From: Prasinococcaceae sp. CCMP 1430
Lineage: Eukaryota; Prasinodermophyta; Palmophyllophyceae; Prasinococcales; Prasinococcaceae
Reading direction: 5' to 3'
Assembly: GCA_013416795.1 (NCBI GenBank)
Contig: RQSC01001147.1
Coordinates: forward strand, 39,269-83,208
Length of the DNA: 43,940 nucleotides
How positions within the stretch are numbered: the first letter of the stretch is position 1; each line of letters opens with the position of its first letter. The translations under genes were made by a program, and so were the position numbers. Shown one piece after another: positions 1 through 43,940 of the stretch. The notes under the pieces were generated by a model. That model had not been told where the DNA came from and did no database searches. It saw only the letters and a list, made by a program, of their open reading frames with translations.

Positions 1-34
1 GCCACCCACGGGCACGGGCACGGCCACGGCCACG

Positions 35-90
35 GCGCCACGGCCACAGCGCCACGGCCGCGGCGCCACGGCCATGGCGCCACGGCCGCG
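35..90. repeat. Short 14-bp tandem repeat
   Basis: Four consecutive 14-base units of the form GCGCCACGGCCGCG (35-48, 49-62, 63-76, 77-90) differ only in their last bases. They are preceded by shorter CACGGC-type repeats from base 1. No convincing reading frame accompanies them, so this is probably a low-complexity spacer at the window edge. Confidence 0.7.
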
Positions 91-204
91 GCCGACGAGG
101 TCCGGCATGCGTCCATCCAAACCCGGCACTTACAGTCCCATCCCGACACTCCGCGGCGCCACCGCCACGGGACCCCCTTCCCCCCGTCCGACCAGCGGAG
201 AGGA

Positions 205-356
205 TCAGGCCGTCCTGCGCTTCCTGGCGCCGCCCTTGGCGCTGTTCATGAGCTGCGCGTGCGTCGGTGCCATGCTGCGCGGCGGAATGTACGGCAGCTG
301 CGGCATGTTCGCGCGGCGGCGGATGAGCTCCGGCCCGCGCTCCTTCAGCTCGGCGA
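205..356 (-). other. Possible 3' coding exon of an unidentified small gene
   Basis: On the minus strand an AG acceptor-like site (GAGGACAG, ending at 357) is followed by an open frame to a TGA at 205-207. It reads like real protein, basic and ending KGGARKRRTA, with MPQLPYIPPRS in the middle. Its upstream exon would have to lie in about 100 bases before NSUN2 begins on the other strand, and I could not find one. I do not recognise the product. It may be a short gene sharing a divergent promoter with NSUN2, or a chance open frame. Confidence 0.25.
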
Positions 357-462
357 CTGTCCTCGTGCCCAGCACACGAAAACACACACTAAACACTAAG
401 ACGCGCTCGACTCCCCCGCCAAACCGAACCCCCCACCGCAGCGGCCACCGCCGTCCGTCATC

Positions 463-3018
463 ATGGGGCGCAACAGCAACAAGCGCCGCAAGGGCGGCCA
501 GCGCACGCAGAAGCGCGACTTCAAGAAGGGCGGCGGCGGCCGCGAGGGCGAGGCGAAGCGCAGGCGGTACGACGCCGACCCCGCGCAGCGCGCGGCCAGC
601 GCGCAGGCGTCGGAGGCGTTCATCGAGTACTACAAGGCGCAGAACATCGTGGGCGAGGCCGACGGCGAGTGGGACGCCCTCGTGGCGTGCATGAAGACGC
701 CGCTCCCGGCGTCCTTCCGCATCAACGGCAGCGGGCAGTTCGCCGCGGGCGTCAAGGCGGGCTTCGAGAGGCGCTTCTCGGGGCTCATGGGCGCCAGCGC
801 CGACGGCGACGAGGGCACCAACAGCTACACGGACGACGCCGGCGAGCGCGTGGTGGTGCCGCCGCCGCGCGCGCTGCCCTGGTACCCCGGCGGCCTCGCG
901 TGGCAGGTCAACCTCAGCCGCCACCAGCTGCGCCGCCTGCCGCAGTTCGCCGAGCTGCACGAGTACATCAAGCGCGAGAACGAGGTGGGCACCATCACGC
1001 GGCAGGAGGCGGTGTCCATGATACCGCCCCTGCTGCTGGACGTCCAGCCGCACCACAACGTGCTCGACATGTGCGCCGCGCCGGGCTCCAAGACCTTCCA
1101 GCTCCTCGAGAAGCTCCACGCGGGCGAGGGCGAGCCCACGGGCATCGTGGTGGCCAACGACGTCAACGTGCAGCGCTGCCACCTGCTCATCCACCAGACG
1201 AAGCGCGTGAACAGCGCCAACCTGCTGGTGACGCAGCACGAGGCGCAGTCCTTCCCCATGGTGGGGCGCCGCTGGGTGGAGGGCCGCCCCGACGACTCGG
1301 AGGCCGTGCGCTTCGACCGCGTGCTGTGCGACGTGCCGTGCTCGGGCGACGGCACCATCCGCAAGGCGCCCGACATCTGGCGCAAGTGGAACGTCGCGAG
1401 CGCCAACGGCCTCCACCGCCTGCAGACGCGCATCGCGCAGCGCGGCGCGCGCCTCCTGCGCGTGGGCGGGCGCCTGGTGTACTCCACGTGCTCGCTGAAC
1501 CCCATCGAGAACGAGGCGGTGGTCGCCGAGCTGCTGCGCTCCTCCAAGGGCGCGCTCAAGCTGCTCGACGTGTCCGCCGAGCTCCCCGAGCTGCGGCGCA
1601 ACCCGGGCGTCGGCGAGTGGCGCGTCAAGGGGCGCGACCGGTGGTACGGCACCCTCGCCGACGTCGACCACGACCGCGACCGCATGGTCAGCGCCAGCTT
1701 CTTCCCGCCCAAGGACTACTACGACCCGGACGTGTACGACGAGGCGCTCGCGCAGGCCAAGGCCGCCGCCGAGGAGGAGGCGAAGGAGAAGGCGGAGGAG
1801 GCGGAGGACCAGGCGCAGCAGCAGAAGCGCTCGCCAGAGGACATCGCGATGGAGACCGCGCGCGCCGTGGCGGCCAGGCAGCACGCGGAGCTCCCGCTGC
1901 CGCTGGAGCGCTGCATGCGCCTGCTGCCGCACCACCAGGACACCGGCGGCTTCTTCGTGGCGGTGATGGAGAAGGTGGCCGAGTGGCCCAAGGACGTGCG
2001 GAGGAAGATCGGCGCGAAGCAGGCCATCGCCGCGCTGAGGGGCGAGGCCGACCCGGCGGAGCTCGCGCGCGTCGCCGCGGAGGAGGAGCGGAGGCAGGCC
2101 AAGGAGAGCGCCGAGAAGGACGCCAGGATCGCGGCGAAGAGGAAGGCCGAGGAGGAGGAAGCGGCGGCGGCGGCGGCGGCCGAGGGCGGCGCGGGGGGGG
2201 CGCAGGAGGGCGCCGCGGCCGGCGCGGCCGACGGGGGCAAGTACAAGGAGAAGCGGCAGGGGCACCACAAGGGCATCGACCCGCTGATCATGTACAATGA
2301 CGCGGCGGTGAACGCCAGCATACGCGCGTTCTACGGCCTGGCGGAGGGCGCGTTCCCGATGGAGAGCCAGCTGCTGGTGCGCTCGATAGGCGGGCTGCCC
2401 AAGCGCATCTACTACGTGTCCAAGCCCGTGGCGGATCTGATCGCGCTCAACGAGAAGACGCACGAGCTGAAGGTGGTGGTGGTGGGCGTCAAGATGTTCG
2501 AGCGCCAGGAGGTCAAGGACGGCAGCGTGGCGTGCGCGTACCGGCTCGCGCAGGAGGGGCTCAGCTGGCTGGAGGGCGTCATGACCAAGCAGGTGCTGCG
2601 TCTCACCCTGGCCGAGATGCACACGATGCTCGCCACGCGCTCGCAGCCGCGCCACTACTTCGAGGGCGCCACGGGCGAGGCGTTGGACGCCCTCTCCAAG
2701 GGCTGCTGCGTCATCCGCCTGCGCGACGGGGAGGCGCTGCCCGAGGGCACCGTCGCAGGCGCCGCGCCCGTGTCCGTCCCCTGCTGGAAGGGCCCCGCCA
2801 GCCTGAACCTCCTCATCACCTCCACCGACGCGCACGTCATCCTCGAGCAGCTGGGCGGCAAGAAGGAGAGCGAGCCCAAGGTGGACAAGCCCGCCGAGGC
2901 TGCGGCGGCCAAGGTCGAGGTCGAAGGTGAGGGGCCCGCCCAGGCGAAGGCCGAGGGGCCCGCCCAGGCGAAGGCCGAAGGAGAGGGCGCGCCCGCGCCG
3001 ATGGAGGCTGAGGCGTAG
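463..3018 (+). CDS. NSUN2: NSUN2/Trm4-type tRNA (cytosine-5)-methyltransferase
   Basis: This intronless 851-residue protein is an RsmB/NOP2/SUN-family RNA m5C methyltransferase. The family uses S-adenosylmethionine to methylate C5 of cytosines in tRNA, mostly in the nucleus. Visible motifs are a basic N-terminus with nuclear-signal character, the family block PWYPGGLAWQ, the SAM-binding loop DMCAAPGSKT near residue 202, and the two catalytic cysteines in PCSGDG (Cys293) and STCS (Cys343). The NSUN2-type C-terminal domain follows. Residues around 440-610 are unusually rich in Ala, Glu and Lys, and the last 60 residues contain an imperfect AQAKAEG repeat. The first ATG of the frame after the upstream stop-containing region is taken as start. 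The antisense strand is open across the whole gene, a GC-bias shadow. NSUN2 is preferred over other NSUN members because of the overall block order. Confidence 0.93.
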   Translation: MGRNSNKRRKGGQRTQKRDFKKGGGGREGEAKRRRYDADPAQRAASAQASEAFIEYYKAQNIVGEADGEWDALVACMKTPLPASFRINGSGQFAAGVKAGFERRFSGLMGASADGDEGTNSYTDDAGERVVVPPPRALPWYPGGLAWQVNLSRHQLRRLPQFAELHEYIKRENEVGTITRQEAVSMIPPLLLDVQPHHNVLDMCAAPGSKTFQLLEKLHAGEGEPTGIVVANDVNVQRCHLLIHQTKRVNSANLLVTQHEAQSFPMVGRRWVEGRPDDSEAVRFDRVLCDVPCSGDGTIRKAPDIWRKWNVASANGLHRLQTRIAQRGARLLRVGGRLVYSTCSLNPIENEAVVAELLRSSKGALKLLDVSAELPELRRNPGVGEWRVKGRDRWYGTLADVDHDRDRMVSASFFPPKDYYDPDVYDEALAQAKAAAEEEAKEKAEEAEDQAQQQKRSPEDIAMETARAVAARQHAELPLPLERCMRLLPHHQDTGGFFVAVMEKVAEWPKDVRRKIGAKQAIAALRGEADPAELARVAAEEERRQAKESAEKDARIAAKRKAEEEEAAAAAAAEGGAGGAQEGAAAGAADGGKYKEKRQGHHKGIDPLIMYNDAAVNASIRAFYGLAEGAFPMESQLLVRSIGGLPKRIYYVSKPVADLIALNEKTHELKVVVVGVKMFERQEVKDGSVACAYRLAQEGLSWLEGVMTKQVLRLTLAEMHTMLATRSQPRHYFEGATGEALDALSKGCCVIRLRDGEALPEGTVAGAAPVSVPCWKGPASLNLLITSTDAHVILEQLGGKKESEPKVDKPAEAAAAKVEVEGEGPAQAKAEGPAQAKAEGEGAPAPMEAEA

Positions 3019-3167
3019 GCCGCCGGGGAGCGGTGCGGAGGAGCGCGACGGACGTAACTCTCTTATTACAGCACGCGCGCGCGCGCAGCCGAAGGAAGGC
3101 GCGCGGGGGCACGTGGGACGCGCGCGCAACGCCACGCCACCCCCCACCGACGTCGCGAGCGAGCGAG

Positions 3168-4307
3168 CTAGCTCGCCGCCCGGCCGTGCTTCTGCAGCTG
3201 CTCGGCGTCGATCTGCGCGAGTGCGGGCAGCGCGTCCACCAGCCGCTGGTGGTACACCGGCGAGGCGCCCGCGGGCGTGCGCTCGAGGTACACAGTGGAC
3301 AGCGTCGGCAGCGACGCGCGCAGCGCGTCCGCGAGGCCCTCCAGCGCGCTCACGGGCACCTTGGTGTCGTTGAGCCAGAGGTCCTCCAGCTGTGGCAGAT
3401 CCGCGAGGCCGTCGAGGCTGCCGATGGGGTTGTCCGCGGCGTCGAGCAGCAGCACGGGCAGGCCGTCGAGCCCTTCGAGCCGCTCGACTCCGTTCTGGCT
3501 CACGCTGAGCTCCTCGAGCGGCGCCCCGCAGCCGGCGCCCGCGCCCTCCGCCGGGCCGAGCGCGGCGAGCGCGGCCGTGCTCGTCAGGCGATTCGCTTGC
3601 AGGCTCAGGCGGCGCAGACGGGGCATCGCGCGCAGCACGTCAGGGTCCGCCACGGTGATCTTGTTTGAGCCGAGCCAGAGCTCCTCGAGCGCGCCGAGGC
3701 CCTCCATGCCCTCCATGGTGCGCAGCCGGTTCGAGCCCAGCTCGAGCACGCGCAGCGACGCGCGATTCGCGATGCCCTCGGCCCTCCTGATCTTGTTCTT
3801 GGCCGCGTAGAGCTCGGCCAGGCACGGCGGGGCGCGCGCGAGCGGCTCGAGCGAGCGTATCCCATTGTATGAGATGTCGAGGTGCGTCAAGTGCCGCAGC
3901 GCGTCGAGCGGCGGGCACTCGCTCAGCAGGTTGTCGCGCAGCACGAGCGTCGTGATGCCCGCGCACGCGGCCGCCGCCGTCACGCGTGCGGCGCCCTCCA
4001 GGAGATTCTTGCGCAGGGAGAGCGAGGCGAGGCGTGCGCCCGCGTCGGCGTCTTCCAGCACACACGCAATCGCGCTCTCGTCGAGGCGGTTCCCGGTGAG
4101 CTCGAGCTCCTCCACGCCGGCGGACACGCGGACGCCCGCCAGCGACGGCAACTGGCGGTAGCCGAGGTCGATGACGCCGTCGAGCACCTCGTACTCAACA
4201 GCGTGCTCGGCGTCCGACGCTTCCGCCTGGAGGCCGGGCGCCGCCGCGGGCGGCGCCCTCTCCCCCAGCGGCTCGCCGCCCGAGCCCGCGCCCACCTCGC
4301 CGTCCAT
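3168..4307 (-). CDS. SDS22-like leucine-rich-repeat protein (PP1 regulatory subunit 7 type)
   Basis: The 379-residue protein has an acidic N-terminus of about 50 residues, then roughly ten tandem SDS22-class leucine-rich repeats of 21-23 residues, for example LTHLDISYNGIRSLEPLA and LEELWLGSNKITVADPDVL, and an LRR-cap-like end (SPVYHQRLVDALPALAQIDA). SDS22/PPP1R7 binds the catalytic subunit of protein phosphatase 1 and controls its assembly, and this protein matches it in length and cap. Start Met at 4307 is chosen because it directly precedes the acidic leader. An upstream extension to 4814 would overlap the divergent neighbour. No intron is seen. The stop codon is 149 bases from the convergent NSUN2 stop. 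Other SDS22-like LRR proteins, including axonemal ones, cannot be fully excluded. Confidence 0.82.
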   Translation of the reverse strand: MDGEVGAGSGGEPLGERAPPAAAPGLQAEASDAEHAVEYEVLDGVIDLGYRQLPSLAGVRVSAGVEELELTGNRLDESAIACVLEDADAGARLASLSLRKNLLEGAARVTAAAACAGITTLVLRDNLLSECPPLDALRHLTHLDISYNGIRSLEPLARAPPCLAELYAAKNKIRRAEGIANRASLRVLELGSNRLRTMEGMEGLGALEELWLGSNKITVADPDVLRAMPRLRRLSLQANRLTSTAALAALGPAEGAGAGCGAPLEELSVSQNGVERLEGLDGLPVLLLDAADNPIGSLDGLADLPQLEDLWLNDTKVPVSALEGLADALRASLPTLSTVYLERTPAGASPVYHQRLVDALPALAQIDAEQLQKHGRAAS

Positions 4308-4394
4308 CGCACCCTCCGTCCTCGGGGGGGTACGGCCGCGCACGCGCCGCGCGACCGCCCGCATGCCAACGCGCGCGACGACGTGGACGATGCC
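4308..4394. promoter_or_regulatory. Divergent (bidirectional) promoter candidate
   Basis: Only 87 bases separate the start codons of the minus-strand LRR gene and the plus-strand RRM gene, so both promoters and 5' leaders must lie here or overlap the coding ends. The interval is GC-rich with no TATA-like sequence. The regulatory role is inferred from position alone. Confidence 0.45.
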
Positions 4395-5391
4395 ATGGAG
4401 AGCGACTACGACGCCGAAGCTGTCGGCGCGAACGAGGGGGGGCGCCCGAGGCTGGGGGAGCCTCGCGCGGCGGCCGCCGCACCGGTGCGCGCCGGCGTGG
4501 ACGACAGCGTGTGCGTGGCGCCCGTGGATCCCGCGAGCACGGCGGACATCATCGCCGCACACTTTGGCACCTGCGGGGCCGTCTCGCGAGTGACGAACAC
4601 CGGCAAGCTCTACGCCTGGGTGCAGGTGCGCGCGCGCGCACCCCGCCTGCTGTGAGGAGGGACCTGCTGCTGCGGGGCGCGCCTGCGGCGCGCGCGCGCG
4701 CACGGCCGCTGACTCGCTCGGCCCGCCGCTCGCGCAGTTCACGCACTCCCCGTCGGTGGAGCTCGCCCTCGAACTCGATGGCACGACGCTCGGCAGTCGC
4801 CAAGTGCAGATCAAGCGGAAGAATGAAGCGAGCGTGCTCGTCCGCGAGACGGAGACGCAGGCGGCGGCGATGGGCCTCGCGGGGAGCGCGAGCTTTTACC
4901 CCGCGACTCGAGGCGGCGGGGCGGGGGGCGGGCTCAGAGGACGCGGGCTCGGAGGAGGCGGGCTCGGAGGAGGCGGGCTCGGAGGAGGCGGGCTCGGAGG
5001 AGGCGGTGGGGGGGGCGGAGGAGGCGGGCTCGGAGGAGGCGGGCTCGGAGGAGGTGGGCTCGGAGGGGGCGGGCTCGGAAGAGGCGGTGGAGGGGGCGGA
5101 CTCAGAGGAGGTGGTGGAGGAGAAGGGCTCAGGGGAAAGGGATGGACCGCTAGGAGGTCGACTGGAGCAAAAGAGATGCGTAAAAACGCGGCCCGTAGTC
5201 GTACACCCGCCGGGGTCGCGTACCACTGCTACGGCACTACTAGGACTACTACTCGAGTGGCGAGGACGGCGGGCGAGGCGAGCGTCGCCGAGAGGCACGG
5301 AGAGCGACGCGAGCGCTACCGAGGCCGCGACTTGGAAGCCCACTCACGGGGACACCCACTCATTATTACTACAGCAACGACTTCTTCTTGA
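4395..5391 (+). CDS. PABPN1/PABP2-like RRM protein with Gly-rich tail
   Basis: Exon 1 is 4395-4625, the intron is 4626-4737 (GTGCG...CGCAG, phase 0), and exon 2 starts at 4738. The joined product has an acidic leader and one RRM: RNP2-like SVCVAPV, an alpha helix ASTADIIAAHFGTCGAVSRV, RNP1-like KLYAWVQF across the splice junction, and ELALELDGTTLGSRQVQIKRKN. This order resembles nuclear poly(A)-binding protein 2, which stimulates poly(A) polymerase. After the RRM comes an extreme Gly/Leu-Gly tract and an Arg-rich end. The 3' end is uncertain: the frame used stops at 5391, but a second intron ending near 5237 would open a frame with a Tyr-rich tail (HYYYSNDFF) to about 5430, closer to the Arg/Tyr-rich end of known PABPN1. 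The start Met is 87 bases from the divergent LRR gene. Confidence 0.68.
4951..5110 (+). repeat. 15-bp GGAGGAGGCGGGCTC minisatellite inside the RRM gene
   Basis: A 15-base unit coding for GGGLG is repeated exactly at 4951-4995 and then continues in degenerate form to about 5110. It produces the Gly-rich tail of the RRM protein and is a likely site of length variation between alleles. Confidence 0.85.
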
Positions 5392-5556
5392 ACGCACGAA
5401 TGCAGCCCGACACTCACTCTAGAGCCGCCGTTTGAGCTCTTATTCTGCCGCATGTAAGCTCTTACGGTATGGATGTTGTAAGCAGAGCGCGCTTGAGTGG
5501 GGGAGTGGGTGGCAATCTATCGGGTTGGCGGCGATCGCAGCCGCCAGCTGGCGCGC

Positions 5557-5739
5557 CTACTTGGGGACGCACCCCTTCTTCTTGCTGAACTTGCAGTTCT
5601 TCTTGGCGTCGCCCTTCTTGCACTTCTTCTTGGACTTCTTTGCCGTCTTGCAGAGCTTCTTGACCTGCTTCTTCGAGAGCTTCTGGCGTGCGCGCGTGAG
5701 CGTGGGGGTGGGTGGGGCAGACGACGTGGACGAAACCAT
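5557..5739 (-). CDS. Small Lys/Cys-rich protein, unknown function
   Basis: A 60-codon minus-strand frame begins at an ATG (5739) and ends in a strongly basic, Cys-containing stretch: KLSKKQVKKLCKTAKKSKKKCKK followed by a similar KKNCKFSKKKGC segment. Lysine is almost always AAG, which matches real genes in this window. The bases before KLSKK (a pyrimidine-rich run ending CGCCAG) also look like an intron acceptor, so the true first exon could lie elsewhere. It is divergent to the legumain gene, 91 bases away. I do not recognise the family. Its KKKC pattern recalls the Lys/Cys repeats of the secreted protein at 15738-20510. It could also be a chance antisense frame, though the mirror plus-strand reading (Phe/Leu-rich) is less convincing. 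Confidence 0.4.
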   Translation of the reverse strand: MVSSTSSAPPTPTLTRARQKLSKKQVKKLCKTAKKSKKKCKKGDAKKNCKFSKKKGCVPK

Positions 5740-5830
5740 GCAGCGCGTTGGCACTGGCGTCAGCATCATCACCCCGTGCGATACAGGTCGCGCCAGCCAG
5801 GTGAGGCACGCCGCGCNGTTCGGCGCGACG

Positions 5831-7583
5831 ATGCGCGCGGCTGTGCTGTCGGCGCTCGGCGCGGCGGCGCTCGCCGCAGGCGCCGAGGCGGTCCGACCGG
5901 GCGCAGTCGGCGCCATCGGCGACGCCCTCGCAGCCGAGGTCGCCGAGGTCAAGGCCGACCTCGCCTCCGACTGGCGCACCGCCAGGACCACCATCGAGGG
6001 CATCCAGGCAGAGGTCGACGCCGAGCTTGCCAAGCCCGCCGAGGATGGCAAGCAGCACTGGGCGCTGCTCATGGCGGGTGCGTCGGCGCCCCGCATCCCG
6101 CCGCGCCCGCACAGGGAGGGACGCGCCGCGCAGCTGTGCTCGCGTGTGCGCGCGCGCTCGAGGCACGGGCACACGCGCCACCCGGCGAGCGTTTTCGCCG
6201 CGCGCTTTTTACCGCGCGCGCGGCCCGGCCCGCCCCTGGNGCGGGCGAGGTGCGCGGCGGGCGGCTGGGCGCAGGGCGCCAGGCGGAGGCTGACGCGTGG
6301 CGCGGCGCGCGCCCGCCCGCGCAGGATCGAACTCGTGGGGCAACTACCGCCACCAGGCGGACGTGTACCACGCGTACCAGATCTTCAAGAGGGCCGGCCT
6401 GGACGACGACCACATCGTGGTGTTCCACTACGACGACATCGCGAACGATTCGGAGAATCCGACGCCTGGCCAGGTGATCAACTCGCCGTATGGCAACGAC
6501 GTGTACCCGGGCGTGCCCAAGGACTACACGGGCCTCGACGTGACTGCGGCCAACTTCATCGCCGCGCTCAAGGGCGACGCGGATGCCGTCAAAGGGGGCA
6601 GCGGCAAGGTCATCGCCTCCGGTGCGAAGGACAAGGTTTTCGCGGCGTTCTTCGACCACGGCGGCCCGGGCATCCTGGGCGTGCCCGCGGGCACCGGCCC
6701 GTACATCTACGCCAACGACGTCAACGACGCCCTCAAGTCCAAGTATGAGGCAGGCGGCTTCAAGGAGCTCACCTTCTACGTGGAGGCGTGCGAGTCGGGC
6801 TCCATTTTCGACGGCCTGCTGCCGGCCAACATTTCGACCTACGTGACCACCGCGGCCAACCCGACCGAGTCCTCGTGGGGCTACTATTGCCCGGGCATGA
6901 ACCCCGGGCCGCCAAAGGGCTACAACACCTGCCTGGGCGACCTGTACTCGATCACGTGGATGGAGAACGTCGACTCGCTCGACTCAGCGAAGAAGGAAAC
7001 GCTCCTGGAGCAGTACCGCATCGTGAAGCAGCTCGTGTCGCAGAACCACACCTACCGGCAGGGCTCGCACGTCATGCAGTACGGCGATCTAAGCATCGAC
7101 TCAGAGAGGCTCAGCGCATTCATCCACGGCTCCGCGAAGGAGGAGGACGAGGAGGTGCCCGCGCGCGCCGCCGCCCCCAACCCAACCGTGGGCGAGGGCA
7201 TCGCCCAGCGCGACGCCGACCTGCACTCGCTTTACCACGTGTACCTGTCGAAGCCCGAGGGCTCGGCGGAGAAAAAGGCGGCCTTCAAGGCCTTCCTCGC
7301 CGAGTCCACCCGCCGCGCCGAGCTCGATCGAGCCATCGACGCCGTTGGCAAGGAGCTCCTCACTGAGTTCCAGCTCAACTACGTGCGTGCCGAGGGCGAG
7401 GCCGTCACGCGCGAATGGGACTGCTACAAGCAGAGCGTGCTTGCCTTCGAGGCGCAGTGCGGCCGCCTCGACCAATATGGCCTCAAGCACGCCGGCGTTT
7501 TCGCCAAGTCGTGCAACAACGGGGTGGGCCCCGAGAACGTCGCCGCGGCCGCGGCCAAGGCGTGCGCCGCCAAGGCGCTGTGA
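5831..7583 (+). CDS. Legumain / vacuolar processing enzyme (asparaginyl endopeptidase, C13)
   Basis: Exon 1 is 5831-6077, the intron is 6078-6324 (GTGCG...CGCAG, phase 1), and exon 2 is 6325-7583, giving 501 residues. The join restores the family block AGSNSWGNYRHQADV. An N-terminal signal peptide (MRAAVLSALGAAALAAGAEA) sends it to the secretory or vacuolar route. The catalytic dyad is visible as His194 in FFDHGGPG and Cys238 in EACESGS. A C-terminal prodomain-like region with paired cysteines (WDCYKQ, FEAQCG, KSCNNG) matches the legumain stabilisation module. Legumains cleave after Asn/Asp and mature other lysosomal or vacuolar proteins. The GPI-transamidase subunit PIG-K is the main alternative, but it would have a C-terminal membrane anchor, which is absent. 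One N (6240) falls in the intron and one (5817) just before the start. The gene is convergent with the acyl-CoA synthetase. Confidence 0.93.
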
Positions 7584-7658
7584 GCACACCAAGCGGCAGG
7601 GGCATGGCGCGAGACGCGCCATATGCAACCTGCAAACTGGATTTCTAAAAAAGCGCGT

Positions 7659-7678
7659 GTACACTGTACATAGTGTAC
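7659..7678. other. Perfect hairpin between convergent genes
   Basis: GTACACT-GTACAT-AGTGTAC is a perfect inverted repeat with 7-base arms and a 6-base loop. It lies 75 bases after the legumain stop and 150 bases from the acyl-CoA synthetase stop, just after an A-rich run. Position suggests a role in 3'-end formation, but this is inference. Similar GTAC-containing palindromes recur at 20931-20958 and 24755-24778. Confidence 0.5.
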
Positions 7679-7827
7679 GTAATAAGCTCTTCCTCTTTTT
7701 CCCTCCTCGACCACGGGTTGCGTGGTCCTCGGAAGGCCCATGGCGATGCGCTGGGTGCCCGACGCCGGCGCCGCCTCGCGGCATCGCAGCGCGTGCGTCA
7801 ACGCAGACCGTATATCAGCGTGTGCCC

Positions 7828-9825
7828 TCACTTCTTCATAGAGGCGTACATGGCGTCCACCTCCGCCTGGTACTTCTTCAGCAGCTGGGGCCTCTTCTTC
7901 TTGAAGGTGGGCGTCAGCAGCTCGCTCTCCGGGGTCCACGCCTCGGGCTCGAGGTGCACCGCCTTTACCATCTCGAAGCCCTTGAGCCTGCCCTCCTTGC
8001 CCGTGGTCGTCAGCAGAGAGAGGATGTGCGCCTTGGCCTTGTCGCTGGCGCAGATGGCCGCAAAGTCGCCCGACACGCCGTTGTCCCCGGCCCACTTCTT
8101 GAGCTTGTCCTCGTTGGGGCACACCACCGCAACCAGCGTGCTCTCAAACGAGTTGCCGTACACCCACACCGCGTCGAAGTCGCCGCACTTGCCGAAGATG
8201 TTCTCGAGCTTCTCCACGGCGACGTACTCGCCCTGCGAGAGCTTGAAGATGTTCTTCTTGCGGTCGACGATCTTGATGGCGCCTTCGGGAGTGATGATGC
8301 CGATGTCACCCGTGTGGAACCAGCCGCTCTCCTCGAGCACCTCCGCGGTGAGCTCGGGCTGCTTGTAGTAGCCCTTGAAGACCGCGGGGCCCTTGAAGCA
8401 GATCTCGCCCGCGGGCGGGTCGTTGGTGGGCAGGTAGTTCATCTCCGGGACGGCATCCAGGCACACCTGCACAGCAGGCGTCACGACGCCCACGGTGCCC
8501 GCCATCTTTCCGTTGGGGTAGTCCAGCGGCACGATGCAGCTCGCAGCGCACGTCTCGGTGAGGCCGTAGCCCTGCGACACGCCGGCGCACATGCCCACGC
8601 GCAGGAAGTCCTCCACGTGACGCGCGAGCGGCGCGGCGCCCGAGCACACGGCCTTCACGCGGCCGCCCAGCTTCTGCGCCACCTTCTTGAACACGATCTT
8701 GTCGGCGAGCGGCGAGGCCTGGGACTGCGGGAGACCCACCTTCTCCATGAAGTACAGCTTGCGCTCGGTCGCCCACTTGAGGAGCCATTTGAGGATCCCC
8801 TTGGAGTTGAACTTGGCCATCACGCCGGCGTAGATCTTGTCATAGATGCGCGGCACGCCGGCGAAGAGCGTGGGCTTGCACGCGCCGATGTCGTCGACGA
8901 GCAGCTTGACGTCGCCGCGCCAGTAGCCGATGTGTGCGCCCATGCCGATGTACATGATCTCGACCACCTGGTCGAAGATGTGCGCCAGCGGCAGGAAGGA
9001 GAAGAACGTGTCGTCCTCGCCGAATTTGACGAACTCCTGCAGGAAGGCCTGCGCACCGCCGACCTCGTACATGTATGTGTCGTGCAGAAGCATGACGCCC
9101 TTGGGGTTGCCGGTGGTGCCGCTCGTGTACATGATGACCGCCAGGTCCTCCTTCTTGGGCGGCACGGGCTCCGCCGGGTTGGCATCGCCGAGGGCGAGGA
9201 ACTCCGCGTAGGTGTACACAGCCGCGCCCTTCAGGTTCGTGCCTTTGATGGCTTCTTCCACCGTGGCCTTCGCCGCGGCGTTGTCCTCCTTGCCGAACAG
9301 CACCACCGCCTTCACCTTGGTCTTCACCTGCGGCAGAGAGCCGACGAAGGCGGCCAGCTGCTTCTTGCCCGTGTTCACGCAGGCGACCTCGCACTCGGCG
9401 TGGTCGATGATGTACTCGATCACGTCCGCGCCGAGAGTGTCGTACAGCGGGATCGTCACGCACGACTGGCTGGCGTTGGCGAGGAGGAGCTCCATCCACT
9501 GGATGCAGTTGGGGGACAGGATGCCCACCTTGGAGCCCGACGACACGCCGACCTTGGCGAGCGCGGACTGCAGCTTGGTGACGGCGGCGCCCGTCTGCGC
9601 GTACGTCTGGTACTCGTACGGGCCCTCGCCATTGGGCCCGGTGCGCTCGCCGATGAATTTGTTGTTGGCGAACTTGGCGAGCGAGCCCTGCCAGAGCTCG
9701 TAGATCGAGTCGTACGGGTAGCGGAAGTCCTCGGCCGAGCCCATGCCGCAGCCCAGGGTGGGGCCCTTGGTGCCCGACGCGGGCGCCACCTCCACCATCT
9801 TGGTGCGCTCGAAGCACTTCTTCAT
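7828..9825 (-). CDS. Long-chain acyl-CoA synthetase
   Basis: This intronless 665-residue protein is an AMP-forming (ANL superfamily) fatty-acid CoA ligase. It activates long-chain fatty acids for lipid synthesis, remodelling or beta-oxidation. The P-loop motif is YTSGTTGNPKGVM (about residue 230). Downstream are the LACS-type blocks FLPLAHIFDQVVE, the adenylate motif GYGLTET, GWFHTGDIG and the fatty-acid/hinge motif DRKKNIFKLSQGEYV. No signal peptide or obvious membrane segment is visible, and the C-terminus (MYASMKK) gives no peroxisomal SKL-type signal. The start at 9825 is the only Met before the conserved region; the open frame runs further upstream without another good Met. Length is typical of eukaryotic LACS. 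Its promoter lies in 9826-10324, shared with the divergent neighbour and broken by the assembly gap. Confidence 0.95.
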   Translation of the reverse strand: MKKCFERTKMVEVAPASGTKGPTLGCGMGSAEDFRYPYDSIYELWQGSLAKFANNKFIGERTGPNGEGPYEYQTYAQTGAAVTKLQSALAKVGVSSGSKVGILSPNCIQWMELLLANASQSCVTIPLYDTLGADVIEYIIDHAECEVACVNTGKKQLAAFVGSLPQVKTKVKAVVLFGKEDNAAAKATVEEAIKGTNLKGAAVYTYAEFLALGDANPAEPVPPKKEDLAVIMYTSGTTGNPKGVMLLHDTYMYEVGGAQAFLQEFVKFGEDDTFFSFLPLAHIFDQVVEIMYIGMGAHIGYWRGDVKLLVDDIGACKPTLFAGVPRIYDKIYAGVMAKFNSKGILKWLLKWATERKLYFMEKVGLPQSQASPLADKIVFKKVAQKLGGRVKAVCSGAAPLARHVEDFLRVGMCAGVSQGYGLTETCAASCIVPLDYPNGKMAGTVGVVTPAVQVCLDAVPEMNYLPTNDPPAGEICFKGPAVFKGYYKQPELTAEVLEESGWFHTGDIGIITPEGAIKIVDRKKNIFKLSQGEYVAVEKLENIFGKCGDFDAVWVYGNSFESTLVAVVCPNEDKLKKWAGDNGVSGDFAAICASDKAKAHILSLLTTTGKEGRLKGFEMVKAVHLEPEAWTPESELLTPTFKKKRPQLLKKYQAEVDAMYASMKK

Positions 9826-10324
9826 GGCGTCCGGCGGGGGTGTGGTCCCCTTTTCCCTCTCCGATCGGCGGGCTCGGACGGCCGCGAGGCGAAGGGGAGG
9901 GGACGGGGAGCGCGCGCGTCCCGCGCGTGCTGTGGGACGCGCGCTGCTGCAGCGCGCGCGCGCGCGGAGAACCATCCGAATCCGCGCTCCGCGTTTTTGT
10001 GTCGCGGCGCGCGCGCGCATGCGTCAAGACATGTCTTTCGCCGCCCGTTTCGCGGCAATCCCGCGCCAGAAACCTTCCGTGCGAGGATTTTCTGCGCGTC
10101 GCATCGGCGCGCGGGCGGCAACGCGGCGTCGATTGATAACAACAACAGCGCGCACGCGCCCCCCGCGCGCCCGCAGCGGCGCGCGCTGGCGACGGCGACG
10201 GCGGCNNNNNNNNNNNNNNNNNNNNNNNNNNNNNNNNNNNNNNNNNNNNNNNNNNNNNNNNNNNNNNNNNNNNNNNNNNNNNNNNNNNNNNNNNNNNNNN
10301 NNNNNNNNNNNNNNNNNNNNNGCG
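9826..10324. promoter_or_regulatory. Divergent intergenic region with assembly gap
   Basis: This 499-base interval separates the starts of the acyl-CoA synthetase (-) and the eRF1-like gene (+). It contains a (CG)n run near 9952-9965, mixed GC-rich sequence and the 116-base gap. Nothing coding was recognised. The sequence just upstream of the plus-strand gene is lost in the gap. Confidence 0.5.
10206..10321. other. Assembly gap (116 N)
   Basis: A run of 116 N ends three bases before the ATG used for the next gene. An earlier start or an upstream exon of that gene could therefore be hidden. Confidence 0.99.
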
Positions 10325-11540
10325 ATGGCGCCCGCCGCGCCCGCGCCCGCCCGGGCGGAGACGCTGGTGTTCGTCGTGGCGAGCGGCCTCGGCGGCGCGG
10401 AGCTCACCGCGGTCATCGAGGAGCTCAAGAACTCGTCGAAGGGCATCGGGTGAGCGACGGCGCGCTGCGCTGTCTCGCTTCGCGCCGCGCCGCACGCAGC
10501 GAGCGAGCGAGCGCCGGCCCGCGCCGCGCCGCGCACGCCCGCGCGGGCGCCGTGAGCGCGTCCTCCATCCTAACCAGCCTCGCGGCCCTCATCTCCTCCC
10601 ATGGCGTCTGTCCAGCACACACAAGCGCCGGCAGCTCTACTGGGACGCCTACAGCAAGCTCGCCGGGAAAGCCACCGCGGCAGCCAGCGACGGCAAGGGG
10701 GCGTGCGCCTTGCGCTACTCGGCGACCGCAGCGGATGTAGAGGCGGGAGGGGGCACCGCCGAGGTCGTCGAGCTCACCAAGCGGCAGCGCGGCCTCCTGA
10801 GTGGCGGCTCGGTCGAGATCCTCGGGCGCAAACTGCGCCCCCCCGAGGACGATGGCAGCGGCAAGGGTGGCTGGGCGATCGCGTGGTCCGAGGAGGACGC
10901 GGCCGCCGCGTACGCAGACCTCTTCGAGGGCGAGCCCTGCGTGTACCTCACGTCCGACGCCGTGTACGTCGGCACGCGCTTCAAGCGCGCGCTCTGCAAG
11001 AAGCTTTCAGCGCCGCTCAAGGCCGCCAAAGATGTCGTCGCCGCGGTGGCTGCGCTGCAGCCGGACGCGCCGCTGCGATCCGTGTCGTTCGCGGGCAACC
11101 ACCCGCCATCGGTGAACGCCTACAACACCTTTCTCGCGGGCATCACCAAGCTCGATGGTGAGCTGCCAGAACACATCGGGCGCTGCTCGTCGGCGTCGCC
11201 CACGGACGTGTACGTCTACTTTCTGGAACGTCGCAACGGCCACCTCGTTGCCGAAGCGGGCAAGCTCATCGCGCGCATGAAGACAGACGTCGACAAGTCC
11301 CTCGTTCCGCTCATCTGCGCAGCGTCGACGCGAGAGGCTGCCGTCGCGTACAAGATGGCACTGATGAAGACCGTGTACGTGCATGAGTCCATGGGTAAGT
11401 TCATCGATCGCTGTCGCGCGGACGGCACGGTCGAGCTGCACGTCGTGCGAGGGGACGTCGAGGATAGTGAGTTCGGACGCTTCGGGAAGATAAACTTCGA
11501 AATGTACTACCGGTGTGATCTTGCCACCATGGGCGCGTAA
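10325..11540 (+). CDS. Divergent eRF1/pelota-like protein (tentative)
   Basis: Exon 1 is 10325-10449, the intron is 10450-10615 (GTGAG...CCAG, phase 2), and exon 2 is 10616-11540, giving 349 residues. The only family hint is at the C-terminus. The segment GTVELHVVRGDVEDSEFG followed by GKINFEMYYRCDL is laid out like the end of eRF1 domain 3 (GATLEIVTDKSQEGSQF...GGILRYRVDF in eRF1). The preceding helix AAVAYKMALMKTVYVHE parallels the L30e-like fold. The signature GGQ loop and the NIKS stop-recognition motif of eRF1 are not present. If the link is real, this is a degenerate paralogue rather than a working release factor. The upstream half (residues 1-240) is unrecognised. The start follows the assembly gap directly, so the N-terminus is provisional. 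The stop is 12 bases from the convergent SDR stop. Confidence 0.6.
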
Positions 11541-11552
11541 TGGCATCGCCGT

Positions 11553-12446
11553 TTACTCCAGCAGCGCGTCAGACACGGGCGCCGGCGCGGGTGGTGCGGG
11601 CGGTTTCGGGCGCTGCGGCATGTTCGCGCGCGCGTGCATGCCGCCGTCCACGCGCACAGACTCGCCGGTCATCCAGCCTGAGGCCTGCTCCGACGCCAGG
11701 AAGCACGCCAAGCTCGCGCAGTCCTCCACCGTTCCCAGCCGTCCGGCAGGCAGGTGCGGCAGCCACATGCCCTGCGTCTCGGGCTTCGCAAACACGGCGG
11801 CCGTGCGCTCCACCGGCACGACGCCGGGCGCGATGGCATTCACGCGGATGCCCAGTGGCGCCAGCTCACACGCGAGCGTCGCCGTCAGGCTGTCAAGACC
11901 GGCCTTGGTCATCGCATACAAGGACATGTACTCCACTGAGAGCGTGCCGTGGATGGACGTGTTGTTGATGACGCACATGCCCCGCGCGTCTTCGTCGGAG
12001 CGGCCTGTCCTGTGAGCGGCGAGCTTGCGAGTGAGCAGGTAGGGCGCACGCAAGTTCACCGCAGTGATGTCATCGAAGTGCGCGGCGCCGCAGTCCTCGC
12101 TGTGTCCCTTGAGCACGATGCCCGCATTGTTTATCACGATGTCCACTGCGCCCAGTCGCTCGACAGCCGCGTCGAAGAGCGCCTCCGCCGCCGCCGCCGA
12201 GCGCAGGTCGGCCCCAAGGGCGAACGCCGCCGCCGCATCGCCGCCTGCACCTTCGCGGAGTCCACGCACGACCGCGCAGGCGCCCTCCTCGCGCGTGTGG
12301 TACGCCACCGCCACGCGTGCGCCCTGCCGCCCCAGCTCGCGCGCGATCGCCGCGCCGATGCCGCCAGAGCCGCCCGTGACCAGCGCGCGCTTCCCCGCCA
12401 GGTCCCCATACGTGGGTAACGTCGACACCACCGTCGCCGCCGCCAT
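11553..12446 (-). CDS. Short-chain dehydrogenase/reductase (classical SDR)
   Basis: This 297-residue NAD(P)(H)-dependent oxidoreductase is intronless. The nucleotide-binding motif TGGSGGIG lies near residue 24, the NNAG motif follows, and the catalytic Ser (NNTSIHG) and Tyr-Lys (YAMTK) are in place. The usual terminal GES(V)RVDGG stretch is also present. The last 27 residues are an extra Pro/Ala-rich tail (PKPPAPPAPAP) not typical of the family. A preceding Ala at the cofactor-selecting positions does not allow a safe NAD versus NADP choice. No transit peptide is evident with the start used (12446); an in-frame Met upstream near 12590 would add about 50 residues. The substrate is unknown. The FabG-like 3-oxoacyl reductases and sugar or steroid SDRs are equally possible. 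It is divergent from the sulfotransferase. Confidence 0.9.
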   Translation of the reverse strand: MAAATVVSTLPTYGDLAGKRALVTGGSGGIGAAIARELGRQGARVAVAYHTREEGACAVVRGLREGAGGDAAAAFALGADLRSAAAAEALFDAAVERLGAVDIVINNAGIVLKGHSEDCGAAHFDDITAVNLRAPYLLTRKLAAHRTGRSDEDARGMCVINNTSIHGTLSVEYMSLYAMTKAGLDSLTATLACELAPLGIRVNAIAPGVVPVERTAAVFAKPETQGMWLPHLPAGRLGTVEDCASLACFLASEQASGWMTGESVRVDGGMHARANMPQRPKPPAPPAPAPVSDALLE

Positions 12447-12695
12447 GCCGCCCTGCCCACCCCCCCACGGCACCCCGCACGCAGTCTGGCCCGCCCCCAC
12501 GCTCGCGCGCGCTGTGCGCGCTCCCACTGGTGCCCCCGCCTCGCTGCCGTCCACGTGTTCAGCTCCACCAATGCATTCGTTCATGTACATAAAGCACGGG
12601 AGAGTTAAGTTCAGGTAGGTCAAAACGCACCCGCAGCGCGCGCGCGCGCGCCGGCTGTTGCTGTTGCGGCAGCGGCAGCGGAGCGAAATGCGGCA

Positions 12696-14675
12696 GTGCG
12701 CGCGCACAGCGCGCGAGCGCCTGGCGCGCGGGGCGATGCCGCGACAGGCGGCGGATGTCAGAGGAGGCGGCGGCGGGCGGCGCGCCGTCTGGCTGTGGCC
12801 ACCGCCGCGGCCGCGCTGCTCGCGGCGGGCGCAATCGCGGCGACGAGGAGGAGGACGGCAGCAAAGTCGGCCGGCGGCAGCGCGCATTCGAATCGCTCGC
12901 CGCCCCGGCTGTTGCTCGACGCGCAGGCCGACGGCGGGGGCACGAATGCGGAGCAGCTCGCCGCTCTTGTACAGAGGCGACCATATGAGTCGGGCAGTGG
13001 CGTCCACAGCACCGCCGATGAGGATGAGGTCATTGAGGTGCCACAAAAAAGGCCCAACGTTCCGCGGCTGTTCGCATCGCTGCTGAAGGATCCGCTCTCG
13101 CCCCGTCGTGCTCCGCAGTCCCCCTGGGTTTTGGGAGAGCATGCGTCGTATTGTTGGCAGCAGCAGGGCGAACACCCGCGCCTAGCGCAAGCCCCTGCGT
13201 CTGGGGGCGTCCCTGATGTCGCATGGCAGACGCGGTGTGTGCCTAGGTTGTTTCTTTTGGGCGTCGCCAAGTGTGGCACTACGGCGGTCTGGTCAGCTCT
13301 AGCGAAGCACCCGCACGTCATCACGCGGCCGCGCCTTCGCACGCCAACCGCCGACACTGCGGACGCGCCACGCATGGCTCCAAAGGAGCCTCACTACTGG
13401 ACAATAGGCGACAAACACGAAAGCTATTGGCACGCTGTCGGAGAGGATCAGCCGTACCGATACGATCCTGCCGTGCACACGCACGCGGCAGGAGGTCGCG
13501 GGCGGACGCGCTCTCACATACGCGAGGCGAAAGGAGACGGCGGTGCGCGTTACAGCGTGATGCTTGGCGCGGAGGAGTATGCAGCGTCGTACACGCCAGC
13601 GCTGGCTGAGATCGCAAGAGCACCTGATAAGGCCCACTTGCTGGATGCGTCGACCGATGCATTTACCTACAGCGTAGGTGGCCTTCCCAGCAAGTATGCG
13701 TGCGGCGGTGACGGCGATCCGAGACGACGAGGCTGCTCAGCTTCGGCGCTCTACGCGACGTCCTCCGCCGCGGCACTGCGGGCGTCGATTCCGGGCGCGC
13801 GGCTGGCTGTAGTGCTGCGCGACCCCGTGGCACGTGCGTGGTCGGACTACATGTTCTTCAATCGCAGTGGCGCCTCGTCCGACGACGAGGATGCGGCAAG
13901 TACGACTGGCGACGCGCGCGCCTCTCCCGTTGCGAATGCCGAGGATTCGGCGCTGGCTGCGCCGAGGCGCCACCACGACCCGCGCGATGCCTTCCATGCG
14001 CATTGCAGCGAAGCGGTGGGGGCGCTCACGCGGTGCCTCGCTGCTGCCGAGGCAGATTCTGCCTTGGCAGACGCAACGGACCAGGCCGCAGGTCCGTCAC
14101 ATTCACCAGACCCCGCGGCAGCACTGCACATCCCCGCCGTGGCATCCTTTCAGCGCTGCACGGACCACGCAGGTGGGCGTGACACGCGCATCGCGCCGCC
14201 CATGCTCACGCAGCTGCGTTGCCCACTGCACATCGGCATGTACGTCTATCCCCTGCTGAGCTGGCAATGGGCATTCAACGGGACGGACGCCCTGATGGTC
14301 GTGAGCTCAAGCGACCTGGACGCTCGGCCCCAAGAGGCGGTGGCGAGGGTTGCGCGCCACTTTGGCCTGGCGGAGCCTCCGGCCATCCCACGGCACGAGT
14401 GGGAGCGCGTCGCGGGCAACGCGATGGGCGCGGCGGGGCGTGCGCGCGAGCCGGTGAGCCCGCGCGGAGGCGGCGCGGCCCAGGCGTTGAAGGGCGCCGT
14501 CGCCAGGACGCGGGCGGCAGGCAGGCGAGTCAACGCCGGCAAGTACGCCTTCCCGATGCACGAGGAGACGCGGGCGTTGCTCGCGGCGTTCTACGAGCCT
14601 TATGGGCGCGCCCTCGCCCTCGCCCTTGGCGATGAGCGCTTCGCGTTCCGCGCCGGGGAATCTCAGGCTTCGTAA
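12696..14675 (+). CDS. Golgi-type sulfotransferase, type II membrane protein (5' end unresolved)
   Basis: The frame encodes about 659 residues with a basic-then-hydrophobic anchor near the N-terminus (RRAARRLAVATAAAALLAAG), typical of a Golgi type II protein. The PAPS 5'-phosphosulfate loop is LLGVAKCGTTAVWSAL (about residue 190). The 3'-phosphate site is VVLRDPVARAWSDYMFFN, and MYVYPLLSWQWAF with a C-terminal PYGRALA block resembles carbohydrate (heparan N-deacetylase/sulfotransferase or chondroitin-type) sulfotransferases. Such enzymes sulfate glycans in the secretory path. No ATG lies in this frame upstream of the anchor; the frame is open only back to about 12609. ATGs at 12688 and 12736 are in frame +1 and the one at 12755 in frame +2, so an unrecognised intron or a base error in the GGCGGC runs near 12760-12785 is likely. 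The coordinate given is the frame's first usable codon, not a proven start. Confidence 0.82.
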   Translation: MRAHSARAPGARGDAATGGGCQRRRRRAARRLAVATAAAALLAAGAIAATRRRTAAKSAGGSAHSNRSPPRLLLDAQADGGGTNAEQLAALVQRRPYESGSGVHSTADEDEVIEVPQKRPNVPRLFASLLKDPLSPRRAPQSPWVLGEHASYCWQQQGEHPRLAQAPASGGVPDVAWQTRCVPRLFLLGVAKCGTTAVWSALAKHPHVITRPRLRTPTADTADAPRMAPKEPHYWTIGDKHESYWHAVGEDQPYRYDPAVHTHAAGGRGRTRSHIREAKGDGGARYSVMLGAEEYAASYTPALAEIARAPDKAHLLDASTDAFTYSVGGLPSKYACGGDGDPRRRGCSASALYATSSAAALRASIPGARLAVVLRDPVARAWSDYMFFNRSGASSDDEDAASTTGDARASPVANAEDSALAAPRRHHDPRDAFHAHCSEAVGALTRCLAAAEADSALADATDQAAGPSHSPDPAAALHIPAVASFQRCTDHAGGRDTRIAPPMLTQLRCPLHIGMYVYPLLSWQWAFNGTDALMVVSSSDLDARPQEAVARVARHFGLAEPPAIPRHEWERVAGNAMGAAGRAREPVSPRGGGAAQALKGAVARTRAAGRRVNAGKYAFPMHEETRALLAAFYEPYGRALALALGDERFAFRAGESQAS

Positions 14676-15737
14676 GTGCATTGCGTAGTCTACGTGGCAA
14701 CCAGTCCGCGCGACTGCACCCGCCCGCACGCTCGCGCGCGCCCGCGCGCACGCGCGCAATCAGATCCGAATCCGAACGCGCCATGGAATCCGGGCGGAGC
14801 TCCACGCGCCGCGCGCGCGTGCCTTGTGCGCGCGTGCGCCGGCCGGATGGCGAATCATCTGACCCACTCCAGGTCCACGTCCAGCCAACCGGCCCAACCG
14901 CCGCGAGCGACCGCCGCCGCCACGGCACCCGCAAGAACCCCCAAAAAGGCAGGCGCACCCATCCGCACGTGAACGGCGGCAACGCTACGTAGCGTGTTCA
15001 CGTCGCCCGACCCACCAACCGACCCGCCTCACCGACCAAGGTCAACTTGCTCGCGCGCACGTGGGACCGTTACGTATCGAATCGTATCGTATCGCTACGG
15101 CCGCCTCGGGAATATGATGAAGGCGCGCCAATTCGAGGCAGTAGTCGCGTGCTATGATGCGATTGCAGGCGACCGCGAGACGGCGCGTTCCCCGAGATTC
15201 GGTCCCCCCGTTCCGACGCGCGCCGCGCCGGCGCCGCTGCTCGCGGGGGCGTACCTCGCGGGCCGCGGCGTCCGGAATCGCCCGTTGCCCGTAGCGCGTG
15301 ATAAGCGATCGCTCTTGCGCGCGCGCAACCCGCGGGGAAGAAACGAAACGGGTCGGCTTGCAACCGACGCGCGCGCGCGCGCGCGCGCGCGCGCGCGAGT
15401 CGGTTGCCGCGCGGCGGTGCACACGCGCGCCCCAGCGCTGTCGCGTTCGCGCTGCAGCGCCGTCCAGCGGCGCTCTTCCTCGGCGCCGCCTGCACGCCGC
15501 ACGTCCGCCGCCGCGCAGGAGCGGCGTGCGCAGGGGCGTGCTGCCGTGCGCCGCACCAGGGCGTTGCGCCGGCTGCGTTGCGGGGCAGCGGCCACCTGCC
15601 GATCCTTCGTGCCGCGGGACGCGAGTGCGAGCGGGAGGGGGGGAGGAGGCGCCATACCCGCGGCGCGGGGCGCAGCGGGCGACGATCCGGCGGCGTGACC
15701 GCTGGTCGTTGCTTGCGGCCGCACGCTGCCGTCCGCC
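14676..15737. other. 1.06-kb intergenic region
   Basis: No convincing gene is seen between the sulfotransferase stop and the next start. It holds low-complexity GC-rich sequence, a short CGTATCG tandem near 15070-15098 and a long self-complementary (GC)n element at 15360-15407. A short open frame at 15115 begins MMKARQFEAVVACYDAI but soon becomes Arg/Pro/Ala-rich. Confidence 0.55.
15360..15407. repeat. (GC)n tract inside a perfect inverted repeat
   Basis: The arms GCAACCGAC (15360-15368) and GTCGGTTGC (15399-15407) are exact reverse complements and flank an alternating GC run of about 30 bases, which is itself self-complementary. The whole element can fold into one long hairpin or adopt Z-DNA. 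It lies about 330 bases upstream of the large secreted-protein gene. Confidence 0.8.
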
Positions 15738-18700
15738 ATGGGCGCCCTCGGGAGTGCGCGCCCCGCCGCGGCCACCCCCGCGGCCGCGGCCGCCATGGTC
15801 GCGGCGCTGAGCTTCGCCATCCTCGCGGCAAACCTGCCAGGCGCCGAGGCGGCCATATGCGGCGACGGCACCGACACGGGGATCAGCGGCGCGGGGAACA
15901 GCTACTACCGCATGTGCGATGCCTGCCCTGAGACGTCGACGGGCTGCGAGAGCGACGACTGCACGCTCATGCCCGACGACAAGTGCAAGTACATTCTGGA
16001 CAACGAGCGCCGCTCGGCCTCGCTGCACTGGAACTACCGGCGCCCGGCGAAGGCGAAGAGCCCCTCGTGGTTCATCAACAAAATTCGCCCTTACCGCTCC
16101 AGCTCGCACACGTACTGGAGCGTCGTGGGTAACACGTACGGCTACGGCGGCCTCCAGCAGATCCTGAGCAGCAGCGAGGCTGGGCAGGACGTCACGGACT
16201 GGACCAAGGCGGATATCGTCGCCCACGAGAAGGAGTGCGCACAGACCGACGTCGGCTCCTACTACAGGCCCGTGAACGGGACCAACTCGCCCTACTTGGA
16301 AGGCTGCAACGGCCCTGCGGAAACGGGCACCCACTTCGGCGCTCTGATTTTCTCCGTGTGGGACCAAGGTTGCGACAGGGATTACAATCCGAACTGCGAC
16401 CCCAACGAAGTCGCCAAGACGATCGTCTGCGGCACTGGGGTGTACTGCAGCGACTTCGGAGGCGAGGGCACCGGCCGCAAGTCCCTTCTCAAGAGCAGTG
16501 CCGACTGGCCCTTCCCTATTTCCGGGGATGACTACTATCTGGCGATTCAGGCCGAGCCCATTCAGGACGGTGCGCGCATGCGCTACACCGGCTACTGCTG
16601 GGCAGAGGTGTTCGGCGGCTGGAAACTCCTGTCCAAGATCGAAGTTGGCACCGGCGGGAAGGACTGGGCGATCGACGGCCTGTACGCCTTCCTCGAACAG
16701 TACACGGGGGCCGACGGGCTGGCGACGCGCAGCGGCGCGTACGGCCCTGCCTGGATGGCTGGCAATGACCCCGACGGCAAGGACGCCGCCTGGGCGAGCT
16801 TCGAGCAGATTAAGAGTGCGTCGTACGACCACGGCACGCTCGAGAGCTATGGCCACGTGAACTCTCGCGCGGATCCTGACAGTGACGGCTTGATTCTCGA
16901 GATGGGCGGTGAGGTGACGCACACGGCCGCGAAGGGCAAGATGTATGACTTTGTGGACGTGGAGCTCCCCGCGCCTATTGCTGAGCTGTCGACCAAGCGC
17001 GCGTGCCTGCTCGGGGCCATGACGCTGGAGTCCATCAATGATTGCCTCGAGAATGAGCAGGTAGCCGCGAATGCGCCGCCATCACCTCCTGCGAGCCCGC
17101 CGCCGCCGTACGATCCGAACTGTGACGACGCTGAGACGGAGGTGCGATGTGGCGGACACTCCGCCACGTGCTGTGCCATGTGCCCGTACAACAATGGAGT
17201 GTTTGCAGGCTCCAGCTGGTGCAATGGCGTGTGCGAGTGGCACGCCGACGCCCAGCTGTGCGTAGCAAAGGGCGAGTCTAAGCCTTATGTCTCTACTGGT
17301 GACGATGATGACACGATGGCGCCCAGCACGCCGAGCACCGGCAAGCCGACCAGCTCCGAAGAGGACACTGGTGAGTCGCCGAGCGACTCCACCCCCGTTC
17401 TCGACAAGTGCGACGATCCGGATTCGGATGTCTCGTGTGGCGGGCACCGGGCCACTTGCTGCAGCCAGTGCCCGTACAGTGGCAGCACGTACGTAGGCGC
17501 CTCTTGGTGCAACGGTGACTGCAAGTGGAGCTACGATCAAGAAGACTGCGTGTCGAGATATGCGCCGAGTCCGCCACCCCCGCCGCCGCCACCCACACCC
17601 GAAGCGGCCTGTGCGGCCCTGGAATCCGAGGGTGAATGCGACGAGGAGGGCACTGGGTGCATGTGGATCGGAGGCGATGGCGACGAGCCGAGCGAAGATG
17701 GTGATGACAAGCCTGACGACAAGCCCGCCGAGCCAACGCCTGCTCAGTGCGCGAAGCCGAAGAAGAAGAAGTGCGGCGACGGCTGCGAATGCGCGGACAA
17801 GAAGTGCAAGTCGTGCAAGCCCGCCGGGCCAATGCCTCAGCCTGACGACAAGCCCGCCGAGCCAACGCCTGCTCAGTGCGCGAAGCCGAAGAAGAAGAAG
17901 TGCGGCGACGGCTGCGAATGCGCGGACAAGAAGTGCAAGTCGTGCAGGCCCGCCGAGCCAACGCCTGCTCAGTGCGCGAAGCCGAAGAAGAAGAAGTGCG
18001 GCGACGGCTGCGAATGCGCGAACAAGAAATGCAAGTCGTGCAAGCCCATCGCCACTGGGGCGCCAGGCAAGAAGGCCGGAGGGAAGAAGAAGAAGGGAGG
18101 CAAGCGCGCTCTGCTCGAGTACGAGAATGCGAAGTGCGTGCCCCTGCCACCATCCCCCCCGCCCCCGCCGTTCGTGCCCCCGCTCGCTGAATGCTCCCAC
18201 GGCGTTGCGTGCGTGCATCCTTCACCTTCATGGCGCGCTTGAAGCCCGAGCCCGCCCCCCCCGCCGCTTCAGTGCTCGAGCCTCACGGCGAAGGGCGACT
18301 GCAACGCGGCCGCCGAAGCACACCTCTGCACCTGGTACAAGCAGTCCTGCGTCGATGCAATTGATGCGAAATGCGATGGCGCTGGCGACAGCAAGCAGAG
18401 CTGCGAGGAGACCGCGGGTTGTGCCTACGAAGGCGGCCAGTGCATTCCTGTGCCCCCTTCGTCATACGCACCAATGGTGTCGTTCACTTTCAGCCCGGAC
18501 ACTGCGATCGATGCCCAGGTGCTCGAGGAAGGCCGCTGCGAGACTCCCGTGGGCATCGAGGGAATGATTGGCGTCCTCGTTCTCGAGGATGATGGCTCAT
18601 GCTGGACGGGGGCCTACTCCGACAACGAATGGAATGTCCAGCCGGGCACCGTGGTGGCGAGCAGTGGCGAGAGCTATGACGCTTTCTTGGTGGATCCGCC

Positions 18701-20510
18701 AGCTTACGCGGCCAACGACCCAGCCAATCCTGCTTGGCTTTTGGGGAAAGCCGTGGCGGCGTTTTACATCGAGGCAGGCGAAAGCCGCACCGTGTACGCG
18801 CTCACTCAGGGCGCCACTGGAGACTTCTCCGTGGTCGGCACAGCGGAAGTTGAGGGCGGTGACACCGATGGCTGGGTGGCGACGGACCTGACGCTCAACT
18901 TCTATACGGCCCCACGCATCTTCACGGTGGTCGATCCATCCACCGTACTGGACTCGGCGACTCCCTATAACGACAACACCGACCACAGGCAGATGTCGCT
19001 GGAGACCCCGTCGGCGCAGCTCTTCGGTGATTTTTACAGCACCAGCGAGGGCTCGCGCCCGTACGACACGACAGACTTCGGCGTCTCGCCCTCGGCGCAC
19101 TACCACACGTACAACGACGACCGCCGTTTCTTCCAGGTGACAGATGCACTCGGCCGCACTGGCGTCGTCTGGCAGAACCAGAAGGGAGATGGCCGTGAGA
19201 TTTACGTGACTCTGCTGGACTCCTCCGACAACTCCGTCGCCGACGTGATTGAGCTGCCGAACGAGGATACGTACAATCTGCACGGCGCCATCAGCGACGC
19301 GAACGGCGACGTCATCTACTTTACGGCCGACGACGACGACGGCGACTCGTACTCGCCACTTCCCGGGCTTGTGCAGCGCGCTGCGGCCCACAGCGGCGAG
19401 CTCAAGGCAAGCACGTCATGGAAGATGGGAACCATGATCGAGAGCAATCCTTCGAACAAGTGGGGGTTGTCAGACACCCTGCAAGTGAACACCATCATCT
19501 CCGGTATGTCACTGGACATCGACTTGAGCGTGACGCCCAACGTCGTGTACATGAGCCTCGCGTATTGCGCCTGCCAGCCTGATGGGCACTGCCGCGGCAA
19601 CACGGCGTCGTACGATGTCTCTACGCTCGAGCCGATCCATTACTACGGCCAGACGAGCAGCCACCAGTGGGGCTCCACCATGAAGGTGGAGAGCGACGAT
19701 GGCTACCTCTACCAGATGGATGTCTCGGACAACTTCCCGCGCGGCGTCTCCATCTTCCGGAAGGACCTGAACGGCACGGTGGCAGCTGATTACTGGAACA
19801 ACAACAACGCGGACAGGCTCGTTTTCACCTTCAAGACAAAGCACTACGAGGACATGAGCGGCTCCAACGACAACTACGTGTACTCGGAGATCGGGCGCAG
19901 GGGCATCGTCAAGACCCCAGGCGGGCGTCTCCTCTTGTTCTTCATCGGCGAGCACAACGCCAATGGCGAGGCGATCAAGAACAGCGACGCGGTGACCGCC
20001 CTCAACAACGCGCGGCAGGTCGGCATGGTGGAGATCCCCTACGACCTGGACGACAAGAGCGTCTTCTCGACTGGCACCTACCCCGACGAGGTCAGTGGCT
20101 ATCTCGACTTCGGCGGAGGGTCGAGGGATCAGAAGAACGAGGGAATCAAGTGGCTCACGACTCACGACGCGGACGACCTCGATTCCAACGCGTACGGCCT
20201 CAAGGTGGCCCGCATTGCCGACGACAAGGTTATGCTCATCTACGAGCTCTGGACGGAGACGGCCTACCGCGCCACGTATGCGATGCTTGTGGACGACCAC
20301 GGCGCGATTCTTTCTGGACCAACGGCGCTCCCGTACGACGCGCGCGTCCTCATCGGCGACGACATGCTCGCCGTGCCCGCCTCTGCGGCCGTCAAGGCGG
20401 CCCTCGCCGCCGCGGGGCGCGACGTGCCTGATGACCTCATGAGCGCCGTCTGGTGGCAGGGCGACAAGACTACGGAGGAGCTGAGGAGGTGGGAGATCCC
20501 TGCCATCTGA
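15738..20510 (+). CDS. Large secreted modular Cys-rich protein, unknown function
   Basis: With an intron at 18174-18272 (GTGCCC...CTTCAG, 99 bases, phase 0) the product is 1557 residues. Order: signal peptide (about 1-39); an N-terminal domain with many Cys and aromatic residues (40-430) and no membrane segment; two CGGHxATCC...WCNG modules (about 460-500 and 557-600) separated by acidic Ser/Thr/Pro linkers; a Pro-rich linker; three Lys/Cys repeats (about 660-772); a second Cys module after the intron; and a C-terminal region of about 650 residues. That region is rich in Gly/Asp beta-type repeats (GRTGVVWQNQKGDGREIYV, DDGYLYQMDVSDNFPRG), perhaps a beta-propeller. An extracellular matrix, scale or adhesion role is inferred from the signal peptide and modules only. 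The intron is inferred because an in-frame TGA at 18240 otherwise breaks the frame. The splice site choice is provisional. Confidence 0.8.
17712..18054 (+). repeat. Three tandem Lys/Cys-rich coding repeats
   Basis: Three nearly identical copies (starting near 17712, 17841 and 17948) encode PAEPTPAQCAKP followed by KKKKCGDGCECADKKCKSC. Copies 1 and 2 share the leading CCTGACGACAAG, while copy 3 lacks it. The DNA identity is high enough to suggest recent duplication. Spacing of six cysteines in a lysine-rich frame suggests a disulphide-rich or metal-binding module. Confidence 0.88.
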
Positions 20511-20889
20511 TCCACGACGGCGTCCGACGTACGCGTCGCCTCCAAACGAGCCAAAATCCTGCTCCGATAGGCTACCACCGCGAGCCCAGGAGCGCGCGTT
20601 CCCGTAGCTAGCTCGGTGCCTGCAAGTCACTTTTGCGGTAACACACAGAACAGTGATGAAAAATGCAGCTATCAAGCCATACATACAGATGTGATCTTTG
20701 AAATCGTCGCCCTCGCCAGGCGGATGTACGCCCGCCTAAAAATCGTTCCAGCGCGCGCCGCTCGGCCAGGGCGCCCAGTTTTACTCGGGCTACTCATCGA
20801 AACTTTTCGCACCCCCGCCGCTGCAGCGAGGCGCCTTTTCATTAAAGATCACCTCTGTAGTCCACTACTAGTCTCTAGTCTCTAGTGGG

Positions 20890-20918
20890 AGACGCATGCG
20901 AACTGACCTGAAAAAAGG
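20890..20918 (+). repeat. 29-bp direct repeat, copy 1
   Basis: AGACGCATGCGAACTGACCT followed by GAAAAAAGG is identical at 20890-20918 and 21018-21046, 128 bases apart. Each copy is followed within about 20 bases by an AT-rich GTAC-containing stretch. Confidence 0.9.
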
Positions 20919-21017
20919 AACAATCCCGTGGGTATACTATACCGTAGTACTAGAGTACGTATCTTAAACAACGTTGTACCGCACGCGTTTGGCGGGCGCT
21001 GCGCCTCACGAGCGCGA

Positions 21018-21046
21018 AGACGCATGCGAACTGACCTGAAAAAAGG
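21018..21046 (+). repeat. 29-bp direct repeat, copy 2
   Basis: This is the second exact copy of the 29-base unit. It is followed by GACTATATTGTACATATG, an AT-rich stretch in an otherwise GC-rich neighbourhood. Confidence 0.9.
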
Positions 21047-21630
21047 GACTATATTGTACATATGCCAAACCTCGATTTGCCGTTGATGCGGCATACGGTA
21101 GCGAGTGATGTGCGTGCCGCCTGGCGCCGGCGAGCGATTCGCCGGGCCGCGCGCGCGGCGCGGCGGACCCACCCACCCGCCTGCTGCGCTCGCTCGCGCG
21201 CTGGCGGCCACACAGCCGCCGCGCGCATGCGGCGCGCGCGGTCGGGATTCGTTCGAATTCTCGCATGTATTCACATGGATTCCATACATTTCACCTCTTA
21301 TAGCTTGAACAAACCTATTGGGATTCGTATTTTATTTCGGGGAAGGTTTTGGATTCCACGTTGGGGCTGAGGGTTTCTCCTCCCGCCGGGGCGGCGGCTG
21401 CGGCGGCCAGCCGCCGCGCGGCGGCGCGCGTGGACCTGCCCCCCTGCAGAGATCCGAATCCCAGGTCAGTTGTAACGTTCCTCGACCGGCTCCCAGACGA
21501 AGGGGCACGCGCGCGCGCCAGCGCACCCTCTCTGCCCTCCTCCCCCCGCCGCCGCCCGGGGCGTTCCCCCACGTCACATCGTAATGCGGGGCACCCCACG
21601 ACGCCGGGCGGGCCGCGCGGCGGGCCGCGC

Positions 21631-21900
21631 ATGGTGACGCCGGCGGCGGCCAAGGCGGACGCGCGCGTCGAGGTGCAGGAAAAGGGCGCGTACGACGACC
21701 TCTCCGGCATGCTCTCGGGCGAGCGACTCAACGGGCGGCTCGCAATGGTGGGCGTGACGTGCGCACTCGTGAATGAGCTCGCCACGGGCAAAGGCATCCT
21801 CGCGCAGCTTGGCGGCTACTACACCGTCAGCGGGCTCGAGGACATCGTCAGCGCCGCGACTGAGGCCGCGGACGCTGTCCACACAGCGGCGGGCCACTGA
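21631..21900 (+). CDS. ELIP/HLIP-like one-helix light-harvesting relative (3' part certain)
   Basis: The 89 codons from the in-frame ATG at 21631 contain the chlorophyll-binding signature GERLNGRLAMVG followed by a hydrophobic helix and NELATGKGILAQLG, a combination typical of early light-inducible / high-light-inducible and LIL proteins. These bind chlorophyll and protect the thylakoid under excess light. A plastid transit peptide must precede this. The frame is open upstream to 21349 without an ATG, and residues there are Arg/Ala/Pro-rich, so one or more upstream exons are likely missing from the call. Only one membrane helix is visible, so it fits a one-helix protein or the last helix of a split gene. 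No downstream exon is needed because a TGA follows at 21898. Confidence 0.8.
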   Translation: MVTPAAAKADARVEVQEKGAYDDLSGMLSGERLNGRLAMVGVTCALVNELATGKGILAQLGGYYTVSGLEDIVSAATEAADAVHTAAGH

Positions 21901-22102
21901 GGCCGCACGCGCTCTTGCACACAAACACGCACTTGCACACGCGCAAGCGCAAGCGCGCGCTCACGAAGTGAGAGTGCCAGCAGGCGGATCGTCTAGAGAG
22001 AAAGGCAGAGAGAGAGATGTAGCAGGGCGACCGCCTGTGCATGTACACGAGGGTCCACGGGGCACTGTAATGTCTGTACACTAACATTCGAAAGGCGTCG
22101 CC

Positions 22103-24514
22103 TCAGTATTGGGCGCGGCCGGCCATCTTGCGCTTGAGGTTCTTCACCATGCTGCTCATGCCGCTCTTCTTGGCTGCTGCCGCCGCCTCGGCGGCGGCGA
22201 CGGCCTCTCGAGCTGCGCGCAGCTTGTCGGATTCCCCGCCACTCTTGCCGCCCCTCGCGCCGCCCTTCTTGCCAGGCGCGCGCGCACCTGCCTCGCGCGC
22301 AGCCTCGCGTGCGTCCCGGCGCCTGCGCGCCGCGCTGACCTCCTGGGAGAGCGCGCTCTTGGGGTCGAAGCGCGGGTTGGTGGGGTCGAGCGCGAACTCG
22401 GGGCGGCTGAGCAGCGCGCCGAAGCGGCTGTCCTCCACGTTCACCTTGAAGCCGTCCTCAGCGGCCTCGGCCTCGCCGTCGGAGTCGTTCTCCGCGAGCT
22501 GCGAGCGTCGCCGCTGCTTTTTCAGGCGCTGACGCTCCTTGCGGCTCAGCCGCTCGCCCGCCTCGCCGCCATCGGCGGCGGCGCCGCCCGCCACTGCGCT
22601 CGCCATGCCCGCTGACACACCTCGCGCCGACATGCGCAGCGCATTGTCGTCCATCAGGAGAAGCTCGAGCTCGGCGCGCTTCTGCCGCGCCGCCTCATCG
22701 CCCGCGCCATCCTCGCCTGAGTCGTCTCCCCCACCCTCCGCGCCCCTCTTCCTGTTCTTCTTGCCACCCTTGGCCTTCTTGTTGCCCTTGGCGCCCTTTC
22801 CAGCATCTGCCGCGAAGGGGTCGACGCCGTCATCGACGTTCATGAAGAAGGGGTCGTCGAAGCCCAGGTCGGCACCGCCGTCCGCGCCGCCCTGGGGGGC
22901 GTCGCCCTGGGGTATCGGATTGCCTTCGGCGTCCTCGTACATGCCGTCACCGTCGTCGCCGCCATCGCCGCCGCGCGCCGCGCGCGCCTGCTCGTCCGCG
23001 CGCTTCGCCTTGCGCTCCTTGCGCTTCTCCCGCTTCTCGCGCAGGTATTTCTCCCACACCGTCTCGTCCGCACTCGCCGCCGCCTCCTCGCGTTTCTTCA
23101 TGGCGGCCTTTGCAACACTCTCCAGCCGCGTGTCGATGACCATCTCCATGGACTTGTCCTCCTCGATGCCCAGCGCGATGCCCTTGCCACCCTTGCGAGC
23201 GCGTGCGCCCTCGTTGGCGAACTCACTTGCCTTGGCCTTGCCGAACACGTTCGCGCCGGAATTGTCCGTGCCCAGGAGCGCGAGGTACTTCTGCGCAGCG
23301 GCCTCCTTGGCAGCCTCTTGCTCCTCGCCGTCGTCGCCCTCGTCGTCGTCCGTGTCGGCGAGATACGCCTTCAGGTCGTCAGCCTCCATGTCGTCGTCGT
23401 CGAAGCTGCCCTTCTTGAGCTTCTTGCGCGTTGGCTCGTCCGCATCCCACGTGAGCTCGATGTTTGAGTGTTGCAGCGCGCGCGTCTGGAAGTTTGGCTG
23501 CTTGTAGCGATCGGGCGCGGCGCTCGCCTCGTCAGGCCCGCCACCGTGCGCCACCGACAACTCGCGCGGCGGGCGCGTGAGCTTCATGTCGTCCGGCACG
23601 AAGCGTAGGTCGAGGCAGTTGCCCGAGCCCTCGAACTCGAGCCCGTCGCACTCGCCGTACAGCGCGTTGGCCGTCTGCGCGCTGTCGCACTCCACCAGTG
23701 CGAAGTAGTACCGCAGCCGCTCGCGCTCGTACTTGCGAAGCTCCTTGCTGCGCGGGTCAGCGTCTGCGAACCCGTTCTGCTCCTCCTCCTCAGAGTCGTC
23801 CTCGAAGTCCCCTCCACCCCGGCGCTGCTTCTTCTTCCGCTGCGCATCTAGGTACGCGCGCGGCCCGCTCACTGCCTCCTCGGCCAGCCGCTGCGCCCCG
23901 AAGTCGGTGGGACGCACCGACACGCGCAGTACGGAACCACCGCGCGGTGCGAAGCTCTTCAGTAGCATGAGCAAATCCACAGCGCGTAGGTGGTCCCAGT
24001 CGAGGTTGCACACCGCGAGACGCGCAGTCTCTTCGCCCGTGAGATGTGGTGCGTCTGCCTCGTCGCCGTCATCGTCCTCAGCGACGCCCCATGCAAGCTC
24101 TTCCTCCGAGCCCGAGCCCGCATCCTCGTCGTCGTCCGAGTCTGTCGCAGCTTCTGTCGAGTCGGTGGAGTAGCCGTCGTCCGAGGCCGCTTCGTCATCG
24201 GAGCCGTCGCCGCCCTCAGCGCTCGCCTTGCCCTTCCGCGGCAGCGGGAAGCCGCGCTTGTCCACGCGCGGCCCGCGCTCGCGCGACGCACGGCCACGCG
24301 GCGCGAAGCGCTCATCTGCGGCGGCGGCGGCCGCCGCAGGCTCGGGCTTCTGACGCGCGAAGCGCGGGTCGGTGTGCACACGCGCGAAGCGCGCGTCGGT
24401 CTTCCTCGCTCTCTCCGCGCCCCCGCCAGCGGACCCGGCCCCCTTCCCCCCCGCCTGCGCCGCCCTCTTCCCTCCCTCGCGGCGCCCCGCGGCGCGCCCA
24501 GCGCCGCCCGCCAT
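22103..24514 (-). CDS. ESF1: ESF1-like pre-rRNA processing factor
   Basis: This intronless protein of 803 residues is the nucleolar ESF1 homologue, required for early 18S rRNA processing in the small-subunit processome. It starts with the DARFARVHTDPRFARQK block and a basic DKRGFPLPRKGK segment. Very acidic Ser/Asp/Glu tracts follow (about 110-160). The ESF1 RRM-like core has LAVCNLDWDHLRAVDLL...YYFALVECDSAQTANALY. Lys/Glu-rich coiled regions come next. The C-terminal NUC153 motif FKVNVEDSRFGALLSRPEFALDPTNPRF is clear, and the protein ends in a basic tail KNLKRKMAGRAQY. Start at 24514 (MAGGAGR) places the DxRF blocks at the usual distance from the N-terminus. A second in-frame ATG at 24715 would add 67 Arg/Gly-rich residues. 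Confidence 0.92.
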   Translation of the reverse strand: MAGGAGRAAGRREGGKRAAQAGGKGAGSAGGGAERARKTDARFARVHTDPRFARQKPEPAAAAAAADERFAPRGRASRERGPRVDKRGFPLPRKGKASAEGGDGSDDEAASDDGYSTDSTEAATDSDDDEDAGSGSEEELAWGVAEDDDGDEADAPHLTGEETARLAVCNLDWDHLRAVDLLMLLKSFAPRGGSVLRVSVRPTDFGAQRLAEEAVSGPRAYLDAQRKKKQRRGGGDFEDDSEEEEQNGFADADPRSKELRKYERERLRYYFALVECDSAQTANALYGECDGLEFEGSGNCLDLRFVPDDMKLTRPPRELSVAHGGGPDEASAAPDRYKQPNFQTRALQHSNIELTWDADEPTRKKLKKGSFDDDDMEADDLKAYLADTDDDEGDDGEEQEAAKEAAAQKYLALLGTDNSGANVFGKAKASEFANEGARARKGGKGIALGIEEDKSMEMVIDTRLESVAKAAMKKREEAAASADETVWEKYLREKREKRKERKAKRADEQARAARGGDGGDDGDGMYEDAEGNPIPQGDAPQGGADGGADLGFDDPFFMNVDDGVDPFAADAGKGAKGNKKAKGGKKNRKRGAEGGGDDSGEDGAGDEAARQKRAELELLLMDDNALRMSARGVSAGMASAVAGGAAADGGEAGERLSRKERQRLKKQRRRSQLAENDSDGEAEAAEDGFKVNVEDSRFGALLSRPEFALDPTNPRFDPKSALSQEVSAARRRRDAREAAREAGARAPGKKGGARGGKSGGESDKLRAAREAVAAAEAAAAAKKSGMSSMVKNLKRKMAGRAQY

Positions 24515-25183
24515 CGCCGCCGACCGCGCCAGCCGCGCCTCTGCCCGCCTCCACCAACCGCTCCTGCTCTCCGACCCCGCTCGCGGCCCTCGCCGCCCCA
24601 CACCCCTCCGGCCCCAGGGGCGCCCCCCAGCGCCCGCACTGTGGCACCTGCAGCCCAGCCGCCGGAGCCGCCGGCCGCCGCTGCGCGCCTTTTCGGCGCC
24701 CCCATCAGATCGCATTACGCGAACAAAAAAAAGCAAAAGATCGCCCGTGGGTACATTGTACACAAAATATAGTACAATATACACCATTCTGGCGGCTGGG
24801 AGTGAGCTGGTATTTTGGTCGATTTTCCGTGAAAAATGGCGGCTGAAAAAAGCGGTGTTAGGGCGCGGGCACGTGCGGCCGCGCCACAGCACGTGCGGGG
24901 GTGTGAGCGGAGGAGGGGGGTTAGGAGGTGGCGGAGGGGCGTCGTCTCCGCCCGCTGCGCTCTCCTGCTGTGACGGATCGCGGCGCCAGCGCGGTGTCAC
25001 GCGCGCGCGCGCGCGCGCGCGCTGCGGCGCAGCGCGGGCCAGAAGGCCGTGGCGCTCGTGCCGGGGGGAGTGCGGCGACGGGCAGTGGGTAGGCAGGCGG
25101 GTGGCTAGCTGGCGTGTTAGCACCCACGAGCGCGGACTTGAGGCCTTGAGGCGAGCGCACGCGGCTCTTACACAACCTCAGGC
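24515..25183. promoter_or_regulatory. Divergent spacer with AT-rich palindromic island
   Basis: This 669-base region lies between the starts of ESF1 (-) and SF3A3 (+). Around 24720-24790 an A-rich run is followed by CCCGTGGGTA and an inverted repeat ATTGTAC...GTACAAT (24755-24761, 24772-24778), echoing the islands near 20920 and 21050. A (CG)n run of about 24 bases follows at 25001-25024. No gene was recognised. Confidence 0.5.
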
Positions 25184-27029
25184 ATGGCGTCCACCGCGCT
25201 TGAGCGCATGCGAGCGTTGCACGAGGACACCGAGCGCGCGGAGCGCCTCGCCGCCAAGGACCTGAGCCGCGAGCCGCAAAAGCACCGCCACGTGCTCGCA
25301 CAACAGCACCGTGTGGCGGGCTTCGTCGGGGAGGTCGTGAGCGCGGCAGCGGCTCTCGCGGAGGGGTACCAGGACGCAGGTGAGCTGCGCTCGCGCGAGC
25401 AGAGGCCATCGGCGATGGCGCCGCCCACGAAGCCGTCCCTCTGCATTGCGTGCATGCCCAACGCGGGACGCGCCGTTGGCGAGCGCTGACACATGCCCAT
25501 CCCCGCGCCCGCATCGCGCAGACAATGCGCTCCGCGACGAGGCGCGCGACTTTGGCGACAAGAGTGGGGGTGCGTTTGACGCATTCTACGAGCGCCTCGC
25601 GTCGGCGCGCTCCAAGCACGCTGCGCTGGGCGACACGCTCGCCGGGGGCTTCGACGAGGCCGCGGCGCTGTCTCGCGCACCCGAGATCGAGTTCAGTGGC
25701 GAGGAGGGCTCCGGCCGCTACCTCGACCTGCACGCGGCGCACCGCGAGTACGTCAACGCCAAGGCCTTCGGCGAGCGCTGCGAGTACGCTGCATTTCTGA
25801 GCAAGCTGAAGGAAGGCGGGGCGGTAGCGCTCGCACCGCGCAGCGCAAAGTCCGGCGCCGCCTACGCCACCTTTGTGAACTCGATCACGCGCTACCTCGA
25901 GGGCTTCCACGCCCGCACACAGCCACTGCAGCTGCTGGCGGGCAAACTCGCCGCCACCGAGGCATCATTTGAGGAGGCATGGGCGAAGGGCGAGGTGGCC
26001 GGCTGGGAGGATCTGACTGCGAAGGCACCCGAGCTCCCCATCGACCTGGACGAGCACGACACAGAAGAAAAGCTGCTCGAGCTGGGCGGCGAGGCCCTTA
26101 AGGGCGCACTCAGCGCGGTTGGCCTCAAGGCCGGCGGGACGCCGCAGCAGCGCGCTCAGCGCCTGCTGTTGCTCAAGGCTACGCCGGGGGGGATAGCCAA
26201 CATGGACAAGAAGCACTTCGCCAAGGGCGCTGTCGTGGGGAAGGCAGAGAGCGACACGAAGGCCGCGGCGCGGCTGAAGGCCTCTGCGGCCGCCGAGGCT
26301 CGCTTGGACTGCCTCCTTAGCCTGCTTGGCGACGCCCTCGAGGCTACGCTGGCAAACGTCGACAAGAAGGCCACGCGTACCTACGAGGAGATGGAGGAGG
26401 AGCGCGCAGCTGCCGAAGACGCTGAGGCGGAGCCCATGGAGGAGGGCGAGGAGTTCTCCAGCGACGAGGAGGACGCGGCCGCCGAGATACATAATCCTCT
26501 CAAGCTGCCGCTCGGATTTGACGGGAGGCCGATCCCATTCTGGCTGTACAAGCTGCACGGACTGAACCAACAATTCAAGGTGCGCGCTCGTGGGCGCGAG
26601 AGGCGCGCGCTGTCGAGTGCGAGCGCGGCCGCCGTGCAGGTGGCGCCCACCACCTCGTCTGACAACAGCGAGGTGTACCACAGCGTCCCCATTCCTCCCC
26701 CCCTCTCCCTTCCCCGCATTCGATGCTTTGTCGCTCTGCAGTGCGAAATATGCGGTGACTTCACCTACTATGGCCCGCGCGCCTTCGAGAAGCACTTCGG
26801 CGAGTGGCGTCACCGCGAGGGCCTCAAGCGGCTGGGCCTGACATGGTCCCGCGAGATGGTAGGCATCACGTCCATCGAAGAGGCCAAACGGCTGCACCAC
26901 GAGCTTCAGGAGCGGAAGAAACAAGGCTGGACCGCAGATGCGATGGAGGAGATGGAGGACGCCGAGGGCAACGTGTACTCGAAGAGGACGTTCAACGATC
27001 TGCTCAAGCAGGGCATAATCAAGGCCTAG
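25184..27029 (+). CDS. SF3A3: Splicing factor 3A subunit 3 (PRP9/SF3a60)
   Basis: Exons are 25184-25379, 25522-26579 and 26742-27029 (introns 25380-25521, phase 1, and 26580-26741, phase 0), giving 513 residues. SF3A3 is part of the U2 snRNP SF3a complex that stabilises branch-point recognition. Markers are the N-terminal ALERMRALHEDTERAERLA helix, the SF3A3 central domain (HREYVNAKAFGERCEYAAF), an acidic EEGEEFSSDEED tract, and the C-terminal C2H2-type zinc finger [26 protein letters not shown], which is rebuilt exactly across intron 2. The end has the conserved EDAEGNVYSKRTFNDLLKQG. Intron 2 is 162 bases, has no stop in frame and a length divisible by three, so its retention would insert 54 residues just before the zinc finger. 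The stop codon lies in a CTAGCTAGCTAG run. Confidence 0.94.
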
Positions 27030-27158
27030 CTAGCTAGAGAGGAAGCTCGTCCAGCGACGAGGGCCTCTAGCCTCAGCCCGCCGACTGTAAATATTTAATA
27101 TGGCCTCCCACATCATCGTGTGGCGCGCAGAGGCGCGCGCTCGTGCTGCGGGGAGTCC

Positions 27159-27948
27159 TTACGCGCTCACGTCCGCCCACGGCGGCTGCAGGCCCATAGC
27201 ATGTGCGGCGCCAATGTTCAAGGCCACGTGCAGCGAGGCCACACTCAGCGGATCCTCGCAGACGAAGAACATACCCATCCACACCGCCGAGAGCATGGTG
27301 AGGTACTTCAGTGTGCACGCGCGCACACGAGCGCAAGTTTTGGGGAGACGGACACAGCCGCACAGTCAGGGCATAATAGATGGGCAGGGCCTCGCGCACC
27401 TGACGGGACACGCGCGCGGGCGCACACCGTACCGGCAGCGCATCCGACGTGAAGGGCTTGGCGTCGGCGCGCACATGCGGCGGGAAAGCGTGTGGTAGCC
27501 AGAAGTGGGCGTGGATGAGGGCGCTGTACATCGAATGTGTGATGAAACCAGCGCTGAAGCTCACGATGGCGGGCGCGTTTAGCCTCTCTGCCAGGCGCCT
27601 GCCAACATCAAAACTCGCGAGGAATGCCAACGTTTCGTTGACGCCATTTCCTACTCCGAACAGCAGCGACGCGGGCAAGCTGCGCGCCCTACCGCGCGTC
27701 GTCGTTCTCGACGCGTACTTCAGATGCGTGAGCAACGAAGATGTGACGCCCGCCGCGGCGAGCGCGAAGCCTGGGCGGCCGCCTGCCCCGAGCAGGACCA
27801 TCTTCACGACCTGTGCGCCGCCGTAGTATCGCCGCCAGAAGAGCGTGGCAGAGCCAGCCCAATACACCGCCATCCGCGCCCACCCGACGCGCGCGCGTGG
27901 CTCTCCCCCCGTCGCCGCCGTGTCGCCGTCGCCGCCTTTCGCGCGCAT
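27159..27948 (-). CDS. Predicted multi-pass membrane protein, unknown function
   Basis: Exon 1 is 27948-27364 and exon 2 is 27305-27159 on the minus strand, with a 58-base intron (27363-27306, GTGCG...GAAG, phase 0) and 243 residues. I do not recognise the family. The joined sequence has several hydrophobic helices (VKMVLLGAGGRPGFALAAAG, VSFSAGFITHSMYSALIHAH, TMLSAVWMGMFFV, SLHVALNIGAAHAMG). It also has conserved-looking motifs FGVGNGVNETLAFLASFDVG and HFWLPHAFPPH. The exon 2 reading YLTMLSAVWMGMFFVCEDPLS is convincing because hydrophobicity and phase both continue. Start at 27948 is the first Met after an Arg/Ala-rich upstream frame. An alternative is the Met of MAVYWAGS about 78 bases later. 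The three histidines around the HAHFW segment may be functional. The stop is 129 bases from SF3A3, convergent. Confidence 0.75.
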
Positions 27949-28585
27949 GGCGCACGCGTGTGGCACTCCTTGGCTCGCCACGTGGACCCTCCACCCTGTT
28001 GCGCCCGTGCTGTGTCGCGGGCCGCGCGTCGTTGCACCGCCGCCAGCGCGCGCCAGAAGAGGTGGCGAAACGGGCGGAGGAGGGTCAGGGCGCCCAAGGC
28101 TGCTGCCGCGCGCCGGGGCTGACCTCCGCGCGCGCTCTGCCGCCCCCCACCCATCTCGCCCACGCCCGCACCGCCACACCCAGCACGGGTCACGGTTCAC
28201 GCGCCACGCCCATCCCCTCGCGACGGCGTCACGTGACGTCCAGCGACGCATCCTGCACACGCGCGCGCGACCGAGTCTCAGCGCAACACATTGTTGCACC
28301 GAATTCCCACAAATGACCGACGAGCTAGTACGAGGCCCAATTTCTAAACCCTATTTCACTCCCGCCGACTTCCCCTAATTCATCACCATCCCCCGTACAA
28401 ATGGTGTCATCTAATCGCATTGCTTCATCCATCCATGCATGCATGCATGCATGCATGCATGCATGCATGCGTCCCCGCGAACCCAAACGTGCGGGGCGAG
28501 GGCGGGGCGGGCGCGTGCCTCGCGCGCGCGCGGCAATTGCCGTGATTGTTGCGCGCGCGGGGCGCGGTATGATACTGCAGAGCGG
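27949..28585. other. Divergent intergenic region with ATGC microsatellite
   Basis: The interval between the membrane-protein start (-) and the TPR-gene start (+) is GC-rich on the left and more AT-rich from about 28290 to 28440. It carries the (ATGC)n microsatellite. No gene was recognised. An upstream exon of the TPR gene is possible here. Confidence 0.5.
28434..28471. repeat. (ATGC)n microsatellite
   Basis: About nine uninterrupted copies of the self-complementary tetranucleotide ATGC make a 38-base palindromic tract. Confidence 0.95.
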
Positions 28586-29575
28586 ATGCTTTTCCTCCAA
28601 TCGGCAGAAGGGAAATTGGGGCGGCCTGCGGATTGCATGGGCCGGCGGGTGCGCCACAGCGCGCGCCGCGCGGGGCGCGCGTGCGTGCAGGGCGAGCTCG
28701 AGGCTGAGATGATGCGACTGACCAAGAAGAGCGCGGAAGGTGCCGGCGACGCGGTGCGGGCGCCGAGGCGGGCGACATCGACCCCGAGACGGGCGCGTGG
28801 GCAGACGACCCGGACGCGCTCATCGACGTGGCCGCCGCGGAGGCGATGCTCGAAGAGAGGGAGGGGCTCGAGGACCAGTACCGCGAGGCGCTCGCGCAGA
28901 AGCTGCGCGACGAGTACGCGCGGCGCGAGGAGGCCGAGCGGGAGCAGCGCGCGAGCTTTGACATCGGGTCGCGCCTGTACGAACGAGGCGAGTACTTGCG
29001 GGCCGCAGAGCACCTCGAGGGCATATCCGAGGGAATGAGGCGCGGGTCGGACGTGTACGGCGAGACACGCATGTGGCTGGGCATGAGCCTTCAGGCTCTC
29101 GGGCGCACGGAAGAAGCGTCGGCTTGCTTTGGCGAGGTCGCGGCGATGCATCCCAACGAGAAGATTCGCTCGCAAGCTGAGTACTTGAAGTACATCAACG
29201 AGGTGAGGCACGCGTGCGCGCGGCTGCGCGCACGCGGCATTCAATGCGCGCAACACGCGCTGATGCGCTCTTTCGCGCCCGATCGCCTCGCGCGCACACG
29301 CGCAGGCTCCCAAGCTTCAGCTCGGCGAGGACGAGAGGGTCAAGGTGCCTGACCTCAACGACATTCAATACAGGAGTTACTCTTCCTACGGAAGCAGCAG
29401 CACAAGGAGCGCGCGGCCCGCATCTACGAGGGCAACCACGAGCGACGAGTACTTGGACGAAATGGTCGCTTGGAAGCCTCCGCGTTGGGTCAAGAGCGCC
29501 GCATTCAGAATACTCGCGAGCGTCTGGGCTGTCGGCGTGTGCACGGCTCTCTACCTGCAGCAGCAAGGGCCGTAG
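28586..29575 (+). CDS. TPR-like protein with C-terminal membrane segment, plastid-type
   Basis: Proposed exons are 28586-28648, 28691-28739, 28805-29202 and 29306-29575. The introns are 42, 65 and 103 bases, all GT-AG, giving 259 residues. Exons 3 and 4 are secure: a charged helical stretch (EEREGLEDQYREALAQKLRDE) and TPR-type helices (SRLYERGEYLRAAEHLEG, MWLGMSLQALGRTEEASACF). The block YLKYINEAPKLQLGEDERVKVP is restored exactly across intron 3. A final hydrophobic segment (FRILASVWAVGVCTALYL) follows. The KIRxQAxYLxYxxxAPKL block is familiar to me from chloroplast TPR-like proteins of plants, where the role is unclear. The two 5' exons are provisional. The 65-base intron is needed because the frame changes between TKKSAE and DDPDALIDV. 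The stop lies 24 bases from the convergent ataxin-10 stop. Confidence 0.72.
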
Positions 29576-29599
29576 TAAGTACGGCGATTGTCATTATTA

Positions 29600-31628
29600 T
29601 TACGACGATGGCGCACTGTCGTGGTGTATGGTGGGCTTGCCGTCCGGCCCCAGCTGCACGCGCACGCCCCTCCCGCGCAGCTCCCTGTCGTCGTCCGCGG
29701 CATGCAGCGCATCAAGGCCATGCAGGCGCTCGTGCGCAACGGGCGAGACCTCGCACACGTTTCTGACGCCCCACAACGCCCACTCGCGCGCCATTGGCGC
29801 CGCCTCGTCAACGCGCGTCTGAGAGAGTAGCAACTCGGCGCCGCCCACGCGCGCGAGTGCATCGGAGAGGTCCGCGCGCCCGAAGCACAGGTTGGCGAGC
29901 AGAGCGCACAGGTCGGCACGGTAGCCCACGTACGGAGCTGCGGCGGGATAGGTCTGCACAGCGCAGCGTGCGTACCGGTCAGTGAGCGCCAAGAGCGCGA
30001 GTGCACGCCCTGGCGCGTCCAAAGAGCGCGCAGGGGCGCTGAGCATGCTGCCAATGCGCCGGCGCGCGCACCTCCTCAGTACCGGTCTTTTCCGCACCGC
30101 CCGCGTACAGCGGCGCCCACGCGCTCACTGCGCGCTCTTCCAGCGGCACCGAGCCGCGCCCAGGCTGCGGCAGCGCCGCGAGCATGCGCAGCAGCAGAGC
30201 AACGCCGCGGCCGAGCTCAGGGATTGGCGCGTGCGGCAACGGCGGCGTGTCTCCACCCGCATCCGCGCGCTCGCCGGTCGCAGCCAGCGTCTCGCGCACT
30301 GCACCGCAATCCTCCCCGAGCAGCAGAGACATGCAGCCCATCGCTGCCTCCAGAGCGCGCGCATCGTCTTCGAGTACCGCGTCGATGGCATCGCCTGTGC
30401 AGACGCTCGCTGCGCTCCCGATTCGTGCCGCCGCCGCGTGCGCCTCACGCAGCAGCTCGTACGCTGAGGGCGCGTCGAAGGCAGCCGCAGCGGCCCCGAG
30501 CGTCGCGCTGGCGCTTCGGTCGGCGCGCTTGTGCAGGTGCGAGCAGAGCGCCTCGAGTACGCGCGCGGTGCCACATTGAGGCCCCGCGAGCGCGGCTGGG
30601 GTGGTCGCTAAGTCGCCGCGTGCATCCTTTCGCAGCGCTCGCAGCGCGCGCGGAAGCAGAGTGTGCTCCACACACAGCCGCCCGAAGAGGAGCTCGGCAG
30701 CGGGCCCGCACGATGCGGCAGCTGCGTGGCAGCGCGTACGCGAGGTCATGGGTTGAGGCGAGCGTCAGCCCTGTTGGCAGCGCGTTGCACCAGAGAAGCA
30801 CACGGACGAGGACACGCGCCTGAGAACAGTCAAGTGTGCGCGCCCCGACGCACCTCTGAGCGCTCGCGCATCATCACAGAGCGCCTCGGCATGGGCTGTG
30901 CTTGCGCCCACCGCCGCGTGTGCCGCAAGCGCAGCCGCCTCGCGCGCTCCAGCGTCGTCGCACTCGAGCAGCGCTACGGCTGGTGCCACGGCGCAGGAGT
31001 CCAAGCAAACGCCTCCGCCATCCCCGACTGGCTTGAAGGCAACCTCCCACAGCGCAGACATGTCGCTCGCTGCAGCGCTTGCGGCTGCAGCCGTGAATGC
31101 GTTTGCGAGTGCCTGCGCGGCTGCGCGCGCGCACTGCCGTGTCTCATCTACGGCGGACCTCGCACCGTCCTCGGGCGCAGGTGCGCACGGCACGGGCGCA
31201 TCAAGGCGTCTCACACGCACACATTCCTCGGCCGCGAGCTCCGCGACCGCACGCGCGAGACCGCAGTGTGCACTGGCCGCTGCCTCCGCCGCCACCGACA
31301 GCGCGTTGCGAGCGACGCGTAGCAGCGCGAGCCGGAGCGGCGCGGCGGCCACCGCGCACGCGCTCGCAAGGTGCGAGTCACCGACATGGGTCTCACTCGT
31401 CGCGGACGCGCGCACAAGAGAGGCTCGGAGCGCATCCACGAGCGCCGCATGCGCGCTGCTGCTTCCGCGTGCCGCCTCATGCCAGCCGCCGCTGGCGGCG
31501 GCCCCACGCACGGCCGCCGCCGCCGAGGCGGCGCGCGAGCGAGTGACGCCGTCCTCTCCCGCGTCAGCGCCCGCTCGCACCACGGTGGACGCCGCAAGGA
31601 GCGCCTCCTCGAGTGTGCCTGGCGCCAT
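29600..31628 (-). CDS. ATXN10: Ataxin-10 homologue
   Basis: Minus-strand exons are 31628-30854, 30721-30109 and 30047-29600. Introns are 132 bases (phase 1, GTGCG...CGCAG) and 61 bases (phase 2, GTACG...GGCAG), giving 611 residues. The C-terminal exon carries the ataxin-10 domain: YVGYRADLCALLANLCFG, LSQTRVDEAAPMAREWALWG and VRNVCE, matching the order GxRxDLvrLLgNLCy...PflxEWaixaiRNl of animal and fungal ataxin-10. The rest is alpha-helical, armadillo-like and very Ala-rich. Human ataxin-10 is 475 residues, so this one is long. The family is implicated in cell division and, in animals, cilium and neurite functions; the role here is unknown. The second intron boundary is less sure than the first. 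A 34-base GT-AG alternative exists inside the first intron but leads to a stop. Confidence 0.82.
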
Positions 31629-31801
31629 GACGCCCCACACTCGCCCGCTGCCACCGCGGCGAGCGCGCGCTCTGCCACGCACCTGTGCACACGCGCACGC
31701 GGGCGCACACTCGGAACCCCGCGAGAGTGCGCGCTGGATTGCCGGCGCTCGGCTAGCTCACTTACGTACGCACTAGGCCAGCGCCACGTGCGCGATCGCG
31801 C

Positions 31802-33151
31802 TCACCACGCAGCGCTGATGACCGGCGCCCAAGCGGGCATTTCCATTGCGTCCGCTTCGCCGTCCACGAGCGCAGCTACGCGGCTGAGCGTCGCCTTCTC
31901 GATGCGCACGAGCCGCGCGACCAGCCTGCGCTTGGCCGGCGCGCTTTCGTCCTGCGCGACGTCGTCGTCCTCAAACATTGTCGTTGGGTACGCGCGCAGC
32001 CGCGCCGAGGCGTAGCTTGCCAGAGCCCCACGCGCGCGCGCCTCGTTGGCGTCCGAAAGCTGCGAGTGCACGTCGTCGTGCGCGCGCGACAGCTCGCCGT
32101 GGTCCTCAGCCATGGCGATGCGCAGGAAGGGCAGCAACTCGGGCGACCAGGGCGTCTCTGCGTCGCGGTAGAGCTGGAAGTCGGAGGTGCTGCCAGTCCC
32201 CAGGAGCTCCTGCACGGCGAGCCGCTTGGCCTGAAAGAGCTCGTCGTCTGGGTTGAGGCGCACGTTGATGCCCAGCCGGTCATGCGGGTTGTTGTCGTCG
32301 ACGATGCCGTAGTTCAGGAGAAGCTTCGAGTTGGGTTGGGGGCCGCACCAAACGCTGATGGGCTCGCCCGCTTCCATGTCCCTGTCCGCGATGTACGATA
32401 CCCCCTCCGGGGCGCCCTCCATCGCTGCGGGGGGCGGCGGCCCGCGCATCACGGCGTCGCTCTCGCCACCGTCGCTGCCGAGCTTCCCTCGCAGCATCGC
32501 GCGGGACTGCGGATCCCAGCGCGCCAGCGGCGCCGCCAGCGGCACGAGCGCGAAGCGCCGAGAGGTGCCCACACCTTGCATGTGCAAAACGTTCGCCTGC
32601 ACGGCGGCGAACGCGCCAAGGAATGTCCTGAACGAGAACTGTTGCGTGGGCAGGTCATACGGGTATGCGTCGAAGAGCGAACCACTCATGTACCACACGG
32701 TGTCGAGCTCCTCGTACTCGGCGCGCACGCCGGCGCGGCGCTGCTCGATGATGCGCAGCATCGGACTGCCTTGCAGCCACGCGAGCTCCTCGTCGGACCA
32801 CAGCAGCGGGCTCTCTACCTCATCCGGCCCCTTGGCGCGCTGCTCATCGATCAGCTTGAGCAGCGGGCTCCAGAAGGAGGATTTCTTCAGCATCTTCTCG
32901 TAGCACAGGTAGAGCGCGAGGATTGAGAGTTCGCTGAGCTTGTTCGTCGTGAGGAGCTCGGCGAGCGAGGCATCCTCCAAGACTCGCTCCAGCGTGATGC
33001 ACAATCGCCACGGCACGGTGAACACCAGCTCACCCGCCTCGATGCGATGCGCGGCGCGGAGGCTGGGCCGCCCATCCTCGCCCTCGCGCGCGAGCGCGAC
33101 GGCGTTGTTCTCCGCGAGCGCCCGCCCGCCCTCCTGCTGCAGCCACTCCAT
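31802..33151 (-). CDS. Rubisco-LSMT-like SET-domain protein (plastid type)
   Basis: From the ATG at 33151 the frame gives 449 residues with no intron. It has a split SET domain: PSLRAAHRIEAGELVFTVPW, LALYLCYEKMLKKSSFWSPL (i-SET-like helices), VSYIADRDMEAGEPISVWCG and NSKLLLNYGIVDDNNPHDRL, followed by the helical LSMT substrate-binding region ending LRAYPTTMFEDDDVA. Where most LSMT/SETD relatives have a D-x-x-N-H SAM-binding motif, this protein reads ALVPLAAPLARWDPQSRAML. I recall the same replacement in a plant chloroplast SET subfamily (Arabidopsis At5g14260 type), so this fits a family trait and not a broken gene. The frame stays open to 33454 with an Arg-rich leader that could be a plastid transit peptide, or an intron may join a separate leader exon. 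The gene lies 173 bases upstream of ATXN10, same strand. Confidence 0.86.
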   Translation of the reverse strand: MEWLQQEGGRALAENNAVALAREGEDGRPSLRAAHRIEAGELVFTVPWRLCITLERVLEDASLAELLTTNKLSELSILALYLCYEKMLKKSSFWSPLLKLIDEQRAKGPDEVESPLLWSDEELAWLQGSPMLRIIEQRRAGVRAEYEELDTVWYMSGSLFDAYPYDLPTQQFSFRTFLGAFAAVQANVLHMQGVGTSRRFALVPLAAPLARWDPQSRAMLRGKLGSDGGESDAVMRGPPPPAAMEGAPEGVSYIADRDMEAGEPISVWCGPQPNSKLLLNYGIVDDNNPHDRLGINVRLNPDDELFQAKRLAVQELLGTGSTSDFQLYRDAETPWSPELLPFLRIAMAEDHGELSRAHDDVHSQLSDANEARARGALASYASARLRAYPTTMFEDDDVAQDESAPAKRRLVARLVRIEKATLSRVAALVDGEADAMEMPAWAPVISAAW

Positions 33152-34400
33152 GAACTCGTCGGCGACCGCCGTCCGCCGTGCCGCGCGCACGCGCGCGCGG
33201 CGCGCGAGCACGCGCCGCGGCTGCGGCGGCGGCGTGCTCGCTCGGTGACGCGAGCGCGCGCGGATCGCCTGGGCGACCCGCGGAGATGGCGAGGCATGCC
33301 GGGGCGAGTCACGTGCCCAAGCTCGCAGCGAGTCGACCGCGTGCTGACGCGCTCGCCGCGTGGCCGCCCGCTCTCTCTCGCGCGCCACGCCTGGCCTCGC
33401 CCGCCCGCCTCCCACCACCACCACCACCACCACCACAAAACACACGACGCACACGCACCCTCCCGCCGCCCTCCCCCTGCTTCATACCCTGCATGCGTCG
33501 CCCACCTACCCACCCACCCCCTCCGTGGGTGCGCCGTGTGACCCACGGCGGGCCGCCTGCGCCCTGCGACCTGCACCCCGCAGCTGCTGAAACAGCCGCA
33601 GGAAAACGCCGCCCTGAAAGCCGCGGCGGGCCGCCGTGGCGGTAGGCGGGGGCGCCAGGGTGCGCCAGACTGCGCGCGGCGGGCGGCCAGGCGCGAGCGC
33701 GCGAGCGCGCGAGCGCGCTCGCTCGGAAGGACTCTGCCCACCCCACCCCGCCTTCCCCTCTCTCGCAGGCTCCGCCGCCGCCGCGCGGTCGCGCGCGGGG
33801 CCCCGCAGAGAGGAGAAGGAGAAGGTATGCAGCCGCCGGCGGCGCTGGTGTGGGCGATGCGATGCAGCGGTGGGGTGGTAGTTGTGGAGGCGTTGCGGGG
33901 TGGAGGCGGGGGAGCCGGGGCTCGGCAGGCGCGATGGCGATCGCGTGGGCGTGCGATGGCGCAGTGAGGACTGATTTCAGATACTGCTGAGGGGCGCGCA
34001 CGGACGGAGGCCGCGGCGGCTGCGTGCCCTCCGGGCACGCACGCGTGCGCCGTGCGCCACCTCTGTGCGTGCGGCCGACTGGCGTGATGAGCAGCGCGCA
34101 ACGCGGTCTGGCCACGCGCCTGGCCGCGTGTCGTGTGAACAGAGATCTGAGCGTCAAACGCACGCGCGCGTGGACGTGACTGTGGTGCGCAGTGTGCATC
34201 CGCGCGTAGGCGGCGCTGGGTGGCGCGAGTTTGCGCGTGAGTGTTTGGAATGCGCGGAGACTTTGTGTGCGCGCCGTGGCGATTACGTGGGCGTGCCGCG
34301 GCGATGCGACGGCGTTGCGTGTCTCCTCGCCGCTCACATTCGCATGGGCGTGCGCACGCGCGCGCGTAGGCCCCGCTGCGCCCCCTACCCACCCGCAGCC
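33152..34400. other. 1.25-kb divergent intergenic region
   Basis: Between the SET gene (-) and DRG1 (+) the sequence holds a (CCA)n microsatellite (33412-33436), a GCGCGAGC repeat run around 33690-33727, and possible 5' leader exons of either gene (a CCCGCAG acceptor-like site sits right before the DRG1 ATG). No additional gene was recognised. Confidence 0.5.
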
Positions 34401-35747
34401 ATGGGCATCCTAGAGCGCATCAAGGAGATCGAGCATGAGATGGCTCGCACCCAGAAGAACAAGGCCACCGAGTACCATTTGGGCCAGCTCAAGGCGAAGC
34501 TTGCCAAGCTGCGCACGCAGCTGCTCGAGCCCGCCGGCAAGTCGAGCGGCGGCGGCGACGGCTTCGAGGTGGTCAAGTACGGCAACGCGCGCGTGGCTTT
34601 GATTGGCTTTCCGTCGGTGGGCAAGTCCACGCTGCTCACGCAGCTGACGGGCACGGAGTCGGAGGCCGCCGCTTACGAGTTTACGACCCTCACATGCATT
34701 CCTGGCGTGATTCACTACAACGGAGCCAAAATCCAGCTCTTGGACCTGCCGGGTATCATCGAAGGCGCGTCTGAGGGCAAGGGCCGCGGGCGCCAGGTGA
34801 TTGCCGTGTCCAAGACCGCAGACCTCATCATGATGGTGCTGGATGCCAGCAAGGACAACGTGCTGCGCCACCGCGAGATCCTCACCGCCGAGCTAGAGGC
34901 CGTCGGCCTGCGCCTCAACCAGAAGCCGCCCGATGTTTACTTCAAGAAGAAGAAGACCGGTGGCCTCACCTTCACGGCGGTCGTCAAGCTGACGCACCTG
35001 GATGAGAAGCTCGTCTACCAGATCCTGCACGAGTACAAGATCCACAACGCCGAGCTCCTGATTCGCGAGGATATCACCGTGGACCAGCTGATCGATGTGC
35101 TAGAGGGTAACCGCAAGTACGTGCGCTGCCTCTACGTGTACAACAAGATCGATATGCTCTCCATCGAGGAAGTGGACGAGATGGCTCGTCGACCCGAGAC
35201 TGCCGTCATCAGCTGCCACATGGAGCTCGGCCTCACGCAGCTAATGGAGCGCATGTGGGAGGAAATGGCCCTCGTGAGAGTATACACCAAGCCGCCAAAG
35301 GGCAGGCCCGACTTCGAAGAACCCGTCATCCTGTCCGCGGAGCGCGGCGGCGTCAGCGTGAGCAACTTCTGCAAGCAAGTACACGCTGCGCTCTTGCGCA
35401 CCTTCGCGTACGCCAATGTGTGGGGTAGCTCCGCGAAGCACGCACCGCAGCGCGTGGGGAGAGAGCACATGCTGCAGGATGAGGACGTGGTCATGATCGT
35501 CCGATCGAAGGATGCAGACAAGGTGCGCGCGCGCGCGTGCGATTCAGTCCGCGCACGCGCCTGTCCTCGCGCCCCGAGTGATTCGCGTGCGCTGCTCGGC
35601 ACTTGGCGATCGTTGAGCTGACGCGGACGCGCACGCGGGTGCGGTGGGCGAACACAGGAGGAGCTCAAGGGCCGCTTCTCGACCACCAAACGCAACGATC
35701 CGGACCGCATAGCGGACCGCGTGAAGAAGGCGGCGCTCAAAACGTAA
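34401..35747 (+). CDS. DRG1: DRG1-type developmentally regulated GTP-binding protein
   Basis: Exon 1 is 34401-35522, the intron is 35523-35657 (GTGCG...CACAG, phase 0), and exon 2 is 35658-35747, giving 403 residues. The Obg-HflX superfamily GTPase has an N-terminal helix-turn-helix (LERIKEIEHEMARTQKNKAT), the P-loop GFPSVGKST (about 69-77), switch II DLPGIIEGASEGKGRGRQ, the S5D2L insertion and the G4 motif NKID. It has a C-terminal TGS domain with WGSSAKHAPQRVGREH. DRG1 associates with translating ribosomes, usually with partner DFRP1. The family normally stops soon after VVMIV. Here a second exon adds a basic tail of about 30 residues (ELKGRFSTTKRNDPDR...). Reading through the intron would end at 35621 with a low-complexity tail, so the spliced form is preferred. 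The ATG is preceded by a Kozak-like GCAGCC. Confidence 0.94.
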
Positions 35748-35938
35748 AGACGTGCCGTCGCCCTCTGTAATAATGCTTGCGCATGACTCAGCGCGCGAAC
35801 GCATGGGCGCATACTGTGCTCTTGCGCGGAGCCTGCATCTGGCGCCCAGCCAGAGTGCGCACGGGCGCGATTGCAATGTGTTGCATTATCATTAGGTCTT
35901 GTGTGATGTGTAGTTATGGGCGCGCTCACGCGCACGTT

Positions 35939-36596
35939 TTAGATTCCGCCTTCGCTGTACACCTCGATCTTGAAGACGGTGGCGAAGTCGGCGTAGCCCG
36001 CGCCGATGACAAATTTGAGGAAGCGCGCCTTCAGGCGGGACACCTTGTGCGACTCGATTTGCTTCCCCGCCGAGCCCTTGTCCGCGAGCTCGACGTCGAA
36101 GAGCTTCTCGAAGCCCTGCAAGCACAGGTGAAGGCGCGCAATGGCGCGCTCAGGCGTAAGCGCTCGAACTCGTGCATTCGAGCTCGGCCACCATGCGCGC
36201 ATGCACGCGCGTGGGTGGGCGTACCTTGGGCGACGACTGTGTGCTGAATTCCAAGCCCAGCCGGCGCACTCCAGACGTCACTGTGCGCACCTTGGAAATG
36301 CTCACCTGTGCGCCAGCGGGCAGTTGCGCCGGGGGGGGGTGGTCCCAATGCGACCACGCATGTCAGAGGCGTGCGCTCGCGGCCTGCGTTCGTTCGTGCC
36401 AGCGCGGCCAGACACAGCGGCAGGCGCAACATACCTCCTTTGGGAGCGCGATGACCAGCTCCTGCGGGAACAGGCCCGTAGTCATCCAGAAGGTCGACTC
36501 GGTACCATCGAGCGTATTCTCCGGCGGATGGTGCTCGTCGGCGCACGTGGCCGCAGCGATCGACGAGCCCGCGGCCGCGAGCGCGACGTCCGTCAT
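35939..36596 (-). CDS. IFT25: Intraflagellar transport protein 25 (HSPB11)
   Basis: Three minus-strand exons, 36596-36435, 36305-36225 and 36115-35939, with two phase-0 introns (129 bases GTATG...ACAG; 109 bases GTACG...GCAG) give 139 residues. This is close to the human protein. Diagnostic blocks are DEHHPPENTLDGTESTFWMT and TGLFPQELVIALPK in exon 1, VSISKVRTVTSGVRRLGLEF in exon 2 and FEKLFDVELADKGS plus LRARFLKFVI-like strands in exon 3 (jelly-roll, galactose-binding-like fold). IFT25 pairs with IFT27 in the IFT-B complex and acts in transport in cilia, so the organism is flagellated at some stage. The start codon follows an A/G-poor leader. The gene is divergent from the CNB protein (571 bases) and convergent with DRG1 (191 bases). 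Confidence 0.93.
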
Positions 36597-37167
36597 GGCT
36601 GGGTGCTCGCGGGTCAGCGCGGCGCAGTCCCGCTGACGAGCGGATGCAAACTCACCCGCTCGCCGGCCGGACTGCTGGCCCGACTGCGCCTGCACGCTCC
36701 CACACCTCTCCGCGCGCGGCGCGAGGGGCTCAGGCTCGAAGCGGCGGCGCCGCGCTGCCCCCGCCGCCGCCGCCGCGCCGAGCGCCGTGTGCCGCCCGCG
36801 GGCGTCGGCGCGCGCCGGCGGCGTTCCCCGTTCAAAGCTTCGCCGCAAACGTGCGGAAAACGCACCCGCGAAAGCGGGCGCAAATGCGACTCCGCACGTT
36901 GGGCTTCGGGTTCACTTTAGGTTCAAAATCTGCTCATAATATACCACGGGCGAGCGCGCGGTACGCCGGGTGCCAGCGGGGGGGAGGGGGGGACGCGAAC
37001 GAGCACAGGGCGACGAATGCGGACGCGGCGCGCCGAGTTCCCCGCGTGTGGGCGCACGCGGGTGCGCGCGCCACACTCGGCAGCGCCCGCGGAGGGCCGT
37101 CGAGGGGGTAGGGTGGTAGGCCCTACCCCCTCGCCGGGGGGCGGGGAGAAGGGTAGGGGGGGGAACC
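36597..37167. promoter_or_regulatory. Divergent promoter region of IFT25 and CNB gene with nested hairpin
   Basis: This region holds a nested inverted repeat (36848-36900) and a local AT-rich stretch (36906-36945, CACTTTAGGTTCAAAATC...CATAATATACC), which are the most promoter-like signals between the two start codons. Purine-rich G runs follow towards the CNB gene. Confidence 0.5.
36848..36900. other. Nested inverted repeat
   Basis: The outer arms AACGTGCGG (36848-36856) and CCGCACGTT (36892-36900) pair perfectly. Inside lies a second perfect hairpin, CCCGC-GAAA-GCGGG (36865-36878). It could be a cruciform or a paired binding site for a regulator of both divergent genes. Confidence 0.75.
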
Positions 37168-39246
37168 ATGGGCGCTTCGGTGAGCTGCGCAAGTGGCAGA
37201 CTCAGCATGGTCGATATGACAGGTTGCGCGAGTGGGCTCAATGCCAAGTTGCGCCGCAAGCGCGGCGGCGTGTACTCGCCAGAGTCGCCAGCCTCGCCGG
37301 CGAGCCCGTTCAGCCCGGCGAGCTTCAGCAGCGGCTCCCTGAGCCCTTCGATGAAGCGCGCCCAGGGCCGCTCCCCGAGCCGCCTTACGTTGGGGTCCCA
37401 GACGCGCCAACGCCTCACACGAGCGCTGGATGAAAGCTTCGTATTCAGCAGCTTGCCAGCTGAACACAGACAGGCGCTTCTGCAGTGCATGTTCGAGCAC
37501 AGCGTCGATCAGGGCGAGGAGGTGATCCGCGAGGGGGAGGATGGCGATCACTTTTACTTGGTAGATAGCGGCGAGCTCGAGGTGCGCGTGAGTGAGGACG
37601 ACGGCGCGACCCGTGCTGTTTTCGCGCTCACCTCGGGTTCGTGCCTGGGCGAGCTCGCCACGCTCTACGCGTGCCCGCGCACGTGCTCGGTGGTCGCCAA
37701 GACGGCGAGCGTGCTGTGGGCGCTGGATACGGAAGTCTTCCGCACGTTCGCCATGGATGCAGTTCGAGCCAAGCGCGAGCGCTACGACGACCTGCTACAG
37801 CAGGTGCCGCTCTTTCGCGAGCTTGAGAGCTACGAGCGTGCATTCATCATTGACTCGCTACAAACTGCCGACTTCGGCGCGGGCGAGATAATCGTCACCG
37901 AGGGCGACGCGGGAGACCGCTTTTACCTGCTGGAGCTGGGTGAGGCGGTGGCATCCAAGCAACAGCGGACGGGCGCGCCACTCGAGGTGTCGCGCTACGG
38001 CCCCGCGAGTTTCTTCGGCGAGCTGGGACTGCTGTTGGACCAGCCACGGCAGGCGACCGTCACCGCCGTGCGTCGATGCCGCACAGCGTTCATCGATCGG
38101 TCCCGCTTCTCGCAGCTTCTGGCCGGGGGGAAGCTCAAGGCGCTCATGCTCGCTCAGGCGCGCGAGTACCAGCGCGTCAACGAGGAGAATACCGCGCGCG
38201 AGCGCGAGAAGGAAGGGCGCAAGCGGGAGAAGAAAGAGCGTCGGCGCGCAGCAAAGGACAGGGAGAGCAGGCACAGGGACAAGCGGAAAGACAGGGGCAG
38301 GGACGGCGACCAAGACCATCGCGGTGGCAGCAGCCGCAGCTCATCGCGAAGGGAGACCAGCCGGCCATTGCCGTCCCGGTCTAGCAAGTCGCACTCCAGT
38401 CACTCGGGGCGCGCGTTCGACAAGAGGAAGCGCGTCGGACCGCGCGGCGAGACGCGCCGCCTGCGAATCTCCAATGCTCTTTGCGAATGTGCCGCCTTCA
38501 ACGGCCTTCGGCAGGATGAGGTCCTCTCAATCGTCGACAAAACGTACGAGCTGCTACTGCCGCCGGGACACGACGTCATGACGCAAGGCGCACCAGGACA
38601 CGAGATGTATGTACTCGAAGCGGGTGAGCTGGACGTCTTCGAGGAGGACAAGGAAACCGGCGAACGCAGGGCGGTGAACCGCCTCAAGAGCGGCGCCGTG
38701 CTGGGCGAAGTCGCGCTGATAGATCCTGGCAGCGCCCGCGAGGCGACTGTGCGCGCTACCGCCAATGGCGCACGGCTATGGACGCTCGCACACAAGGACT
38801 TCTTCGAGATCGCAGGCGCTCACATCACAGCCAAACGCGTCGTCTACGTGAACTTCCTTTCGAAGGTGCCCATGTTCGACGGCATCGATGAGTGTGCCAT
38901 GAAGCAGATGGCGGACGCGATGACGCCCGCGTACTACGCAGACGGCGAGGCCATCGTGCGGCAGGGCGAGGCGGGCGAGGCCTTCTTTGTGCTGGAGCAC
39001 GGTCAGGCGGTAGCGACAGTCCTGCCGCCGGGCCAAGACGCGGCGGTCGAAGTGATGCGGTATGACAAAAAGGGGCAGTTCTTCGGCGAGCTCGCGCTGC
39101 TGACAGACACCACGCGGAAGGCGTCAGTGCACGCTGTGGGCCCCGCAAAGTTCGCGCGCATGGACCGCGCTGCATTCAAGAGGCTCACCGCGCGCATAGC
39201 AAGCCTGCGAGAGATGCTGGAGGGCGCGCAGGCCAACTACGCGTGA
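37168..39246 (+). CDS. Four-CNB cyclic-nucleotide-binding protein without catalytic domain
   Basis: This intronless protein of 692 residues has four cyclic-nucleotide-binding domains in two pairs (about 86-205, 210-330, 430-550, 555-680). A Ser/Pro-rich leader precedes them, and an extremely Lys/Arg/Ser-rich linker (about 335-425) separates the pairs. Each phosphate-binding cassette is visible with its Glu and Arg: CLGELATLYACPRTCS, FFGELGLLLDQPRQAT, LGEVALIDPGSAREAT and FFGELALLTDTTRKAS. The N-terminus MGASVSCASG fits N-myristoylation plus palmitoylation and so membrane attachment. There is no kinase, channel or dimerisation domain. It resembles a duplicated PKA regulatory subunit or the regulatory half of a PKG. 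It may regulate a separate kinase or act as a cyclic-nucleotide scaffold. An RRxS-type inhibitor site was not identified with certainty. It is divergent from IFT25, so a flagellar role is possible. Confidence 0.9.
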   Translation: MGASVSCASGRLSMVDMTGCASGLNAKLRRKRGGVYSPESPASPASPFSPASFSSGSLSPSMKRAQGRSPSRLTLGSQTRQRLTRALDESFVFSSLPAEHRQALLQCMFEHSVDQGEEVIREGEDGDHFYLVDSGELEVRVSEDDGATRAVFALTSGSCLGELATLYACPRTCSVVAKTASVLWALDTEVFRTFAMDAVRAKRERYDDLLQQVPLFRELESYERAFIIDSLQTADFGAGEIIVTEGDAGDRFYLLELGEAVASKQQRTGAPLEVSRYGPASFFGELGLLLDQPRQATVTAVRRCRTAFIDRSRFSQLLAGGKLKALMLAQAREYQRVNEENTAREREKEGRKREKKERRRAAKDRESRHRDKRKDRGRDGDQDHRGGSSRSSSRRETSRPLPSRSSKSHSSHSGRAFDKRKRVGPRGETRRLRISNALCECAAFNGLRQDEVLSIVDKTYELLLPPGHDVMTQGAPGHEMYVLEAGELDVFEEDKETGERRAVNRLKSGAVLGEVALIDPGSAREATVRATANGARLWTLAHKDFFEIAGAHITAKRVVYVNFLSKVPMFDGIDECAMKQMADAMTPAYYADGEAIVRQGEAGEAFFVLEHGQAVATVLPPGQDAAVEVMRYDKKGQFFGELALLTDTTRKASVHAVGPAKFARMDRAAFKRLTARIASLREMLEGAQANYA

Positions 39247-39519
39247 GGTGTGCGCGCTTGTGTGTGCGGGCGGACGGCCAAGCGGGAGTGGCCCTTGTAC
39301 GATATCACATTCGATGTACTCAAATGCGCTTCGAAGCCCACACAGGGCGCGGCTGCGCTGCTGCCACACGGCGCGGTGGGCGCGCGGTGTGGGTGCGCGG
39401 GGGAGGTGTGTGCGTGAGTGTGCGTGGGTGGGGTGGGGGCGGCGAGGGGTGCCGAAGGCGGGCTTCAGGTCGACGTTCCCGCGAGGGCGAGCACGAGGGT
39501 CGCGATCGCGAGCACGACC

Positions 39520-41060
39520 ATGGCGCCGCCGACGCTCGCCATGACGCGCACGACGAAGCCCTCCTTGCGGCGGATCGCCAACTGGATGACGAAGGTCGCG
39601 ATGAGCGCAGCGGCGAGGGCGCCCCGGCTGGCGCCGGCGCACAAGGTGTACGTGCCGTCGGCAGAGGAGAGCGCTGCCAAGCGCGCCTTCGCGCGCCTCA
39701 GGGCCGCGCGCGATGCGCTCGATGCAGCGCGCAGGGCGGCTGCGGCAGCGGCCGACGCGAGCAGAAGGTCACAGGAGCGCGCGGCGAGGGCCGCCGCGGC
39801 AGATGCGAAGGCGGCGGCGCGGGGCGAGGGCGCGGAACAGGCAGGGCGCGGTGTGGCGCACGAAGGCGCTGGAACCGCGAAGGCGGGGGGCGGGGCGGGC
39901 GGGGCGAAGGCCGCGTCGCGGCAGGACTTAGGCGCAGGTGCTCGTGTCGCGCCAGTCCGCGCCCCCGCGCGCACGCAGGAGGAGGCGCGCAAGCACGCGA
40001 AGGAGGTGCTTATGAAAAAAATGGCGGCCAAGGCGCGCCTGACCAAGGCCGGCGGCAAGGGCGCCTCCGGCGTGGTGGCGGGGAACGCCGCGGCCAACGT
40101 TGCCGCGCAGGATGTCGCGCAGAGGGTGAGCGCCAAACCGTTGTCCCGGAAACGGCCCGCCGAGGCGGAGGCGGAGCGACAAACCGATGGCGATGCCGCT
40201 CAAGATACAGCCACGGCCGCCGACGCTGGCGCGGGCGACAAGTCTGCCAAGGGGCCCAAACCGCGGGCGAAGAAGCCGAGGAAGGCCCCGCTCTTCGCAG
40301 ATGGCAATGCGAATGCGGAGAGGGAAAAGAGCGAGCGCCAGGTGTATTTGAGCGGCTTGCCGTCGGGCGTTACGTCAGAAAGGTGCGCTGAGCTGTGCGT
40401 GAGCGGGTGTGGCTTTCAACACACAGGGGCCCTGCGTCCCCTGCTCGTCGCGCGCGAAATGCCATGTTCTAGCACGGCGCGCGCGCGTGTGGGCAGCATG
40501 CGACCGCGACTGCCTGCCTTCCCCGGCACGCGTCCTCTGACGCGAAACGTTTGGCATTGCTCGCACGGCCCCGCCATCATCGCGGGCACGTGCCCTCTCT
40601 GCCCGTGCGCAGCATCGCAAGCGCGATGCGCGTACATGGTGCTGTGAAGCGTGTGTCGCTACAGCGCGAACCCGACCACGCATTCGTCGAGTTCGAGTTC
40701 CGCGAGGGTGCCAAGACCGCCCTCAACACAAGCGCCCAGCAGCCAGTACTGATCAACGGCGCGGTGGTCACCTTGAGGAAGACCGAGGTGCGTGCGAGCG
40801 CGCACGCGTGCCCTCACGTGCGCCTGTGCATCACGCGAAAGAAGCGAACCCCTGAGCTGGCGCACGCGCCCTGACAAGGCCGCCTCGCCCATTGCGTACA
40901 GCCCCCTCGCCCCTCGGTGCAATCGCAGCAGCAGCCCAAGAACGAGCGCGAGATGGCGGCCATCCAGGCAGCCGCTGCCATCAAGGCGGCGCCCGCGAAG
41001 CAACCCGCGCCGGCGAGGGGCCGTGGCCTGGTCTCGTACGACGACGACCTCTTCGGCTGA
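39520..41060 (+). CDS. RRM-containing nuclear protein, unknown family
   Basis: Proposed exons are 39520-40382, 40613-40787 and 40929-41060. The introns are 230 bases (GTGCG...CGCAG, phase 2) and 141 bases (GTGCG...CGCAG, phase 0), giving 389 residues. The N-terminal 280 residues are Ala/Lys/Arg/Glu-rich and helical, with a nuclear-signal-like KGPKPRAKKPRKAPLF. One RRM follows: QVYLSGLPSG, then across the splice SIASAMRVHGAVKRVSLQREPDHAFVEFEF, and VLINGAVVTLRKTE. The last exon has KNEREMAAIQAAAAIKA and ends RGRGLVSYDDDLFG. The exon joins rebuild a full RRM, which strongly supports them. The start is uncertain: ATGs at 39520, 39541 and 40012 share the frame, and an open hydrophobic frame on the other strand covers 39465-39650. 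Resemblance to the RRM part of SART3/Prp24-type proteins was considered but not established. Confidence 0.75.
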
Positions 41061-41499
41061 CGGACCCGTGCGGCGCGCGGACGCGGGACCGCTGCATACA
41101 AACCCTCTCATGTGACAATAGCCCTAATAACGCCAACTATTGCCGACCAAAAAGTTCGTTGAAACCTAAACTCGAGCACGTTCGGTTCCCGAACGTTGGC
41201 CCCGTTTGTGCACGGAAGAGAGACTTTCCGCAGAATGGTCCGCGCGTGCTTCCGCTGCCACTTCCGTGGATTTTCCAATGACAAAATTTCATGAGTTCGA
41301 CGGTGTATCTTCGTCAAATTGGGATCTCCCGCGGGGAAAAACGGAAGGGGCGACAGAAAGCGGGGACGGAGGGAGGCCGCGTTCGAAGGGGGACGGCGGC
41401 GGGCGCGCCACAGCCGCGGGCGCTGCGCGCTGCAGCTGCTGCAGGGGGTGGGGGGCGGATACGGTTTCGCGCGGCGCGGGGGCGGAGGGTGCGGTCGCC
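41061..41499. other. Intergenic region with short palindrome
   Basis: This is the 439-base spacer between the RRM gene and FUZ, AT-richer at 41110-41290 and GC-rich after that. It contains a perfect inverted repeat, ACGTTCGG-TTC-CCGAACGT (41178-41196). It probably holds the FUZ promoter. Confidence 0.55.
41178..41196. other. Perfect inverted repeat upstream of FUZ
   Basis: 8-base arms ACGTTCGG / CCGAACGT with a 3-base spacer TTC, about 300 bases before the FUZ start. It could be a dimeric protein-binding site. Confidence 0.6.
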
Positions 41500-43107
41500 A
41501 TGTCGACGCACGCTCTATGCGCCCTGGACGCCGCCAGCGGCGCGCCGCTCCTCGCGCGCTCACGAAGATGCACAGCCCCGTGGAGCCGCCGCACAGCACC
41601 GAGCGCCACCAGGCCGCGCTGCTCGGCGCCGTGCAGCGCGCCGCTGCGCACGCGGGCGGGAGCGGGCGCGCGCTGGAGCGCGCGGACTGCGGTGGGGGCA
41701 GGGAGGTCGTTATGGACCCCGATGCTACCGCGGAGCTCGTCTTCGCTGTGGGGGCCCGTGGCGCCTCGGGCAGCGGCCGGTGCGCATCCGAGCACGCGCT
41801 CGCGGAAGCCAAGCGCCTCGTCGCGGCGCTGCTCGGAGGTGGCGCGCTCGCTGAGGCGCAGAGGCAGGGCAACGGGGGTTCGTTGGCGCGAAAGGCGCTG
41901 CGTCGGGTGGCTGGCGTTGTGGACGGTGCCATCACGCACAGAGGTGACGCTGCCGCAGACGCCTCGGCTGCGGCGCCAGCGCTTCTCGGAGCGCCGCGGA
42001 TCCGGCTCGCCAGCGTGGAGGCGGTCGCCTCGGCACGGTGCGTTGTGCGCGGAGGTTCTGCGCCGCTCGCCCGGTGCCTGGCACTCAAAGCATGCAGCAG
42101 CATTGCGCATAACCTCACTCTAGGCTCGCCAGTGTGCGCGTGCGGAATGCCGCTTCTGACGTCGCCCGTCCCAACACGTTCGCGCGCCGATCCAGGAATC
42201 GCTTGGACGCGCTCGCGGCTCGCGCCGGCGTCCGCCACGCAGCGCTCCTGAATGGTGGCGACCTGGTCGCAGCCACACCTTCCTGGTGGCGGTTGGGCGG
42301 CGGTGACCTGAGCGAACCCGAACTCCTGCAGTCCCTGCTGCGCGGGCTGGCGGCACTGCCGGATGGCGCGGCTGCGCGTGACTTGCCCGTCTTCCTGCCT
42401 GCCACGGCGCCGCATGCGCCATTGCGGCTCTTGGTGATTCGCCTGGCGGGAGAGCTCGAGCTCGCCGCACTCGCAGGCCCCAAGCCCTCGCTCGAAGGAC
42501 TGCGGGCAGCGGCGACGGAGGAGCTTGGAGGTGGCAAGGTGCGTGTGCGCGTCCAGCCAGCGCGCGCCCCCATTATGTGCTTTGTAGGCGTGGGTCGTCC
42601 ACCCCCGAGTGCGCAGCCTACATGCTTACACGGCGCGCGCGGGGCGCACAGTGGGACTACGCGTCGCTGCTCAAGCGGGGCTGCGGAGTCAACATAGGCA
42701 CAAGCAAGGGTATCCCGCAGAGCGGTGTGTGCTTCGTAGCGCGCGCAGGCGGCTGCGTGGTCGCGCACGCGGGCTCGGGCGCGGGTGACGCCGCCGAGGC
42801 AGCTGAGGATGAGCTGTGGGCATTCGTGCGACGCGCGGCTGCTTTTGGCGCGGGCGATGTGTCCTGTGGCGAGGAGGGCCTGCAAAGCGTCGCGGACCGC
42901 CCCAACCTACGCGTGCGCATGATGGAGTTGCCGACCGAGAGTGCGCAAACGTGCGTGTGCGCGGTGCTCGAGGAGGTCAACGGCGACGGCGTGGCCTTCG
43001 TGGCTTTGCCAACCCGCGATGCCGCCACAGACGCGGTGCTGGCTGCAGGCACCGAAGCGCTGCGGCAGGCGCGAGCCGCTGCATCTGCCGCTGGCGCTAG
43101 GCCGTGA
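41500..43107 (+). CDS. FUZ: Fuzzy (FUZ) homologue, CPLANE ciliogenesis protein
   Basis: Exons are 41500-42037 (with a break), 42124-42538 and 42652-43107. The introns are 42038-42123 (86 bases, phase 2) and 42539-42651 (113 bases, phase 0), giving about 463 residues. The beginning ALCALDAASGAPLLARS matches the FUZ longin-domain start (C-L-A-A-S-S-G-V-P-L-F-C-R-S). The middle block has AALLNGGDLVAATPSWWRLG, AARDLPVFLPATAPHAPLRL and LAGPKPSLEGL, in the same order as vertebrate FUZ. In animals FUZ, INTU and WDPCP form the CPLANE complex, which loads ciliary cargo and activates RAB23. Exon 1 is interrupted: the frame shifts between LLARS (frame 1) and TERHQAALLGAV (frame 0). A 17-base GT-AG segment (41580-41596) would restore it, but a one-base assembly error is equally likely. 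Start Met at 41500 is certain from the homology. Confidence 0.85.
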
Positions 43108-43221
43108 AGGTGCGTAGCATGGAGACGCGTTCTTAATAATGGTGGTCTTTGCGCGCACCACGCAAAATACTGTATATATATATACGAATCCCTTGCCCAG
43201 GCAACGTCCAGAGGAGCGGGC

Positions 43222-43940
43222 TCACGGCCACTCTGTGAACTGGAAAACCTTGAGCACGATCTCCCAGCCGGTAGGCACCTGCCAGAGGAACAGCCCCACG
43301 TTGATCGAGTTCAGCGCGATGTGGGCCGAACGCGCGTTGTCGTTGCCCCTCTGCATGGCGGGCGTGAGCGCAGCAGCCAGGGCCCACAAGATCACGATGG
43401 ACGCACCCGCGAAAAGGTGCGGGCCCGGGAAGAGCTTGCCCACGCGCATGTACGTGTTCATGGCGCCCTCGATTCCTAGCAGCACGCCGCCACCGAGCAA
43501 GATGGAGCCCGCGTTGAAGTGACGGTCACGGAAGTTGCCCGACGAGAGCTCCTTGCGCTTGGCCTTGAGCTCGTCCATCTCCTTCGACAGCGACTTGTAC
43601 TCCGCTGACTCCTCGTCCTCAGGCATCTTCGCTTTGACCGCCTTGATGTCATCGCCCAGCGTGCGCAGCGAGCGCCACTGCAGGCCGGTGTAGCCGGCCC
43701 ACAGCGTGAGCCCGAGCGCGGCGGCCAAGCCGATAGGGTGCACGAGCGCGACGGAGCGGCCGGCGAGGATGCCGTAGTCCTCGCGGCCGGCGGCGTGGGC
43801 CACATCGGCGCCGGCGAACATGTCCACCATCGCGAGGGACATGGCCGCGGCGCCCATGTCGAGCGCCGAGGGCGCGCTCTCCTCCTGCTGCTGCTCCGCC
43901 GCCTTTGCCGGCGCCGCCGCGGCGCGCCGCGCGCGCGCCG
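43222..43940 (-). CDS. DUF4079 thylakoid membrane protein (5' end outside window)
   Basis: The minus-strand frame is open from the window edge to a TGA at 43222-43224. From the first in-window Met at 43857 it encodes 211 residues. Features are HPIGLAAALGLTLWAGYTGLQW (helix 1), a charged coiled stretch KAVKAKMPEDEESAEYKSL and the family core NFRDRHFNAGSILLGGG. After these come further helices with GPHLFAGASIVILWALAAAL, and SAHIALNSINVGLFLWQVPTGW. This matches the DUF4079 family of cyanobacteria and plastids (four membrane helices, function unknown). The upstream sequence (PAKAAEQQQEESAPSALD) is open and Ala-rich, fitting the end of a plastid targeting leader that continues beyond the window. 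The stop lies 114 bases from the convergent FUZ stop; a (TA)n run sits between them at 43172-43185. Confidence 0.88.
   Translation of the reverse strand, partial: ARARRAAAAPAKAAEQQQEESAPSALDMGAAAMSLAMVDMFAGADVAHAAGREDYGILAGRSVALVHPIGLAAALGLTLWAGYTGLQWRSLRTLGDDIKAVKAKMPEDEESAEYKSLSKEMDELKAKRKELSSGNFRDRHFNAGSILLGGGVLLGIEGAMNTYMRVGKLFPGPHLFAGASIVILWALAAALTPAMQRGNDNARSAHIALNSINVGLFLWQVPTGWEIVLKVFQFTEWP

Follow-up and report, generated by a model that had tools for sequence, protein, structure and literature searches.

The 43,940-nucleotide stretch of DNA analyzed here (the window) contains a gene that is very probably the algal orthologue, albeit diverged, of FUZ. Exon 2, which encodes the second longin domain, matches the Pfam profile Fuz_longin_2 (PF19037), a profile spanning FUZ, MON1, and HPS1, with 28.0 bits at a curated cut-off of 23.8. 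Its Smith–Waterman alignment to human FUZ, for which we used a query in letter-for-letter agreement with 7q3d, scores 159; none of 2000 shuffled sequences (mean 29.6, SD 5.2) reached this value, and among all six frames of the window, exon 2 is the place where human FUZ scores highest.

Identity of the gene

In the PDB, the joined protein is matched best by mouse FUZ (7q3e, E = 1.5e-11) and human FUZ (7q3d and 9rs8, E = 7.7e-11). The matches after these FUZ chains are unrelated and have E values of at least 0.17, the first of them being a spidroin at 0.17. At E ≤ 10, HPS1 chains gave no match to the window protein in this comparison, which was one of sequence only. The sequence-only reading had named a match to MON1, CCZ1, or HPS1/4 longin proteins surpassing that to FUZ as evidence against its assignment; the search came out in favor of FUZ.

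Given that the two have Pfam domains in common, one could take the gene for MON1, which is a subunit of the Rab7 exchange factor, or for a recent duplicate of it, but we regard this as very improbable. No MON1 chain matches the window protein at E ≤ 10, whereas a distinct MON1 gene occurs on another contig of the genome (G000:C75:400126–400497), which scores 90.6 bits to Fuz_longin_1 and reaches MON1 chains in the PDB at E = 8.2e-30; the window gene is thus not the MON1 of this alga. The reverse search agrees with this assignment: with human FUZ as query, the window protein is found at 48 bits, while the genome's own MON1 is passed over. Judged by sequence, FUZ and MON1 are both present in the genome as distinct paralogues.

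Gene model, frame change, and the outer longin domains

The features of the gene and of the genes relevant to it are collected in Table 1. A scan of codon usage, with eight intact neighboring reading frames as the training set, revealed a coding signal in four blocks. The first, short and weak, begins at the ATG (41500) and runs in frame 0 to about 41560; the second continues in frame 2 up to 42037; the third occupies frame 1 between about 42124 and 42538; and the fourth, in frame 0 again, reaches the stop codon at 43105–43107. Both candidate acceptors of intron 2, at 42609 and 42651, keep the frame, and the one that is used sets the length of the spliced product at between about 468 and 482 residues.

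Table 1. Features of the FUZ gene, its neighbors, and the RAB23 gene
Feature	Position	Strand	Basis or remark
FUZ gene, ATG to stop	41500..43107	+	Pfam, PDB, codon statistics
ATG and longin domain 1 strand 1 (MSTHALCALDAASGAPLLARS)	41500..41562	+	frame 0; human FUZ alignment
Frame change of one base (−1) inside exon 1	41559..41567	+	codon statistics; no GT around
Exon 1 remainder (rest of putative longin domain 1 and linker)	41565..42037	+	frame 2; codon statistics, position and spacing
Intron 1, GTGCG...CTCTAG, 86 bases, phase 2	42038..42123	+	splice signals, codon statistics
Exon 2, longin domain 2, with VAATPSWWRLG and ARDLPVFLP (FUZ signature)	42124..42538	+	Pfam, PDB, alignment
Intron 2, phase 0	42539..42651	+	donor 42539 (AAG|GTGCGTG); acceptor 42651 or 42609
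Exon 3, putative longin domain 3 and stop	42652..43107	+	codon statistics; low-confidence model
IFT25, three exons (36596-36435, 36305-36225, 36115-35939)	35939..36596	−	Chlamydomonas IFT25 match
Protein of ~700 aa, four cyclic-nucleotide-binding domains in two pairs	37120-39243	+	between IFT25 and FUZ
DUF4079 protein, cyanobacterial/plastid type	43225..43938	−	downstream neighbor, other strand
RAB23	G000:C22:2144-2686		58% identity to human RAB23

All the blocks that the sequence-only reading had quoted were found on the plus strand, CALDAASGAPLLARS at 41518–41562, VAATPSWWRLG at 42266–42298, and ARDLPVFLPATAPHAPLRLL at 42374–42433, the latter two sharing one exon (42124–42538). Its further claim, that two introns rebuild the gene in phase, stood in part: both introns do join in phase, but from about 41560 the rest of exon 1 is out of frame with the first block.

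According to the codon statistics, this change from frame 0 to frame 2 occurs just past the first longin strand. Since there is no GT dinucleotide in 41503–41579, it is not a canonical intron, and splicing across it was ruled out. It may result from an assembly error, a mutation, or a frameshift, a one-base assembly error being the simplest reading, and it means that the gene as assembled could be damaged. A one-base change within exon 1 that lacks any intron signal is what a pseudogene would display if the lesion were genuine and the gene decaying. We nevertheless consider this unlikely, since the downstream frames are open and show coding-type codon usage, the two introns are in phase, and the motifs are conserved; moreover, a single lesion beside conserved sequence is just how one assembly error is expected to look. 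The frame 2 block also has an ATG of its own at 41568 that can open an intact frame, but a start there loses the conserved first strand.

That first strand is well supported by comparison with human FUZ. Block 1 scores 51 against strand 1 of the human protein, a value reached by none of 2000 shuffles (mean 18.5, SD 4.0), and no other place in the window scores above 36. Past strand 1, longin domain 1 (PF19036) gave no Pfam match and no significant in-register similarity to human FUZ, and the same holds for longin domain 3. In order and length, both candidate domains fit FUZ, and we infer both in the algal protein. AlphaFold models from single sequences had pLDDT values of 46 for exon 2 and 42 for exon 3; because exon 2, the control, failed as well, these models test nothing. 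The predicted order of elements in exon 3 (strand, strand, helix, three strands, helix) is of the longin type and can be taken as only a hint. Searches with this pLDDT 42 model using Foldseek and VIA-align yielded no credible match, with a best E value of 0.33 and a top Z score of 5.9, for SRP14.

Host, neighborhood, and CPLANE partners

Plastid psaA and psaB genes are present in the 24.5 Mb assembly, which bears out the earlier description of the host as photosynthetic; the G+C content of the window is about 68%. Two psaB genes both score best against photosystem I chains that we take to be moss and green-alga entries, and lower against red-lineage chains, and this comparison suggests that the host is most likely a green alga. 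Scaffold G000:C136 carries two different psaA–psaB pairs (257894–262284 and 339070–343432), both green-type, with proteins that are 83–84% identical and local G+C contents of about 35% and 40%. Runs of N lie between the psaA–psaB stretches, and nuclear-type DNA (about 64–74% G+C) extends to at least 200 kb; the pattern suggests scaffold chimerism or a mixed culture. On contig G000:C24, around and after the end of the window, runs of N make up about 3.3 kb of 4.5 kb.

With two green-type psaA–psaB pairs on one scaffold, the assembly may be partly mixed, and contamination of the FUZ contig from an animal or another protist has to be weighed. This too is highly improbable: the FUZ gene agrees with its neighbors in G+C content and codon usage, these neighbors include the plastid-type DUF4079 gene and an LHC-like protein, and the IFT25 encoded on the same contig is closest to that of Chlamydomonas.

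The proximity of an IFT25 gene to FUZ, noted in the initial reading, was confirmed. The encoded protein is closest in the PDB to Chlamydomonas IFT25 (2yc2, E = 2.2e-33), and its gene lies 4.9 kb upstream of FUZ. Between the two genes, the protein with four cyclic-nucleotide-binding domains has no further Pfam domain and is possibly another flagellar signaling protein; a second reading frame there gave no match in a Pfam search. Twelve matches to dynein heavy chain D6 were found in the genome, and they argue for motile flagella. The earlier designation of the organism as a flagellate is supported by ciliary genes only, namely IFT25 and the dynein matches. By eye, two further features can be discerned in the window: ataxin-10-like reading frames at 29603–31757 on the minus strand (ALWGVRNVCEVSP; the single frame searched against Pfam was without a match) and, at 21304–21897 on the plus strand, a C-terminus of the LHC-like or early-light-induced type (ERLNGRLAMVGV).

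A search of the rest of the genome for RAB23, as had been suggested, yielded one clear gene. Its product scores 178 bits in comparison with human RAB23, the next Rab scoring 115 bits, and in the PDB it matches Rab23 with 180 bits, followed by Ypt7 with 105. Tri-longin exchange factors need a tyrosine–lysine (Y-K) pair in their substrate Rabs (PMC12383261). The switch 1 sequence of the algal protein, YKKTIGVDFLER, is identical to that of the solved Rab23 and includes this pair. An insertion in the gene, around SVEDGGEEGEDGKR, precedes the final portion of the G domain; the 3′ end of the gene model is provisional.

In animals, FUZ partners INTU. Genome searches with PF19031, PF19032, and PF19033 found no INTU, nor did a query with human INTU. 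CCZ1, expected in the genome as the companion of MON1, falls under these three profiles too, and since they missed it as well, the negative results for INTU say nothing. The genome search for WDPCP with PF11768 was likewise empty and was run without a positive control. The missing INTU matches might be read as a sign that FUZ on its own, or paired with CCZ1, forms a simpler and ancestral exchange factor that needs no INTU; as the same profiles failed with CCZ1, we consider this unlikely. We think it equally unlikely that green algae keep a FUZ–RAB23 switch without INTU and WDPCP, for example with CCZ1 as the second subunit. If true, such a switch would represent an ancestral form of the complex predating the CPLANE of animal type.

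Proposed role and comparison with known systems

Human FUZ and INTU use their first longin domains to open RAB23 so that GTP can be loaded, and their complex acts at the cilium (PMC6864590, PMC12383261). By orthology, algal FUZ would be the MON1-like half of a tri-longin Rab exchange factor, which together with an INTU-like partner would load RAB23 near the basal body; the activated RAB23 could then guide the delivery of membrane and IFT cargo to the flagellum. We regard activation of RAB23 at the flagellar base as the probable function of algal FUZ. The proposal rests on the FUZ identity of domain 2, the separate MON1, the Y-K pair in switch 1 of RAB23, IFT25, and the dyneins; the INTU partner, the exchange activity, and the cellular location of algal FUZ would follow by analogy with the animal system.

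CPLANE has been stated to be metazoan-only (PMC10193976), and the origin of Fuzzy has been placed in the common ancestor of choanoflagellates and animals, Fuzzy not having been retrieved in Capsaspora, chytrid fungi, or Dictyostelium (PMC4818920). In contrast, the presence of RAB23, with its link to cilia, in the last eukaryotic common ancestor is already accepted (PMC3425129); its activator had been thought younger. Among the papers searched, none reported an algal FUZ, and sequence databases may already hold automated annotations of FUZ in protists. The gene described here argues for an origin of FUZ older than the choanoflagellate–animal ancestor. That a green alga encodes both a FUZ orthologue and RAB23 suggests an activator as ancient as the switch it acts on, and a cilium trafficking switch that greatly predates the animals. 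The alga also provides a photosynthetic, single-celled setting for studying the role of FUZ in the absence of Hedgehog signaling or tissue polarity. As the family was already known, the advance lies in the host lineage and in the extension across a deep split; the kind of system is unchanged.

Among the known systems, HPS1 of BLOC-3, a complex described as metazoan-unique (PMC12383261), belongs to the same Pfam domain family as the window gene and differs in that it does not match the window protein at E ≤ 10. MON1 is a member of the same tri-longin family and likewise has the Fuz_longin domains of Pfam, but the alga's MON1 is encoded elsewhere, and the window protein does not match MON1 chains. 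From human and mouse FUZ (7q3d, 7q3e, and 9rs8), the algal gene is set apart by its green algal host, by the frame change in exon 1, and by domains 1 and 3, which have diverged too far for sequence detection. With these proteins it nevertheless shares VAAT..WWRLG and ARD.PV.LP..P..P.RLL in domain 2, strand 1 of domain 1 (SG.PL..RS), the overall order, and a similar size, about 470 residues in the alga compared with 418.
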